The notes beneath the pieces were generated by a model. The model searched no databases, had not been told where the DNA came from, and worked only from the letters and a program-made list of their open reading frames with translations. From an uncultured Dysgonomonas sp. (lineage in GTDB: Bacteria; Bacteroidota; Bacteroidia; Bacteroidales; Dysgonomonadaceae): DNA of 64,000 bases. Positions within the stretch are counted from its first letter, which is position 1, and each line of letters starts with the position of its first letter. The stretch spans positions 742,948-806,947 of the forward strand of contig NZ_LT599032.1 in assembly GCF_900079725.1 (NCBI RefSeq), given 5' to 3'. This document shows positions 1 through 64,000 of the stretch, piece after piece. A program made the translations under genes and the position numbers.

Positions 1-212
1 CTTAATATGGTTCACATTTTAGATTAATGCAATTTTGACCATATAAGATCAAATCTTTTTTATTTATCTATATATCACCTGAGAGAAAGTGCTCTTTGAA
101 ATAGTATAGTAGAAGTTTATTTTGCAATTAAATATCAAAATTGTAAAAACTGAAAATGTGAGAAAGTTGCTACTTCTTAACTCCTGATTTACATTCCCGA
201 ATTTCTATAAAT

Positions 213-244
213 ATAAAAGCATGGAAAATATTCCATGCTTTTAT
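213..244 (-). terminator. Terminator after the PhoR-like kinase gene
   Basis: A perfect 14-bp inverted repeat (ATAAAAGCATGGAA / TTCCATGCTTTTAT) with a 4-nt AATA loop lies 25 bp beyond the kinase stop codon. Read on the minus strand the 3' arm ends in TTTTAT, as in an intrinsic terminator. The AT symmetry means it could also act on plus-strand transcription entering from the left. The rest of the first 268 bases shows no gene. Confidence 0.7.
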
Positions 245-268
245 ATTTATTATAATAATTATTATTTA

Positions 269-1996
269 CTATTTTTTCAATGTAAAGAAGAACTCCAATC
301 CTCCTTCGGCTCGGTTTTTAACCTGTATCTCTCCCTTATGGAACAGAACAGCATTCTTTACAATAGATAAGCCTAAGCCTGAACCGCCCGTATCGCGTGT
401 GCGCCCTTCGTTAACACGGTAGAAACGTTCGAAAAGCCTTGCCAGGTATTGCTCGTCAACACCCCGCCCTGTATCGCAGAAGCTAAAATACAGATATTCA
501 TTATCCTCCATATAGTTTTTGATATTGATCTCTATATGCTGCCCGGCGTAGCTTATCGAATTATCTACAAGGTTGCGGAAGATAGAATAGAGCAGGGTAT
601 AATTGCCGTCTATAGTCAGGTCGTCTTTGATGGATACATTTAGCTTTATATCATTAGCTGCCAGTCCGTCAGTTAAATCTATCCTGACTTCATCCACGAG
701 TTGTGCCAGATTCACTTTCTCCAGTTTAAACTGCGCAGGAGCTTCTTCTATTTTACTGATAAGGCTTACATCATCTATCAGGTTCGACAGGCGAATGGTC
801 TGCTGGTGAGCCCTATGAATAAACTGCGCCTGCTTATAGGCTTCCAGTTTCTGAGAGTCCAGTGTCTCAAGATATCCTCGCAGGCTTGTTACAGGAGTTC
901 TCAGTTCATGGGCGATATTGTTTGTCATCTCCTGTTTCAGCAGGCGTGTTTTTTCTGTACGTGTAATGTCTTTTATTGTAATCTCGAAGCTGTCGTCTTC
1001 GAAAACAATTGTCTGGATAGAGAAAGTTTTCCCGTTCTTTTTCAGTTGGAACGTATGGAAGTTTTCATCCTTCGTGCGTTTACTGATAAAGGCTATTGCA
1101 GGATCGAATACTTCTTCTTTGATAATAGCTTCCAGATTGAAAACAGGCTGGTCTACAATAAAATTGAAATACTGGAAGAAATGTGTATTGGCATATATTT
1201 TCTTAAACTCTTTGTCGAAAATACAAATACCTTCATGTGAAAACTGGAAATGCTGTATCAGTTTTTCCCGTTCTACTTCTATTTCGCGCTTACTGTTTTC
1301 TTTCTGTTTGAGTATGGTTACCAATTGTTTGCCGATTTCACCCAACTCATCGTCAGGGAATTCTATCTTCTCTGTCAGCGGCTTGTCATCTTTTATCTTT
1401 GTAGTCAGAGCTTTTAGCTGTGAAATAGATTTTCCGAATCGTCCTGCTGCATAATTGAGTAAAATCAGTACTATGACAAATATACCGATGACAATATATA
1501 TAAAGAAATTGTCAGCTTTAAGCATACCTTTTGTCTCTATGGTATATGGCAGGGCTACCCGTACATAGTATTCTTTATAATGCTTGGCGTAATATAAATA
1601 TTCGTGTTTGGTCGATGCTGACATCCGGATATTGGAACCTGTATTCTGATACAAAGCATTGCGTATTTCGGGACGGTCGAGATGATTGTCCAGTGTACTG
1701 ATATCCTTAACATCCTTGTCGAAAGTAACTTTTCCTTCCGTATTTATAATACTGATACGGATATCTTCAGGTAATATATAGGCAAGTGTATCTATATGTA
1801 CCATGTCGCTATCTTTCAACTGACGCATTTCTATATATGTATGTATCATCTCGGCATAATTGTCGAGCCTGTCTTCCAGGGCCTTTGTACGTTGTGCCTT
1901 TTCCTCCTTCTGTTCGAATATAATAATAGACACCGTGAATAGTGCAAATATGATAAAGAAGTAGGAGAATATCCGTTGCTTGTAAGTCAGTTTCAT
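269..1996 (-). CDS. phoR: PhoR-like sensor histidine kinase
   Basis: A 575-residue membrane kinase that closes the phosphate operon. Transmembrane segments are visible at about residues 8-26 and 164-184 and enclose a periplasmic sensor region. A HAMP-like linker and a PAS-like region follow (about 185-345). The HisKA motif NNIAHELRTP places the phospho-acceptor at His363, and a HATPase domain with DTGGSGLGLS is near the C-terminus. Position last in a pst-phoU-regulator operon makes a phosphate-starvation sensor partnering the adjacent regulator the natural reading. That role is inferred from context, since kinases of this class look alike. It is separated from the regulator by a 97-bp GC-rich repeat patch. 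Confidence 0.85.
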   Translation of the reverse strand: MKLTYKQRIFSYFFIIFALFTVSIIIFEQKEEKAQRTKALEDRLDNYAEMIHTYIEMRQLKDSDMVHIDTLAYILPEDIRISIINTEGKVTFDKDVKDISTLDNHLDRPEIRNALYQNTGSNIRMSASTKHEYLYYAKHYKEYYVRVALPYTIETKGMLKADNFFIYIVIGIFVIVLILLNYAAGRFGKSISQLKALTTKIKDDKPLTEKIEFPDDELGEIGKQLVTILKQKENSKREIEVEREKLIQHFQFSHEGICIFDKEFKKIYANTHFFQYFNFIVDQPVFNLEAIIKEEVFDPAIAFISKRTKDENFHTFQLKKNGKTFSIQTIVFEDDSFEITIKDITRTEKTRLLKQEMTNNIAHELRTPVTSLRGYLETLDSQKLEAYKQAQFIHRAHQQTIRLSNLIDDVSLISKIEEAPAQFKLEKVNLAQLVDEVRIDLTDGLAANDIKLNVSIKDDLTIDGNYTLLYSIFRNLVDNSISYAGQHIEINIKNYMEDNEYLYFSFCDTGRGVDEQYLARLFERFYRVNEGRTRDTGGSGLGLSIVKNAVLFHKGEIQVKNRAEGGLEFFFTLKK

Positions 1997-2093
1997 AATT
2001 ATGGCCTCCCCAACCCCTCCGAGGGAGGGGCTATTTTAATGTTTCTATATTTTTTCCTCTTTGCTTTCCTCCCCAGGGGGATAGCAGGAGGGG
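1997..2093. repeat. GC-rich palindromic intergenic repeat in the pho operon
   Basis: In otherwise AT-rich DNA this spacer holds two related units. One contains CCCCTCCGAGGGAGGGG and is followed by CTATTTT. The second contains CCCCAGGGGG and ends AGGAGGGGCTATTTG. A similar C-run/G-run patch occurs between pstC and pstS. It looks like a short dispersed palindromic repeat; its function is unknown and it may form mRNA hairpins between the operon genes. Confidence 0.55.
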
Positions 2094-2795
2094 CTATTTG
2101 TTTTGCAAATTAAATGTATATCCATATCCGGTACGGTTTACGATATAATCGCCATAAGTACCAATCTTTTTCCTGAGACGTGCGATGTGTACATCCACGG
2201 TTCTTTCCAATACAATGCCGTCGTCCTTCCAGGCCTTATCCAATATATCGGTACGTGAAAATATGCGGCCTGTGTTTTGCACAAGCAATACCAATATATT
2301 GAACTCGGTTTTGGTAAGTTCTACTACTTCTTTGTCTACAGAAACGGTTTTCGTATCGAAATCTATCTCCAGATTGTTCACTGTCAGTATATTTTTGTTT
2401 GCTGCGCTATTTTGGTTTTCTGTCCTTTTCAGCACACTTCTTACGCGGGCTACAACCTCCTTTATAGAGAACGGTTTGGATATATAATCATCCCCTCCGA
2501 TAGAAAAGCCTGTCAGCATATCATTTTCAGTATCCTTTGCCGTAAGGAAAATAATAGGAATATTATTTCCGTCTTTTCGTAACTGGTCGGCGAATTTAAA
2601 TCCTGAGATTCCTCCCATCATCACATCCAGTAATATCAACCGGTGCTTAGGGGTTAACATCTTTGCAGCCTGTTCTGCCGATTCGGCAAGGTCTATATCA
2701 TAACCCTCATTTTGCAGATTGAATTGCAGGATTTCGCGGATATCCGGCTCATCGTCTACTATCAAAATAGATATATTCTTATTGTTTGTTTCCAT
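2094..2795 (-). CDS. phoB: PhoB-like OmpR-family response regulator
   Basis: A 233-residue response regulator. The receiver domain has the acidic pair DDE at 14-16, the phospho-accepting Asp57 in LILLDVMM, and the KPF lysine motif. The C-terminal winged helix carries the OmpR-type signature TVDVHIARLRKKI. Its start overlaps the end of phoU by 17 bp, so the two are probably translationally coupled. It is the likely DNA-binding output of the downstream kinase, acting on promoters such as the box candidates ahead of pstS and the porin. The functional assignment rests on operon context; the family assignment is secure. Confidence 0.88.
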   Translation of the reverse strand: METNNKNISILIVDDEPDIREILQFNLQNEGYDIDLAESAEQAAKMLTPKHRLILLDVMMGGISGFKFADQLRKDGNNIPIIFLTAKDTENDMLTGFSIGGDDYISKPFSIKEVVARVRSVLKRTENQNSAANKNILTVNNLEIDFDTKTVSVDKEVVELTKTEFNILVLLVQNTGRIFSRTDILDKAWKDDGIVLERTVDVHIARLRKKIGTYGDYIVNRTGYGYTFNLQNK

Positions 2796-3459
2796 GCCTG
2801 ATATCTTTTCCTTCGGTTAAATAAATAGTGGCCTCAGCAATGTTAGTAGCACTGTCGCCAATGCGTTCGAGGTTGTGAGATATGGAGTTTACATTTATCA
2901 TATTCTGTATCTCTTTTTTGCTCAGCTTTTTGTCGGCAAAAGTCTCTTGTAAAGATAAGCCTATTTGATGATATAATTCATCAACTTTATCATCATCTTC
3001 TATTACCTGGTATGCCATATGACTATCTTCGTTCGAAAAAGAGAATATGGCGTTACGGAGCATTTCGCTTGTATACTGCACCATCTTATGAATGATCTTC
3101 TTAATTTCTTCAAAATAAGGAGTGGACAAATCTACTTTTTTCAGAAAATGAATAATATTCAACAGCATATCACCTATGCGTTCCAGATTTGTAGTCAAAT
3201 CCTGATAGGTTATTATTTTACGCAGGTCGGCAGCAATAGGATTGAACTGAAAAATGGTGAATACCACTTCTTCACGAACTTTTATTTCCAGCCTGTCCAT
3301 GATTATTTCGTTCGATTCGGCTTCCTCATAAAGTGATTCGATTGTATTGTCATTGAGCAGTTTGGTGGTTATCTGCATCTGTATCATGGCTGTCCGCGAC
3401 AATAGTTCGAAGTCGTGGAGCAGAAGTTCTAATTGTTTGGCTTTTATATTTGTTGTCAT
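2779..3459 (-). CDS. phoU: Phosphate uptake regulator PhoU
   Basis: A 226-residue, all-helical protein of usual PhoU length with two PhoU repeats. Each carries the family's ERIGD sequence (NLERIGDML near residue 92, NLERIGDSA near 200), which in the family supplies metal-binding acidic residues. PhoU restrains the Pst transporter and keeps the PhoR kinase in its off state when phosphate is plentiful. It sits between pstB and the phoB-like gene, with an 83-bp repeat-containing gap to pstB and a 17-bp overlap with the regulator. Confidence 0.93.
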   Translation of the reverse strand: MTTNIKAKQLELLLHDFELLSRTAMIQMQITTKLLNDNTIESLYEEAESNEIIMDRLEIKVREEVVFTIFQFNPIAADLRKIITYQDLTTNLERIGDMLLNIIHFLKKVDLSTPYFEEIKKIIHKMVQYTSEMLRNAIFSFSNEDSHMAYQVIEDDDKVDELYHQIGLSLQETFADKKLSKKEIQNMINVNSISHNLERIGDSATNIAEATIYLTEGKDIRHGNKQ

Positions 3460-3542
3460 AATTATGATTTGAAAATTAGTAAATTAGCATATTAGCAAAT
3501 TATTTTTCAATTTTCACATTTGCTAATTTCCGGATTGGCATA
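3460..3542. repeat. ATTAGCAAATT-type short repeat between phoU and pstB
   Basis: The spacer consists of iterated, slightly varied units (TAAATTAGCATATTAGCAAATT) and an inverted copy (ATTTGCTAATTTCCGG) further on, so it can fold into a weak hairpin. The related string GGAATTAGCAAAT occurs near 47450. It looks like a low-complexity dispersed repeat with no coding capacity. Confidence 0.5.
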
Positions 3543-4325
3543 TTAACTGAATACCCCTGTCAGGTAATCCTCCGTACGCTTGTCTTTCGGCTTGGTAAAC
3601 ATCTGCTTGGTAGTACCATATTCTACCAGTTCACCCAGATACATGAACATCGAATTGTCCGATAAGCGGGCTGCCTGCGACATATTGTGCGTAACGATTA
3701 CTATTGTATATTCTTTCTTTAGTTCAAATATCAATTCTTCCACTCTGTTGGTCGATATAGGGTCGAGAGCCGAAGTCGGTTCGTCCATCAATAGTAATTC
3801 GGGCTTCAAAGCCAGTGCGCGCGCTATGCACAGGCGTTGTTGCTGTCCTCCCGAAAGGAATGTTCCTTTCTTATTCATTGAATCTTTCACCTCATCCCAG
3901 AGAGCTACGCTACGGAGGCTGCTTTCTACGACTTCGTCACGTTCTGTTTTGCCCAACTTTATGTTATTTAGTTTATATCCTGCAATAACATTATCATAGA
4001 TACTCATCGTAGGAAATGGATTCGGACGTTGGAATACCATTCCTGCACGGCGGCGCACTTTCATTGGGTTCATATCGAATATACTCTGTCCTTTTAGCAG
4101 TATCTCACCCGTTGTCTTTATGTCGGGATATAATTCATGCATACGGTTTATAGCGCGCAAAAGCGTACTTTTACCGCAGCCCGACGGTCCCATGATGGCT
4201 GTAACCGTATTCTCCCTGATACCTGCATTTACCATATTCACCGCATTTTTGCCGGGAGTATATGAAACAGATACATCCTTGAGTTCCAGTATATATTGTT
4301 CGTTCAAATTTACTGTATTTTCCAT
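3543..4325 (-). CDS. pstB: Phosphate ABC transporter ATP-binding protein PstB
   Basis: A 260-residue ATPase that powers phosphate import with PstSCA. Walker A is GPSGCGKST at residues 46-54, the ABC signature is [15 protein letters not shown], and Walker B runs [13 protein letters not shown]. Length is typical for PstB, and the pst context removes doubt about the substrate. The start overlaps the pstA end by 16 bp. Confidence 0.96.
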
Positions 4326-5194
4326 TTTTTTGCTATACTTTTTGCGAAAAGATTAATACCCAATACAAACAAGAGGAGTAGTAAGGATGAAGACCATACC
4401 AGATTTGCAAGATTAGGATCGTTGTAAAATTCCCATATCAGTAAGGATATGGCACTTGTAGGACTGGTAGCATCCCAGTTTACGGTAGATGCACCTAAGG
4501 CTGTAACCAACAGAGGGGCGGTTTCGCCCATCACACGGGATATGGCCAGTAGCGATCCGGTAAACAACCCGCTAAATGCCGAAGGTAATAATACCCGCAA
4601 CACAACAGTGGTGTATGAACCGCCCAGTGCCAGTCCGGCTTCTTTTAATGATGTCGGCAGCATCTTTATACTTTCTTCGGTGGAACGTATTATCATCGGC
4701 AACATCATTATGGCGAGGGCAATACTACCTGCCAGTGCCGAATAACCCGACATGGGGATAACGATCCATATATAAACTACCACCCCGATGACTATCGACG
4801 GTATTCCCTGCAACAAGTCACTGAGGCTGCGCACAAAACTTGCCATCCGTTTTTTCGGGTTTTCGGCAAGGTAGACGCCCACCATTATCCCGATGGGGAT
4901 AGCTATTACAATTGCAATAGCCAGAATAAGCAATGTACCGGTGATACCATTCAGTATCCCACCCGGTATAGGGCTGTCGCTGATACGGGCGAGCATGGCT
5001 TCCATAGAGGTAGGTGCTACTTCCGTAAACAAGCTTAGATTGAACTGTTTATATCCTTTTTTTACTAGTTCCCAGAGGATAAGAAAAAGAGGAATCATTG
5101 TGATAGCCGACAAGGTGCAAACAGCGAAGAAGAATATTTTACTCTTCGTCAGCCTGTATTTGGCAGTGGATGTCAATCTCTTTTTCTTTTTCAT
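4310..5194 (-). CDS. pstA: Phosphate ABC transporter permease PstA
   Basis: A 294-residue inner-membrane permease with about six transmembrane helices after a basic N-terminus. The binding-protein-dependent transport loop contains the EAGLALG motif. It forms the channel with PstC. It overlaps pstC by 4 bp and pstB by 16 bp, a tight translationally coupled arrangement. The [13 protein letters not shown] segment in the second half is typical of PstA. Confidence 0.95.
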
Positions 5195-6036
5195 TTATTT
5201 ACCATTTTCATGATGTACTTGGCTACAAAATTGATACATGCTGTGATAAGGAACAGCAATAAGCCGATAGCCATTAATGAACTTAATTTCAGTCCACTGG
5301 CTTCTCCAAACTGATTGGCGATGATACTTGCCATTGAATTTCCGGTATCTGATATACCGGTAGGTATGTTATTGGTGTTTCCTATCAGCATGGTTACGGC
5401 CATTGTTTCTCCCAAGGCACGTCCGAATGCCAATACATAGGAAGCGAATATACCCGACCCTGCAACAGGCAAATTTATGGAGGTTATTACTTCCAGATTG
5501 GTAGCACCGAGGCTGTATGCTCCTTCTTTAAGATCGTTAGGCACCATAGCTATGAACTCGGCACTAAGTGATGAAGCATAAGGAATAATCATAATAGCCA
5601 GAACGATGGATGATAATAATATACCGAAGCCCTGATCGCTCACACCCATATCAATCAGTATAGGGCGCAGGGTATAAAAACCCCACAACCCATACACGAT
5701 CGACGGTATTCCTGCAAGCAGGTCTACGACAGAACTTACTATTGTCGATATTTTCTTATTTCTGAAATATTCTCCATTAAACAATGCTACGGAGAGAGAG
5801 AAGGGGATGCAAAACAGCAGGGCTAATATAGATGTCATCATTGTACCTGCAATGAAAGGCAGTGCTCCGTATACATCGTTCCGTGAATCCCATTCTGTAG
5901 AGGTGATAAAGCCTAATCCAAATTCGGAGAATGCCCCGATACTCTTGCTCACCAGCCCGTATATAACCCCTGCTGTGAGTAATATTATCAGGCAGGCTGC
6001 AATGAATAATATGGCTTTAAATATTTTATCTTTCAT
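5191..6036 (-). CDS. pstC: Phosphate ABC transporter permease PstC
   Basis: A 281-residue permease partner of PstA, with an N-terminal membrane anchor and about six helices. The cytoplasmic loop EGAYSLGATNLEV matches the EAA-type motif that contacts PstB, and the later ALGETMAVTMLIG segment is characteristic of PstC. It is preceded in transcription order by pstS, across a 135-bp gap that contains GC-rich repeat patches. Confidence 0.95.
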   Translation of the reverse strand: MKDKIFKAILFIAACLIILLTAGVIYGLVSKSIGAFSEFGLGFITSTEWDSRNDVYGALPFIAGTMMTSILALLFCIPFSLSVALFNGEYFRNKKISTIVSSVVDLLAGIPSIVYGLWGFYTLRPILIDMGVSDQGFGILLSSIVLAIMIIPYASSLSAEFIAMVPNDLKEGAYSLGATNLEVITSINLPVAGSGIFASYVLAFGRALGETMAVTMLIGNTNNIPTGISDTGNSMASIIANQFGEASGLKLSSLMAIGLLLFLITACINFVAKYIMKMVNK

Positions 6037-6171
6037 TTATGTAGAGATTGTAGCCTCCTAAATCCCCCGAGGGGGACTTTGGTAAACCCGAAGTGTAAAA
6101 TTTGATTTTTTATCAACATATTGTTATTCTTCGCTTTGTAAACCTCCCCTTTGAGGAAGTATGGAGAGACC
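6037..6171. repeat. GC-rich palindromic patches between pstC and pstS
   Basis: The spacer contains CCCCCGAGGGGG followed by ACTTTGG, then an AT-rich middle, then CCTCCCCTTTGAGGAAG. The C-run/G-run pattern and the neighbouring words resemble the patch between the regulator and kinase genes. A dispersed palindromic repeat is the simplest explanation. It could also lower expression of the permease genes relative to pstS by acting as an mRNA processing or stabilising hairpin, which is inference. Confidence 0.5.
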
Positions 6172-7242
6172 TTAGTGGGCTGCTCCTTTTGCTACAGACA
6201 ATTGGTAAGTCTCTATTTTTTTCCCATCGTATGTCATCGATTCGATGATAGCTTTTGTTTTCTCCAATGCTATTGCCGGAAGTGGAGCATAGTGTGTTTT
6301 TGTTGCGATATCTTGTCCTTCGGAGCTGATAATGTAGCTCAACAGACCTGCCAAAGCCTTAGCCTGAACTTCAGATCTTGCGTTATAATTTTGCTCTTTA
6401 TAGGCTATGATCCATGTAAATGTGCTGATTGGATATGCTTCAGGATTTGGAGAATTGGTGATCACTACACGTGTATCGCTTGGTATGTCTACATTAGCAG
6501 ATGCAGAGATGCTTTTGGTATCAGCAGCGACAAAGTTCCCGGCACTGTTTTGTAATAGGGCCGATGACATATTTAGCGCCAGCGCATATTCAGAGCCTAT
6601 ATATCCTACTGCTCCTTCTGTTTCGGCAATGATACCTGCTACACCCGGATTGCCTTTAGCTGCAATACCGACAGGGAATTTCAACGATTTGCCTTCACCT
6701 ATCTCTGTTTTCCATGCTTCGTTTACTTTCGACATGTATTCGGAGAATACAGATGTAGTCCCACTGCCATCCGAGCGGTAAACTGCTGTAATACCTTTGT
6801 CGGGTAAGTTGAGCGTAGGGTTCAATTCTTTGATCTTTGCATCATTCCATTTGGTAATTTTACCTCTGTAAATGTCTGATATAATATCTGCTGTCAGTTT
6901 CAGTTCTTTTACATCTTTCAGATTGTAAGCCAGTACAACTCCACCTAGTGCTGTAGGTATATGTACTATATCTGCACCCATATCTTTAAGCTCTGCATCG
7001 GATAAGAATACATCGGTTGCACCGAAGTCTACAGTCTGGTCTTTCAGGCTACGGATACCACCGCCGCTACCGATAGCTCCATAAGTAACAGGGCTACCTA
7101 TTTTTGCATATTCTTTAAACACTATGTTGTAGAATGGTGCGGGGAATGTAGCCCCGGCTCCGGATAATGCCGATTCCTTCTTTCCGCAGGAACTTAGTGC
7201 GATAGCTAATGTGATTGCTGTAAATAATAAAACTTTTTTCAT
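6172..7242 (-). CDS. pstS: Phosphate-binding lipoprotein PstS
   Basis: A 356-residue periplasmic phosphate-binding protein. The N-terminus is a lipoprotein signal with a lipobox-like ALSSC, so the mature protein is probably lipid-anchored at Cys19. The body shows the PstS hallmarks GAGATFPAPFY, GSGGGIRSLKD, DFGATD and RSDGSGTTSVFSEY, which line the phosphate site in the family. It is separated from the upstream porin by a terminator-like hairpin and from its own start by a Pho-box candidate, so it has its own promoter as well as possible read-through. Confidence 0.95.
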   Translation of the reverse strand: MKKVLLFTAITLAIALSSCGKKESALSGAGATFPAPFYNIVFKEYAKIGSPVTYGAIGSGGGIRSLKDQTVDFGATDVFLSDAELKDMGADIVHIPTALGGVVLAYNLKDVKELKLTADIISDIYRGKITKWNDAKIKELNPTLNLPDKGITAVYRSDGSGTTSVFSEYMSKVNEAWKTEIGEGKSLKFPVGIAAKGNPGVAGIIAETEGAVGYIGSEYALALNMSSALLQNSAGNFVAADTKSISASANVDIPSDTRVVITNSPNPEAYPISTFTWIIAYKEQNYNARSEVQAKALAGLLSYIISSEGQDIATKTHYAPLPAIALEKTKAIIESMTYDGKKIETYQLSVAKGAAH

Positions 7243-7296
7243 TTCCTTTTGCTTTTAAATTCTGATGCAATATTATTATGTTATTATAACAAACGG

Positions 7297-7325
7297 ACTA
7301 AGGATTTGTTACGAAACGGTTAAGA
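7297..7325 (-). promoter_or_regulatory. Candidate Pho box upstream of pstS
   Basis: On the minus strand three 7-nt half-sites, TCTTAAC, TCGTAAC and CCTTAGT, are separated by 4-nt spacers (CGTT, AAAT). The 11-bp period is the one used by PhoB boxes in other bacteria. The array ends 55 bp before the pstS start. A possible -7 element TAATATTG (one mismatch to TAnnTTTG) lies between box and start at about 7268-7275. The same half-site pattern recurs upstream of the porin. Confidence 0.6.
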
Positions 7326-7413
7326 TTGGAAACATTCCTTTATAATAATTCCGAGAATGATTTTATGTAGCAGAATATCAATTGAAACAGGCCCCAAGTA
7401 ACTATATACGCAA

Positions 7414-7441
7414 GAAAAAAACGCCCATAAAAATGAGCGTT
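7414..7441 (-). terminator. Terminator after the porin gene
   Basis: On the minus strand AACGCTC and GGGCGTT pair (one G-T wobble) around an 8-nt loop and are followed directly by TTTTTT, a standard intrinsic terminator. It lies 28 bp beyond the porin stop codon, so it should separate the porin transcript from pstS at least partly. Confidence 0.75.
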
Positions 7442-7468
7442 CAAGATTATTTTTGTGTATCAGAAATC

Positions 7469-8500
7469 TTACAAATTAATCTCTAAGTTTATAAAGAAAT
7501 ACTGTTCTGCTTTACCTCTGTCTGCATTTATATTGCGGAAGTTGGGTGCAATTTTCAATTGTTTCAATGGCCGGAATTCTGCACCTATCATCATAAGTTG
7601 ACCATCGAGGCTATTCCATGGAGAGGTAAAATTATCAGGATTGGACGAGTCCATCAAATCGTACCGGGCAAATGTCCTCCATTTTGGAGCTACCTTCGCC
7701 GATGCATAGACGGAATAACCGTAATAGTCTTTTTTGTCTATAAAACCTTTGTTGTAAACCCTGTTATATTCCACACCTCCCGATATTTTCTTATCCTGAT
7801 AACCCGCAAAGAGAGACAATGAGTACTGGTCTTTGTATTTAGCGTCTGTTATACCGGTGGGCAAGGCGTCGCGCTGAGTCTCATCATCGTTATATATGTC
7901 TGCGTAAACCCTGAGGATAATGTTCTTTATCGGGTGCAAGCTCAATCCTGCTGCATAGCGCATGCTATTGTCCTTCTTTACTTTCTTATATCCTTCTCCA
8001 TTGGTAAGACTGAAGTCGGCAGAAATATAGTCGTTAAAAGTATATTCTGCAGTGATGCCAAGATCTACGCTGGGAGCCATTTTATTGAGATCCTGAAACG
8101 ACTTCATCACATAGCGGTGCATAAAATATTTTTCCTGGATGCTGAACTGCATCAGTCCGGTAAGACCTACATTAATATTAAAACCTTTGTCGTTCCAGTT
8201 TACAAAAGCATTGCGCAGATGCACTTCAAGCCCGTCGGTAGATGTTTTTCCGGATGCTCCGTCGATAATCACCTGAGCTTGAACTGTCCGGGTGAATTTG
8301 TATCCATATCCCAAAAATGCGCGGGTAATGTCGAACCCTTTCTCTTTGTTTACATGTCCGAATCCGGTGCTGTAATCCAAAAATCCTCGGGCTATGATGT
8401 TGCCTGATGGTTTGAAAGCTACGGAGTCTTTTTCCTGGGCAAAACAAGGCGTAAGGACTTGTAAGATAATGAGGCTGAAAATAAAATAAAGTTGTTTCAT
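7469..8500 (-). CDS. OprO/OprP-type outer-membrane porin
   Basis: A 343-residue protein with a cleavable signal peptide (hydrophobic core to about residue 20, ending CFAQ). A series of alternating amphipathic strands rich in Tyr and Gly follows, ending in LEINL as expected of a beta-barrel. Sequence style and length fit the phosphate-selective porin O/P family, which in Bacteroidota includes many proteins of unproven substrate. Here the position ahead of pstSCAB and the Pho-box candidate at its promoter argue for phosphate or polyphosphate uptake across the outer membrane. Ion selectivity cannot be read from sequence. Confidence 0.85.
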   Translation of the reverse strand: MKQLYFIFSLIILQVLTPCFAQEKDSVAFKPSGNIIARGFLDYSTGFGHVNKEKGFDITRAFLGYGYKFTRTVQAQVIIDGASGKTSTDGLEVHLRNAFVNWNDKGFNINVGLTGLMQFSIQEKYFMHRYVMKSFQDLNKMAPSVDLGITAEYTFNDYISADFSLTNGEGYKKVKKDNSMRYAAGLSLHPIKNIILRVYADIYNDDETQRDALPTGITDAKYKDQYSLSLFAGYQDKKISGGVEYNRVYNKGFIDKKDYYGYSVYASAKVAPKWRTFARYDLMDSSNPDNFTSPWNSLDGQLMMIGAEFRPLKQLKIAPNFRNINADRGKAEQYFFINLEINL

Positions 8501-8563
8501 ATCGATTTCCTGATTTTTTATGCAAAGTAAAGCGTAAAGATTTGAAAACAGCTTTGTATCATC

Positions 8564-8592
8564 ATTAAGGTTTCGTTAAGATAACGTTACGT
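8564..8592 (-). promoter_or_regulatory. Candidate Pho box upstream of the porin
   Basis: On the minus strand ACGTAAC, TCTTAAC and CCTTAAT are spaced by GTTA and GAAA, giving the same 11-bp period and nearly the same half-sites as the pstS array. The array ends 64 bp before the porin start. The agreement of two independent arrays at the two expected promoters is the main support. Regulation by the adjacent PhoB-like protein is inferred. Confidence 0.6.
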
Positions 8593-8690
8593 ATAAATAT
8601 ATACTTAAACTGTATAATGCTTACCATGTTTTTACAGACTTAGATTTCTGCAAAAATAGTGATTTATTTATACTGTTGAATGAATTAATA

Positions 8691-8806
8691 AGGGCAAACT
8701 CATCAAAAAACGACATTGTGCCTTTCTTGCATTTTGCAGAAGGCGAAATATCTTTCGCCCTCTACAGTATAGCCAGATAAGGGCTGTATTTTGATGGGTT
8801 TGACCT
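8691..8806. repeat. 116-bp inverted-repeat element (MITE-like)
   Basis: The 369-bp gap between the porin and the M16 protease contains a small element bounded by 18-bp terminal inverted repeats. The left end is AGGGCAAACTCATCAAAA. The right end is its reverse complement with two mismatches. Inside is a separate hairpin, GGCGAAA-TATC-TTTCGCC at 8742-8759. There is no ORF. It could be a miniature transposable element or a structured regulatory region; no target duplication was recognised. Confidence 0.5.
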
Positions 8807-8813
8807 ATTAAAA

Positions 8814-8843
8814 AAGCTGTTTGAGCAGGTGCCCAAACAGCTT
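8814..8843 (-). terminator. Terminator after the M16 protease gene
   Basis: A 10-bp stem AAGCTGTTTG / CAAACAGCTT with a 10-nt loop lies 27 bp beyond the protease stop. On the minus strand it is followed by TTTTTAA. This is a good intrinsic terminator. Confidence 0.8.
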
Positions 8844-8869
8844 CTTTTAACGAAAAAATTATAATAGAA

Positions 8870-11701
8870 TTATTTCTTAGGATTCATTATCACTTCAATA
8901 AAGTTGCCTTGAGATATGAGCTGTTTTGTTACATCTTTGATATCATCTTTAGTCAAAGCATTTACGATCGACAGATAACTAGAGTAATTATCCTCTCCAT
9001 AGAAATGATATGCACTCAGTACACCTACCCAGTAACCATTTTGTTTTTCATCTTCCTGGAATTTCTTCACCATATATTCTTTTACCTTCTGGAAGTCGGC
9101 ATCTTCAGGTCCTTTTTCCGCTATATTTTTCACTTCACGGTCAACAATAGGAGCTATCGACAAGGCTCTTTCAGGATCGGTGTCGAATGTCATTTGCAGA
9201 GTGGTCTGCCCTTCCGGTATACGACTGATTCCTGCCTGAGCACGTACACCATATGTACCTCCGGCTTCTTCCCTGATAGTACGTACATATACGATATCCA
9301 GGATTTGTTTCAAGGCAGATAATGTAATCTGGGTCTTCTGATCGCGTTTCAATGTTCCGCTATATAATTCGAATACAGAAGTCTTAGGTGTTTTCATTTC
9401 CTGCTCGAATACGTCTTCGAATTTTCCTTTGCGTATATCTGCTTTTACATTTTTATACTTAGCATCCTTGTTTCCTGACGGAAGAGAAGCCAGATACTGT
9501 TCTACCAAAGGTTTTAACGTAGCTTCGTCTATAGTTCCCACAAAGGTGAAAGTGAATGAGCCGGAATTAGCAAATACTTCTTTGTAGATTTCGATGATAC
9601 GGTCATAATTCAATTTCTCTGCATCTTCCAGTGTCATTTCTTTCATACGTGGGTTGTTCTCATATTTAGCCTCATTGGTGCGCAGCCCCATAACGTAAGA
9701 TGGCTCCGAACTCAGGTTTTTCAATTGGTTCTTTATTGCATCCATCAATGTTGTGTATGCCCCCTCATCTTTACGAGGTGCGGTAAAGTACAGATATGTA
9801 AGCTGCAATAGAGTTTCCAGGTTTTTGATATTCGAAGAACCATTCAATCCTTGAGTCCATCCTGATATATACGCATTTACATTTGCCGATTTTCCGGCTA
9901 ATACTTTTTTCAGGTCTGTAGAGCTAAAGTTTCCGATACCACCTACATATGGTACCATGGATGCCATGTTCGCATTGTTTATGTCCGCATCGGCTATAAC
10001 GGATGTACCTCCATAAGCATGTGAAGCCATAATGATTTCGTCATCTTTAAAATCAGTCTTTTTGATAACAACTTTCATTCCGTTCGACAAAGTCCATACT
10101 GTAGCACCCAGTTTATCGTCTGTTGCCATACTAACCACTTTGCCTGCCTGCGGTATCTGGCTGATAAGCGGTTCATTCGAAACGGTTTCTGCATATGGTG
10201 TAATTTCTTCGGCTTCCACAGATTTGAATACATTAAGTAATTCGTCTGTGGTAGGATACACCAAGCCATCTTTTTCCGGTCCTGTAACGGTAATAATAAT
10301 ATTTTTGTTGCTAATAAGCCCTTGAGACATTGCGTTGATCATCTGAGCATTAAGCATAGGGGCGATCTGTTTCAGGAAGTTGTATTCATATTCTATGCCG
10401 GGAATACCTTCATTGTCGGAGAAACTGCGGACATATTCCTGTACATATCTTCGGTTCAGCTCTTTGCTTCTGTTGTTATACATATCTTCATATCTTTGCA
10501 GAAGAGTTGCTTTGGCTCTTTCTACTTCGGCTTCGGTGAATCCGAATTTGCGGATACGTTCGTTTTCCCTTACCATACTTGCTAAGGTTTCATCGACTTT
10601 GCCCTCTTTACTCAAAGCCATTGTGGTCCAGGCATCTTTGGTTTTCGATACAAAGAAATTACCATCGTAGGCATATGATGCTGCAAATGGAGCGTCGGCT
10701 TTTTGGGAGATTTCGTTCAACCTGTCAGATAACATGCTCGATGCCATGCTTTTTACAATACCGGCCATTAGTTCAGCTTGTGTTTTCTTTAGATTTTCGG
10801 GCAGAATATCATGCTTTATATATAAGCTAACAACGGTTTGCACGGCTTCCGGGTCTGTTATTACCGATACGATAGGATCTTCATTGTCCGGTACAGGGAA
10901 ATATACTCTTTCTGCTGGATCGACAGGTTTAGGTATATCGGCGAACATCGTTTTCACCTGCGCCTCCACTTCATCTACATTTATATCTCCTACAACAATG
11001 ATCGCCTGCAAATCGGGTCTATACCATTTGTGATAATAATCTTTTAGTGTCTGATAAGGGAAATTCTCCACTATCTCCATTTTTCCGATAGGCATACGGT
11101 CAGCATATTTACTGCCTTGGAAGATGATAGGTAACTGTTTGTCCCAGATGCGGGATTGCGCTCCGCTACGTGTACGCCACTCTTCTTTTATAACCAGGCG
11201 TTCTTCGTCTATCTGCTCATCCTTGAGCGCGATAAAGCTCGACCAATCGTGCAATACAAGCAGACAAGAGTCGATAATGGCCTGGCGCACAACAGGTACA
11301 TCGGAAAGGTTATATACTGTTTCGTCAAAAGACGTGTAAGCATTAACGTTTGCACCAAACTTGACTCCGATACTCTCCAGGTAATTGAGCATTGTCTTTT
11401 TGCCGGGGAAATTCTTAGAACCATTAAAGGCCATATGCTCGAGGAAGTGAGCCAGCCCGGCCTGATTGTCTTCTTCCTGCATAGAACCTACTTTCTGAGC
11501 GATATAAAAATCGGCTCTTTTTTCAGGATAGGCATTGTGCCTGATATAATATGTCAGACCGTTTTCCAGTGTGCCGAATCTTACCTGCGGGTCTACCGGT
11601 AACGGTTGAGGTGCTTGTGCTTTTATCAGGCCTGTTATGGCTAATAAAGCAAATAGAATAATTGATTTCCTCATACTTAAATGTTTTAGTTTAGTGAACA
11701 T
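8870..11701 (-). CDS. M16-family zinc metalloprotease, periplasmic
   Basis: A 943-residue pitrilysin-family protein with the inverted zinc motif HFLEH at residues 85-89 in the first domain. The expected catalytic half, an inactive second half and the C-terminal pair of domains make up the usual two-by-two M16 layout (PqqL/YmxG-like size). A signal peptide is clear if translation begins at the internal Met10 (MRKSIILFALLA, start at 11674). That start fits better than the upstream one, because the first nine residues add charge ahead of the signal. It probably degrades peptides in the periplasm. It stands alone with its own terminator. Confidence 0.88.
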   Translation of the reverse strand: MFTKLKHLSMRKSIILFALLAITGLIKAQAPQPLPVDPQVRFGTLENGLTYYIRHNAYPEKRADFYIAQKVGSMQEEDNQAGLAHFLEHMAFNGSKNFPGKKTMLNYLESIGVKFGANVNAYTSFDETVYNLSDVPVVRQAIIDSCLLVLHDWSSFIALKDEQIDEERLVIKEEWRTRSGAQSRIWDKQLPIIFQGSKYADRMPIGKMEIVENFPYQTLKDYYHKWYRPDLQAIIVVGDINVDEVEAQVKTMFADIPKPVDPAERVYFPVPDNEDPIVSVITDPEAVQTVVSLYIKHDILPENLKKTQAELMAGIVKSMASSMLSDRLNEISQKADAPFAASYAYDGNFFVSKTKDAWTTMALSKEGKVDETLASMVRENERIRKFGFTEAEVERAKATLLQRYEDMYNNRSKELNRRYVQEYVRSFSDNEGIPGIEYEYNFLKQIAPMLNAQMINAMSQGLISNKNIIITVTGPEKDGLVYPTTDELLNVFKSVEAEEITPYAETVSNEPLISQIPQAGKVVSMATDDKLGATVWTLSNGMKVVIKKTDFKDDEIIMASHAYGGTSVIADADINNANMASMVPYVGGIGNFSSTDLKKVLAGKSANVNAYISGWTQGLNGSSNIKNLETLLQLTYLYFTAPRKDEGAYTTLMDAIKNQLKNLSSEPSYVMGLRTNEAKYENNPRMKEMTLEDAEKLNYDRIIEIYKEVFANSGSFTFTFVGTIDEATLKPLVEQYLASLPSGNKDAKYKNVKADIRKGKFEDVFEQEMKTPKTSVFELYSGTLKRDQKTQITLSALKQILDIVYVRTIREEAGGTYGVRAQAGISRIPEGQTTLQMTFDTDPERALSIAPIVDREVKNIAEKGPEDADFQKVKEYMVKKFQEDEKQNGYWVGVLSAYHFYGEDNYSSYLSIVNALTKDDIKDVTKQLISQGNFIEVIMNPKK

Positions 11702-11780
11702 GTTTGTTATGATGTGATTGATTGGATTTCTTTGTTCATGTCCGAATATTTATATCCAACATTTATTATTAGTCTCAGTA

Positions 11781-12167
11781 TTATGTGAAAAAATCACAAA
11801 TCTTAGGCAAAAAAATAATTATGCCGCAAGTAACAGATATCATGGCTGCGAGAAAAACGGCTGCTGCCGCCAGGTCTTTTATCTTCTTTATCATTTTATG
11901 CCATTCGGGCGATATATAGTCACATATATTCTCGATAGAAGTATTAATAATTTCGAGAGACAAGACCAGACCTATCAGCACCAAGATAACTAGCCATTCG
12001 GTAATAGATATATTGAGTAGGGCACTTAGTATTATAACAATGACAGATGTAATAATATGGATGCGGGCATTATGCTCTTCAGCCCATAATACTTTGAATC
12101 CGTAAAATACATGCTTAAATGTTAATAATCTTTCTTTTATAGAAAACTTTTTTTCGCCTTTTTCCAT
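11781..12167 (-). CDS. dgkA: Diacylglycerol/undecaprenol kinase family protein
   Basis: A 128-residue integral membrane protein with three hydrophobic helices, the normal size for the DgkA family. The family motif is visible as ENICDYISPEWHKMIKKIKDLAAAAV. Its NTSIE/IKDLAAAAV residues correspond to the conserved Glu and Asp-Leu-Ala catalytic region. In Gram-positives and Bacteroidota such proteins often recycle undecaprenol rather than diacylglycerol; which applies here cannot be told. It is transcribed divergently from the mechanosensitive channel gene across a 267-bp gap with no recognisable site. Confidence 0.88.
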   Translation of the reverse strand: MEKGEKKFSIKERLLTFKHVFYGFKVLWAEEHNARIHIITSVIVIILSALLNISITEWLVILVLIGLVLSLEIINTSIENICDYISPEWHKMIKKIKDLAAAAVFLAAMISVTCGIIIFLPKICDFFT

Positions 12168-12434
12168 ATTTATCTGTCAGTTCATCTTTCCTAAGGATGT
12201 GCTAATGTATGAAATTATGCTGTGATTTTTTATATTGAGATTGGTTTTAAATTAAAATTATTTATTATTCAAGAGCCAATTATGTTAATACGGGCTTGTG
12301 TCGGCGACTTTTAATTCTTAATTTTGGAAGACTTCGGATGATTAAGGTCTCAGATATGTTAAGTTGATTAAGAACTAAGGCCGGACAAAATCCGTTTACA
12401 TAAAGAGTATATTGTTTCAAAAAAAATATATAGT

Positions 12435-13736
12435 ATGGATATAGAAGATTTACAATCTGATTATGAGTCTATGACTGTCTCGATAGCCCGATGGATGCAG
12501 GAAGCATTATCTCATTTGGGGGTTCCCGAACAATGGATTGAATATGTCAAATTGATAGTACTGCTGGCTATTGTTACAATAACGGTGTATGTGTTGCAAC
12601 TGGTGGTAAGGAAGATACTGACATTCGTTTTTCACCGTGTGGAAAAAATAACCACACTTTCTTTTTTCGGATATACCATAAATAATAAACTGCCTCATTA
12701 TCTGGCTCTGGTTGTTCCATACTCGTTTGTCAGGGGAGCCATACCAATTGTATTTTACGACTTCAAAGGCCTGATAAGCCCACTGATAAAGCTGACTGAT
12801 ATTTATTTGGTTTTCATGGTGATATGGACTGTGATGGCATTGGTAAGATCGTTTGGAGATGTTCTGCAGGAAAAGCCTGCGTTCAAGAATAAACCGATGA
12901 AGAGTTATTTTCAGGTAATACAAATCATCCTTTTCATATTCGGAGCAGTAGTTGTATATGCCATTCTCACAGGGCGGTCTGCCACAGCGTTTTTTGCTGC
13001 TATGGGGGCAGCTTCGGCAGTGTTGCTATTGATGTTTAAAGATTCTATCATGGGTTTTGTAGGTAGCATACAGATTACGACAAACGACATGGTACAGATA
13101 GGAGACTGGATAACAATGAACAAATACGGGGCGGATGGTAATGTGGAAGAAATAACACTGACAACGGTAAAAGTCCGCAACTTTGATAAAACAATTACTA
13201 CGATCCCTACTTATGCCCTGATATCGGATTCGTTCCAGAACTGGCGCGGCATGCAGGAGTCTGGTGGCCGTCGGTTCCGACGGGCATTGAATATTAAATA
13301 TGACAGTATCCGCTTTTTGACCGAAGAAGAGATTGAGAAGTTCAAAAAAGTAGATGGACTTGCCGATTATATAAAGGAAAAGCAGGGGATATATGCGAAG
13401 TTGAATAAACAGACGGCCAGTGATCTGCCGTTGAATAAGCATGCTATTACCAATTGCGACCTGTTTATGCAATATGGAATTTATTACCTGCGCAATCATC
13501 CGAATATAAATAAGGATATGACCCTTCTGGTAAGGCAGCTGGCATCGACTACACAAGGCTTGCCGATAGAATTATATACATTTACCAGTACCACCATATG
13601 GGCAGAGTATGAAACTATATTGGCAGAGATCATGAATCATCTGATAAGTGTGGTGCAATATTTCGGCTTGACAATATATGAAGAATCATCGGGAAGTGAT
13701 GATTATAATGTATATATGAAACGGATGGAGCAATAA
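12435..13736 (+). CDS. YbdG-like mechanosensitive ion channel (MscS superfamily)
   Basis: A 433-residue membrane protein. Several transmembrane helices occupy about residues 30-200. The last is rich in Gly and Ala (FFAAMGAASAVLLLMFKDSIMGFVGSI), which is the MscS pore helix type. A beta domain with GDWI and a long C-terminal soluble region follow. The length and the extra N-terminal helices resemble E. coli YbdG/MscM more than MscS itself. Its role is to release solutes on hypo-osmotic shock. It is followed by a small lipoprotein gene 42 bp downstream, possibly co-transcribed. Confidence 0.88.
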   Translation: MDIEDLQSDYESMTVSIARWMQEALSHLGVPEQWIEYVKLIVLLAIVTITVYVLQLVVRKILTFVFHRVEKITTLSFFGYTINNKLPHYLALVVPYSFVRGAIPIVFYDFKGLISPLIKLTDIYLVFMVIWTVMALVRSFGDVLQEKPAFKNKPMKSYFQVIQIILFIFGAVVVYAILTGRSATAFFAAMGAASAVLLLMFKDSIMGFVGSIQITTNDMVQIGDWITMNKYGADGNVEEITLTTVKVRNFDKTITTIPTYALISDSFQNWRGMQESGGRRFRRALNIKYDSIRFLTEEEIEKFKKVDGLADYIKEKQGIYAKLNKQTASDLPLNKHAITNCDLFMQYGIYYLRNHPNINKDMTLLVRQLASTTQGLPIELYTFTSTTIWAEYETILAEIMNHLISVVQYFGLTIYEESSGSDDYNVYMKRMEQ

Positions 13737-13778
13737 ATATTTCGGTGTTATTCTTGAATTTCTTTAACTAAAACAAGT

Positions 13779-14126
13779 ATGAAAAAGTATATATTTTCGG
13801 TAATCGTCCTTTTTTGCACCTTCTCCCTGATTTCTTGTCAGAGTGACCTGGATAAAATGGGACAGGCTGTGAAGAGCCATTTCAAATACAGGGATGCCGA
13901 CAATGGGACTATCACAAAGATAGAAGAAGTAAAAGCTCTGTCGTATGATAAGATCCCTGAAGAAAAACGAGAAAATCCGGATGAGGTCTATCTTTGTAAA
14001 GTATATGTAAGAGGTACCTGGAGCTATGCAAACAGTTTTCGTATCTATAATATAAACGATACACTTGATTGTTTCTTTAGCAAGAACAAGACTTTTCTAA
14101 GATTGGGAGAGAATAAAACCGAGTGA
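13779..14126 (+). CDS. Small putative lipoprotein of unknown function
   Basis: A 115-residue protein with a lipoprotein-type signal: a positively charged start, a hydrophobic stretch, and LISC placing the lipidated Cys at residue 20. The mature part is hydrophilic with a YLCKVYVRGTWSYANSFRIY segment that suggests a small beta-rich fold. I do not recognise the family. It follows the mechanosensitive channel by 42 bp and may share its transcript. Confidence 0.7.
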   Translation: MKKYIFSVIVLFCTFSLISCQSDLDKMGQAVKSHFKYRDADNGTITKIEEVKALSYDKIPEEKRENPDEVYLCKVYVRGTWSYANSFRIYNINDTLDCFFSKNKTFLRLGENKTE

Positions 14127-14142
14127 TATGCTGTCGAGATAG

Positions 14143-14168
14143 GGTTGTACGATGAATGTTGTACAACC
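14143..14168. terminator. Convergent hairpin between lipoprotein and phosphoesterase genes
   Basis: GGTTGTAC / GTACAACC form an 8-bp perfect stem around a 10-nt loop in the 43-bp gap between two converging genes. Only a short T run (TTTA) follows on the plus strand, so its strength as a terminator is uncertain. Confidence 0.5.
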
Positions 14169-14169
14169 T

Positions 14170-15057
14170 TTACCGGGCCAGTGTAATCTCTAAGATTTCG
14201 GGAGGTGCAAAGAACCGGAAAGGTACAGCTCCCATACCAATGCCCGAAGTAACATATAATTTGACTCCGTCTTTTTCTTTCCATCCATAGCGGTATCTCT
14301 GTCCGGTATTCAGATAGCCTAGATCTTTTCTGCGTGCATCTGTACTTGGCATAGCCGGTGCATATAGGCCTAAGAATGTAATTTGTCCGCCATGAGTATG
14401 GCCGGAGAGCATCAGGTCTACCTTGTTTGTATTCAATAATTCCACGTAATCAGGATTATGCGATAAAAGAATACAGAAATCGGATTTTTCGACATCATTA
14501 ATTGTATTTCCAATCAACTGCTTATCTTCCCAGAAATCCCCGACACCTCCAATTTTTATACTGTCGTTCCCTTCTTTTATCCAATATGACTGATTGTCGC
14601 AGATGAAGAAACCACAATCGGTCAATCCTTTCTGAATGAGCCCAGCATCTTCCCAATGGTCGTGATTTCCCAAAACGGAAAAAACTCCATAGGTGCTTTT
14701 AAGGTTCTTTATTTCTTTAAAGAATGGATTTGTGTATGTTGTATCCTTGAGAATGTAATCTCCCCCAAGCATGATAATATCGGGATTCCTCTCGTTTATT
14801 TGTTCTACAAGGTCTTTTACATCGGAAGAAGTAAAATAATGGCTGCAATGAATATCAGAGACAAAAATGATCTTCTTTCCTACAAAAGATGCCGGTATAT
14901 CTTCATTGGTGAAAGTCATTTTGCGTATCTCTATATGTCGTGCTTCCCAGTATCCGTATGTAAGACCAAGAATACATGCAAGTAAAACAGCAGATACAAC
15001 AATCAGAAATCTTTTCTTTTTACTTCTCATTTCTGTACTCGTTGTCGTAATCTTCAA
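14170..15057 (-). CDS. Membrane-anchored calcineurin-like metallophosphoesterase
   Basis: A phosphoesterase of 295 residues as the longest frame. All metal-binding motifs are present: DIH at 68-70, GGD at 98-100, GNHDH at 130-134, a later SHNPD, and GHTHGGQ near the C-terminus. A single N-terminal membrane helix (about 17-36) anchors it; this is the YkuE-like arrangement. The better start is Met10 (15030, MRSKKKRF), which puts positive residues right before the helix and overlaps the pyrophosphatase stop by only 11 bp. In related proteins the substrate is lipid-linked phosphate (for example UDP-diacylglucosamine-like); here it is unknown. Confidence 0.85.
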   Translation of the reverse strand: MKITTTSTEMRSKKKRFLIVVSAVLLACILGLTYGYWEARHIEIRKMTFTNEDIPASFVGKKIIFVSDIHCSHYFTSSDVKDLVEQINERNPDIIMLGGDYILKDTTYTNPFFKEIKNLKSTYGVFSVLGNHDHWEDAGLIQKGLTDCGFFICDNQSYWIKEGNDSIKIGGVGDFWEDKQLIGNTINDVEKSDFCILLSHNPDYVELLNTNKVDLMLSGHTHGGQITFLGLYAPAMPSTDARRKDLGYLNTGQRYRYGWKEKDGVKLYVTSGIGMGAVPFRFFAPPEILEITLAR

Positions 15058-15643
15058 TAGACCTACGGATGACTTCGTGCGCCGTTTTCACATCATATAT
15101 ATCAGTTAAAATGCAGCGAGGCGATTTATCCCCCGGTAAATCCTTATAGGTAGTAAAGTAGTGCTTCAGCCTGTCTATTACCATCGTAGGCACATCACAT
15201 ATATCACGAAACGAACCATAAATGGCATCATTCTCCAGTACTGCAATCAGTTTATCGTCGGCTTTGTTATGATCCAGCAATCGGAATCCGCCTATAGGAC
15301 GCGCTTTGACAATAATGTCCCCGTGGGTAATATCTTTTTCTGTCAGCACACATATATCTACAGGGTCATTATCTCCTTCTATATCTGTCCGGTTCAGCTG
15401 TATATTAGTAACTTCGGCTACCCGGTCGGCACTATATGTCTGAGGAATAAAACCATAAAGAGCTGGTATGATATTCGAATATTTTTGTGGACGATCTATG
15501 CTCAGGTATCCGGTTTCTTTATCTACTTCATATTTTACTGTATCAGTAGGTACTATCTCGATAAAGCAGGTTACTACTTCCGGGGCATTATCGCCAATAG
15601 TGATACCGTGCCACGGATGAGCTTTGAATTTCTGTCTGTTCAT
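15020..15643 (-). CDS. ppa: Inorganic pyrophosphatase (family I)
   Basis: A 207-residue soluble enzyme that hydrolyses pyrophosphate to drive biosynthetic reactions. The family signature DNDPVD is at residues 91-96, followed by the typical ICVL. Upstream Tyr and Lys residues (KYEVDKETGYL, YGFIPQTY) match the active-site pocket. It overlaps the phosphoesterase start and probably forms a two-gene operon with it. Confidence 0.93.
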   Translation of the reverse strand: MNRQKFKAHPWHGITIGDNAPEVVTCFIEIVPTDTVKYEVDKETGYLSIDRPQKYSNIIPALYGFIPQTYSADRVAEVTNIQLNRTDIEGDNDPVDICVLTEKDITHGDIIVKARPIGGFRLLDHNKADDKLIAVLENDAIYGSFRDICDVPTMVIDRLKHYFTTYKDLPGDKSPRCILTDIYDVKTAHEVIRRSIEDYDNEYRNEK

Positions 15644-15752
15644 TTCAATGATTTATCTTTTGTAAATGTTGCATTTTGTTTAGCAGATACAAATTTACAT
15701 CAATATTTCTGTATCTCCATACCGATTGAGAAAACATCTCTTGTAAGACAGG

Positions 15753-15878
15753 ATTGTTTAATACATAACGACTATCTTAATTTAAAAATTGGGGGCTTTA
15801 GCTCACATCTGCCGCGCCCTCATTTTTGGCATTGCCCAAAAGTAAGCAAAAAACTAGCGCTCGGTTCCGCGGCGACCC
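15753..15878 (+). repeat. 5' fragment of the structured dispersed repeat (copy 3)
   Basis: The 334-bp gap before the terminase-like ORF starts with TGTTTAATACATAACGACTA. From there it tracks copy 2 of the large repeat (39758-40340) through CTTAATTTAA, GCCGCGCCCTC, the hairpin TTTTGG-CATTGC-CCAAAA, AAGCAAAAAACTAG and GGCGACCC. The match then stops. The CCCGGGCTTG block is missing from the front, so it is both internally deleted and 3'-truncated. The remaining gap to the ORF is AT-rich and empty. Confidence 0.8.
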
Positions 15879-15977
15879 AAAAAGGCTGCATCGCTTCTAT
15901 TTTCACTAAATATTTATCAAAATAAAACATCTTTATCTATATAAGAAATTAATTATTAATATCAATATTTAAGTCTT

Positions 15978-16688
15978 ATGAAGTATAAAGAAAAAATGGC
16001 CTCGGAGATTATCCGGATGATAGAACAGGATTTGTGCAGCATTTCCGAAATCTGCAAATCATTTAAGATCAGCCGGAAGACATTTTACGAGTGGAAAAAG
16101 GTAAAGCCTGAATTCGGCGAAGCGGTAGAAGAAGCCATCGACCACCGCGAAGATGTAATGATAGCCTCGGCTCGGATAGGACTGAAGCAACTGTTAGAGG
16201 GCTATGTGCAGAAAAAAGAGAAGATTACCTATATCCCCGATAAGAATAATCCTGTGGAAGATATGGAGAAATGCCGGGTAGTGGAAAAGAAATTCTGTCC
16301 GCCGAGCATCCGCGCCATAAAGTATGTACTCGACCGTGAAGAAAGGAAGAAAGACAAAGACCGCTTACTGGCATCGGAACGCCGCCCGTTGGTCATCGAA
16401 GTGCAGGACGAGGAAACCAAACGTGAACTGATGATATTGCAGGAGAACGGCTTCCGTTCGGGAGGCTCGCTCAATGCGGAGGTAGTGGCGGCTGTGGACA
16501 GGAAACTGGAAGAAGAACTAAAAGTGAAAAGTGAAGAACTAAAAATGAGAAATGGACAAGAGCAAACGGGACAAGGGCAAGTTATGGAACAGACGCCTGT
16601 CGTACAACCATCTGCCACTCCGATGGAGAAACCCAAACCGAATGCCTATCCCTTTCTGCCTCCGGGATATACATCGAGGACGGATTGA
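15978..16688 (+). CDS. Orphan phage terminase-small-subunit-like protein
   Basis: A 236-residue protein. Residues 18-45 form a clear helix-turn-helix (ISEICKSFKISRKTFYEWKK), followed by a helical, charged region in the style of phage terminase small subunits (DNA-recognition component of packaging). No large terminase, portal or other phage gene is nearby, so it is a remnant or a domesticated gene. The C-terminal 60 residues are low complexity; the EELKVKSEELKMRN stretch is encoded by an iterated GTGAAAAGTGAAGA-type repeat that also appears as non-coding sequence right after the stop. The 3' end may therefore have been rebuilt by repeat insertion. Confidence 0.55.
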   Translation: MKYKEKMASEIIRMIEQDLCSISEICKSFKISRKTFYEWKKVKPEFGEAVEEAIDHREDVMIASARIGLKQLLEGYVQKKEKITYIPDKNNPVEDMEKCRVVEKKFCPPSIRAIKYVLDREERKKDKDRLLASERRPLVIEVQDEETKRELMILQENGFRSGGSLNAEVVAAVDRKLEEELKVKSEELKMRNGQEQTGQGQVMEQTPVVQPSATPMEKPKPNAYPFLPPGYTSRTD

Positions 16689-17187
16689 GGAAGTTTTAAG
16701 TGAAAAATGAAAAATTATACGAGATACAAACTGTTACCTTTGTTACTTTTTAACAAGTAAAGAGTTAATAGTTATATGAAATACAAGTCTACAAGACACG
16801 AGATACAAGTTGTTCACTGATGACTGTTCGCTGATAACTGGCGAGATGCTTCGCTCCGCTCTGTATGACAAGCTAATTATTAATTTTCATTATTAATTGT
16901 TTTCTGTGTTACTTTTGTTACCTTTTGCGTCTTGGCGTCTTTGCGAGAGAATATTATTAACTAATAACTGTTAACTGAAACAAGTGTATTAATTTAAAAT
17001 ATTAATCTATTACTTATAGGGCTGATATTTCCCCGAAAACTAGTACTTTTATATCCCAATCTAAAAAAAATCGAGGTATCGCACCTTATGTTATCCTTAT
17101 AAGTATAACAATGATTGGAAGTTACAACTTTAAGACACGGTATAAAATTACTTTTTTGCGACTATAATTAAAAAAACACAGTAGAAA
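16689..17187 (+). other. 499-bp non-coding stretch with eroded short repeats
   Basis: No gene is visible. The sequence is made of short repeated words: AAGTGAAAAATGAAAAAT directly after the ORF, GATACAAGTTG/GATACAAACTG, TTGTTACCTTTTGCG, GGCGTCTTTGCGAGAG, and ACTAATAACTGTTAACTG. Such words typify intergenic dispersed repeats in this phylum. The last 60 bp must hold the promoter of the PurF-like gene. TTACTTTTTTGCG at about 17148-17160 resembles the TAnnTTTG -7 element but with extra Ts. Confidence 0.5.
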
Positions 17188-18594
17188 ATGGGTGGTTTCT
17201 TTGGAACAATATCTAAAACAGCCTGTGCAACAGACCTTTTTTATGGCACAGATTACAACTCACATTTAGGAACCCGCCGAGGAGGGATGGTTACACTCCA
17301 TAACGGGACTTTTAAACGGGCAATTCACAATCTTGAAAATTCATATTTTCGTCTGCGCTTCGAAGCCGACTTAGACAAGTTTCAGGGTAACTCAGGTATC
17401 GGAATTATCAGTGATACCGACCCTCAGCCTATATTTATCAGTTCCCATCTGGGCAAATATGCTGTAGTAACGGTAGCTAAAGTCAATAATATAGACGAAC
17501 TGGAAAAGGAGCTGCTCGATAAAGGTTGCCATTTTTCGGAATTTAATGCCGGACAAATTAATCAAACGGAACTGATAGCTCTCCTTATCTCACAGGCCAA
17601 TACCTTTGTAGAGGGAATAGAACTGGTTCAGGAAAAGATAAAAGGCTCTTGTTCCATGCTTATCCTTACCGAAGAGGGAATTATCGCGGCACGTGATAAA
17701 TGGGGGCGTACACCTGTTCTTATAGGAAAGAAAGACGGAGCATATGCGGCTACAAGCGAACCTTGCAGTTTTCCTAATCTGGAGTACGAATTGGAATACA
17801 ATGTCGGTCCCGGAGAAGTAGTTATGCTTACAGCCGATAGCATGACGCAACTGCGCAAGCCGAACAAGAAAATGCAGGCCTGCTCTTTCCTCTGGGTCTA
17901 CTATGGTTATCCTGTATCCGACTATGAAGGAATAAACGTGGATGCCGTGCGCTATGCCAGTGGACAAGCCATGGCTAAGAAAGACGATACGGAAGCAGAT
18001 TATGTGGCGGCCATCCCCGACTCGGGTATCGGTATGGGCTTGGGATACGCAGAAGGAAAGGGAATTCCTTACCGCCGCGCCATTATCAAATATACACCTA
18101 CGTGGCCGCGTAGTTTCACACCTGCCAATCAGAAAGTGCGGGATCTGGTAGCTAAAATGAAGCTAATCCCCAACCGTGAACTACTGAGGGACAAGCGAGT
18201 AATATTCTGTGACGATTCCATTGTGCGGGGCACGCAACTCAACGACAACGTGAATATACTCTACGGATACGGAGCAAAAGAAGTACATATCCGTTTAGGC
18301 AGCCCGCCTATTTTGTTTTCATGTCCTTACCTGGGCTTTTCGGCATCACGTTCACCATTGGAACTGATTGCACGCCGTACAGTGGAGGAACTCGAAGGTG
18401 ATCACGAGAAAGATCTGGATAAGTACGCGACTACCGATTCGCCGCAATATAAGAATATGATAGACTGCATTCGTAAAAAGCTGAATATAACCACACTGAA
18501 GTTTATTACAGTAGAGGATCTGATCGCATCAATCGGTCTGCCCAAAGAATGTGTTTGTACATATTGCTATAATGGTGCTAAACCGGAAGAATAG
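17188..18594 (+). CDS. PurF-family amidophosphoribosyltransferase paralogue lacking the N-terminal Cys
   Basis: A 468-residue protein with the two PurF domains: an N-terminal Ntn-type glutaminase fold and a C-terminal PRPP-binding phosphoribosyltransferase domain. The PRPP motif VIFCDDSIVRGTQ starts at residue 338, and late cysteines (CVCTYC) resemble those that bind an Fe-S cluster in many PurF proteins. The usual N-terminus is Met-Cys-Gly; here it is Met-Gly-Gly-Phe-Phe-Gly, so the glutamine-attacking Cys is absent. The enzyme either uses ammonia or another donor, or does a different job. A standard PurF is expected elsewhere in the genome. Confidence 0.8.
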   Translation: MGGFFGTISKTACATDLFYGTDYNSHLGTRRGGMVTLHNGTFKRAIHNLENSYFRLRFEADLDKFQGNSGIGIISDTDPQPIFISSHLGKYAVVTVAKVNNIDELEKELLDKGCHFSEFNAGQINQTELIALLISQANTFVEGIELVQEKIKGSCSMLILTEEGIIAARDKWGRTPVLIGKKDGAYAATSEPCSFPNLEYELEYNVGPGEVVMLTADSMTQLRKPNKKMQACSFLWVYYGYPVSDYEGINVDAVRYASGQAMAKKDDTEADYVAAIPDSGIGMGLGYAEGKGIPYRRAIIKYTPTWPRSFTPANQKVRDLVAKMKLIPNRELLRDKRVIFCDDSIVRGTQLNDNVNILYGYGAKEVHIRLGSPPILFSCPYLGFSASRSPLELIARRTVEELEGDHEKDLDKYATTDSPQYKNMIDCIRKKLNITTLKFITVEDLIASIGLPKECVCTYCYNGAKPEE

Positions 18595-18626
18595 AGGTTG
18601 CCTTATGCAGACTCTGAACAGTATCT

Positions 18627-20363
18627 CTAGATAAAGAACATCAGAAGCAGTTGCGTGAAGATTATCCTGGCAAACATAGATACGGGATAAACAGTGGCAT
18701 ATGCCACAGATGGTTCATCGTCTTCTATTATCGAGTTTACATAGTTGAGCGCCATTGGATTTGCCATACTTCCACATAGCATACCAACACACTTGGCATA
18801 GTTGAGCTTGAACATTTTCATGGCAAACAAGGCGACAATAATAACAGGGACAACAGTCAGTATAAAACCGAAGCCAATCCACAGAAGTCCTTCTGTCTGG
18901 AATACAGTCTCGAAGAAATGCTCTCCGGCACTGATTCCCAAGCATGCCAGATAGACTGTGAGCCCGAACTGGCGCATCAGTAAGTTTGCACTCTGGGTTG
19001 TATATGTGGTAAAACGGAAGCGAGGACCAAATGCACCCATCAGTATCCCTACAATGATAGGCCCTCCGGCTATACCCAGCTTCACAGGGAATGTCATACC
19101 CGGGAAGGGAAGGGGCAATGCTCCCAGGATAAGACCTAAGGCAATACCGGCAAAGATAGCGATGAGGTTGGGACGGTCGAGACGTTTCTCTTCGTCACCA
19201 AGTATTTTGGCAACATTGTCTATCGACGCCTTTTCTCCGACCACTGTAAGCTTATCGCCGATCTGTAGCGACAAGTCAGGCGAAGCAAGCAGGTCTATAC
19301 CTGCGCGGTTGACACGGGTAATATTGATACCGTAATTGTTCCTGAGCCTCAATGTACCCAGCTTCACGCCATTAACCTTGCTGCGGGTTACGATAATACG
19401 GCGCGATACGAGTTGGCTGTTATCTATATGGTTCCAGTCTATATCTTCCTTGTTCCAGTCTACGTTTTCCTGCTCACCGAACAAGACTTTGATATGTTCC
19501 ACATCCGATTTGATAGAGATAATCAGCAGATGGTCGTCATGTTGCATCACGCTTTCGGAAGTAGGGATGGTCACTTTGCCGTCGCGCCAGATGCGTGATA
19601 TGACAAAACGCTTTGAAGACAGCTTCATGATATCGCGGATAGTCTTTCCTTCTATAGCCGGATTGGTCACATGAAACTCGCCTACATATGTATTATGGTC
19701 TTTCTTCTCACTGGGAACAGCGTAAGCACCTTTGGCCACGAATACCTTCTTCAGGAATATGATAGCCAGTATTACGCCTACTACACCCAACGGATATGCC
19801 ACGGCAGTAGCTAATGCCATATCAGCTATGGCTTTCATATCTCCGCCGGTTATTTGTTTCAATGCTTGTTGTGCTGCACCAAGAGCCGGAGTATTTGTAG
19901 TAGCTCCGCAAAGAATACCAACCATATTGGGTAAAGATATATCGCTTACGATACTGAATATAAGCGCCATTACCAAACCGAGGAACACAACACCCAAGGC
20001 TAGCATATTTAAACGAAGTCCGCCTTTACGCAAAGATGAAAAGAAACCGGGACCGACCTGTAATCCTAAGGCATAGATAAACAGTATAAGCCCAAAATTC
20101 TGAGCAAAATTAAGCATATCTTTGTTCAGGTCAAGATCGAAATGACCCAGTATAATGCCGACAAAGAAGACAAAGGTGATACCCAATGAGATATTGAACA
20201 GTTGCAGCTTGCCCAGTTGCAACCCAATGGCCGAAACGACCGAGATAACTATAATAGATTGAACCGACGAGGGCTCAAAAATGGTCTCCATTAACCAATC
20301 CATGACATTACACAACGTTAGAAATGCTGTGCAAAGGTAAGACAATAAAAACGAATGCGCCAA
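18627..20363 (-). CDS. AspT/YidE-type putative transporter with two RCK_C domains
   Basis: An integral membrane protein of up to 578 residues. It has two blocks of about five helices (duplicated AspT/YidE/YbjL domain) separated by a cytoplasmic region of two TrkA-C/RCK_C-like domains (about residues 225-385). The duplication is visible in the paired motifs GAATTNTPALGAAQ-like and CGSMANPMALNY. The true start is probably Met21 (20303, MDWLMETIFEPSSVQS), because the first 20 residues are atypical. AspT itself exchanges aspartate for alanine; the substrate here is unknown. It converges with the PurF-like gene. Confidence 0.85.
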   Translation of the reverse strand: MAHSFLLSYLCTAFLTLCNVMDWLMETIFEPSSVQSIIVISVVSAIGLQLGKLQLFNISLGITFVFFVGIILGHFDLDLNKDMLNFAQNFGLILFIYALGLQVGPGFFSSLRKGGLRLNMLALGVVFLGLVMALIFSIVSDISLPNMVGILCGATTNTPALGAAQQALKQITGGDMKAIADMALATAVAYPLGVVGVILAIIFLKKVFVAKGAYAVPSEKKDHNTYVGEFHVTNPAIEGKTIRDIMKLSSKRFVISRIWRDGKVTIPTSESVMQHDDHLLIISIKSDVEHIKVLFGEQENVDWNKEDIDWNHIDNSQLVSRRIIVTRSKVNGVKLGTLRLRNNYGINITRVNRAGIDLLASPDLSLQIGDKLTVVGEKASIDNVAKILGDEEKRLDRPNLIAIFAGIALGLILGALPLPFPGMTFPVKLGIAGGPIIVGILMGAFGPRFRFTTYTTQSANLLMRQFGLTVYLACLGISAGEHFFETVFQTEGLLWIGFGFILTVVPVIIVALFAMKMFKLNYAKCVGMLCGSMANPMALNYVNSIIEDDEPSVAYATVYPVSMFARIIFTQLLLMFFI

Positions 20364-20538
20364 TATTGCACGAATGAAAATTGTGGTAAGTATCTGAATA
20401 TTTTCAGAAAAGCTTTATCTATATGTAAAAAGCAATCGTTCTTTGAAATGTTTATAAAACTTCAATATAATCAGAGATATAAATAATAAAAAGTATTTAG
20501 ATATTTAACAACAGAGATTAATTCACTCAAAAAAACAA
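20364..20538. other. AT-rich intergenic sequence upstream of the transporter gene
   Basis: This is the left part of the 338-bp gap between the copper chaperone and the transporter. It should contain the transporter promoter on the minus strand. No convincing -7/-33 pair, operator or small ORF was recognised. Confidence 0.35.
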
Positions 20539-20688
20539 GGGTTGTCCCATAAATAAAGTTGTATCTTCAAAGTGTTACCCTCTTTGTCATTCTGAGTACA
20601 ACGAAGAATCTCGACATTGAGAAACGAGATGTTTCATTCCGTTCAACATGACAAAAGATACCAAAATTTATTTATGAGACAGCCACCC
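20539..20688. repeat. 150-bp fold-back repeat with terminal inverted repeats
   Basis: The left end GGGTTGTCCCATAAATAAA is matched in inverse orientation by TTTATTTATGAGACAGCCACCC at the right end, with further pairing inward (GTATCTT / AAGATAC). Nested inside are TTGTCAT / ATGACAA and ATCTCG / CGAGAT, so almost the whole element can fold into one long hairpin. It has no coding capacity. The core words (GTCATTCTGAG, GAAGAATCTCG) are, to my recollection, common in dispersed repeats of several phyla. It is probably a MITE- or REP-like element. Confidence 0.65.
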
Positions 20689-20701
20689 GTTAAATAATAC
20701 T

Positions 20702-20917
20702 TTATATCGTTTCTATCTTAAATCCCGCCTTCTGTACAGTATCTATCACTTCATTTTCGGTGATACCATCCGATACTACAGTCAGTACCTTATTCTTATT
20801 AGCGGTATCTACATTCCAGTTAGAGATACCTTTCACTTCATCGAGGAACGGGGTTACTTTGGCGATACATCCGCCACAATTAATATTGGTCTTAAATGTA
20901 AATGTCTTTGTTTCCAT
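20702..20917 (-). CDS. CopZ-like heavy-metal-binding chaperone
   Basis: A 71-residue single HMA domain. The metal site is CGGC (residues 14-17) in the expected loop after the first strand, and the beta-alpha-beta-beta-alpha-beta pattern fills the rest. Such chaperones carry Cu(I) to the CopA ATPase, which is encoded immediately upstream in the same direction 113 bp away. Copper specificity is inferred from that partner. Confidence 0.85.
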   Translation of the reverse strand: METKTFTFKTNINCGGCIAKVTPFLDEVKGISNWNVDTANKNKVLTVVSDGITENEVIDTVQKAGFKIETI

Positions 20918-21030
20918 ATGTTTAATGAGTTGTAAGTTATGAGTAATAAGTTTTTTAGAATTCTAGTATACTAGACACTAGTACTCTAAAATTTATTTTT
21001 CGTTTTTCACTTTTCGTTTTTCCTAAATTC

Positions 21031-23286
21031 TTATCTCTTCCATTTCAGTCGTAAACTATTGCTTACCACACTGACACTGCTCAACGCCATCGCAGCGCCT
21101 GCTATCATCGGATTAAGTAAAAAGCCGTTGATGGGGAAAAGGATACCGGCGGCAACAGGAATCCCTATCAGGTTATATATAAATGCCCAGAACAGGTTTT
21201 GCCGTATAGTAGCCACTGTTTGCCGCGACAGCTTAATCGCTTCGGGTATTTTGGTGAGGTCTGATGATATAATTGTCATCTTTGCCACATCCATAGCTAT
21301 ATCGCTGCCTTTACCCATCGCTATGCTCAAATCTGCCTGAGCCAGCGCTGTACTGTCATTGATCCCGTCTCCGACCATCGCTACTACTTTACCTTCTGCT
21401 TGCAATTGCTTTATAAATTCAGCCTTTTGGTGAGGCAATACCTCAGCTTTATAGTGTTTTATACCAGTCCGTGCGGCTATCTCCTTTGCTGTGGATTCGT
21501 TGTCTCCGGTAAGCATATACACCTCTATTCCGGATGATTGTAATTGCCGGACAGCGGTTTGCGAAGTAGCCTTTATCTCATCGGCAATGGCAACGACTGC
21601 AATGGCCTGTTTATCATCGGCAAACCAGATTACAGTTTTAGACTGGGAACTAAGTTCTTTTGCTTTATTGTTTAGAACTTCATTTATAGCAATATTGTTC
21701 TCATTCAGCAATTTATAATTTCCGACAAAGTATAATTGCCCGTCAACAAAGCCTTTAGCTCCTTTTCCCGTAATACTTTCGAAACCGGAAACAGGAATAG
21801 ACGCCTCTGCATTGAAATATCGTACCACAGCCTCTGCCAGCGGATGCTCCGACTGCTTCTCCAGACTTAGTAAAGCGGCTTTCGGGCTGTCATCATTATT
21901 CAGCCAGAGAATATCGGTTACCTGAGGTTTACCTTCTGTTATGGTTCCGGTCTTGTCCAGCACGACTGCGTTTATCTTTTTTGCCTGTTCGAGGCTTTCG
22001 GCATCTTTTATCAGAATGCCTTTTTCAGCACCCTTCCCTACCCCGACCATTATCGCTGTCGGCGTGGCAAGTCCCAAAGCACATGGGCAGGCAATAATGA
22101 GCACCGTTACCAATGCAAGTAAGCCATGAGTAAATCCATTGTTACCACCCAATATCAGCCAAATAATGAAAGACACAATTGCAATGCTTATCACTATAGG
22201 AACAAAAATTCCGGCTATTTTATCAACCAGTTTTTGCACCGGAGCTTTGCTGCCCTGCGCTTCCTGCACCATCTTTATAATTTGAGCAAGCATAGTTTCG
22301 GAGCCTACTTTCTCAGCCTTGAAGCGGAAACTACCCTTTTGGTTTATTGTTCCGGCAAACACTTTTCCATCCGCTTCTTTCAATACGGGGACAGGCTCTC
22401 CGCTCAACATACTTTCGTCCACATATGATGTACCCTCTGTAACCCGTCCGTCGACTGCAATTTTTTCTCCAGGCTTTACTAGAATCAGGTCGCCTATATT
22501 TACATTTTCAATTGGGATTTGATTGTGACTACCATCTTCTTGTATTATCGTTACGGTCTTCGGTTGTAATCTCATCAGTTTTTTTATGGCAGACGAAGTA
22601 TTCCCTTTTGCCTTTTCTTCCAGCAAGCGTCCTAATAGAATAAATGCAATGATAACGCTGGCAGCCTCGAAATAGACATGAGGTTCTACTCCTCTTGCTA
22701 TCCAGAAATCAGGGAACAGCGTATTGAACACACTGAACAAATAAGCCACACTTGTACTCAATGCCACAAGCGTATCCATATTGGCAGATCTGTGCTTTGC
22801 CTGTTTCCACGCATTAATAAAGAAATCTTTACCCAACCAGAAAATAACAGGAGTGGAAAGCACCCACATTATTTCGTTGGCATAAGGTATACGCATAAAG
22901 AACATCCCTATCGCAACTACCGGTATAGAAAAGATTATGGCTAATATCGTTTTGCGTTTCAGATCGCCGAATTTCTTCCGGTGAATTTCTTCCAAAGTTT
23001 CAGCCGTTGTATTCTTATCTTCTTCGATAAGCAGATCATATCCCCCGTCCTGAATGGCATCACGCATATTCTCGGGCGATATTTCATCCGGTAAATACTC
23101 TACAGCCAATGTCGCAGTAGCAAAGTTAACCGATGCATTTACCACCCCTTTCAGTCCCTTAACAATACTCTCCGCGCTTATAGCACACGACGCGCATGAC
23201 ATCTGGAGTACGGGGAACGTCTTCTTTACTGTATTATCTGTTGCTTTCATAATCTTCATCTTTTGATTATACAAAGATGGCAACAA
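21031..23286 (-). CDS. copA: Copper-exporting P1B-type ATPase
   Basis: A heavy-metal ATPase of about 750 residues. An N-terminal HMA domain with CASC is followed by two leading membrane helices, an actuator domain with SGEP, and the CPC metal motif in IIACPCALGLATP. The phosphorylation motif is DKTGT, then SEHPLAEA, and the hinge is GDGINDS. CPC and HMA Cys residues define the Cu+/Ag+ export class. The frame can begin at 23286, but Met10 or Met13 (23259 or 23250) is more natural, as the HMA domain follows directly. It lies between the AraC-type regulator (45 bp upstream) and the chaperone, giving a sensor-pump-chaperone operon. Confidence 0.93.
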   Translation of the reverse strand: MLPSLYNQKMKIMKATDNTVKKTFPVLQMSCASCAISAESIVKGLKGVVNASVNFATATLAVEYLPDEISPENMRDAIQDGGYDLLIEEDKNTTAETLEEIHRKKFGDLKRKTILAIIFSIPVVAIGMFFMRIPYANEIMWVLSTPVIFWLGKDFFINAWKQAKHRSANMDTLVALSTSVAYLFSVFNTLFPDFWIARGVEPHVYFEAASVIIAFILLGRLLEEKAKGNTSSAIKKLMRLQPKTVTIIQEDGSHNQIPIENVNIGDLILVKPGEKIAVDGRVTEGTSYVDESMLSGEPVPVLKEADGKVFAGTINQKGSFRFKAEKVGSETMLAQIIKMVQEAQGSKAPVQKLVDKIAGIFVPIVISIAIVSFIIWLILGGNNGFTHGLLALVTVLIIACPCALGLATPTAIMVGVGKGAEKGILIKDAESLEQAKKINAVVLDKTGTITEGKPQVTDILWLNNDDSPKAALLSLEKQSEHPLAEAVVRYFNAEASIPVSGFESITGKGAKGFVDGQLYFVGNYKLLNENNIAINEVLNNKAKELSSQSKTVIWFADDKQAIAVVAIADEIKATSQTAVRQLQSSGIEVYMLTGDNESTAKEIAARTGIKHYKAEVLPHQKAEFIKQLQAEGKVVAMVGDGINDSTALAQADLSIAMGKGSDIAMDVAKMTIISSDLTKIPEAIKLSRQTVATIRQNLFWAFIYNLIGIPVAAGILFPINGFLLNPMIAGAAMALSSVSVVSNSLRLKWKR

Positions 23287-23331
23287 AATAACCGGAAATT
23301 GTTATACTATTCTTTGGAAAGTTTATGAGAT

Positions 23332-23895
23332 TTACACCTCATCCAATGGTTTTCGCTTGTTAGTTCTTATTTGTTTGAAATGGCTCGGAGTCAGTCCCGT
23401 TACTTTCTTAAACTGGGCGCTAAGGTGAGCTACACTGGAATAATTCAAGTTAAAAGCTATTTCATTCAATGTTAGTTCGTCATACACCAGCAGCTCCTTT
23501 ACTCTTTCTATTTTCTGGGCTATAAAATACTTTTCTATCGTAGTACCCTCTACTTCCGAAAACAGATTGCTGATATAATTATAATCGTGATGAAGTTTCT
23601 CACTAATATAATCGGACAGATTAATTTTCAGATTATTGTTATTATAATGTACCAACTCTATAATAAGGTTCTTTACCTGTTCTATCAAACGGCCTTTTTT
23701 ATCGTCTATCAATGAAAAGCCCAGAGATTCGAGTATCCCGCTTAGCTTATTTTTTTGCTCTGTGGTTAGTTTCTTTTCGAGGTGGACTTCTCCCAATCGA
23801 ACTGAAAGTGGTTGTATATCCAGTCTTTCGAGTTCCGATTCTACAACCATTATACAACGGTTGCAAACCATATTTTTTATATATAATACTTCCAT
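23332..23895 (-). CDS. AraC-family regulator with HMA-like metal-sensing N-terminus
   Basis: A 187-residue regulator. The C-terminal 100 residues form an AraC-type double helix-turn-helix (LTLNEIAFNLNYSSVAHLSAQFKKVTGLTPSHFKQ). The N-terminal 60 residues resemble a heavy-metal-associated domain: they begin with a strand, then NMVCNRC with a Cys-x-x-Cys, then a helix. Placed first in the copA-copZ operon, it is probably a direct Cu+ sensor and activator. A loose promoter match TACTTTTTG lies about 25-35 bp upstream on the minus strand. The sensing role is inference. Confidence 0.8.
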   Translation of the reverse strand: MEVLYIKNMVCNRCIMVVESELERLDIQPLSVRLGEVHLEKKLTTEQKNKLSGILESLGFSLIDDKKGRLIEQVKNLIIELVHYNNNNLKINLSDYISEKLHHDYNYISNLFSEVEGTTIEKYFIAQKIERVKELLVYDELTLNEIAFNLNYSSVAHLSAQFKKVTGLTPSHFKQIRTNKRKPLDEV

Positions 23896-24053
23896 AAATT
23901 TATCTATATATTATAAATCCGCAAAAAGTATACCATGTAATTACGGAATAATCAACGATGGATACTTTAATAGATAATATTAAACAATAATAGCGATATA
24001 AAGTTACAACTCTTTTTTATTTCATTAAATTTGAAACTCTTTAATATAAATAT

Positions 24054-24857
24054 ATGAATTTAGAACATATCACATCCGAAGTCTGCAAAATAGCTACCGA
24101 AGGCGGGCACTTTCTTGCAAAGGAGAGAAAAGTTTTTCAAAGAAACAGAGTAGAAGAAAAAAATGCACACGACTATGTGTCTTATGTAGACAAGGAGACT
24201 GAAAAACTTCTGGTAAAAAAATTATCGGTCTTATTTCCGGAAGCCGGATTTGTCACCGAAGAGGAAACTATAAAAACCGAAGAAAAAGACTATTGCTGGG
24301 TTATCGATCCGCTTGACGGAACAACCAACTTTATTCACGACAACGCTCCGTACTGCGTAAGCATAGCCCTTACCTACAAATCGAAACCATTAATAGGCGT
24401 TGTATATGAAGTATGCCGTGAAGAATGCTTTTATGCATGGAAAGGCGGTAACGCGTACCTGAATGGAAAACAGATATCAGTATCAGCCACGAACGATATA
24501 AACAAGGCTCTGGTGGGGCTTGACTTACCATACAACGACAAAGAGTACAAACCTCTGATGAACCACTTGATGGATCAGCTATACGGTAAAGCATCGAGTA
24601 TCCGCGTCAATGGTTCGGCTGCCATGTCGTTATGCTATGTAGCTGCCGGACGGTTCGATATATGGTGTGAAGCATTTATCAAACCATGGGATTTTATGGC
24701 GGGCGCGATTATTGTAGAAGAAGCCGGTGGCCGTATTTCAAATTTCGAAGGACAGGAACTTCTTTTCAATAACCATCATATCGTAGCATCGAATAATACT
24801 GTGATACATGATGAAATACTTGCATTGATACAACCTTTTTTTAGCTTTATCAAGTAA
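24054..24857 (+). CDS. Inositol-monophosphatase-family phosphatase
   Basis: A 267-residue Mg-dependent sugar phosphatase of the IMPase superfamily. The signature DPLDGTTNF is at residues 85-93, preceded by the acidic EEET metal ligand region, and the second motif WDFMAGAIIVEEAGG is near residue 220. Substrates in the family include inositol-1-phosphate, fructose-1,6-bisphosphate and 3'-phosphoadenosine phosphates; none can be chosen here. It lies 116 bp before the ammonia-lyase gene, but a consensus promoter stands between them, so it need not belong to the pigment operon. Confidence 0.88.
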   Translation: MNLEHITSEVCKIATEGGHFLAKERKVFQRNRVEEKNAHDYVSYVDKETEKLLVKKLSVLFPEAGFVTEEETIKTEEKDYCWVIDPLDGTTNFIHDNAPYCVSIALTYKSKPLIGVVYEVCREECFYAWKGGNAYLNGKQISVSATNDINKALVGLDLPYNDKEYKPLMNHLMDQLYGKASSIRVNGSAAMSLCYVAAGRFDIWCEAFIKPWDFMAGAIIVEEAGGRISNFEGQELLFNNHHIVASNNTVIHDEILALIQPFFSFIK

Positions 24858-24914
24858 AACCAATTTTATTTTAATATCCGGTCTTTATATTTAACTGTTT
24901 TTTTCTTTAGCGCA

Positions 24915-24945
24915 TTGCAAGAGATGCCAAAAAGTAATACTTTTG
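24915..24945 (+). promoter_or_regulatory. Consensus Bacteroidota promoter of the aryl polyene operon
   Basis: TTG at 24915-24917 is followed after exactly 20 nt by TACTTTTG at 24938-24945, an exact match to the -33 TTG / -7 TAnnTTTG pattern of primary-sigma promoters in this phylum. The ammonia-lyase start codon is 28 bp downstream, giving a short leader. No downstream gap before 34.8 kb is large enough for another obvious promoter. Confidence 0.7.
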
Positions 24946-24973
24946 CAAGTCTTTAATCTGATTAAAAAGAAAA

Positions 24974-26503
24974 ATGGGAAAAACCCTTGACATTGATTCT
25001 ATATACACACTTTTATTTAAAGAAAAAAAACTGGTTGTTGATAAAGATAGCATCGACCATGTACAACAAAGCTACAACTTTCTGAAAAAATTTTCGGAGG
25101 ATAAAATCATATATGGTATCAATACCGGATTTGGCCCTATGGCTCAATATCGTGTCGATGACAACTTCCTTACCAATCTTCAGTACAATATTATCCGCAG
25201 CCATTCCACAGGGGCAGGTAAACCATTGGAGCCTCTCTATGTGAAATCCGCGATGATAGTACGTCTGAATAACTTATTGCAGGGGAAATCAGGTATCCAC
25301 CCCGAACTGATTCATTTATTAGCGGAATTTATCAACCGCAGCATCTGCCCGTTTGTACCCGAGCATGGCAGCGTAGGAGCAAGTGGCGACCTTGTACAAT
25401 TGGCTCATATCGCGCTAGCTTTAATAGGTGAAGGTGAAGTGTTTTACAATGGTGAACTGAGAAATACGGCCGAGGTATTTGATGAAAACAGATTGAAGCC
25501 AATCTCTATGCACATACGTGAAGGCCTTTCGGTAACTAATGGAACTTCTGTGATGACAGGAATCGGCATTGTAAATCTCATATATGCAAAGAGATTGCTA
25601 CACTGGGCCGTTGCGGCATCAGTAATGATAAATGAGATAGCCTCTTCGTATGATGACTTTATGTCCGAAGAACTGAATGCGACAAAACACCATAAAGGTC
25701 AGAAAGAGATAGCCAAGATGATGCGTAAATGGAGCAAGGGAAGTTCCAGTTTACGCAAGCGTGAGAATTACCTGTATAATAAAGAGAACAAAGAAAAAAT
25801 ACTTAAACATAAAGTCCAGCCATATTATTCATTACGTTGCGTTCCTCAGATATTAGGCCCTGTATACGATACTTTGGTAAATACGGAGGAAGTATTGGTT
25901 AACGAAACCAATTCGGCCTGCGATAACCCTATTGTAGACAAAGAAAGCGGAAATGTATATCATGGCGGAAATTTCCACGGCGATTATGTGTCCTTTGAAA
26001 TGGATAAACTGAAAATAGCTGTAACAAAAATGGCCATGCTTTCCGAGAGACAGCTCAATTACCTGTTTCACGACCGGATAAATGATATACTTCCTCCCTT
26101 TGTAAATATGGGTGTACTGGGATTGAACTACGGGTTACAAGCTGCGCAATTTACAGCAACCTCTACCACGGCAGAGTGCCAGACACTCTCCTACCCGATG
26201 TATGTACACAGTATACCGAATAACAATGACAACCAGGACATTGTAAGTATGGGAACAAATTCAGCCCTACTTGCCAAAACTGTAATAGACAACGGATATC
26301 AGGTTATGTCTGTTTTATTTATGGCGATAACACAGGCGATAGATTGCCTGAATATACAAAACGATTTATCAAAGAATACAAAAGTAATCTACGATGAAAT
26401 AAGGGATATCTTCCCTAAATTTGTAGAAGATACGCCGAAATACAAAGAGATAAGTAAGCTGACGAATTACCTAACGAATAAAGAGATAGAAAAAATTTCA
26501 TGA
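24974..26503 (+). CDS. Aromatic amino acid ammonia-lyase (HAL/TAL type), aryl polyene starter supply
   Basis: A 509-residue MIO-type lyase. The self-cyclising triad Ala-Ser-Gly is residues 136-138 (VGASGDL), and the catalytic tyrosine lies in YGINTGFG (Tyr47). The substrate-selecting position carries Ser76-His77, as in histidine lyases, so sequence alone does not fix the substrate. In Bacteroidota pigment clusters such enzymes are tyrosine ammonia-lyases giving 4-coumarate, and this gene heads exactly such a cluster, so tyrosine is the best inference. The stop overlaps the next start (ATGA), indicating translational coupling. Confidence 0.88.
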   Translation: MGKTLDIDSIYTLLFKEKKLVVDKDSIDHVQQSYNFLKKFSEDKIIYGINTGFGPMAQYRVDDNFLTNLQYNIIRSHSTGAGKPLEPLYVKSAMIVRLNNLLQGKSGIHPELIHLLAEFINRSICPFVPEHGSVGASGDLVQLAHIALALIGEGEVFYNGELRNTAEVFDENRLKPISMHIREGLSVTNGTSVMTGIGIVNLIYAKRLLHWAVAASVMINEIASSYDDFMSEELNATKHHKGQKEIAKMMRKWSKGSSSLRKRENYLYNKENKEKILKHKVQPYYSLRCVPQILGPVYDTLVNTEEVLVNETNSACDNPIVDKESGNVYHGGNFHGDYVSFEMDKLKIAVTKMAMLSERQLNYLFHDRINDILPPFVNMGVLGLNYGLQAAQFTATSTTAECQTLSYPMYVHSIPNNNDNQDIVSMGTNSALLAKTVIDNGYQVMSVLFMAITQAIDCLNIQNDLSKNTKVIYDEIRDIFPKFVEDTPKYKEISKLTNYLTNKEIEKIS

Positions 26504-27231
26504 TGAAATACGCTTTAGTAACAGGAGCCAGCAAAGGAATCGGCAGAGCAACCAGCCTCAAACTTGCCGAAATGGGATATTTTATCCTCATCAACTATAA
26601 TTCGAGCCGTGAAGACGCGGAAAAAACATTAGAATTGGTTAAGGAAAAAGGCTCTGACGGTGAACTGCTGAAATTTGATGTATCGGATGCCGCCGAAACA
26701 AAGTCGGTACTTGATACATGGACAGCGCAACATAAAAACGAATATATAGAAGTTCTGGTAAATAACGCAGGTATCAGAAAAGATAACCTGATGATATGGA
26801 TGCCCGAAGAAGACTGGACAAGTGTCTTAAACATCAGCCTCAACGGCTTCTTCCATGTGACCCAGTATATGTTGAAAAATATGCTGGTAAAGAGATTCGG
26901 CCGAATTATAAATATTGTATCTTTGTCCGGCATTAAAGGAATGAAAGGACAGGCAAACTATTCGGCAGCCAAAGGCGGCCTTATAGCAGCAACTAAAGCG
27001 CTTGCAGCTGAAGTCGGTCCCCGAAATGTGACTGTAAATGCCGTAGCTCCGGGATTCATACAAACAGATATGGTGAAAGACCTGCCCGAAGAAGAGTTGA
27101 AAAAACTGATACCTGTAGGACGCTTCGGCACAGCAGAAGAGGTAGCGTCATTAGTAGGTTTTCTGGCTTCGAAAGAAGCATCATACATCACAGGCGAAGT
27201 AATTTCCATTAATGGCGGCATATATACCTGA
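26500..27231 (+). CDS. FabG-type 3-oxoacyl-ACP reductase (SDR)
   Basis: A 243-residue short-chain dehydrogenase/reductase. The NADPH-binding TGASKGIG is at residues 8-15, NNAG at 88-91, and the catalytic Ser142, Tyr154 and Lys158 (YSAAK) are all present. It would reduce the beta-keto group formed by each polyene extension round. It overlaps the lyase by 4 bp and precedes the first ketosynthase by 19 bp. Confidence 0.92.
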   Translation: MMKYALVTGASKGIGRATSLKLAEMGYFILINYNSSREDAEKTLELVKEKGSDGELLKFDVSDAAETKSVLDTWTAQHKNEYIEVLVNNAGIRKDNLMIWMPEEDWTSVLNISLNGFFHVTQYMLKNMLVKRFGRIINIVSLSGIKGMKGQANYSAAKGGLIAATKALAAEVGPRNVTVNAVAPGFIQTDMVKDLPEEELKKLIPVGRFGTAEEVASLVGFLASKEASYITGEVISINGGIYT

Positions 27232-27250
27232 TAATACTATAAATACATAA

Positions 27251-28474
27251 ATGAGGAGAGTTGTTATAACAGGCATGGGAATTTATTCCTGCATCGGAAA
27301 AAATCTTGATGAGGTAAAAGAATCGCTATATCATGGCAAATCGGGTATAGGCATCGACCCCGAAAGACTGGACTTCGGTTTCCTTTCCCCGCTGACAGGC
27401 ATAATAGAAAGGCCTGACATGAAAAAACTTCTCGATCGTAAAAAACGTAACTTCTTAGCCGAACAAGGCGAATATGCATATGTTGCTACTCTCGAAGCTT
27501 TCCGGAATGCAGGAATAGACGATGCATTCCTCGAAGCGAATGAAGTAGGTGTACTTTATGGAAATGATAGCAGTGCACTCCCTGTTATAGAAGCTGCCGA
27601 TATTATCCGTAACAAGAAGAATACGGTGCTCGTTGGCTCAGGATCAATCTTCCAGTCGATGAACTCGACCGTAACAATGAATCTCTCGGTTATTTTCAAG
27701 CTGAGAGGAATCAATCTCACTGTTTCAGGCGCATGTGCCAGTGGTTCACATGCTATCGGATTAGCATACTTCCTCATCAAAAACGGTTTACAGGATTGTA
27801 TCCTTTGCGGAGGCGCACAGGAAGTAAACCCATATTCGGTAGGTAGTTTCGATGGATTGGGAACATTTTCCAAATTGACAGATGAACCGACCAAAGCATC
27901 CCGCCCATTCGACAAGAACAGGGACGGGCTTATTCCGAGTGGCGGTGCCGCCAGTCTGGTAGTGGAAAGCTACGAATCTGCGGTGCGACGTGGAGCTAAC
28001 ATTCTGGCAGAAGTAATCGGATATGGATTCTCTTCAAACGGGGACCATATATCTACTCCGAATATAGACGGGCCCATCCGTTCTTTGGAAATGTGCCTGA
28101 AAGACGCCAATGTAAAGCCGGAGGAAATCGGATATATAAACGCGCATGCCACATCTACTCCTATCGGGGATATGAATGAAGCCAAAGCAATAAGCACTGT
28201 GCTTGGAGAACATAAACCTTTTGTCACATCGACTAAATCGATGACAGGACACGAAATGTGGATGGCAGGAGCCAGCGAGGCAATCTATTCAATATTGATG
28301 ATGAATAATAACTTCATCGCTCCGAATCTTAATTTTGAAGAAGCAGACGAAGCCTCGGCTTTGCTTAATATACCTAATAAACGTATTGATACATCATTTG
28401 ACATGTTCCTATCCAACTCATTCGGTTTTGGAGGAACAAATTCAACCCTGATAATTAAAAAATTCAAAGAGTAA
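27251..28474 (+). CDS. FabF-type beta-ketoacyl-ACP synthase (catalytic)
   Basis: A 407-residue thiolase-fold ketosynthase. The active Cys162 sits in SGACASGSHAIG. The two His residues are in NAHATSTPIGD (Ala replaces Gly after the first His) and in SMTGHEMWMAGASEA, followed by the C-terminal GFGGTNS loop. All three catalytic residues are therefore present. It is one of four ketosynthase-like genes in the cluster and lies directly before an ACP gene. Confidence 0.92.
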   Translation: MRRVVITGMGIYSCIGKNLDEVKESLYHGKSGIGIDPERLDFGFLSPLTGIIERPDMKKLLDRKKRNFLAEQGEYAYVATLEAFRNAGIDDAFLEANEVGVLYGNDSSALPVIEAADIIRNKKNTVLVGSGSIFQSMNSTVTMNLSVIFKLRGINLTVSGACASGSHAIGLAYFLIKNGLQDCILCGGAQEVNPYSVGSFDGLGTFSKLTDEPTKASRPFDKNRDGLIPSGGAASLVVESYESAVRRGANILAEVIGYGFSSNGDHISTPNIDGPIRSLEMCLKDANVKPEEIGYINAHATSTPIGDMNEAKAISTVLGEHKPFVTSTKSMTGHEMWMAGASEAIYSILMMNNNFIAPNLNFEEADEASALLNIPNKRIDTSFDMFLSNSFGFGGTNSTLIIKKFKE

Positions 28475-28483
28475 CTAGTCCTG

Positions 28484-28756
28484 ATGGAAATGACGAACGA
28501 AGAGATAATCGAGAAAATAAGAACGACTTTAGCCGAAGAGTTTGAAGTAGATGTAGAAACTATCCAGCCGGATGCGCCTCTGATCGAGACACTGGAAATG
28601 GATAGCCTCGACTTTGTAGATATGGTCGTACTGATAGAACAGAATTTCGGATTCACCGTAAACGGTAATGACTTTGTAAATATAAAAACTTTTCAGGATT
28701 TCTATGATTTTATCATAGAACATCTCGACAAGCCAAATGACGGAATGGAAGGGTAA
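28484..28756 (+). CDS. Acyl carrier protein 1
   Basis: A 90-residue acidic helical protein. The phosphopantetheine attachment site is Ser41 in EMDSLDFVDMV. It is 9 bp after the ketosynthase and overlaps the acyltransferase by 20 bp. It is more hydrophilic than a housekeeping AcpP and is likely dedicated to polyene assembly. The second ATG (28490) is an equally possible start. Confidence 0.9.
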   Translation: MEMTNEEIIEKIRTTLAEEFEVDVETIQPDAPLIETLEMDSLDFVDMVVLIEQNFGFTVNGNDFVNIKTFQDFYDFIIEHLDKPNDGMEG

Positions 28757-29624
28757 AACCAGAGGAGGAGTATTCGGATACCTTTTCTTTATCTTCCTGA
28801 TAAAGAAAATCGGAATCACTGCTGCTTATGCATTTTTAAGCACTATCGTCTTATACTTTATCCCCTTTGCGCCAAAAGCTACCGGAAGTATCTGGTACTA
28901 TTCCCGTAAGGTACTAAACAAAAGTAGACTATCTTCTATCGCGATGCTCTTCTGCAGCTATTACAGGTTTGGGCAAACGCTGATAGATAAAGTTGCTATC
29001 GGCAACGGGATGAAAGAAAAATATGATTTCCGCTTCGAAAACTATGAAAGTTTTCTAGACATACTGAATGCCGACACGGGAGCAATTATAATCGGGGCAC
29101 ATGTCGGCAATTGGGAAATGGGTACGCCGTTCTTTGATGAGTATGGTAAAAAAATCAACATCCTTTTATATGACGCTGAATATAAGAGGATAAAAGAATT
29201 ACTTCAAAAAAATTCCGTCCCGGCCGGTTTTAAAGTAATTCCTGTAAACAATACCGATCTAAACCATGTATTCGCGATAAAAGAAGCCTTAGATAACAAA
29301 GAATATATTTGTTTTCAAGGTGATCGGTATATCAATGAAGAGAGACGACTGAAAGGTATATTCATGGGTAAAGAAACCAGCTTCCCGTCAGGGCCTTTTC
29401 TATTAGCGGCAAAGATGAAAGTCCCCGTAGTATTTTATTTTGCTATGCGCGAACCTAAGAAATCGTACCGGTTCCATTTCATCGTGGCAGCACCTGTTTC
29501 TAAAAATGAAAAAGCAAAGCCTGAACAACAATTACTTGACCAATACGTTCCGGCACTGGAAAATATTCTGAAAAAATATCCGGAACAGTGGTTCAACTAC
29601 TACAATTTCTGGAACGAAAAATAA
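28737..29624 (+). CDS. LpxL/HtrB-like lysophospholipid acyltransferase family protein
   Basis: A 295-residue membrane-associated acyltransferase. It has N-terminal hydrophobic helices and the catalytic HX4E motif HVGNWE at residues 122-127, as in lipid A late acyltransferases. Later FQGDRYIN and FPSGPFLLA are the other conserved blocks. In aryl polyene clusters such enzymes are thought to transfer the polyene acyl chain from ACP to a membrane glycolipid. That target is inference; a role in lipid A acylation is the alternative. Confidence 0.85.
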   Translation: MTEWKGKTRGGVFGYLFFIFLIKKIGITAAYAFLSTIVLYFIPFAPKATGSIWYYSRKVLNKSRLSSIAMLFCSYYRFGQTLIDKVAIGNGMKEKYDFRFENYESFLDILNADTGAIIIGAHVGNWEMGTPFFDEYGKKINILLYDAEYKRIKELLQKNSVPAGFKVIPVNNTDLNHVFAIKEALDNKEYICFQGDRYINEERRLKGIFMGKETSFPSGPFLLAAKMKVPVVFYFAMREPKKSYRFHFIVAAPVSKNEKAKPEQQLLDQYVPALENILKKYPEQWFNYYNFWNEK

Positions 29625-29656
29625 AGCATTACAATCCGACTAACATATAATCAATC

Positions 29657-30742
29657 ATGAACTTGTTTCCTTCCTTACAAAAAAGATATTCCGAAGAGCA
29701 GTTTTCAGCGGCCGAAGCACAACGGATGGCGCAGGAAATAGCCTTTGGCCCTATTGTTTTTCAGGTATCACGGCTTATGCTCAAGTTTGGTATTTTCGAA
29801 TTATTATCAGAGAGCCGGGAGGGGCTAACGCTGAATGAAATTTCGGAACATAAAAAGCTATCCCGTTATGCAGCACAAGTATTGCTGGAGGCTTCGCTTT
29901 CGATTGGCACTGTATTGGTAAAGAACGATAAATATATGCTGTCCAAGGTCGGATGGTTCTTATTGAACGATGAAATGGCACGTATCAATATGAACTTTAA
30001 TCATGATGTAAACTATTCAGGGCTATTCAATCTGGAAGAAGCACTTCTGAATGGAGAACCTGAAGGACTGAAAGTTTTTGGCGAATGGCCGACAATATAT
30101 GAAGGCCTGTCAAAGTTGCCTGAGAATGTACAAAAAAGCTGGTTCGATTTCGACCATTTCTATTCCGACAATTCTTTTACGCAAGCACTGCAAATAGTCT
30201 TTGCAAACAATCCCCGTACATTACTCGATGTGGGCGGTAATACAGGACGCTGGGCGATGAAATGCGTTGAATTCAACACGGATGTAAATGTAACCATTAT
30301 GGATTTGCCCCAACAACTTGAATTAATGAAAAAACAAACGTACGGACAAACCGGCTCCGACCGCATATATGGACATGGCTGCAATTTGCTGGACAAAGAT
30401 GTCCCTTTCCCTAAAGGCTTCGATGCTATATGGATGAGTCAGTTCCTCGATTGTTTTTCGGAAGAAGAAGCTACAAGTATTTTGACCCGCGCCGCGGCAT
30501 CTATGGAAAAATCTTCGTTCCTTTACATTATGGAAACATTCTGGGACCGTCAGAAATTTGAAACAGCAGCTTATTGCCTCACTCTGACCAGCCTGTATTT
30601 TACGGCACTGGCAAACGGCAACAGCAAGATGTATCATTCGGATGATATGATACGCTGTGTAAAAGCAGCCGGACTGGAAGTTAACGAAATACACGACGGA
30701 TTGGGATTGGGGCATAGCATTATGGTTTGCAAACGAATATGA
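29657..30742 (+). CDS. SAM-dependent methyltransferase
   Basis: A 361-residue protein built like plant-type O-methyltransferases. Residues 1-110 form a helical dimerisation/winged-helix region, and the SAM-binding motif LLDVGGNTG is at about 189-197, followed by a Rossmann fold. It probably methylates the aromatic head group (ring carbon or phenolic oxygen) of the pigment; methylated heads are known in aryl polyenes. Its stop codon overlaps the next start as ATGA. Confidence 0.82.
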   Translation: MNLFPSLQKRYSEEQFSAAEAQRMAQEIAFGPIVFQVSRLMLKFGIFELLSESREGLTLNEISEHKKLSRYAAQVLLEASLSIGTVLVKNDKYMLSKVGWFLLNDEMARINMNFNHDVNYSGLFNLEEALLNGEPEGLKVFGEWPTIYEGLSKLPENVQKSWFDFDHFYSDNSFTQALQIVFANNPRTLLDVGGNTGRWAMKCVEFNTDVNVTIMDLPQQLELMKKQTYGQTGSDRIYGHGCNLLDKDVPFPKGFDAIWMSQFLDCFSEEEATSILTRAAASMEKSSFLYIMETFWDRQKFETAAYCLTLTSLYFTALANGNSKMYHSDDMIRCVKAAGLEVNEIHDGLGLGHSIMVCKRI

Positions 30743-31173
30743 GTAAGCTGGTAATAACAGAAGAAGGAGGTATATTGGACTTAATTCCGCAATGTCCGCC
30801 AATAGTGATGGTCGATAAGTTTTACGGAATTGAAGGTGACTGTTCATATACGGGACTGACAATCAGTCCCGGTAATATTTTCATTGAAAACAATTATTTC
30901 AAGGAACCCGGTATTATAGAACATATCGCGCAATCGGCCGCAGCACGTGTCGGATATATCTGTAGGCAAAATAATGTCGCCGTACCACTCGGCTTTATCG
31001 GATCTGTAGACAAGATGACAATTCACATCTTACCAAAGGTAGGTAATGAACTGCATACCGAGATAAAAATAATACAGGAAGTCGCCGAAATCACCCTGAT
31101 AGGTGCGACAGTAAAAATCGGAGATAACCTTGTCGCCGAATGCCGTATGAAAATATTTTTGAAAAAGGAATGA
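30739..31173 (+). CDS. Hot-dog-fold 3-hydroxyacyl-ACP dehydratase 1
   Basis: A protein of about 144 residues from the ATG at 30739, which overlaps the methyltransferase stop; an upstream in-frame TTG is less likely. The central segment PGIIEHIAQSAAARVGY matches the long hot-dog helix with the FabZ/FabA-like active region, and the start LIPQCPPIVMVDKF is also FabZ-like. It would dehydrate the 3-hydroxyacyl intermediate to create each double bond, alone or with the second dehydratase at 38169. No obvious FabZ GHFP motif is present, so catalytic residues need structural modelling. Confidence 0.8.
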   Translation: MSKLVITEEGGILDLIPQCPPIVMVDKFYGIEGDCSYTGLTISPGNIFIENNYFKEPGIIEHIAQSAAARVGYICRQNNVAVPLGFIGSVDKMTIHILPKVGNELHTEIKIIQEVAEITLIGATVKIGDNLVAECRMKIFLKKE

Positions 31174-31613
31174 AAAAACATAAATACAGAGCTAAAGAAC
31201 CCGCACTAACAGACAGAACCACTATAAAAGTCCGTTTCAGTGAAGTAGATTCCATGCGTATTGTATGGCATGGCCAGTACATCAAGTATTTTGAGGATGG
31301 CCGGGAAACCTTTGGCAAACGGTATGGAATCGGTTATTGCGACATTTACGAAAACGGATACACTGCACCCATTGTCGACCTCACCTGCCAGTATAAGCAA
31401 TCCTTATCATTCGGAGAAGAGGCTATTGTGGAAACAAACTATATAGCTTCAGACGCTGCGAAAATAATATTTGAATATACTGTTTATAAAAGTGATGGTG
31501 AGACAGTTGTCGCTACGGGCAGTACAGTTCAGGTATTCTTGAATTCTAACAATGAACTGGAGTGGACAAATCCCGATTTTTATCAGGAATGGAAGAAGAA
31601 ATGGAATATCTGA
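31170..31613 (+). CDS. 4HBT-type thioesterase
   Basis: A 147-residue single hot-dog protein if started at the ATG overlapping the previous stop (31170). The motif VRFSEVDSMRIVWHGQY matches the 4-hydroxybenzoyl-CoA thioesterase family, with the usual Asp replaced in context by DSMRIVW and followed by KYFEDGRE. It may release the finished acid or correct mis-primed ACP. It lies inside the co-directional operon. Confidence 0.82.
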   Translation: MKKHKYRAKEPALTDRTTIKVRFSEVDSMRIVWHGQYIKYFEDGRETFGKRYGIGYCDIYENGYTAPIVDLTCQYKQSLSFGEEAIVETNYIASDAAKIIFEYTVYKSDGETVVATGSTVQVFLNSNNELEWTNPDFYQEWKKKWNI

Positions 31614-33337
31614 ATGACATATACATTACTGCCGATAACATTATCAGCTCTTTAGGATTTACGACTAAAGAAAATGTTTGTGCCATTAGCCTGAATAAAT
31701 CAGGGATTATCTCTGTAGAAGCAGGAAAAATCTCCGATACCCCGATTCTTGCCGGGCTAATTAATTCGGATATACTGAACGAACTGACAGAAAAGTATAG
31801 CCTGCAAGAATTCAGCAAGGCAGAACAACTTGCCATATTATCAATTAAGGACTTATTGTTACAAAGAGATATAGAACTGAAAGAGTGCGGCTTCATTCTT
31901 TCCTCAACAAAAGGGAATGTAGACTTACTGCAACATCATACAGAGAACATTGACAGAAACGTTTTTCTCAGAGAAAGTGCGTCTAAAATTACAGGTTATT
32001 TCGGAATGGACGATAGGGCTATGGTTGTATCCAATGCCTGCATATCGGGGGTATCAGCTCTTATTATTGCCCGCCGCTTACTCCTGAATGGTGACTATAA
32101 GCATATAATCGTTACGGGGGTAGATGTCCTTTCTCATTTTATTACCAGTGGTTTCCGGTCGTTCCGTTCCCTGAGTGAAAACCTTTGCAGGCCTTACGAT
32201 AGTGAAAGGGACGGGTTAAATATGGGAGAAGCCTGTGGAAGCATCCTTTTGTCCACAGAATCCGGAACGGATAATATAACTATCAGAGGCGGGGCAATAA
32301 GCAACGACGCCAATCATATATCAGGCCCTTCACGCACAGGTGACGGTCTGTACTATGCAATGAGGGATGCAATGGATGAAGCCGGAGTAACTGCCGATGA
32401 CATCGACTGCATAAACCTGCACGGCACTGCAACGGTTTTCAACGATGAAATGGAGGCTAAAGCTGTTTATCTGGCTCAATTGGAAAAAGTTCCTGTCAAT
32501 AGCCTAAAGTCGTATTTCGGGCATACATTAGGCGCATCGGGAATCATTGAAACAATTATTTGCGCACACCAATTAAAAGAGAATGTCATATACGGCACAT
32601 TAGGTTATCAAACAAATGGTGTTTCGCAATCCCTGAATGTAAGTAATAATCACATCTGTGGAAAGACGATAAACACCTGTCTTAAAACAGCTTCCGGCTT
32701 TGGAGGTTGTAATGCCGCTGTTGTATTATCCAAAATACCTTCGCATAAGTCAATTGAGCAGGGAACATTTTTATTCAACAAAATAAAGAGCTGTACAATA
32801 GAGAATAGTTCTATAAAAGTAAATGATGAGGTCGTATTCAACTCCGCATCCGGTGATTTTGCCGTTTTCATCCGCGAAGCATTCAAAAATACAGGTGACA
32901 GCAACCAGAAGTTCTATAAGATGGATGACCTCTGCAAACTGGGATATATAGCAGCGCTACATTTACTCAATGGGATCACTTTTAATCCCGATGAAATGGG
33001 GATTATCTTATCCAATTACTCTTCGTCATCAGATACGGACGCGAAGCATCAGCGGATAATAGATGGAGGTGGAGACAATGCCGCCAGTCCGGCTGTATTC
33101 GTTTACACACTGCCCAACATTGTTGCAGGTGAAATATGTATCCGTCATAAAATACAGGGCGAAAATACCTTCTTTATCGAATATCCCGGTAATATGGAAA
33201 GACAGGAAGAATATGTAAAACTTGCCATGAACAGGAGTAAATTACAATTTTGCATCACAGGATGGTGCGAATATCTTGATAATAAATACAAAGCTGAATT
33301 CAGACTCATAAAGAAAGATAAAACATGGAAGAATTGA
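31601..33337 (+). CDS. Beta-ketoacyl synthase fused to a second thiolase-like domain
   Basis: A protein of about 578 residues from ATG 31601 (longer starts at 31589 or the GTG at 31562 overlap the thioesterase more). The first 390 residues form a complete ketosynthase: Cys147 in SNACISG, His in LHGTATVFND, and His in YFGHTLGASG, followed by SGFGGCNA. About 180 further residues follow. They resemble the N-terminal region of a ketosynthase (GYIAALHLLNG, MGIILSNYSSSSDTD, ASPAVFVYTLPNIVAGEICIRH) but lack a catalytic Cys. The extension is unusual for a stand-alone ketosynthase and may work as a built-in chain-length or docking subunit. Confidence 0.82.
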   Translation: MEYLNDIYITADNIISSLGFTTKENVCAISLNKSGIISVEAGKISDTPILAGLINSDILNELTEKYSLQEFSKAEQLAILSIKDLLLQRDIELKECGFILSSTKGNVDLLQHHTENIDRNVFLRESASKITGYFGMDDRAMVVSNACISGVSALIIARRLLLNGDYKHIIVTGVDVLSHFITSGFRSFRSLSENLCRPYDSERDGLNMGEACGSILLSTESGTDNITIRGGAISNDANHISGPSRTGDGLYYAMRDAMDEAGVTADDIDCINLHGTATVFNDEMEAKAVYLAQLEKVPVNSLKSYFGHTLGASGIIETIICAHQLKENVIYGTLGYQTNGVSQSLNVSNNHICGKTINTCLKTASGFGGCNAAVVLSKIPSHKSIEQGTFLFNKIKSCTIENSSIKVNDEVVFNSASGDFAVFIREAFKNTGDSNQKFYKMDDLCKLGYIAALHLLNGITFNPDEMGIILSNYSSSSDTDAKHQRIIDGGGDNAASPAVFVYTLPNIVAGEICIRHKIQGENTFFIEYPGNMERQEEYVKLAMNRSKLQFCITGWCEYLDNKYKAEFRLIKKDKTWKN

Positions 33338-33585
33338 TAGAAAAACTGAAAAAAGAACTGATACAGGAATTAAATCTTGAAGAAATGACTCCCGAAGATA
33401 TAGATGCCGATGCCCCGTTATTCGGAGACGGTCTGGGCTTGGATTCCATCGACGCGCTCGAAATTATCCTTATCCTCGAACGTAATTACGGCATCAAGAT
33501 CAAAAAGCCGGGAGAAGGAGAAGGTCGCGAAATATTCAGATCGGTAAGATCATTAGCCGAATTTATTTCTACACATCAGCAATAA
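33325..33585 (+). CDS. Acyl carrier protein 2
   Basis: An 86-residue ACP with attachment Ser41 in LGLDSIDALEII. It overlaps the fused ketosynthase by 13 bp and abuts the next ketosynthase. Two ACPs with different sequences in one operon suggest separate roles, for example one for extension and one for transfer or initiation (inference). Confidence 0.9.
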   Translation: MEELIEKLKKELIQELNLEEMTPEDIDADAPLFGDGLGLDSIDALEIILILERNYGIKIKKPGEGEGREIFRSVRSLAEFISTHQQ

Positions 33586-34769
33586 TGAAGATTTACATTA
33601 CAGGAACAGGTATTGTATCAGGTATCGGCATAAATGCAGAAGAAAACCTGCATGCTATCCGGCACAAAAGTCATGGAATGGGCAAAGTCACTCTTTTCTC
33701 TACCAGCCTCAATGTTCCTGTAAGTGAAGTGAAATATACAAATCAGGAGCTGAAAGAATTATTGGCTCTACCTGCCTATAAGACATATTCCCGGACTGCT
33801 TTGCTTGGAATACTAGCGGCCAAGGAGGCCTTATCGGATTCAGATATAGACGTAAACGCCCAACGTACCGGACTTATATCTTCCACCTCGGTGGGCGGTA
33901 TGGATTTAAGTGAAAACTTTTACGTCGATTTCCGGAAAGATGAGGAAAAGGGCCGTTTAAGGGATATTGTTTCGCATGATTGCGGCGACAGCACTCAAAA
34001 AATTGCGTCCTATCTGGGTATAACCGATTATGTAACAACAATAAGTACAGCCTGTTCTTCCGCAGGAAACGCGATAATGCTGGGGGCAAGGATGATTAAA
34101 AACGGATTGCTGGATGCTGTTATCGTCGGTGGAACCGATGCTTTATGTAAGTTTACCCTGAATGGCTTTAACTCGCTGATGATTCTGGATAAAGAACTGT
34201 GCAAACCATTTGACAAATCCCGTGAAGGCCTGAATCTGGGCGAAGGTGCCGGTTATCTTGTATTACAATCAGAAAAAACACTAAAAAGAAAACCATATTG
34301 TATTCTCTCCGGCTATTCCAATGCAAATGATGCTTATCACCAGACAGCCACTTCTCCCGATGGAGACGGGCCGTACCTGTGTATGAAAGAAGCTGTTGAA
34401 ATGGCAAATATACTTCCCTGTAATGTGAATTATATCAATGTGCATGGCACGGGAACGCCTAACAACGACCTTTCGGAAGGGAAAGCGATCATACGTCTTT
34501 TTGGCGAGAATATCCCCAAATTCAGTTCATTGAAACCGTTTATCGGACATACATTAGGAGCTTCGGAAGGGATAGAGGCAGCCCTGTCCGCATTATCCAT
34601 ATCTAAAGGGATCGTTTATCCGAATCTCAACTTTAAAGAACCGATAGAAGATACGAATCTTATTCCTGTTACAGAATGGGACGAAGGCTTAGCGATCAAA
34701 CATGTCTTATCCAACTCTTTCGGATTCGGAGGGAATGATTCTTCTTTACTTTTTTCGGCAATAGAATAG
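33585..34769 (+). CDS. FabF-type beta-ketoacyl-ACP synthase (catalytic)
   Basis: A 394-residue ketosynthase with Cys157 in STACSSAGN, His in VHGTGTPNND, His in FIGHTLGASEG, and the terminal GFGGNDSS loop. It is a full catalytic KS II-like enzyme. It is followed by one complete copy of the structured repeat, which separates it from a degenerate ketosynthase gene that could be its partner subunit, as in KS-CLF pairs. Confidence 0.92.
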   Translation: MKIYITGTGIVSGIGINAEENLHAIRHKSHGMGKVTLFSTSLNVPVSEVKYTNQELKELLALPAYKTYSRTALLGILAAKEALSDSDIDVNAQRTGLISSTSVGGMDLSENFYVDFRKDEEKGRLRDIVSHDCGDSTQKIASYLGITDYVTTISTACSSAGNAIMLGARMIKNGLLDAVIVGGTDALCKFTLNGFNSLMILDKELCKPFDKSREGLNLGEGAGYLVLQSEKTLKRKPYCILSGYSNANDAYHQTATSPDGDGPYLCMKEAVEMANILPCNVNYINVHGTGTPNNDLSEGKAIIRLFGENIPKFSSLKPFIGHTLGASEGIEAALSALSISKGIVYPNLNFKEPIEDTNLIPVTEWDEGLAIKHVLSNSFGFGGNDSSLLFSAIE

Positions 34770-34805
34770 ATTATTAAGTAAACAAAAAAATAATGGTATA
34801 TTTAA

Positions 34806-35393
34806 AATGTTCAATTATTTAATGCATAGCTACCGTCTTTGTTTATTTTTAGAGGCTTGGCTCACTACTGCCGCGCCCTCCCGGGCTTGTCCTTCCTTTT
34901 GGCATTGCCCAAAAGGAAGCAAAAAGCTAGTGCTTCGTTCCTCGGCGACCCACAATCGGTTTGTCGGCTGAAAGTGACAAACGGGCTATCGCCCCGTCCC
35001 TTTCTACGCCGTCTGCACCGTGTGGGTGCCCCGCCTGTGGAACTTATGCACAGATGCTGACGCCTTAGTAAGCAAAGCCCTTTGGTGAATAAATACGCGT
35101 CAGCCTGCGCCGTTAGCTTCACGAACGGGGCACCCGTAGGATGAAAAGACGAAAAAAACGGAAACGTGTTTGAGCTTATCCGCCGATTCGGATTGTGCTA
35201 TCTTTCCAGCGAGTTTTTCCGTTTCGTCTTTTTGTCCGTTACGGGTCGGCCTTTGAAGCGGGGCGCTAAAGCGTTTTTGGTTCCTTTTGCGGCTTTGGGC
35301 AAAAGGAACACAAGCAATCTGTGATTGCGCGTAGTATAAATGCATCAAATAATTGAACATTAAAACATATCAATAAATAGTATACAATACTTA
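34806..35393 (+). repeat. Structured dispersed repeat, copy 1 (full length)
   Basis: A non-coding element of about 588 bp fills the gap between two pigment genes. Terminal inverted repeats of 21 bp with one mismatch lie at 34806-34826 and 35341-35361. A tail shared with copy 2 continues to 35393, three bases before the next start codon. Stems: CTTCCTTTTGG / CCAAAAGGAAG (34892-34919); GGGTGCCCCG (35024) with CGGGGCACCC (35126) enclosing CTGTG / CACAG (35035-35053) and GCTGACGC / GCGTCAGC (35056-35104); GGATGAAAAGACGAAA (35139) with TTTCGTCTTTTTGTCC (35222) enclosing ATCCG / CGGAT; and GTTCCTTTTGC / GCAAAAGGAAC (35280-35309). Open frames in it are artefacts. Confidence 0.85.
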
Positions 35394-35396
35394 GTT

Positions 35397-36347
35397 ATGA
35401 AAAGACCTTGTTATATAAACTCATTCGCATCTATCCACCCCGATGGTATTACCGGAGAAAGCGGGATGCTGCATGCGGTGGAGCCTGATTACAAGCACAT
35501 CATAACCAACGCGAATATGCGCCGCCGTATGAGCCACATTGTAAGGATGGGTGTTGCGTGCGGATTGGTTTGTCTGGAACAAAGCGGGAACAAAAATATA
35601 GATGCCATTATTACAGCTACCGGACTTGGATGCCTGGCCGATACAGAAAAATTTCTGGATAATCTCATAGAAAATGAGGAGCAATTGCTGAATCCTTCGG
35701 CTTTTATACAATCTACATTCAATGTCATAGGCGCTCAGATCGCCCTGATTACAGGCTGCCATTCTTATAACAATACCTATGTGCACCGCGGCCTCAGCTT
35801 CGAAAGCGCCCTGATCGACGGCATGATGAGGATATGGGAAGGTGACAATCAGGTCCTGATCGGTGCTGCCGATGAAGTGTTACCCGCCGGGCATACTATC
35901 TTGAAAAGGCTGGGTATGCTCGATAATATTATATTGGGCGAAGGCTCCCAGTTTTTTACATTAGCGGCTGAAAAAGAATTATATACTGTTGCAGAACTGG
36001 CAGCTGTCAGGACATTTACAGGAAAGCTGTCTTCGGAGGAGATATTGCAAAAGATAAAGATATTCCTGGCAGAAAACAATCTGAATCCAGCAGATATACA
36101 ACATCTTATCATAGGCAGAAATGGAAATACAACCGATGACCTGGTATATAATGTTGTGGAGCAATTATTCCCATCCACCTCATACTCGACATTCAAAGAC
36201 ATTTGCGGGGAATACCCGACCGCTTCGGCTTTCGGTATGTGGAAAGGATTAAATCGGTTGGAAAAATCCAGTGATATACAATACCTGCTTATCTACAACC
36301 ATTATTACACGGTAAATCATTCATTGATATTATTGAAAAAATGCTGA
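35397..36347 (+). CDS. Degenerate ketosynthase (chain-length-factor-like) subunit
   Basis: A 316-residue protein resembling the N-terminal two thirds of a ketosynthase (IDAIITATGLGCLADTEKFLDNL, PSAFIQSTFNVIGAQIALITG) but without the catalytic Cys: the position reads CHSYNNTYVHRG. The HGT and GH histidine motifs of the C-terminal half are also not present in recognisable form, and the protein is about 80 residues shorter than FabF. A non-catalytic partner that sets chain length is the likely role, by analogy to KS-CLF pairs. It starts immediately after repeat copy 1 and overlaps the deacetylase by 7 bp. Confidence 0.75.
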   Translation: MKRPCYINSFASIHPDGITGESGMLHAVEPDYKHIITNANMRRRMSHIVRMGVACGLVCLEQSGNKNIDAIITATGLGCLADTEKFLDNLIENEEQLLNPSAFIQSTFNVIGAQIALITGCHSYNNTYVHRGLSFESALIDGMMRIWEGDNQVLIGAADEVLPAGHTILKRLGMLDNIILGEGSQFFTLAAEKELYTVAELAAVRTFTGKLSSEEILQKIKIFLAENNLNPADIQHLIIGRNGNTTDDLVYNVVEQLFPSTSYSTFKDICGEYPTASAFGMWKGLNRLEKSSDIQYLLIYNHYYTVNHSLILLKKC

Positions 36348-37033
36348 TTTTCATTTCATCCATAGCTGCTATACTGCTTATATTCCTTATCTATGCCTCT
36401 TACAGCATTCGGTCGGAAATATACTTAAAAGCATTATGCCGGAATGAAAAGAAAGGAAAAGTAGTAGCGCTCACATTTGACGACGGACCCGACAAAGAGC
36501 AGACGCCCAAAGTGCTTGATATTCTAAAAGAATATGATATCAAAGCTACTTTTTTTTGTATAGGCAGCAAGATTAAAGGGAATGAAAGTATCCTGTTAAG
36601 GATGAAAGACGAAGGCCATTCGATCGGTAATCATACTTTTAATCACTTTTTTTTGTTTCCTTTGTATGCGTCGCAACGGATGAAATCTGAGCTAAGCGAT
36701 TGCGAAAAGACTATTGAGGAGGTAACAGGAGAAAGAACGATATTGTTTCGTCCGCCTTTCGGCATCACCAATCCAACTGTAGCAAAGGCTGTTAAAGCAA
36801 TGGACTATATAACTATCGGCTGGAGTATCCGCTCTTTAGATACATGTAAGAAAGAGAAGACGGTATTGAAGAGAATAAAGCGAGGACTAAAGCCCGGAGC
36901 GGTCATTCTCTTACACGATCCATTACCACAGAGTGACAGCCTGTTACCAAAAATAATGGAACTTTTGAAAGAAAACGATTACACCATAGAGAGAGTAGAT
37001 AAATTATTTGATATACCTAAAACAACGAAATGA
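36341..37033 (+). CDS. Polysaccharide deacetylase family protein (NodB-like)
   Basis: A 230-residue carbohydrate esterase family 4-type protein with an N-terminal membrane anchor. Motif 1 is TFDDGP (Asp47, Asp48), motif 2 is GNHTFNH, and motif 3 is RPPFG, so the metal site is complete. In a polyene cluster it may deacetylate the sugar head group that carries the pigment, or the sugar added by the glycosyltransferase downstream. That link is inference; peptidoglycan is the alternative. Confidence 0.85.
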   Translation: MLIFISSIAAILLIFLIYASYSIRSEIYLKALCRNEKKGKVVALTFDDGPDKEQTPKVLDILKEYDIKATFFCIGSKIKGNESILLRMKDEGHSIGNHTFNHFFLFPLYASQRMKSELSDCEKTIEEVTGERTILFRPPFGITNPTVAKAVKAMDYITIGWSIRSLDTCKKEKTVLKRIKRGLKPGAVILLHDPLPQSDSLLPKIMELLKENDYTIERVDKLFDIPKTTK

Positions 37034-37659
37034 AACGCATATATATTTGTTATTTACTTATTTTCATTAGTTTACCGCAGATAAACGCGCAGATGAAAAA
37101 GATGAAAGATGTGGAAGCCTTTAACAAACGTGTTCTCGCGGAGGCTGTATCAGTAAAAAGTATAGAAAGTGATTTTACTCAAATAAAGCATCTCGACCTG
37201 TTTAATGAAGATATAACTTCGAAAGGTAAATTCTATTACAGGCACAATGATAAAATAAGTCTCGATTATAGTTCCCCTACAAAATACCTGATTGTTATAA
37301 ATGCCGATAAACTAAAGATAATTTCGGATGGTAAAAAAAATGTTGTGAACCTGAAATCGAATAAAGTCATGAGTGAAATGAGAAGTATGCTCGCCGCGTG
37401 TATGTCGGGCAATATTTCGCAGATCTCAGGTTATAACATGGAATACTTCGAAGATGCGAACTCCTACCTGATAAAAATAAAACCAACTAACAAATCCGTA
37501 CAGGCGTATATCTCAGGCTTCGATATTTATATGGACAAAAAAGATATGTCGGTATCCAAATTGCGTATATCCGAGAATGCCACCGATTATACCGATTACC
37601 TGTTTCAGAACAAAAAGTTTAATACACTGACAGATGACAAAAAGTTTTCAGTTAATTAG
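37030..37659 (+). CDS. LolA-like outer-membrane lipoprotein/lipid carrier
   Basis: A 209-residue periplasmic protein with a cleavable signal peptide ending INAQ. The body has the LolA pattern: VKSIESDFTQIKHLDLFNEDITSKGKFYY-like strands (Phe/Gln-rich start), DYSSPTKYLIVINADKL and a repeated beta structure with a hydrophobic cavity. LolA ferries acylated molecules across the periplasm. A cluster-specific paralogue here probably carries the acylated pigment rather than lipoproteins. The start overlaps the deacetylase stop by 4 bp. Confidence 0.8.
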   Translation: MKRIYICYLLIFISLPQINAQMKKMKDVEAFNKRVLAEAVSVKSIESDFTQIKHLDLFNEDITSKGKFYYRHNDKISLDYSSPTKYLIVINADKLKIISDGKKNVVNLKSNKVMSEMRSMLAACMSGNISQISGYNMEYFEDANSYLIKIKPTNKSVQAYISGFDIYMDKKDMSVSKLRISENATDYTDYLFQNKKFNTLTDDKKFSVN

Positions 37660-38182
37660 TATCCTGTTGGTATGCCTTACTTTCGTCTCCTGTTCTAAGA
37701 ATACATATCCGCTGAAAACAGGGCCTGCCCCTATTATATCCGTTGGGAATAAAGCACAGAAGTATAATATGACGTTGGATTTCGGAGGTAAACATTTCAA
37801 TGGCATGCTTATCGCAAAAACAATGGAAGATGGCGAAATACGCATTGTCGCATCTACCATGTTCGGACTCAGTCTGTTCGATTTCGGAATGAAAGGTGAA
37901 AACTGGAATATTTACAGTTGTATAGAGCCTATGCGGAAAGACCGTGTACTGAAAATCTTTGAAACTGACTTCAAACTGTTATTTTTATCGGACAGGAACG
38001 TTAAAAAAATAGAAAAAACAAAAGAATATACTAAATTTGTAACAGGAGGAGGTATCTCCAAGGGGGTAATTTATGCCATACCTGAGACAGAAAACGATTC
38101 TGAGAAAATACAAATAAAGCACTCCTGGCTACGATTAACTATCGGACTGGAGAAAATGGGAGAAAACAATGTTATTGAATGA
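37634..38182 (+). CDS. Putative lipoprotein, possible LolB-like acceptor
   Basis: A 182-residue lipoprotein: hydrophobic start, then VSCSKN with lipidated Cys at about residue 20. The mature part has beta-rich segments (NMTLDFGGKHFNGMLIAKT, IRIVASTMFGLSLFDFGMKG). The pattern of a lipoprotein overlapping a LolA-like gene by 26 bp suggests it is the outer-membrane acceptor of that carrier, as LolB is for LolA. Assignment to LolB is structural guesswork; the lipoprotein call is firm. Confidence 0.65.
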   Translation: MTKSFQLISILLVCLTFVSCSKNTYPLKTGPAPIISVGNKAQKYNMTLDFGGKHFNGMLIAKTMEDGEIRIVASTMFGLSLFDFGMKGENWNIYSCIEPMRKDRVLKIFETDFKLLFLSDRNVKKIEKTKEYTKFVTGGGISKGVIYAIPETENDSEKIQIKHSWLRLTIGLEKMGENNVIE

Positions 38183-38552
38183 TTTTTACGAAATAACCGA
38201 TGTAATGAAAGGTGAGCCCGCTCATCGTTTAAGAGTGAAGCTGAATCCCTCGCATCGCATATATGAAGGACATTTCGCGGGACAACCAATAGTTCCGGGA
38301 GTATGCACATTACAAATCATAAAAGACTGCGCCGAAAAACTATCCGGTAAAGAGTATATGTACGCATATATATCCTCCTCAAAGTTCCTGTCATTGGTCG
38401 ACCCCATGGTTAACGGCCTGATAGAGTTTAATATTTCGTTAAAAGATACAGACGATAACCGTATCTCCCTGTCCGCAGAAGGAAAATATCAAAACACAGA
38501 TACCGTATTCATCAAAGTAAAAGCAACTTTGAAAGAGATTGAAAATGAATGA
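38169..38552 (+). CDS. FabZ-like 3-hydroxyacyl-ACP dehydratase 2
   Basis: A 127-residue hot-dog protein with the FabZ-type motif YEGHFAGQPIVPGVCTLQ containing the catalytic His. It is close to the ApeI/FabZ-like dehydratases of aryl polyene clusters. With the first dehydratase it would make the polyene double bonds. It overlaps both neighbours by 14 bp, so it is part of a tightly coupled block. Confidence 0.85.
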   Translation: MLLNDFYEITDVMKGEPAHRLRVKLNPSHRIYEGHFAGQPIVPGVCTLQIIKDCAEKLSGKEYMYAYISSSKFLSLVDPMVNGLIEFNISLKDTDDNRISLSAEGKYQNTDTVFIKVKATLKEIENE

Positions 38553-39744
38553 ATCCGTAGATACTATAATATGGCAGGAGAAATTAAATAATCTCGGTAT
38601 CGTTGTTATTATCCCTACATACAATAACGACAGGACTCTCCTATCCGTTATCGAAGGGGTAAAACAATACAGCAAACATATTATAGTGGTCAACGATGGC
38701 TCTACAGACACAACATCCGGAATACTGAAATCCATCCCCGGCATTCAGATCATTACCCACACAAAAAATAAGGGAAAAGGCTATGCTCTCAAAAATGGAT
38801 TATCAGCAGCAAAAGAGCAGGGATTCAGATATGCAATAACGATAGACTCCGACGGACAGCACTACCCTGCCGATATACCTGCTTTCGCAAATGAAATAGA
38901 AATGCATCCTGATACGATGCTTGTGGGGGCACGGAATCTGACAGCCAATAACATGCCGGGTAAAAATACATTTGCCAATAAATTCTCGAACTTCTGGTTT
39001 CAACTGGAAACAGGCATAAAACTGGAAGACACACAATCCGGCTATCGCCTTTATCCGCTCCATCATATAGGAAAAATGAAGTATTGCACAGCCAAATACG
39101 AATTCGAACTGGAAATGATCGTATTTCTGGCATGGAAAGGTGTGAATGTAAAAAATATCCCTGTAAATGTATATTACCCGCCACAAGGCGAACGGGTATC
39201 GCACTTCCGACCGTTAAGGGATTTTACACGCATCAGCATACTGAATACAATACTTGTTATAGTCACCTTCTTGTGGATACTACCCTTGAAATTTTTCAGG
39301 AAACTGACATGGACAAATATCCGCGCTTTTATAGATAAGGAAATACTAAAGTCGAAAGATTCGAACAGAACTATGACACTATCCATTATGTTGGGGATTT
39401 TCATGGGAATTGTTCCCATATGGGGTTATCAGATGATTGTGACGGTTTTCTTTGCCCATTTTCTGAAACTGAACAAAGTAATTTCGCTGGTTGCATCCAA
39501 TATCAGTATTCCCCCGATAATGCCGTTTCTTTTATATGGGAGCTATGCTACAGGCTGCTTTCTTACAAATAGCCCTGTATCGTTCGATGTCACCGATATT
39601 TCATTGGAAAAGATGAAAACGGTCTTGTTCCAGTATCTGACCGGCAGTATAGTTTTCGCTTTGGTTTGCAGCATGCTGGCAGGCATTATATCGGCAAGTT
39701 TACTGCTGATATTCCGAAAAAGGAAACGGGCTGTAGATGTTTAA
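38539..39744 (+). CDS. Glycosyltransferase family 2 protein with C-terminal DUF2062 membrane domain
   Basis: A 401-residue fusion. Residues 20-240 are a GT-A glycosyltransferase: VVIIPTYNN, VVNDGSTD, IDSDGQH (a DXD-type metal site) and EDTQSGYRLYP. Residues 275-395 carry a DUF2062-type hydrophobic domain (LGIFMGIVPIWGYQM). Similar proteins transfer a sugar to a polyprenyl or lipid carrier. Here it may glycosylate the lipid anchor of the pigment (inference). Repeat copy 2 follows. Confidence 0.85.
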   Translation: MKMNESVDTIIWQEKLNNLGIVVIIPTYNNDRTLLSVIEGVKQYSKHIIVVNDGSTDTTSGILKSIPGIQIITHTKNKGKGYALKNGLSAAKEQGFRYAITIDSDGQHYPADIPAFANEIEMHPDTMLVGARNLTANNMPGKNTFANKFSNFWFQLETGIKLEDTQSGYRLYPLHHIGKMKYCTAKYEFELEMIVFLAWKGVNVKNIPVNVYYPPQGERVSHFRPLRDFTRISILNTILVIVTFLWILPLKFFRKLTWTNIRAFIDKEILKSKDSNRTMTLSIMLGIFMGIVPIWGYQMIVTVFFAHFLKLNKVISLVASNISIPPIMPFLLYGSYATGCFLTNSPVSFDVTDISLEKMKTVLFQYLTGSIVFALVCSMLAGIISASLLLIFRKRKRAVDV

Positions 39745-39757
39745 GTAATCTAATGAC

Positions 39758-40340
39758 ATGTTTTAATGTATAGTGACTATCTTAATTTAAAATTGGTGAC
39801 TTTGTCTCATTACTGTCGCGCCCTCCCGGGCTTGCCATCACTTTTGGCATTGCCCAAAAGTAAGCAAAAAGCTAGTGCTAAGTTCCTCGGCGACCTGTCA
39901 ACAGCTTGCCGGCTGAAAGTGACAAACGGGCTGTCGCCCCGTCCCTTTCTACGCCGACTGCACTGGACAGGTGCCCGCCTGCGGAACCAATGCGCATCTG
40001 CTGACGCCATAGTAAGGCAAAGCCCCTTCGAGAATAAAATATGCGTCAGCCAGCGCCATAAGCTTCACGGACGGGCACCCGTCAGAAGAGAAAGGCTAAA
40101 AAACGAAAACGTGTTTGAGCTTATCCGACAATTCGGATTATACAAACCCCGGAGCGAGTTTTTTCGTTTAGCCGTCTCTACTGCTAACGGGTCGGCCTTT
40201 GAAGCGGGGCGCTAAAGTATTTTTGGTTCCTTTTGGGGATTTGGTCAAAAGGAACACAAGCAATCTGTGATTGCGCGTAGTAAAAATCACATAAAATAAT
40301 AGAACATTTAAGCCTATCAATAAATGTTGTACAATACTTA
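39758..40340 (+). repeat. Structured dispersed repeat, copy 2 (full length)
   Basis: A non-coding element of about 583 bp in the same orientation as the operon and as copy 1. Shared blocks alternate with diverged ones, but the same stems are retained with different letters: ACTTTTGG / CCAAAAGT (39840-39861), GGTGCCCG (39970) with CGGGCACC (40072), CTGCG / CGCAT (39979-39997), GCTGACGC / GCGTCAGC (40000-40050), GGCTAAA (40094) with TTTAGCC (40167), ATCCG / CGGAT (40123-40138), GTTCCTTTTG / CAAAAGGAAC. Its terminal inverted repeat is eroded. It ends TACAATACTTA, 13 bp before the next start codon. Confidence 0.85.
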
Positions 40341-40353
40341 ACATAGAGTATAA

Positions 40354-43300
40354 ATGAGTAACTTTTTCGTCAATCTATATAATTATTTCACCCGGCATAA
40401 GATAATCCTCTATTTGTCGCTGGTTGCAAGTATAGCCATTATGGGTTATTTTGCCCTGCAACTCAAATTCGAGGAAAATATCACCCAGTTCTTTCCTGAT
40501 ACCAAAAACGAACAAAACCTGAATACTGTTTTCGACAACCTGCGTATCAAGGACAAGATTATTGTCATGTTCTCGTTATCGGATAAGGAACAGGACAACG
40601 ATACCGCAATATTGACAGAAAGCGCGACCTTATTCGCAGACAGCCTGTTAGCCCGGACACAAGGAACATATGTAAACAATATACTCCTCCGTATAGACGA
40701 CAGCCTGAAAACCGAGATGCAGAATTTCGTCTATGACAATCTTCCGATCTTACTCAGCGACAGCGATTATCAGCGTATAGACTCCTTGTTTTCAAAAGAG
40801 AAAGTCGCATCGGTTATGCAACGGAACTATTCCAACCTGTTGTCCCCGGCCGGAGGCTTTCTCAAAGAATACATTATGAGAGACCCTCTCGGCCTTGGAG
40901 GAAACGCACTGAAACGCCTGCAAGACTTCCAACTGGATAGTAATTTCGAGCAACAAGACGGATACATTTTCACCAAAGACGGCTCCATGTTGCTGTTGTT
41001 CATTACTCCTACATACAGTATGGGAAGTACGGGGGAAAACGACAAACTAATTTCGGCCATAGAAAAAGAAATAGCCGCCATTAACAAAGACTATCCGTCA
41101 GTGAAAGCCGAATACTACGGTGGTCCTTCTGTCGGTGTATATAATGCCCGTCAGATAAAAGAAGACTCCATACTGACAATCACTCTGGCACTGGTTATAA
41201 TCATTGTTTTCATTCTATTGGCCTTCAGGCAAAAGAGAACGATCTTTCAGATCATCACCCCGACTATCTTCGGAGGATTGTTCGCCCTCTTTATGATTTC
41301 ACTATTGAAAGGCAGTATTTCGTCTATAGCCGTCGGTTCCGGTTCCATAATCATGGGTGTCGCCCTCAGTTATTCCATACATATGGTCGTACACCAGAGC
41401 CACGTGGCCTCTGTGGCACAACTGATAAAGGAACTCACCTACCCTCTTACCGTCGGTAGTTTTACAACAATCGGCGCATTCTTAGGATTACTTTTCACCA
41501 GTTCGGAATTATTACGTGACTTCGGGCTTTTCGCATCCATGACGCTGATAGGTACAATTATCTTCTGCCTCATATACCTGCCTCACTTCCTCGACGGGAG
41601 GGTTCATCAGAAAAGAAGCGCATTGCTCCGCTTTATAGAGCGCTTCAATGCTTACCGTTTCGATAAAAACAAATGGCTTGTGGGCGGCATCTTAATATTA
41701 ACGGTCATTTGTGTATTTACTTCACGAAATGTAGGTTTCGATGCCGATATGATGCATATGAATTATGAACCGGAACATTTGAAAGAAGCTGAACAGAAAT
41801 TGGCGGAGATCGTAGATAACGATAAGAAAAATATCCTGTTTGTAAGTGTAGGTAAAAATACAGATGAAACAATACAAAACTATAATGCGACCAATAAAAA
41901 ATTATCAGTACTAAAAGAGCAAGGCCTGATCAAAAACTTTGCATCTGCTGATTACTTCCTTATCCCCGAAGGTATCCGGCAAGAACGTCTGCAAAAATGG
42001 AATAATTACTGGACTGCCGAAAAGAAAGAATATTTGAAAACAACGCTGAAAAGCGAGTCCGCAGCATATAATTTTCGTCAGGATGCTTTTGCCCCATTCT
42101 ACAAATGGATAGATTCTGACTTTACCCTGCATAAAGATATTACAGAGACAAACCGGATATTAAACGACTGGCAAACTAATGTGCCGGGCCTTACCCTGCT
42201 CATTTCACAAGTGCAGCTCGATGATAAAAATAAGGAAGAAGTATATCAACACTTCAATAATGGCAATGAAGTTGTGATTTTAGACCGCTCCTTCTTTACA
42301 AAGAAGTGGGTATCTGCTATCAATGATGACTTTTATCTGATATTATTCATTTCATCATTCCTCATTTTCATCACTTTACTGATATCTTACGGACGTATCG
42401 AATTGACACTGATCAGTTTCTCCCCGATGTTTATCAGCTGGATTATCATTATCGGCATCATGGGGATATCCGGGATGGAATTCAATATCATCAATATCAT
42501 CCTGTCCACTTTCATATTTGGTATCGGGGACGATTTCAGTATATTTATTATGGACGGTTTACAGAATAAATACCGGACAAATAAGCCTGCGCTGAACGGA
42601 CATAAAACAGCCATCTTCTTTTCGGCTTTCACCATTATTGTAGGAATGGGAGCCTTGATTTTCGCACAGCATCCCGCCTTGCAGTCTATCTCGTTGATGT
42701 CTATCCTCGGAATGATAGTTGTGGTTTTGGTTTCGTACACTATCCCTCCTGTTATCTTCCGCATCTTTATGTCTTCGCAGACAACAAAAGGGCTACCGCC
42801 ATATACACTGGCCTCTATTTTGATAACTGCCTTTATATACGGGCTATTCCTTGCCGGGTGCCTGTTCCTCCGCATAACGATTTTACTATTATATCTCGTT
42901 CCTGTAAAGAGGAGGAAAAAACGACAATTCATGTGCTACCTGATAATGCTCAACTGCCGCTTCATTTGCTTTGCTGGATTTATATTGAAAAAAAAGAGAG
43001 TAAATGTCGATGGTGAAACATTTAAGAAACCTGCCATTATCATAGCCAACCACCAGTCTTTCCTCGATATACTTCTGCTTCTTACGCTCCATCCTAAAAT
43101 GGTGATGGTCACAAACGAATGGGTATGGAGGTCTCCGTTCTTCGGCGCAGTAATCAGGTATGCAGGCTATTTTTATACAGGCGAAGGATATGAAAATTCG
43201 GTGTCGCACATCAAAGAACGTATCGATGAAGGATACTCAGTTGTCATATTCCCTGAAGGCACACGTTCATACGATGGTAGATTGAAGCGTTTCCACAAAG

Positions 43301-44214
43301 GTGCGTTCTATCTATCCGAGACACTGAAACTGGATATAATCCCTATTGTATTATATGGCACAGGGATGGTTATTTCAAAATCGCAGCCATTCTATCTGAA
43401 ACGGGGAATAATAGCGACTAAAATCCTGCCCCGCATTACTTATGAAGACCGCTCGTTTGGAAACACGTATAAAGAAAGGACAAAAAAGATAGCTTCTCTT
43501 TTTTCCACAGAATATGCTAAGGTTTGTGCCGAATATAATACGGCCATCAATCCATATTTCTATCATATGCTGGTAAAGAACTACATCTATAAAGGTCCGG
43601 TGATGGAATGGTATGTACGCATAAAGGTGAAAATGGAAAAAAGCTATAAGATATTCGACGAACTGATACCTGAAAGGGGGCAAATCACAGATATCGGTTG
43701 CGGATACGGTACTTTAGGATATATGCTTACCATGCTATCGCCCGACAGGCAGGTATTAGGCTTAGACTATGATGAAGATAAAGCCGAAGTCGCCCGGTAC
43801 GGATATTTACATAATGAGAATACCTCTTTTGTATATGCCGACGCATTGGAATATCCGCTACCCGAAAGCGATATGTTTGTATTGAATGACATGTTACACT
43901 ATATGGATAGCCGGAAACAGGAATCGTTATTAAAAAAATGCATACAGAATCTTCGTGACAACGGGTTGATTATCGTTCGTGACGGGGATAGCCGGGATAA
44001 GCAAAAACAAAGACTGACAAAGTTATCGGAGATATTCTCTACCCGTATATTTGGTTTTAATAAAACAAAAGAAGAACTTTGTTTTACTTCGGCTGAGAAA
44101 CTGTATGAAATAGCTGAGACTTGCAATATGACTGTAGAGAGCTTCAAAAACGATAAATATACGTCTAATACTATTTTTATATTTAAGAAGAAAGAAGAGA
44201 AAACAAATGGGTAA
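40354..44214 (+). CDS. MMPL/RND-type exporter fused to a PlsC-like acyltransferase and a methyltransferase
   Basis: A 1286-residue three-part protein. Residues 1-865 form an MMPL/RND pump with two blocks of about six helices (first at 20-40 and 255-395, second at 640-800) and two large periplasmic loops. After a short helical linker comes a phospholipid/glycerol acyltransferase domain with NHQSFLD (NHX4D, 899-905) and FPEGTRS (966-972). The last 180 residues are a class I methyltransferase with DIGCGYG at about 1113-1119. In aryl polyene clusters of Proteobacteria these functions are usually separate genes. It probably moves and acylates the lipid-linked polyene at the inner membrane. It overlaps the next gene by 8 bp. 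Confidence 0.87.
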   Translation: MSNFFVNLYNYFTRHKIILYLSLVASIAIMGYFALQLKFEENITQFFPDTKNEQNLNTVFDNLRIKDKIIVMFSLSDKEQDNDTAILTESATLFADSLLARTQGTYVNNILLRIDDSLKTEMQNFVYDNLPILLSDSDYQRIDSLFSKEKVASVMQRNYSNLLSPAGGFLKEYIMRDPLGLGGNALKRLQDFQLDSNFEQQDGYIFTKDGSMLLLFITPTYSMGSTGENDKLISAIEKEIAAINKDYPSVKAEYYGGPSVGVYNARQIKEDSILTITLALVIIIVFILLAFRQKRTIFQIITPTIFGGLFALFMISLLKGSISSIAVGSGSIIMGVALSYSIHMVVHQSHVASVAQLIKELTYPLTVGSFTTIGAFLGLLFTSSELLRDFGLFASMTLIGTIIFCLIYLPHFLDGRVHQKRSALLRFIERFNAYRFDKNKWLVGGILILTVICVFTSRNVGFDADMMHMNYEPEHLKEAEQKLAEIVDNDKKNILFVSVGKNTDETIQNYNATNKKLSVLKEQGLIKNFASADYFLIPEGIRQERLQKWNNYWTAEKKEYLKTTLKSESAAYNFRQDAFAPFYKWIDSDFTLHKDITETNRILNDWQTNVPGLTLLISQVQLDDKNKEEVYQHFNNGNEVVILDRSFFTKKWVSAINDDFYLILFISSFLIFITLLISYGRIELTLISFSPMFISWIIIIGIMGISGMEFNIINIILSTFIFGIGDDFSIFIMDGLQNKYRTNKPALNGHKTAIFFSAFTIIVGMGALIFAQHPALQSISLMSILGMIVVVLVSYTIPPVIFRIFMSSQTTKGLPPYTLASILITAFIYGLFLAGCLFLRITILLLYLVPVKRRKKRQFMCYLIMLNCRFICFAGFILKKKRVNVDGETFKKPAIIIANHQSFLDILLLLTLHPKMVMVTNEWVWRSPFFGAVIRYAGYFYTGEGYENSVSHIKERIDEGYSVVIFPEGTRSYDGRLKRFHKGAFYLSETLKLDIIPIVLYGTGMVISKSQPFYLKRGIIATKILPRITYEDRSFGNTYKERTKKIASLFSTEYAKVCAEYNTAINPYFYHMLVKNYIYKGPVMEWYVRIKVKMEKSYKIFDELIPERGQITDIGCGYGTLGYMLTMLSPDRQVLGLDYDEDKAEVARYGYLHNENTSFVYADALEYPLPESDMFVLNDMLHYMDSRKQESLLKKCIQNLRDNGLIIVRDGDSRDKQKQRLTKLSEIFSTRIFGFNKTKEELCFTSAEKLYEIAETCNMTVESFKNDKYTSNTIFIFKKKEEKTNG

Positions 44215-45694
44215 ATACGATATCATTATAGCGGGGAGCGGATTGGGCGGCCTCGAATGCGCTGCCATCCTGAGCAAAGAGGGATACAACGTATGCGTGC
44301 TTGAAAAGAACGTGCTATTCGGAGGATGCCTGCAAACATACATCCGGAAAGGGCGTCAATTCGATACGGGAATCCATTATATAGGCAGTCTGGACGAGGG
44401 ACAGATAATGAACCAGTATTTCAAATACTTCGGTATAATGGATAAACTGAATATAAAACGTCTCGACACCGATTCTTTCGATACTATATTCTATAAAGAT
44501 AAAGTATATAACTACGCGGTTGGCCACGACCATTTTGCCGATACACTGGCTCAGTCTTTTCCACATGAACGGGTAAACCTGAAAAAATATACCTCTATCC
44601 TCCAAGATGTAGGAAGACTGATCGATATAGACAACCTGAAAAAAGGGAGTATTGCACAAAACGGCATGAAATATTTTTATGCGTCGGCTACTCAGATGAT
44701 AGCAGATACGGTTAAGGATGAAACACTGAGGAGTGTTTTAGCCGCTACATCCATGCTGTATGGAGGAATAAAAAACAGTTCTACCTTCTACCATCATGCG
44801 ATGACCAATAACTCGTATATCGAAAGTCCGTACCGTTTCATAGACGGAACCATGCAGATAGCCGAACGGCTGATAGACGTTATCCGGGCGAATGGAGGTA
44901 CCGTATTGAACAATAAGGAAGTTACCCGCCTGATAGTAACGGACAATCAGGTAACGGCCGCAGAAGTAAACAATGAAGAAATATTTGAGGCCGATCATTT
45001 TATCTCCAATATCCACCCCAAACGCACATTGGAGATACTGGAAAAGAGCCGCTATATAAAAAACGCTTATATATCCCGCATCAATGCTTTGCCTAATTCA
45101 TTCGGAGTCTTCACAACGTATCTGGTGATGAAGCCGGATTCTCAGCCTTATATCAACAGTAATTATTATGTGCATGGAACTGATAATGTATGGTATAATG
45201 ACGATTCGTCCCGGGATAAGATCAACAATGCCCTGCTCTGCTTCCAATGCAACAGCAATAGTGACTATACGGATATAATCTCGGTATTGACACCAATGTA
45301 TATGTCGGAACTGAAAGAGTGGGAAAATACCACTGTGGGCAAGCGGGGGGATGATTACATCGCTTTCAAGAAAGCCTATTCAAACAAAGTACTTGAGTTT
45401 CTGAAAGGCAAAGGATTCGATTTCTCCGGTAAGATAGAAAGCATATATAGCACCACACCGTTAAGTTACCGTGACTATACGGGAACGCCTTACGGCTCGG
45501 CATACGGTATAGTAAAAGATTGTAAGTTTCCCGAATTAGGTTTTATTTCCACAAAAACGAAACTGAAAAACCTTTACTTTACAGGCCAGAATATGAATGT
45601 ACATGGTGCTCTGGGGGTAACGCTCACATCCATGTTCACTTGCGCCGACTTTGTAGGTCAGGAATATTTAGCTAAAAAAGTAGGGAATGCATAA
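44207..45694 (+). CDS. Phytoene desaturase-like FAD oxidoreductase
   Basis: A 495-residue flavoprotein. The N-terminal dinucleotide-binding motif is IIIAGSGLGGLECAAILSK with the conserved acidic residue in VCVLEKN. The C-terminus has YFTGQNMNVHGALGVTLTS, the FAD-closing motif of the carotenoid desaturase/retinol saturase family. It could desaturate, saturate or isomerise the polyene chain. Overlap with both neighbours (8 bp each) shows it belongs to the cluster. Confidence 0.85.
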   Translation: MGKYDIIIAGSGLGGLECAAILSKEGYNVCVLEKNVLFGGCLQTYIRKGRQFDTGIHYIGSLDEGQIMNQYFKYFGIMDKLNIKRLDTDSFDTIFYKDKVYNYAVGHDHFADTLAQSFPHERVNLKKYTSILQDVGRLIDIDNLKKGSIAQNGMKYFYASATQMIADTVKDETLRSVLAATSMLYGGIKNSSTFYHHAMTNNSYIESPYRFIDGTMQIAERLIDVIRANGGTVLNNKEVTRLIVTDNQVTAAEVNNEEIFEADHFISNIHPKRTLEILEKSRYIKNAYISRINALPNSFGVFTTYLVMKPDSQPYINSNYYVHGTDNVWYNDDSSRDKINNALLCFQCNSNSDYTDIISVLTPMYMSELKEWENTTVGKRGDDYIAFKKAYSNKVLEFLKGKGFDFSGKIESIYSTTPLSYRDYTGTPYGSAYGIVKDCKFPELGFISTKTKLKNLYFTGQNMNVHGALGVTLTSMFTCADFVGQEYLAKKVGNA

Positions 45695-47351
45695 ATTGCT
45701 GAAAAAGGGTCTGAAGGCCGGATTATATGTGCTGCTGATATTCATTCTCGCTTTTGGCGGAATTATCGGCTACATGTATTTTTCAGCGGATATGTGCGTG
45801 CCCGAAATAGCGGAAGAAGTTCCCCGCTACAAACTGACAGAAGAACCTGATTACCGTCAGTGGGGTGATAATTATCTTCGCAAGAGTGAAAGCGGATTGT
45901 GGGAACTGAAAGTCTCCGGCAATGATTACCAGCGGGGCATCGCTATAGGAGAGATGTCGAAAGACCTGCTATATTATCAGGAAAAAGTATTTGTAGACCA
46001 GATAAAGGTACTTGTCCCATCCGAAAATCACTTACGATTTCTTGGCTTCTTCACCATCCTGTACAACCGTAATCTGGGAAAGAACATACCGGAGGAATAC
46101 AGGCGTGAAATTTACGGGATATCCCACTCCTGCTCCGATGAATTCAGCTATATCGGCACTCCCTACGAAAGACAGTTAAATTACCATGCCGCACATGATT
46201 TAGGACACGCCATGCAAGACTATATGCTCGTAGGATGCAGTTCCTTTGCTACATGGGGTACAGCAAGCGCCGATTCAACATTGGTAATCGGCCGCAATTT
46301 CGATTTTTATGTAGGGGATGATTTTGCAAAAAATAAAGAAGTGCAGTTCTATGATCCCGAGAAGGGTTATAAATTCGTATCTGTAGCCTGGCCGGGGATG
46401 ACCGGCGTATTATCGGGAATGAACGAAGAAGGGCTGACAGTTACAATTAACGCTGCAAAATCTTCGATGCCTACATCCGCTAAAACACCGATATCCATCC
46501 TTACTAGGGAGATATTGCAATATGCGTCTACAATTGAGGAGGCATATGAGATTGCGAAAAAAAGAGAGACTTTCGTATCCGAATCTATCCTTATAGGTTC
46601 AGCCAAAGACAAGAAAGCAGCCATTATAGAAAAATCACCTGATAAGATAGGTTTATTCACTACCGATGGAGAACAAATTATATGTACCAATCATTTCCAA
46701 TCAGAAGTATTCGCCAAGGACGAACGGAATCTTGAAAATATCCGTACAACAGACAGCCAATACCGTTTCGGGCGATTGACAGAGCTCCTCGATAAAAACA
46801 AACCTTTAGATGTGAAAAAAGCCGCCTCTATCCTTCGCGACACAAAAGGATCGGGAGATAAAGAAATAGGACTGACAAACGAAATGGCAATCAACCAGTT
46901 TATCGCGCACCATTCGGTCATATTCAAACCCGAACAGCGAATAATATGGGTATCTACCCACCCTTGGCAGATGGGTAAATATGTGGCCTATGACCTGAAT
47001 AAGATATTCGGGGAAGATACGGATTTCAGAAAAGAGATATATTCTACGGAATATACTATTCCCGAAGATTCCCTGATACATGGCGATATGTTCAACAATC
47101 TCTTGACATATAAAGAACTGACGAAAGATATAAAAGCTAAGATAAAAGAGAAGAGTTCTATATCTTCCGACAGATTAAACAAATACGAAGCCTCTAATCC
47201 CGAATATTATCATATGTACGAAATAGTGGGGGATTATTACATGTCGCAAGGAGAAAAACAAAAAGCAAAAGAATACTGGCAAAAAGCATTGACAAAAGAA
47301 GTACCGAAGGTTTCTGAAAAGGAATGGATAGAGAAAAAGATTCGGTTTTAG
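45687..47351 (+). CDS. C45-family acyl-transferase/peptidase-like protein (Ntn-hydrolase)
   Basis: A 554-residue protein with one N-terminal membrane anchor. At about residue 183 the sequence VGCSSFATWG gives a Gly-Cys bond of the type that is cut autocatalytically to expose the nucleophile (Cys184) in acyl-CoA:6-aminopenicillanate acyltransferase relatives. IGRNFDFYVGDD and GLTVTINA are further family blocks. It may transfer or hydrolyse an acyl amide in pigment processing. It is the last gene of the contiguous operon and is followed by a terminator-like hairpin. Confidence 0.78.
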   Translation: MHKLLKKGLKAGLYVLLIFILAFGGIIGYMYFSADMCVPEIAEEVPRYKLTEEPDYRQWGDNYLRKSESGLWELKVSGNDYQRGIAIGEMSKDLLYYQEKVFVDQIKVLVPSENHLRFLGFFTILYNRNLGKNIPEEYRREIYGISHSCSDEFSYIGTPYERQLNYHAAHDLGHAMQDYMLVGCSSFATWGTASADSTLVIGRNFDFYVGDDFAKNKEVQFYDPEKGYKFVSVAWPGMTGVLSGMNEEGLTVTINAAKSSMPTSAKTPISILTREILQYASTIEEAYEIAKKRETFVSESILIGSAKDKKAAIIEKSPDKIGLFTTDGEQIICTNHFQSEVFAKDERNLENIRTTDSQYRFGRLTELLDKNKPLDVKKAASILRDTKGSGDKEIGLTNEMAINQFIAHHSVIFKPEQRIIWVSTHPWQMGKYVAYDLNKIFGEDTDFRKEIYSTEYTIPEDSLIHGDMFNNLLTYKELTKDIKAKIKEKSSISSDRLNKYEASNPEYYHMYEIVGDYYMSQGEKQKAKEYWQKALTKEVPKVSEKEWIEKKIRF

Positions 47352-47876
47352 GCCCATTTATTAAATAATTGGTTTATTTTATTCAAGTTATTTTATCTAT
47401 ACTATTTTTAATGTGCCAATGTTTTAATGTGCCGATATGCCAATGTGGGAATTAGCAAATATGTGTAAAAACTGTAAAGTTTGTCAGGTTTTGAATTTTA
47501 TATAGTGATAGACCTTGTGCTGTCCAGTATGAAACAAACGGGCAAGCACAAGGGATTTTTATCATAAAAAATAGATGGATAATTTAGAAGAAGTAGTAAA
47601 ATATGACAAATAAAAATATGTGTAAAAAGTGTCAGATGTGTCAGGTTTTAACAATATATTGTGAATATAGACTAAAATAATATAGGTTTCGAAAGATGTA
47701 TTGTTAATTTTGAATTGAAGATTATGATCAGAGTTTTTCAGTGTAACAAAAAGTTTTTTACCACGAAGGACACTAAGATTTACACTAAGGACACAAAGAT
47801 TAAGAATGGAGATACAAAGTTGTAAAGTTTGTAAAGTTTTAACTATATATGGTGAATATAAAAAAATAACAACCCT
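47352..47876 (+). repeat. Non-coding gap with three diverged direct repeats
   Basis: This 525-bp gap has no gene. Three related units of about 50 bp lie at 47462-47513, 47618-47672 and 47820-47860; each contains a TGTAAAR run followed by TCAGGTTTT or AAAGTTTT and then a TATAT(A/T)GTGA(A)TA string. Between them are AATGTGCCAAT iterations (47411-47450) and a GGACACTAAGATT / GGACACAAAGATT pair. These look like eroded dispersed repeats. The last unit sits directly before the CoA ligase, whose promoter must be here. Confidence 0.55.
47513..47560 (+). terminator. Probable terminator of the aryl polyene operon
   Basis: CCTTGTGCT (47513-47521) and AGCACAAGG (47545-47553) form a perfect 9-bp stem around a 23-nt loop, followed by GATTTTTATC. 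The T run and position 160 bp beyond the last contiguous gene support termination. The large loop is less usual. Confidence 0.6.
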
Positions 47877-49175
47877 ATGGAAAAACACCCCGATATACAA
47901 TTTCAGCCTGCTATCAAAATCAAAGAATATCAGGAAACGAAATTACAGGCTGCTCTGCAATACCTAAAAGAACACTCCGCTTTTTATCAAAGGATGTTTG
48001 AAGAACAGAATATTGATATAAATGAGATCAAAACAATTGAAGATCTACGGAAACTGCCTGTTACCACAAAAGATGATTTACAAAGATACAGTGAAGATTT
48101 TATCTGTGTAGAGAAATCTCGAATTATCGACTATGTAACTACATCGGGGACTCTGGGAGATCCCATCACATTTGTCCTCACCGACAAAGACCTCGACCGC
48201 CTTGCCTATAACGAATACCTGTCTTTTACTACCGCCGGATTTACCAAAGAAGACATCATGCAGTTGATGACAACTATAGACCGCCGTTTCATGGCCGGAC
48301 TGGCTTATTTTCTTGGAGCGCGCGAACTAGGTATGGGTGTAGCCCGTGTAGGAAACGGGATACCCGAACTTCAATGGGATACAATAGAACGGATACATCC
48401 AACCTGCGGGATAGCAGTACCTTCATTTCTTATTAAACTGATAGACTTTGCCGAAAAAAATAAAATCGATTACAACAACAGTTCCATCAAAAAATGCCTT
48501 TGCATAGGGGAATCTTTACGCAAAGAGAACTTCGAACTGAATACTCTGGGCAGACGTATTCAGGAAAAATGGAGTTCCCTGCAATTATATTCCACATATG
48601 CCTCTACCGAAATGCAGGCATCATTCACAGAATGCGACCGCTTTTGCGGCGGCCACCTACAGCCTGAACTGATTATCGTGGAATTTCTGGACGACAACGA
48701 CAATCCTGTCGGAGAAGGTGAGTCGGGAGAAGTTACCATTACTACATTGGGCGTGGAAGGGATGCCCCTCCTGCGCTTCAAGACAGGAGATGTTTGCTAT
48801 CACTATACCGAGCCTTGCACTTGTGGCAGAAATACCATACGCCTGAGCAGCGTATTGGGACGTAGGGGACAGATGATAAAATATAAGGGAACCACATTAT
48901 ATCCACCTGCTTTATTCGATATACTGGACAATGTACCGCATATCAAAAACTATGTAGTTGAAGTATTTACCAACGATCTGGGAACAGATGAAATATTAGT
49001 GCGGGTAGGCTGTGACGAAGACAGAAGTGACGCTTTTATAAAGGAGATCAAAGACCTGTTCAGATCGAAGGTAAGAGTTGCCCCGAATATAAGTTTCGAG
49101 TCTCCTGAATATATCGCACAGATTCAGACTCCACCCATGAGTCGGAAAGCTATTAAATTTATAGATTTACGGTAA
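47877..49175 (+). CDS. PaaK-like AMP-forming CoA ligase
   Basis: A 432-residue adenylate-forming enzyme of phenylacetate-CoA ligase length and layout. The nucleotide loop reads VTTSGTLGDP, the later YASTEMQ matches the A5-type motif, and the C-terminal small domain ends MSRKAIKFID. No phenylacetate-degradation gene is nearby, while an ammonia-lyase-headed polyene cluster lies just upstream, so it may activate the cinnamate-type starter. The 525-bp gap and hairpin mean it is probably transcribed separately; membership of the pathway is inferred. Confidence 0.82.
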   Translation: MEKHPDIQFQPAIKIKEYQETKLQAALQYLKEHSAFYQRMFEEQNIDINEIKTIEDLRKLPVTTKDDLQRYSEDFICVEKSRIIDYVTTSGTLGDPITFVLTDKDLDRLAYNEYLSFTTAGFTKEDIMQLMTTIDRRFMAGLAYFLGARELGMGVARVGNGIPELQWDTIERIHPTCGIAVPSFLIKLIDFAEKNKIDYNNSSIKKCLCIGESLRKENFELNTLGRRIQEKWSSLQLYSTYASTEMQASFTECDRFCGGHLQPELIIVEFLDDNDNPVGEGESGEVTITTLGVEGMPLLRFKTGDVCYHYTEPCTCGRNTIRLSSVLGRRGQMIKYKGTTLYPPALFDILDNVPHIKNYVVEVFTNDLGTDEILVRVGCDEDRSDAFIKEIKDLFRSKVRVAPNISFESPEYIAQIQTPPMSRKAIKFIDLR

Positions 49176-49178
49176 TTC

Positions 49179-49210
49179 TTTTGATAAGAAAAGGCTTTTT
49201 CTTACATTTG
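49179..49210 (+). promoter_or_regulatory. Consensus promoter of the secreted-protein gene
   Basis: TTTTG (49179-49183), a 19-nt spacer and TACATTTG (49203-49210) match both elements of the Bacteroidota promoter. The start codon of the next gene is 30 bp downstream. Together with the ammonia-lyase promoter it is one of the two best promoter matches in the window. Confidence 0.7.
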
Positions 49211-49240
49211 GTATAAAATCACTAATAAAATCTTATTTAT

Positions 49241-49825
49241 ATGAAAAAATTAGTTCTACTTATTGCACTACTGGTTAGTGTTGGCGGTTTTGCTCAGAAA
49301 AAAGAGCTTTTAAAAGACATTGAAGCCATCAATTTTTATGGAGTAGACTTTTCCCATGCGAAAGTATATGGTGCAAAAGAATCCGGCGAACATTTCAAAT
49401 ATGCATTTCAGGATATCAACAATCTTTTTGTAACAGAAGCGCGTAAATACGACGTCGCTAAATATTTAAAAAGACGAGTTCTGGGTGTCTATATTGATGA
49501 TGTTAAAGCTCGTATATCAGACCTTAAAGCCGATGACATTTTCACTACAGATGCCGCATGTCAACTGGAAGACAATACAATAAAAGATATTGTAAAATCC
49601 CTTTCGGTGAAAGAGAGTGATGGTACGGGAGTAATCATCATAGCCGAAAGATTAAGTAAGGCGAAAAACAGAGGATACTTCGATGTTGTATTTTTTGATA
49701 TAAAAACCCGTAATATCATTGATAGCTGGAAAGCCGATGGTAAAGCACAGGGATTCGGCCTTCGCAATTTCTGGGCGCACTCGGTACGTGAAGTTCTGAA
49801 ATTCAGTGAATCTGCATTGAAATAA
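49241..49825 (+). CDS. Secreted protein of unknown function
   Basis: A 194-residue protein with a clear signal peptide (hydrophobic core then GGFAQ, cleavage after about residue 18). The mature protein mixes helices and strands; segments such as GVIIIAERLSKAKNRGYFDVVFFDIKTRNIIDSWKADGKAQGFGL suggest an alpha/beta domain. I do not recognise the family. It has its own strong promoter and is followed by a long hairpin, so it is a single-gene unit. Confidence 0.75.
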   Translation: MKKLVLLIALLVSVGGFAQKKELLKDIEAINFYGVDFSHAKVYGAKESGEHFKYAFQDINNLFVTEARKYDVAKYLKRRVLGVYIDDVKARISDLKADDIFTTDAACQLEDNTIKDIVKSLSVKESDGTGVIIIAERLSKAKNRGYFDVVFFDIKTRNIIDSWKADGKAQGFGLRNFWAHSVREVLKFSESALK

Positions 49826-49880
49826 GAATACTGTACTTGTATCAGAACCTCTTTGTTTATATAAATAAAACCTAATTAAT

Positions 49881-49927
49881 AACGATTTAAATCTTTCGGA
49901 TAATAATCCTGAAAGATTTAAGTCGTT
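49881..49927. terminator. Long hairpin between secreted-protein gene and pepP
   Basis: AACGATTTAAATCTTTC and GAAAGATTTAAGTCGTT pair over 17 positions (one G-T wobble), with an inner GGAT / ATCC closing a short loop. It ends 17 bp before the aminopeptidase start codon. It may terminate the upstream gene or sit in the aminopeptidase leader as a control element; the T run after it is short (TTTAT). Confidence 0.55.
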
Positions 49928-49944
49928 TATAAAATAATAATACT

Positions 49945-51318
49945 ATGTTTTCAAAAGAAACCTACATCAACCGCCGCAACCAATTGAAAAAAGCAATAGG
50001 TTCAGGTATTCTCCTATTTCTCGGAAACGACGAATCCGGAATGAATTATGAAGATAATACCTATCCTTTCCGTCAGGATTCCACGTTCCTTTATTTCTTC
50101 GGGCTGCCGTATGCCGGACTAGCTGCCGTTATTAATATAGACGAAGACAAGGAGATCATTTTCGGAGACGAACTTACTATCGACCAGATAGTATGGATGG
50201 GGACGCAACCTACATTGAAAGAAAAGAGTGAAAGAGTCGGGGTTGCTAATACCCAGCCTTATTCTTCTTTAGGCGATTATCTGTCAAAAGCTGCGACTAA
50301 AGGACAGAAAGTGCATTACCTGCCAACTTACAGGGCGGAGCATAGACTCAGACTAATGGACTGGACGGGTCTTAAACCTGTACAACAAGAGGCCTCCCTC
50401 CCATTTATTCAGGGTGTGGTAAATCAACGTATCTATAAATCGGAAGAAGAAATCGCCGAAATAGAAAGGGCATGTGATATTACAGCCGATATGCACATTA
50501 CCGCTATAAAGAAAGTTCGTGTAGGGATGAAAGAATATGAAGTGATGGCCGCATTGGAAGAAGTGGCCTATGCTGCCGGAGGCAGGCTCTCCTTCCCTAC
50601 TATAGCCACAGTAAACGGACAAACGCTGCATAATCATTATCACGGAAATACAGTAAAAGAAGGCGACATGTTCCTGATCGATGCCGGAGCAGAAACCGAA
50701 ATGGGTTATGCAGGCGATATGTCGTCTACCATACCTGCCGGGAAGAAATTCTCGTCCCGCCAGAAAGATGTATATGATATTCAGGTAGCTTCACATATTG
50801 CATCAGTAGAAGCATTACGGCCGGGCATTCCATTCAAAGAAGTGTATGAACTTTCAGCAAAGGTTATTTGCGAAGGGATGAAATCACTAGGCCTGATGAA
50901 AGGTGATATGGACGAAGCTGTACAGGCTGGTGCTCATGCAATGTTTTTTCAGTGTGGGCTGGGACATATGATGGGACTGGATGTACATGATATGGAAAAT
51001 CTGGGTGAAGTTTGGGTCGGTTACAACGGAGAGCCCAAAAGTACGCAATTCGGACGAAAATCGTTGCGATTGGGGCGAAAACTGGAACCGGGTTTTGTAC
51101 TTACTATCGAGCCGGGAGTTTACTTTATACCCGAACTGATAGACTTATGGAAAGGTGAAAAGAAATTTGAAGAATTCATCAATTACGATAAATTGGAGGC
51201 ATACAGGGACTTTGGCGGATTGCGTAACGAAGAAGACTTCCTTATTACAGAAACAGGTTCCCGCAGGTTAGGTAAAAAGATACCATTGACTACCGAAGAA
51301 GTAGAAGCATTAAGATAA
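49945..51318 (+). CDS. pepP: Xaa-Pro aminopeptidase (M24B)
   Basis: A 457-residue metallopeptidase that removes the N-terminal residue ahead of proline. An N-terminal creatinase-like domain (NYEDNTYPFRQDSTFLYFFG) precedes the pita-bread fold. Metal ligands are visible as FLIDAGAE, GYAGDMSST, GLGHMMGLDVHD and LTIEPGVYF. It has no signal, so it is cytosolic. It is followed 2 bp later by the transporter gene, probably one transcript. Confidence 0.92.
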   Translation: MFSKETYINRRNQLKKAIGSGILLFLGNDESGMNYEDNTYPFRQDSTFLYFFGLPYAGLAAVINIDEDKEIIFGDELTIDQIVWMGTQPTLKEKSERVGVANTQPYSSLGDYLSKAATKGQKVHYLPTYRAEHRLRLMDWTGLKPVQQEASLPFIQGVVNQRIYKSEEEIAEIERACDITADMHITAIKKVRVGMKEYEVMAALEEVAYAAGGRLSFPTIATVNGQTLHNHYHGNTVKEGDMFLIDAGAETEMGYAGDMSSTIPAGKKFSSRQKDVYDIQVASHIASVEALRPGIPFKEVYELSAKVICEGMKSLGLMKGDMDEAVQAGAHAMFFQCGLGHMMGLDVHDMENLGEVWVGYNGEPKSTQFGRKSLRLGRKLEPGFVLTIEPGVYFIPELIDLWKGEKKFEEFINYDKLEAYRDFGGLRNEEDFLITETGSRRLGKKIPLTTEEVEALR

Positions 51319-51320
51319 CG

Positions 51321-52223
51321 ATGCAGGACAACAATAAAGCGCTTATTTATGGCAGTATTGCTGTATTAAGCTGGTCTACAGTAGCTACGATGTTTAAAAT
51401 GGCGCTGAAGTATTTTTCTCATTTCGAGATGCTTTTGGTTGCCAGTTTTACAGCATTGCTCATATTCAGCATAGCAATGACTATACTGAAAAAATGGACT
51501 GATCTGCAAACCCTCCCTGCTAAGCAGTGGGGATGGTTTGCATTGGTCGGCTTATTGAATCCCGTGGCTTATTATCTGGTTCTTTTCAAATCGTATGCTT
51601 TATTGCCTGCGCAAGTGGCACAACCGATAAACTATGCCTGGCCGATTGTATTACTCGTTTTGCTCGCTATTATTGCCCGCCAGCCAATACCCAAGATGAA
51701 GTATATTGGCATGGCACTGTCTCTCGGAGGAGTAGCTCTTATATCGTTGGGTTCGGGTGGTATAAGCGGACAGAGTTTACCTATTGCCGGATTACTTCTT
51801 GCTTTCTTAAGTGCATTTTTGTGGGCAACCTATTGGATAGTAAACAATCAGAATAAAAAAGTGGATGGAATAGTCGCATTGTTCCTCAGCTTCCTGTTTG
51901 GGTCGGTATATTTGTTGATCGGAGCCTTGTTTGTTGGAGTCAATCTGAATTCTGTACCCGGAATATTATCCAGTATCTATGTAGGCGCTTTTGAGATGGG
52001 GATACCATTTATATTTTTCGGGCTGGCTATCAGGAAAACGAATAATCCGGCTTTGGTGAATCAGATGTGCTATCTATCGCCGTTTATTTCCCTTTTCCTT
52101 ATCCATCTGGTATTAGGAGAGCAAATATACGTGACTACATATCTGGGATTATTCCTCATCGTGTTTGGTATCGTATTCAATGAGTATCTGACAAAATACT
52201 TCCGTAAAAAGGCTATTGACTAA
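51321..52223 (+). CDS. EamA/DMT-family transporter
   Basis: A 300-residue membrane protein with ten predicted helices in two EamA halves. The first half starts NKALIYGSIAVLSWSTVATMFK and contains PAQVAQPINYAWPIVLLVL; the second repeats the pattern. Drug/metabolite transporters of this type export amino acids or small metabolites, and the substrate is unknown. Coupled directly to pepP, it could handle a peptide- or amino-acid-related compound (inference). Confidence 0.88.
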   Translation: MQDNNKALIYGSIAVLSWSTVATMFKMALKYFSHFEMLLVASFTALLIFSIAMTILKKWTDLQTLPAKQWGWFALVGLLNPVAYYLVLFKSYALLPAQVAQPINYAWPIVLLVLLAIIARQPIPKMKYIGMALSLGGVALISLGSGGISGQSLPIAGLLLAFLSAFLWATYWIVNNQNKKVDGIVALFLSFLFGSVYLLIGALFVGVNLNSVPGILSSIYVGAFEMGIPFIFFGLAIRKTNNPALVNQMCYLSPFISLFLIHLVLGEQIYVTTYLGLFLIVFGIVFNEYLTKYFRKKAID

Positions 52224-52227
52224 ATAA

Positions 52228-52253
52228 AAAAAGCCGGTATCAACCGGCTTTTT
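52228..52253. terminator. Bidirectional terminator between the EamA gene and rprY
   Basis: AAAAAGCCGGT / ACCGGCTTTTT form a perfect 11-bp stem around ATCA. It has A and T runs on both sides and lies between convergent stop codons at 52223 and 52274. It is a textbook bidirectional intrinsic terminator. Confidence 0.9.
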
Positions 52254-52273
52254 ACACTATATTCGGACTGATA

Positions 52274-52987
52274 TTATTCAGCGCCTTCTTCTTCATTCAC
52301 AGGGGCAATCAGTTTATAACCTTTACCGTGGATATTGATAATCTCAATACTTGGATCCGGTTTCAACAGCTTACGCAATTTTGTGATATATACGTCCATA
52401 CTACGTGCATTGAAGTAGTTATCATCCACCCAGATTTGTTTCAAGGCATGATTTCTTTCCAATATGTCGTTAGCATGAGCACACAACAAAGCTAATAGTT
52501 CTGCTTCTTTGGTAGTCAGTTTAGTACTTTCACCATTAATAGTTAGAATCTGCTTTTGAGTGTCAAAGTTCATATTACCGAATTGGTAAACCTGTTGTTC
52601 TTTACTTCTCTTTCCTTTTACACGACGGAAGATAGCCTCGATACGAAGAACAAGTTCTTCCATGCTGAACGGCTTTGTAATATAGTCGTCAGCTCCGGCC
52701 TTAAAGCCTTCAAGGATATCATCCTTCATATTCTTAGCAGTTAAGAATATGATCGGAATTTCTGTATTGATTGCTCTGATTTCTTTTACCAGAGTGATAC
52801 CGTCTTTTTTAGGCATCATCACATCCAGAATACACAGGTCGTATTTTTCTTTTACAAACCCTTTGTATCCAACTTCTCCGTCAATGTAAAGGTCAGTGTC
52901 GTAACCTTTTGCCTGAAGATACTCTCTCAGCAGCATACCGAGATTCTCATCATCTTCACATAAAAATAATTTCAATTTTTCTTCCAT
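52274..52987 (-). CDS. rprY: RprY-like OmpR-family response regulator
   Basis: A 237-residue regulator. The receiver has EDDE at 11-14, phospho-accepting Asp55 in LCILDVMMPKKDG and a KPFSMEE lysine motif; the OmpR-type winged helix ends MDVYITKLRKLLKPDPSIEIINIHGKGYKL. The sequence style and the pairing with the adjacent kinase resemble Bacteroides RprY, which regulates central metabolic and tetracycline-response genes. It is 22 bp downstream of its kinase gene. Confidence 0.88.
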   Translation of the reverse strand: MEEKLKLFLCEDDENLGMLLREYLQAKGYDTDLYIDGEVGYKGFVKEKYDLCILDVMMPKKDGITLVKEIRAINTEIPIIFLTAKNMKDDILEGFKAGADDYITKPFSMEELVLRIEAIFRRVKGKRSKEQQVYQFGNMNFDTQKQILTINGESTKLTTKEAELLALLCAHANDILERNHALKQIWVDDNYFNARSMDVYITKLRKLLKPDPSIEIINIHGKGYKLIAPVNEEEGAE

Positions 52988-53009
52988 AACTTACTTATTT
53001 ACATACAAT

Positions 53010-54590
53010 TTATTTGAGTTGTTCATTATTCTTCATTATAGGCAGACAAATTATAAATTTGGTGCCTTTACCTAACTCACTCTCAGCTTTTATAGTTCCT
53101 TTGTGGTCTTCAACTATTTTCCTCACATATGCCAATCCCAGGCCAAAGCCTTTCACATCGTGCCGATTGCCTGTAGATACGCGATAGAAACGTTCAAATA
53201 TCTTCTTTACAAATTCTTTCTTTATACCTATACCGTTATCTTCTACTGATATATATAGTTTATTATTGCTATTCCATGTGCGTATCATCAATTCCAACGG
53301 CACATCCTCTCTTCTGTATTTCACTGCATTATCCAATAAGTTAAATAACACATTGGTAAAATGCATTTTATCTGCTTCAATGGCTGATTCTGTCGCTTCC
53401 AAATCGATATCCAGATTACCTCCGAATTTTTCGACTTTTATCTGGAAAGTATTAGCTACACTTACAACAACATCGTTGGCATCCAGTTCTTTCATTTTCA
53501 GCGTTGCTTTTTGCTTCTCGAAAAGAGACATCTGCAAAACCTTTTCTACCTGAAAACTTAGCCGTTCGGTTTCATCATTTATCACACCAGATATATGTTT
53601 AAAAACTTCCGGAGATTTCGTGATGGAGCCATCTTTAAGCATTTGTGCTGCTAATGAGATTGTTGACACAGGCGTCTTCAGTTCATGTGTCATATTATTC
53701 ATGAAATCACTCTTCATTTCCGACAAACGCTTTTGGCGGAATGTGATGTAAATGATTATAATAAATGTTACCAGCAATATAAAGGTAAACAAAATTGACG
53801 GATATAGAAATTTTACTTCACTAAACAAGTATTTATCCTTATCCGGGAAGTATACTTTCAAGTATGTAACTTTATCCTGTGGATCGTTAGGAAACAACGA
53901 TTGCAGATAATAGTCCTTCCTGTTTTGCATTGTAAAAAACGGCTGCTGGTATATTGGCTTGTCGTTTTTATCCACCACTTCGTACTGGAATGGCAATTCT
54001 ATCCCATTCCCTTTTATCTCGTTTCTGATAAGAACCTCAAGCGATTTCAGATTCACCCGTTCTGCTATAGGTATATTACTTGCCGTATTTATAATGCGGT
54101 TTAATACCTCGTTCATTATATCGCTCTCGTAAAGATATTTCTTTTTTTGTTCATCCTGCATACCGAATATCGTTTTCGATATAGCATTCGTCCCACCTTT
54201 GCTCGGCGACTGGAAAATCTGGCTCTTCGGAGTTTGAGTAGTGGTCGACATATTCAACTCCATATTTATCTCCATATCGGGAGCTGTCATCTTCACTCTT
54301 TGCTGATGCGTTACAGTTTCTTCCTGCATTTGATTTTGCAAAGATAATGATCTGTTATAAGCGGCCGCCTGCTTTTTCTGATTCTCGAGAAATGCCTCAT
54401 TCAGATACTTCTGTGTCTGATCGAGTTCCAAACTACGGGAAACCTGCAAAAGGCTTCTGTTTATAATTTCATTAAACTGATCACTCCTTATCCTTATCGA
54501 TTCTCTAAGGTAGGTTATTTGTAAGTACAATAGGCCAAAGAACGCAAATGCCATTATTCCGGCGAGTATCCATATTGTCGATTTTTTCAT
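53010..54590 (-). CDS. rprX: RprX-like sensor histidine kinase
   Basis: A 526-residue sensor kinase with membrane helices at about residues 5-25 and 262-284 enclosing a periplasmic domain of about 235 residues. The HisKA phospho-acceptor is His302 in NNMTHELKTPVSTISL, and the ATPase domain ends with GFGLGLAYVRKIVEDHKG. It is first in the operon with rprY. The 160 bp between it and the sprA stop carry its promoter; no clean consensus was found there. Confidence 0.88.
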   Translation of the reverse strand: MKKSTIWILAGIMAFAFFGLLYLQITYLRESIRIRSDQFNEIINRSLLQVSRSLELDQTQKYLNEAFLENQKKQAAAYNRSLSLQNQMQEETVTHQQRVKMTAPDMEINMELNMSTTTQTPKSQIFQSPSKGGTNAISKTIFGMQDEQKKKYLYESDIMNEVLNRIINTASNIPIAERVNLKSLEVLIRNEIKGNGIELPFQYEVVDKNDKPIYQQPFFTMQNRKDYYLQSLFPNDPQDKVTYLKVYFPDKDKYLFSEVKFLYPSILFTFILLVTFIIIIYITFRQKRLSEMKSDFMNNMTHELKTPVSTISLAAQMLKDGSITKSPEVFKHISGVINDETERLSFQVEKVLQMSLFEKQKATLKMKELDANDVVVSVANTFQIKVEKFGGNLDIDLEATESAIEADKMHFTNVLFNLLDNAVKYRREDVPLELMIRTWNSNNKLYISVEDNGIGIKKEFVKKIFERFYRVSTGNRHDVKGFGLGLAYVRKIVEDHKGTIKAESELGKGTKFIICLPIMKNNEQLK

Positions 54591-54750
54591 TTTTAGCCTC
54601 TCTATTCTACCAAGACTTGCTTACTTTATTTAAATAAATTTTATAGGTCTCGATTTTACTATTTAACAATTAAGACAAAGATATTGTTTAACATTTGAAA
54701 AAAATAAACATAAAGGAAATATTTTTTCTATGCAAGCTTATAAATATTTT

Positions 54751-57700
54751 TTATTGTAGCAAAATAAATTTTAAGCTTATTCCAAAATTACTGTTTGTTG
54801 TCGGATATGACGACGATGAAATTAATGGCCTGTTGAGAATACGATCATAGAACGCCCTCAAAGTCAAAGATCTGCTCATTGCATAATCCGCCGATATCTT
54901 TAACGTTACAATAGTCGTGCCACTTGTTGCCTGCGTAAAATCTTCCTGAATCTTACGAAGTAAGGCTTCAACTGTTTTATGCGAAAGATCTGCTTTTATA
55001 TTCAAATCGTTATTGAACTGCCCTGTTGACCTCTGGCTCAATCCTATCAGGCGGTTAAACTCATTGATTCGGTATCCGAATCCGACTACAAATTCTTTTT
55101 GCAGCGACTCTATGATCTGATAGGAAGACATATTTAAGGTTAAGGTACGTGCATTATTATAACGTGTATTGATTGTCATATTATTATTCAGTGTACCTTC
55201 AACTCCAAACAGAGGATTAAACACTTCGGATATACCCACCGATGATATATTGTATGGAGAAGATGGCACCGGATTCCCACTGAGTATATCACGTATATAC
55301 CCTAGTTCGTCATCTGCCTGCACCCAATTTGAGAAGGAATTATAATTACTTACCTGATAGTAACAGGTATAAGCATGATTGAGCCTTAAATTCTTAAATT
55401 TCTCTTTTATAAGAGGAATACTGGTCAGCCCATCATATGCTACTGTCCAGTTTGGTAATATAGATAGTAAGGACGGAAATGCTGTAAGTGCGATATTATT
55501 TGCACTACGTCCTGTATAAGCGGATATAAATGCCGGAACAAGCACGTCAGCAGAATTAACATCGACCTCGCCTGTGGCTGCCGAATAAGGCTGGCCGATA
55601 AGACCGGGAGTATTTTCGCTGATAAAGCCTCCTCCAGGGTAAGAGGTATTCCTATATTTAGCCTCCAATCTGTTTTTTATACGATACCTGTTTTCTAGGA
55701 ATTTTTCGAAGGCTGCCGAATAATAACCATTTTTAGCATTGCTACTTTTAAGGGCTGAAGAAAGAGCCACAGTGGTCATAGAGAAGTTACCGCCGAATGT
55801 TCTCGATGTATTCGGAGTACCATCTTCTAAAACTGTATACTGAACTTCTGTCCGCTTATTATTCTCATGCTTGGCATTCAGTTCTATCTTGAAGTCCTTA
55901 AATGGTTCTATTTGCGCTCTGAATTCGAATGTTTCGGCTGTATTAAATACCGATGGAGAGACATTCATAACATTCCCGACAAGCCAGTCTCTGTCTATCG
56001 ACTTTTGTATGAAATCATCACCACCCTCTAGTCCGAAAGCAAAGCCTAGTCCCGGAACCATTCCATAATCGGATCCTTTCTGCCCAAATGCATCACCTAT
56101 ACCAGGTTTGAAACCTGAAATATATGTTTCGTTATGCCTTGAGTAATTAAACCCTAATGTGCGCACCGACATTAGCCCACGCGCTGAATATTCTACTATA
56201 TCCTGTAACAGTTTCGACGTTCCGGTTTCTTTATATCTACCTTCAATACTCAGTTGTATATCAGCAGAGTCTTTATTATTTATCCGGATTGTATTCTCAT
56301 CTACCTTTTTAAATTTCACGGTATATGGCTTTCCGCCTTTTCTTGCAGTTACCTGTATATTTTTTGTATTGAGGCCATGCGTAATTGTTGCAGTTGTATC
56401 TCTTTGTAGTACTACATTCTGAGTAAAGCGACGCCTTTCAGGCTCACGCTTTTCCCGTTCACGCTGGCTAGGAGATTGTGGTCTTCTCTTCGCATCGAAA
56501 CGGTCATTTACTCTTTTCAAAAATGAAGATTTATTATACAGCGCGGTCATACTGAATCTATTTGTCAGATCCAGTGTCATTGTATTACTTATGGTATTGC
56601 CAATCTCCACACTATCTATATTGGCCCCTCGATCCCACTGATAACCACTCGTATAACCGGCATTAGACGTAACCCAATCCATAGCCGGGATATTCTTGAA
56701 CGGAAGCTGATAGGTAACTTTCACTGACTGGCGATACGAAAGCGGGTCCCCAAGGCTTTTCAGGCTACGGATAACAGCATCTTTCCATGTATCATAGTCA
56801 TCTCTGTTCAGCTTTTTATTCACTTGCAGATATGGTTCTTCTATTTCGGCTCTGGTCCCCGATTGAAAAGAGAATTTCAGATTGCGCGTAAAATCCCAAT
56901 CGATGCTAAAGTCCCTGTCCCATAAGAAAGACTGACTCCATGATAAGAACTCGTTGGATGTTCCGCCTCCAAGCCTGTAGCTTTCTATATCACGCAAGGC
57001 TGTTTCGGTATAGTATCGTACTATATTGGAATTAAAGGCGATATTAGACGGAAGATAATTAAAGCCTAATGACCGGGCAAACTTTGCAGCTCCGGACTTG
57101 CTCTTTGCATTTTTGAATGGTTCCCAAGTCTTCACCATCGGACTATATGCATAATTGAATGTCGCCCGATAATTTTTAGTCACATCATATACCGTAGTTG
57201 GATTCTTCGTCTCACTCTGACTAAATGAATAGCCAAAACTAAAGTTTGCCGGATCGTATGGCATCGGAGTCTTACTCTGAATATTCACCTTAACATTATT
57301 CACACTGATGCTCTTCGTTGTGGTTTTCTCCTGCGCCAGACTCTTTATTGAATCTTTTTCAGCTTTGGTTTCCACTATGCTCAATGCCTCTTTCAGTGTA
57401 ACATCCTGATCGAATGGATCGTATTTTGGAGTAGTTGTCTGATTAGAATATGAGTAATATAAAGGCAGACTTACTTTCGCTTTCTCCGGGAAGAACTTAC
57501 CTAATTCTATGTTAGCAGCGATGCTATATGTATGATAATCGTCGGAACGCCTTTCCATCAGTTTCTGATCCAAAGCTCCGAATCCAACAGTTTCTTTCCG
57601 TCCCGATAAATTTATTGTCCCTAAGTCGGATAGTGCAACGTTCAGATTTCCCTGTGCAGCCCACCCGCCTTCTTCGTCAAAGTCGGTAAGGCGAAGCTCA

Positions 57701-60700
57701 TTTATCCAGACTTCTCCCGACTTGACTACTGTGCTGTTGTTCCTTACGCCAACCATTATCACATTAATCTCGGATAATGAAGGATTACCAATTACACTTA
57801 CCCTGTTGTTTTGCTTATCAGGGTCATACTCGTAATAGAGTGTTGTATATGAAACCGTAGAGCCCGCCTTTCGTTTCTCCCTGTTGCGATGCAGTTTTAC
57901 ATCTTTCAGTAATTCTAACGGGAAGTCGAACATATTATCGTTAGGCCATACCACATTCCTGTCGCTTGAGCCTTCCGGAGTTATTACTAACGGTATCTCG
58001 TATTCGTAATAGTTATTTTTATAATCGGAACCCAGGCGGATAAATATCGTGAAATCGCCTCTTACTAATTTCTCACCATCGATAAGTTCTTCTGCATGGG
58101 TAAACATCTGTAAACGTTTATATCGCCTGAGGTCATAATATGTATTTTTATAAATTGCACGCGCATCCCCTGCGCTCAGGTCATGTATACGCATAGACAA
58201 TGATTGTTCATTCTCCTTTATCATCTGTGCCTGATCGGGATCGGTGACACGACTGAGTCCCGGAGGAAGCACATAACCGACAGGCTTACGATCGGAATTT
58301 TCTTCTATATTTACTGTTGCAACATCGAGAGTACCATTTCCCGATGGCTCGTTATTTTTATTTAGGGTCTGTTCGTATGTACGCCAATCGCCACGAACCA
58401 ATTGCAATGTACCAAAACGCAGGAATGTTGTCTGATTGAAACCGGTCATAAACATGCGCATAAAGCGGATACTTTTAAAATCCGAGATATTCCCTATTTT
58501 TTCACCTTGGCGTACAGGTACTTTAAACTGATACCATGTCACTTCTCCCTCTGTACCGTTGCGAAGTGGTACACTCACTTTACGGCTATCGGCTATGAAA
58601 TTTTCGCCGACATTCATTTTTTTCGGATCAAGTTCTATCCTATACTGGAAATAGGCTTCTGTTTCATTCAGTGTATTATCCTGATCTATGTCCTCCACAT
58701 CAGGCACTGGCCGGGCGGCGGTAGAATAACTCTCTGAAGTCTGCTTGGTATCAGGAGAGTTTCCTTCGGTATTGTTATAGTATTTATAACGGTCGAGAAT
58801 ACTTACCTCATCGCGGTCATAATCGGCCCCACGATAGAAATGATATGTATCTCCGGCGGGGTCGTTCAGTGGTGAAAACGGATCAGCCTTTAATTTTTCT
58901 CTTGCTGCCGCTGATAGTTTGGCATCGTAATCCTGTAGATATTTGCTATATGTACCAAATGTAAATTCTTCATCTGTGCTCAATCCATTCAGTCCCACAT
59001 CCTGCCTCCTGCGGGCATCAACTCCGGCATTATCGTCAAAAGCATAAACTGTCGACTGGCGTTTTGGTACTTTACCCCATACCGTAGTTTCTACAGCATC
59101 AGGATCATCATTGACAGGTAGGCCGTTTTCAAAGAATTTCTTACCGTCTTTAAGAACATCCTCTGATATTTCACCCAGATTTATATATAAATCGCCTCCT
59201 TTTGCCGTCTTGTCATAAACAAACGGGTCCATCAGCCAGAATTCTATATACTCTACATTCGACGCTTCAAAATCACGTACATCCATACGGCGGGTAATCC
59301 CTCCCCAACGGGTTTCCGGATCTCTCAGCTTTCCGTCCGAATCTATATTTGTTGCATCCAGATTATAAGGCCCTCTCTCATTAGGATAGAAAGACAGATT
59401 CAATGCAGGGAGAGTCGCCGATTCATTATAAGGAACATCCTTATTCGGATAAATCTCGTACATATTGATCTCCCGTACAAAGTGGTTGGATAATTGGTCC
59501 TGATCATTTTTTATATGATTAGGTGTCAGAGATGAGCCTTTACGGGTAAAAAGATTGTCTATCATAAACCACGATAACATAGCCCGGTTCATTCCATACT
59601 CTATCTGGTTACTCAATTTCGCCTCTTCAAATAATACCTTATTATCCTTACCCTTAGCATCCTGAGGAGTAGAAGCCAAAGTCCATGCATACGGATTTTT
59701 CACATCTATCCGCGATTGCGATGATTCGAAATCATCCAGATAAGAATATCCTCCTGCTTCTTTACTCTGATAATGTCCGGGGATCATCTGGGCAAACTCG
59801 GCATTGAACGAAATCTGAGATGGCTGGGTCGCTTCTACAAATGGCAATTTATCTACAAGATTTGTCAGCCACATCGATTCCGTTTTATAGGATGTGTTCA
59901 GCCCCCACAGCGTATTTTTCACAGATTCGTCACCAATCTGAGTTTTCATTGTAAGGGGTTTCTCATAGTAGTGCATGATAGTACCTCCAATATTGAAATT
60001 CTTTGAAATATCGTAACTCAGATTAAGCCCCAGTAAGGTTTTACGTTGCATATTAAAGGTTCTTCCCTCGGAAGAAACCTGAATCGGTGTATTGGAGTCC
60101 AGCAAATTTTGGTTGATAATAGTAACCCTTCCTGCAATATAATCGACTATATAATCTACACCCTCAACCAGAGTGGCTCCGGCAGCTGTTAATCTCACAG
60201 AGCCCTGAGGTATATTAGTGGCGTTAAGGTCTATCTCTGCATTACTGGAACCTGATCCACGATATGAACCTGATATTTTGAATTTATTCTTCTCTGCAAT
60301 TTGCTGAGCAACAGTCAATGTAGAGTCGTATAGCTCCTGATAGACGTATTTATCGGCAATGGTATTATTTCCTATCTTCTGTCTCAGATGAGATCCAAAA
60401 GGCTCGACCACAGGGAAGAAAACACGTCCGTTCTGCGACTTAACGGTATATCCTTCTACAAAGTCGAAGATACCATCCCCTTTAGTACCTTCTTTATTTG
60501 TTACTTCATTGTTGCGGGAATCGAGCCTGTCGAGATTCATTACTCTCAACAGTAGTTCGTTCCTGATATTACCTTCCGGAATGTAATTTATATAAGTACC
60601 TATAGTGTCTGACTGATAAGATATATTCAACATGAAATGGTCTTGCTGAACAGCATTATCACTTACCTTATATACGTTCTTCATCATCATATCCCAAGTG

Positions 60701-62277
60701 TAGGAACGAGGAGAAAGAGAGACAGGCTTTATCAGCTTTACAAACAATGCCCCGGATTTCGGATTACCTGAATCATATTTATCCACAATGTCAGTCGCCA
60801 GTTCACCCACCTTGTAATCTTTGCCGTTGGCTCTGTATGTATAAGCTACTGCAAGCACTTCATCGGCTTGCAGAGCCGAGGTAAGCGATATATAACCCAA
60901 TTGCGGATTAAAAGTATATTCAGCCTGAGTCAGCAACCGGGCACTCTCTATTTTTTCATAATCGAGGCCGCTTTCTATATATCCGCTAAATTCGGCTGTA
61001 ACCTGAGATTTGTCTCTCGCTTTAGGTTTGTCCCTTTTAATTGTAGCGTAAAGATCATTTGCATCATTATCCGGATTATCCGGTTTTCCTCCGGCGGCAA
61101 TCCATTTATTATTCTTGATTTTTGTATGTTCACCTATATCGGCAAATGCAACTATGTTACGGGATTGTGTATAATCCCCCCTCTTGTTTGTCACCCATAC
61201 TTCAATATTGGTAATATTGACAGGCGACTGAATAAAAGGCAGTTTAGACATAGCCTTATCATAATTGTCACGAAAATAGTTGGATATGAAGAAATGTCTG
61301 TTGGCATCGTATTGGTCAGCTTTGAATTCGTACTCATTGGTTTGGATACCACCCTTCGAACTTGTAGTTTGAGATTCGGACTCTTGTTGCGATACTACCA
61401 TATTGACACGCAATTTACCAAACTGTAGTTCCGTATTGATACCGAAAAGAGATGTTCCTCCATTAATGAGGGAGTTGGTCGTTGCCATGCTTACGTTTCC
61501 GGCTTCGATGCGTTTTATTATCTCATCTTCCTTTCCCTCATATGCCAATTTTAGTTTTTTAGAGTCAAAATCGAATAATGCTTTTGTATCATAATTCATA
61601 TCGAAATTGATCTTATCGCCTACAGATGCCGTTACATTCATCTGTATATCTTCATTAAACTCAAAGGCAGTCTTACTTCTGTTACGTTCCGACAGGGTAG
61701 GATTGTCGGTACTTGTATGCTTGACTCCCATTGTAGCCTCTACATATCCCTGTGTCCGTACCTTTACTCCTCCGGGACCAAAGAGCTTTTCGGCAGGGCC
61801 GATATCCAGTTTTATATCCTTCAGTGAGAATTCGTCTTTTTCGTCCTTATTGTCGTAGGTTTCCACATTCTTTCCCTTAAAATAGCTAGACATTGAACGT
61901 TTCAACGTATAGTCCATATATTCTTTAGGGGTAAGTGAAAAAGGTGTCGATATCTCCTGGTCACCTACTCTGGTGCGAAAAATGTATAGTTTTGTATTGG
62001 GGTCATATTCTACCGACGTCTCAATATTAGAGGGTGTTTTGAGATCGGCAGGAGGATTATCTTTTAGATCCTTATATGTAGTTATCTGCGTTTTCTTTAC
62101 AGGATAACGAGGCACTGTATCCTGTGATTGCAGTTCGTCAGCGTAAGCAAAAAAGGAATCTGTCTTACCGGTGATACCAGAAAACAAACTCACAGAACTT
62201 ATGAGGAGCGTAGCTACAAATAAATATTTTATATATTTTTTCAACTCTAAAATAAATAATCGATAATAAGGTTGCAA
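54751..62277 (-). CDS. sprA: SprA/Sov-type outer-membrane translocon of type IX secretion
   Basis: A 2508-residue protein, by far the largest here. After a hydrophobic N-terminal segment it shows the SprA layout: repeated soluble domains (for example NFIADSRKVSVPL and related repeats), and long stretches of amphipathic Tyr-rich beta strands ending FGISLKFILLQ, consistent with the giant 36-strand barrel known for SprA. SprA forms the outer-membrane pore through which type IX substrates leave the cell, and is needed for gliding in Flavobacterium and for gingipain export in Porphyromonas. Position beside ruvA is, to my recollection, conserved in related genomes. A start downstream of 62277 is possible. 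Whether the organism has the rest of the system cannot be seen. Confidence 0.93.
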   Translation of the reverse strand: MQPYYRLFILELKKYIKYLFVATLLISSVSLFSGITGKTDSFFAYADELQSQDTVPRYPVKKTQITTYKDLKDNPPADLKTPSNIETSVEYDPNTKLYIFRTRVGDQEISTPFSLTPKEYMDYTLKRSMSSYFKGKNVETYDNKDEKDEFSLKDIKLDIGPAEKLFGPGGVKVRTQGYVEATMGVKHTSTDNPTLSERNRSKTAFEFNEDIQMNVTASVGDKINFDMNYDTKALFDFDSKKLKLAYEGKEDEIIKRIEAGNVSMATTNSLINGGTSLFGINTELQFGKLRVNMVVSQQESESQTTSSKGGIQTNEYEFKADQYDANRHFFISNYFRDNYDKAMSKLPFIQSPVNITNIEVWVTNKRGDYTQSRNIVAFADIGEHTKIKNNKWIAAGGKPDNPDNDANDLYATIKRDKPKARDKSQVTAEFSGYIESGLDYEKIESARLLTQAEYTFNPQLGYISLTSALQADEVLAVAYTYRANGKDYKVGELATDIVDKYDSGNPKSGALFVKLIKPVSLSPRSYTWDMMMKNVYKVSDNAVQQDHFMLNISYQSDTIGTYINYIPEGNIRNELLLRVMNLDRLDSRNNEVTNKEGTKGDGIFDFVEGYTVKSQNGRVFFPVVEPFGSHLRQKIGNNTIADKYVYQELYDSTLTVAQQIAEKNKFKISGSYRGSGSSNAEIDLNATNIPQGSVRLTAAGATLVEGVDYIVDYIAGRVTIINQNLLDSNTPIQVSSEGRTFNMQRKTLLGLNLSYDISKNFNIGGTIMHYYEKPLTMKTQIGDESVKNTLWGLNTSYKTESMWLTNLVDKLPFVEATQPSQISFNAEFAQMIPGHYQSKEAGGYSYLDDFESSQSRIDVKNPYAWTLASTPQDAKGKDNKVLFEEAKLSNQIEYGMNRAMLSWFMIDNLFTRKGSSLTPNHIKNDQDQLSNHFVREINMYEIYPNKDVPYNESATLPALNLSFYPNERGPYNLDATNIDSDGKLRDPETRWGGITRRMDVRDFEASNVEYIEFWLMDPFVYDKTAKGGDLYINLGEISEDVLKDGKKFFENGLPVNDDPDAVETTVWGKVPKRQSTVYAFDDNAGVDARRRQDVGLNGLSTDEEFTFGTYSKYLQDYDAKLSAAAREKLKADPFSPLNDPAGDTYHFYRGADYDRDEVSILDRYKYYNNTEGNSPDTKQTSESYSTAARPVPDVEDIDQDNTLNETEAYFQYRIELDPKKMNVGENFIADSRKVSVPLRNGTEGEVTWYQFKVPVRQGEKIGNISDFKSIRFMRMFMTGFNQTTFLRFGTLQLVRGDWRTYEQTLNKNNEPSGNGTLDVATVNIEENSDRKPVGYVLPPGLSRVTDPDQAQMIKENEQSLSMRIHDLSAGDARAIYKNTYYDLRRYKRLQMFTHAEELIDGEKLVRGDFTIFIRLGSDYKNNYYEYEIPLVITPEGSSDRNVVWPNDNMFDFPLELLKDVKLHRNREKRKAGSTVSYTTLYYEYDPDKQNNRVSVIGNPSLSEINVIMVGVRNNSTVVKSGEVWINELRLTDFDEEGGWAAQGNLNVALSDLGTINLSGRKETVGFGALDQKLMERRSDDYHTYSIAANIELGKFFPEKAKVSLPLYYSYSNQTTTPKYDPFDQDVTLKEALSIVETKAEKDSIKSLAQEKTTTKSISVNNVKVNIQSKTPMPYDPANFSFGYSFSQSETKNPTTVYDVTKNYRATFNYAYSPMVKTWEPFKNAKSKSGAAKFARSLGFNYLPSNIAFNSNIVRYYTETALRDIESYRLGGGTSNEFLSWSQSFLWDRDFSIDWDFTRNLKFSFQSGTRAEIEEPYLQVNKKLNRDDYDTWKDAVIRSLKSLGDPLSYRQSVKVTYQLPFKNIPAMDWVTSNAGYTSGYQWDRGANIDSVEIGNTISNTMTLDLTNRFSMTALYNKSSFLKRVNDRFDAKRRPQSPSQREREKREPERRRFTQNVVLQRDTTATITHGLNTKNIQVTARKGGKPYTVKFKKVDENTIRINNKDSADIQLSIEGRYKETGTSKLLQDIVEYSARGLMSVRTLGFNYSRHNETYISGFKPGIGDAFGQKGSDYGMVPGLGFAFGLEGGDDFIQKSIDRDWLVGNVMNVSPSVFNTAETFEFRAQIEPFKDFKIELNAKHENNKRTEVQYTVLEDGTPNTSRTFGGNFSMTTVALSSALKSSNAKNGYYSAAFEKFLENRYRIKNRLEAKYRNTSYPGGGFISENTPGLIGQPYSAATGEVDVNSADVLVPAFISAYTGRSANNIALTAFPSLLSILPNWTVAYDGLTSIPLIKEKFKNLRLNHAYTCYYQVSNYNSFSNWVQADDELGYIRDILSGNPVPSSPYNISSVGISEVFNPLFGVEGTLNNNMTINTRYNNARTLTLNMSSYQIIESLQKEFVVGFGYRINEFNRLIGLSQRSTGQFNNDLNIKADLSHKTVEALLRKIQEDFTQATSGTTIVTLKISADYAMSRSLTLRAFYDRILNRPLISSSSYPTTNSNFGISLKFILLQ

Positions 62278-62421
62278 ACCTATTTAGTGCCTGGTTAAGT
62301 TAAAAATATAACAATTAGTCAGATTAAAAATGTATCATCAAATTATCTTCTACCGTCTATTACTTCATTCTATGGATAAACCAGCTGCAATTATTATACT
62401 TACTATAAAATGCCCAGCTGA

Positions 62422-63003
62422 TCACAACATTTTCAATGCTGTCTTTATAATCTGTTCGACTGTACTATCAGCTTTGTCCTTTAGAATTTTAGCCACAACT
62501 TTTTGAGATGCCTGCTGAGTAAACCCAAGCATAACTAATGCTGCGACTGCTTCTTCCCCCGACGGATGTCCCGATGCAAACATATCAACCTGCTCTATCC
62601 CACTTACTTTTATCTTATCCTTCAGATCCACTATCACACGTTGTGCCGTCTTCAGACCAATACCTTTCACGGTTTTCAACATATCAGAATTTCCTGAAGC
62701 AATAACGTTTGCAAGCTCCTGTGTGTTCATCGAAGACAATATCATACGCCCGGTACTGGCTCCGATACCCGAAACACTTATTAATAACATAAAAAGTTCG
62801 CGTTCCTGTTTGTCAAAGAAACCGAATAATTGGTGAGCATCTTCTCTTATAGCTTCGTAAATAAATAGTTGTGCACTTTTCTTACCTGTCAGGTTTGAAT
62901 ATGTATTCAACGATATACTTATAAAATATCCTACGCCATAGGTTTCAAGGGTGACTGAGGCCGGGGTTAATTCCGTGATTTCACCTTTTATATAGTCAAT
63001 CAT
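62422..63003 (-). CDS. ruvA: Holliday junction DNA helicase subunit RuvA
   Basis: A 193-residue protein of normal RuvA length. It starts [11 protein letters not shown], and has an OB-fold domain, two helix-hairpin-helix motifs ([16 protein letters not shown] and [22 protein letters not shown]) and a C-terminal RuvB-contacting helix domain ([12 protein letters not shown]). It tetramerises on Holliday junctions and recruits the RuvB motor. It is transcribed toward sprA across a 144-bp gap. Confidence 0.95.
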
Positions 63004-63145
63004 AACTCTATTATATTACACTAGTTAATTAATAACGAAAAAACATAAAAAAAAGTATATCCTGCAAGAGAACTTTTTCAAGCCCTTCAATCCCCGCAAT
63101 TATCTTATTTAATGGGCAAAGATAAAGTTTTTAGATTAGTTTTTA

Positions 63146-63153
63146 TACCTTTG
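63146..63153 (+). promoter_or_regulatory. -7 element of the nitroreductase promoter
   Basis: TACCTTTG is an exact match to TAnnTTTG, 29 bp before the nitroreductase start codon in the divergent ruvA intergenic region. No TTG is present at the usual 19-21 nt upstream, so the promoter is only half supported. Confidence 0.45.
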
Positions 63154-63182
63154 TCTTAGTCTATTAATTCGAAAAGAGAACT

Positions 63183-63821
63183 ATGCAATTAAAGAAAGTT
63201 AAGATTCAGTCCAACAATCTGTTTACACAACGCACTTCAATCAGAAAATATGATCCGTCGATAAAAATCAGTAAAGAGGAAATATCCGATATCCTGCAAG
63301 ATGCAATGACTGCGCCCTCCTCATTCAACCTACAACCCTGGCGTTTTTTCATCTTCGACAGCAAAGAAGGCAAAGAATTGATAAGGCCATATATGATGTT
63401 TAATCAGCTGCAATGGGAAACCTCGTCTGCTATAATAGCCATCTATGGCGACATGGACAATTATTCATCTGCCGATAAAATACTGTCGGCCAATGTGGAA
63501 TATGACTTAATGACACAGGAACATAAAAACAAAATGTTGGAGATCATGACTAGTTATGGTGCAAGTTACACAGAAGATAGGCTAAGAAATTCCATTCTGC
63601 TCGATTGTGGATTTGTGACAATGCAACTGATGCTTGCTGCCAAAAATTACGGATATGACACTAATCCTATAGGTGGTTTTTTGCGTAAAGAACTGACTGA
63701 AGCCTTTGAACTTGATCCGAAACGATATATTCCCATATTACTTTTATCTATAGGGAAAGCTGACGAAGAAGGTAAAGATACGGTACGTTTTTCTGTAGAT
63801 GAAGTTACTCAATGGAAATAA
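63183..63821 (+). CDS. Nitroreductase family protein
   Basis: A 212-residue FMN-dependent oxidoreductase. RTSIRKYDP at the start supplies the FMN-phosphate-binding arginines and APSSFNLQPWRFFI the isoalloxazine pocket; GFVTMQLMLAAKNYGYDTNPIGG is the second conserved block. Members reduce quinones, flavins or nitro compounds with NAD(P)H; the physiological substrate is unknown. Confidence 0.9.
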   Translation: MQLKKVKIQSNNLFTQRTSIRKYDPSIKISKEEISDILQDAMTAPSSFNLQPWRFFIFDSKEGKELIRPYMMFNQLQWETSSAIIAIYGDMDNYSSADKILSANVEYDLMTQEHKNKMLEIMTSYGASYTEDRLRNSILLDCGFVTMQLMLAAKNYGYDTNPIGGFLRKELTEAFELDPKRYIPILLLSIGKADEEGKDTVRFSVDEVTQWK

Positions 63822-63929
63822 TATTTAAGATGAACAAATTATAAGATATAACAGTTCATAGAGTTAAGAATCGAAAATATATCATTTCATTCTATCTATT
63901 ACTTATTAACTTTAAAAACCCTGATTTAT

Positions 63930-64000
63930 ATGAAAAAACTCATATTATCTATTTTATTATTAATAATAGCGATGACAACAATTCAAGCTCAAAACCCGTT
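63930..64000 (+). CDS. Start of an exported protein, cut by the window end
   Basis: An ATG at 63930 opens a frame reading MKKLILSILLLIIAMTTIQA followed by QNP. This is a signal peptide with a probable cleavage after TIQA. Only 23 codons fall in the window, so no function can be given. It lies 109 bp after the nitroreductase stop. Confidence 0.7.
   Translation, partial: MKKLILSILLLIIAMTTIQAQNP

Follow-up and report, generated by a model that had tools for sequence, protein, structure and literature searches.

A probable modular, non-autonomous Dysgonomonas transposable element of nested palindromes, with arms likely matched at the DNA level

The standard way of proving that an RNA is functional is to show compensatory change. 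Two copies of a non-coding repeat in the window (the whole stretch of 64,000 nucleotides analysed here) differ in sequence and yet keep the same nested inverted repeats, and they were originally predicted to be a candidate structured RNA. Does this locus encode an RNA, or can matched changes on this scale be a property of the DNA itself?

Two copies in the window and a shared fold

Both copies are found where the original prediction placed them, and its five examples of matched changes can be seen by eye in both. We widened their limits to approximately 34774-35394 and 39741-40341, because the outer arms run past the coordinates first given; copy 1 is edged by a candidate TTAA (34774-34777) and TTAG (35391-35394). 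The features are as follows.

34774..35394, + strand: copy 1 with its outer arms (edges placed by inference from the arms and the empty site)
34778..34830, + strand: copy 1 left outer arm, an imperfect inverted repeat with 35337-35390 (sequence reading; inner limit approximate)
34893..34918, + strand: copy 1 5' local hairpin TTCCTTTTGGCATTGCCCAAAAGGAA, with ACTTTTGG/CCAAAAGT as its copy 2 counterpart
34930..35051, + strand: copy 1 domain A (consensus fold)
34930-34933/35048-35051, 34944-34959/35018-35035, 34970-34977/34997-35004 and 34984-34986/34991-34993, + strand: copy 1 domain A helices (consensus fold)
35107..35266, + strand: copy 1 domain B (consensus fold)
35107-35111/35262-35266, 35130-35139/35237-35247 and 35156-35164/35216-35224, + strand: copy 1 domain B helices
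35280..35309, + strand: copy 1 3' local hairpin GTTCCTTTTGC...GCAAAAGGAAC, with C-G/G-C flips between copies
35310..35332, + strand: copy 1 terminal hairpin ACAAGCAATC...GATTGCGCGT
35337..35390, + strand: copy 1 right outer arm (sequence reading; inner limit approximate)
39741..40341, + strand: copy 2, with TTAA at both edges (39741-39744 and 40338-40341)
39875..39995, + strand: copy 2 domain A
40053..40212, + strand: copy 2 domain B
40226..40278, + strand: copy 2 3' local hairpin and terminal hairpin
15753..15882, + strand: diverged partial match, 72% identical to the element across query positions 25-166 (blastn)

Each copy lies between co-oriented genes and follows immediately on the upstream gene's stop codon. 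The co-oriented group around them (window 33585-44214) includes, by Pfam, ketoacyl synthases at 33585-34769 and 35397-36347, a polysaccharide deacetylase, a LolA-like protein, a glycosyltransferase and a 1286-aa protein with MMPL, acyltransferase and methyltransferase domains, and presumably resembles an aryl-polyene or flexirubin-type cluster. In line with the expectation that no protein is encoded, we found no conserved protein in the element, the longest ORF of each of 40 core copies being between 42 and 125 aa; a 149-aa ORF across copy 2 (39766-40215) is a mechanical listing.

We then examined 40 full-length copies from 8 genomes (the source genome, G019, G001, G004, G018, G015, G024 and G012). 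The claim of a conserved fold holds in this set: a strand-neutral consensus of 85 pairs has 96.8% of its cells Watson-Crick, and 78 double Watson-Crick-to-Watson-Crick events and 88 single events were counted on it. In 12 simulated alignments, which used the same tree and site-specific rates, 1-7 doubles fell in the observed structure and 0-2 in the alignments' own folds, so the matched changes are not due to chance. Together with the rates of change, which average 1.73 per paired column versus 4.01 per unpaired column, this supports the original prediction's view of covariation in a conserved fold rather than simple decay. The unpaired motif TGTTTGAGCTTA in domain B is also highly conserved. 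Of the ten column pairs with the strongest covariation, six fall inside the ordinary alifold structure (0.01 expected, for a fold that itself uses covariation), and an all-pairs covariation test of low power, performed without a given structure, gave for its two null models 1 and 2 pairs that exceeded every one of 20 nulls.

The stems singled out by the original prediction did not fare equally well across the 40 copies. CGGAAA/TTTCCG (239 of 240 cells Watson-Crick, 6 double events) and CCTTTTGG/CCAAAAGG (271 of 320, 6 doubles) were recovered clearly. TGTG/CACA (122 of 160, 2 doubles) and GACGAAA/TTTCGTC (156 of 280, 1 double), the latter adjoining an A run of variable length, are present but weaker in fixed alignment columns. 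The fifth stem, taken without its dropped columns as GGGTGCCC/GGGCACCC, is likewise among the weaker ones; it is Watson-Crick in 270 of 320 cells with 3 doubles, and its arms pair elsewhere in the consensus fold.

Ends, mobility and distribution

The source genome, a single 5.2-Mb contig, contains 49 blastn matches to the element, from full length down to short pieces; 40 of 57 first-look candidates from this genome were scored. Matches were present in 20 of 61 genomes, namely 18 of 25 from the same genus (source genome included) and 2 of 36 others. An exact pattern for a conserved part of domain B, searched across 84,980 named species with one genome apiece, gave 67 stretches. Of these, 66 come from records whose titles read Dysgonomonas, Prevotella sp. 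or Bacteroidia bacterium; the remaining one, in Lentisphaera, has by eye no likeness to the element outside the pattern and was taken as chance. Plasmid and phage records gave no element match by blastn, and viral contigs gave none to one exact domain B pattern.

The element is modular. Full copies span approximately 550-670 bp between ends, half elements consist of domain A or domain B alone, and short forms are 215 bp (L144) and 270 bp (L076) long. In a genome of another genus, a relative (L044 in G029) has the same plan with a different inner sequence, and similar ends also enclose other palindromic or unrelated cargo (L125, L126, L128, L132 and L145). A second recurring module of approximately 75 bp, with ATTATGCCGAGTCACGAAAAACG or a similar string, was seen beside or within the right arm (right flanks; L010, L013 and L027), and relative G016 carries direct repeats of approximately 319 bp with an open frame (L148, 871-1796).

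The empty-site comparison covered only the window's two copies: the relatives G019 and G009 have no element at the copy 1 site, and G009 has none at the copy 2 site either, with flank identities of approximately 94-96% for G019 and 75-77% for G009. At the copy 2 site G019 has an inverted element approximately 80% identical to copy 2, the outermost arms of which are unturned; this could be either an inversion in place or the substitution of another copy.

Inverted ends of the GCGAATCAGTAGTTGA type and 9-bp target duplications characterise a large class of copies: the start is GNGAATCAGTAGTTGA-like, the end is its reverse complement, and each adjoins the AT-rich 9-bp duplication. The mean identity of the duplications is 0.678 versus 0.562 when shuffled (sd 0.016), a value reached in 0 of 2000 shuffles; among lengths of 5 to 12, apart from 9, only 11 was raised (46 of 2000). 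Fifteen of the 48 candidate end pairs, some of which are overlapping combinations or elements with other cargo and none of which are the window's two copies, match at 8 or 9 of 9 bp. With at most one mismatch, the end motif occurs 30 times forward and 22 times in reverse in the source genome, and a reversed-pattern control 3 and 4 times. The window copies and several others have outer ends of the form TTAA/GTA...TAC, unlike the IS982-like ends; the two-ended cases of this type that we looked at were copy 1, copy 2 and the G019 element at the copy 2 site. The hallmarks of a MITE are present in the family: terminal inverted repeats with a target duplication in the class that does not include the window copies, polymorphic sites at the window copies, and many copies without a transposase. 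The reading of the family as a transposon is well supported. To the eye, the outermost arms of a given copy seemed strikingly well matched; we make no claim of this, because a crude count gave only 7 of 25 against 3.8 in shuffles (237 of 5000).

A possible driver was identified in relative G001 (L151), in which P0001, a 312-residue transposase frame, is bounded by GCGAATCAGTATTTAAAC and GTTTCAACTACTGATTCGC, matching the ends of the element class. P0001 matches DDE_Tnp_1 and DDE_Tnp_1_3 in Pfam and reaches 117.4 bits against the NCBIfam IS982 model (NF033520), under its curated cut-off of 130; G009 encodes a relative that is 75% identical and has a similar end. The source genome has P0001 only as a 38-residue remnant, with no intact IS982-like gene found, and neither it nor G019 gave an NF033520 match at E 0.001. 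The genus's other IS982 loci showed no clear pair of these ends, giving scattered single hits with 3 mismatches allowed. An IS982-like transposase may have moved the class with IS982-like ends in trans; the window copies bear other ends. At C1:280300-282200 of the source genome (L124), an IS982-like remnant and an ORF resembling a small secreted protein (by eye) lie between GAATCAG-type ends, and this ORF is possibly a passenger gene.

Strand symmetry and the upkeep of matched arms

In a functional RNA a G-C pair may pass via G-U, whereas A-C is bad; in DNA palindromes, or where folding involves both strands, neither is favoured over the other. In the strand-neutral fold of the 40 copies we counted 29 G-U and 29 A-C cells, with 27:24 events, and half-element sequences from other loci (86 sequences; 44 of domain A and 42 of domain B) gave 20:22. 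The RNase P control, drawn from 30 related genomes, had 66:5 cells and 42:5 events, differing from the element with Fisher values of 1e-4 (full set) and 2e-5 (other copies). The tmRNA control from 19 genomes of the same genus points in the RNA direction (19:5 cells, 12:5 events), but its few events set it significantly apart from neither the element (p 0.26 and 0.15) nor RNase P (p 0.11), so that the contrast with RNA rests on RNase P. The overall symmetry is the sum of two small opposite biases: in the full set the 5' helices have 7 G-U and 18 A-C events and the rest 20 and 6 (p 0.0007, post hoc), and the half-element sequences lean in the same way (domain A 7:15, domain B 13:7; Fisher 0.06). 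Counts of substitution types by domain did not account for this half-by-half bias.

The matched changes also cluster. Adjacent double events on one branch numbered 24 versus 4.3 expected (0 of 1000), 15 versus 3.3 (0) and 9 versus 2.4 (2), and RNase P showed no such excess of tracts (22 versus 22.0). On the shortest branches doubles to singles stood at 16:7 in the full set and 5:6 in the domain B set; the 16:7 does not distinguish the element, because doubles outnumber singles in RNase P as well (147:61 overall, 4:2 on the shortest branches). Of the 423 columns enclosed by the 12 tracts, 29 changed where 38 were expected, and 4 tracts had no enclosed change, so whole-module exchange cannot account for every tract. 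Recombination between copies may explain the tracts in part, with similar stem changes occurring on several branches. Hairpin copying, which the original prediction had itself set against an RNA, is consistent with these compensating tracts on single branches, and DNA-level upkeep of the matched arms is likely.

Our preferred reading, which we hold to be probable, is that the repeat is a modular non-autonomous Dysgonomonas transposable element composed largely of nested palindromes, its arms matched at the DNA level, probably through hairpin-templated copying and exchange between copies. One arm would be copied from the other mainly by template switching in replication, modules would in addition be exchanged between copies, and the way stems and a few loops are constrained may reflect needs of mobility. 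Several observations weigh against this reading: the TTAA/GTA...TAC ends of the window copies and several others, the truncated P0001 in the source genome and the sub-threshold score of the intact protein, stems that mutate less than loops, which pure copying does not explain, the opposite biases beneath the strand symmetry, the tmRNA control, the preponderance of doubles in RNase P, and tracts that are few and perhaps partly recombinational.

Selection on folded DNA, as a cruciform or as single-strand hairpins recognised by a transposase or host protein, would instead make the matched changes ordinary compensation, and we regard this as unlikely while taking it seriously. The constrained stems and loops, including TGTTTGAGCTTA, speak for it, and since a cruciform folds both strands, G-T and A-C should be equally bad, as the event counts of both sets indicate. 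Short forms that do not carry most of the fold (L144 and L076) still bear the ends, however, with duplications that match at just 5 and 7 of 9, and stepwise compensation does not predict tracts of doubles on one branch. A further reading, to which we give little credence, describes a new mobile element with folded DNA as the working part, the fold being recognised for mobility or for a host function and the covariation selected in DNA; it would comprise two separable palindromic domains, domain A leaning to the minus strand and domain B to the plus strand.

A structured RNA transcribed from the element, as the original prediction proposed, is improbable. Massive covariation, conserved loops and a multi-branch fold are what such an RNA would show, the 3' domain and terminal hairpins have the G-U excess given above (20:6, and 13:7 in other copies), and the tmRNA ratio does not differ significantly from that of the element. 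The structured-RNA reading is nevertheless not supported by the main test, G-U versus A-C, in which the overall excess so strong in RNase P is absent and the two domains lean to opposite strands. The reverse strand of the element folds almost as well as the forward strand by alifold (-87.0 and -91.5), in contrast to RNase P (-40.4 and -91.3). Orientation relative to flanking genes, scored with a crude ORF caller at 27 of 30 source-genome loci, showed no preference (++10, --9, -+5, +-3), which argues against a leader, a terminator or another cis-acting RNA of fixed direction. The Rfam search suggested at the outset found no family of Rfam 15 at gathering score, and the 7 matches to the copy 1 region at E up to 10 are all under theirs.

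That a Y1 (RAYT) transposase mobilises the element as a REPIN-like repeat is very improbable and was already disfavoured: REPIN/RAYT repeats carry two inverted hairpin units near their ends, and the element's two local hairpins are indeed inverted copies of one unit (a hairpin, then CAAAAA) in a genome with one Y1_Tnp gene, but that gene is not flanked by the element (best E 0.09, no significant match), has hairpins of its own and is unlinked, and the element has inverted ends and a 9-bp duplication, which to our knowledge is not expected of Y1 transposases. The Y1 gene (L059 1462-1914, C1:2267469) is flanked by short GGAGG/CCTCC-type hairpins, and its neighbours are by eye murC-like and ftsQ-like.

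Implications and comparison with known systems

The element represents a natural family with very strong covariation in which an RNA is unsupported by the G-U versus A-C strand test, and it therefore calls for caution in searches that infer RNAs from matched changes. If our reading is true, searches for new RNAs should apply this test as a matter of course, and a family with dozens of copies per genome would be suited to measuring hairpin-templated copying in bacteria.

We found no related description of the element in the open-access literature with a limited set of search terms. Monttinen and Loytynoja describe template switching that copies one hairpin arm from the other and so compensates several pairs at once (PMC8794818); their hairpins belong to RNA genes, whereas ours is a mobile repeat without an RNA signature. 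The IS982-derived MITEs of Cardinium (MITECca01) are described, in the part of the source available, as non-autonomous, approximately 240 bp long, mostly intergenic, present in many copies alongside an intact parent and sharing their ends with an IS982-family element (PMC9769881). The present element is likewise non-autonomous, mostly intergenic and multi-copy, with ends that in one large class match those around an IS982-like transposase, but it is longer, modular and built of long nested palindromes, its putative parent survives in the source genome only as a remnant, and the inner fold and concerted evolution of arms seen here do not appear in that part of the Cardinium description. BrickBuilt of Porphyromonas gingivalis (PMC4596501) is an intergenic modular MITE whose core is a 23-nt tandem repeat, unlike that of the present element; by description rather than by sequence, the two are alike in being intergenic, modular and found in related bacterial groups.
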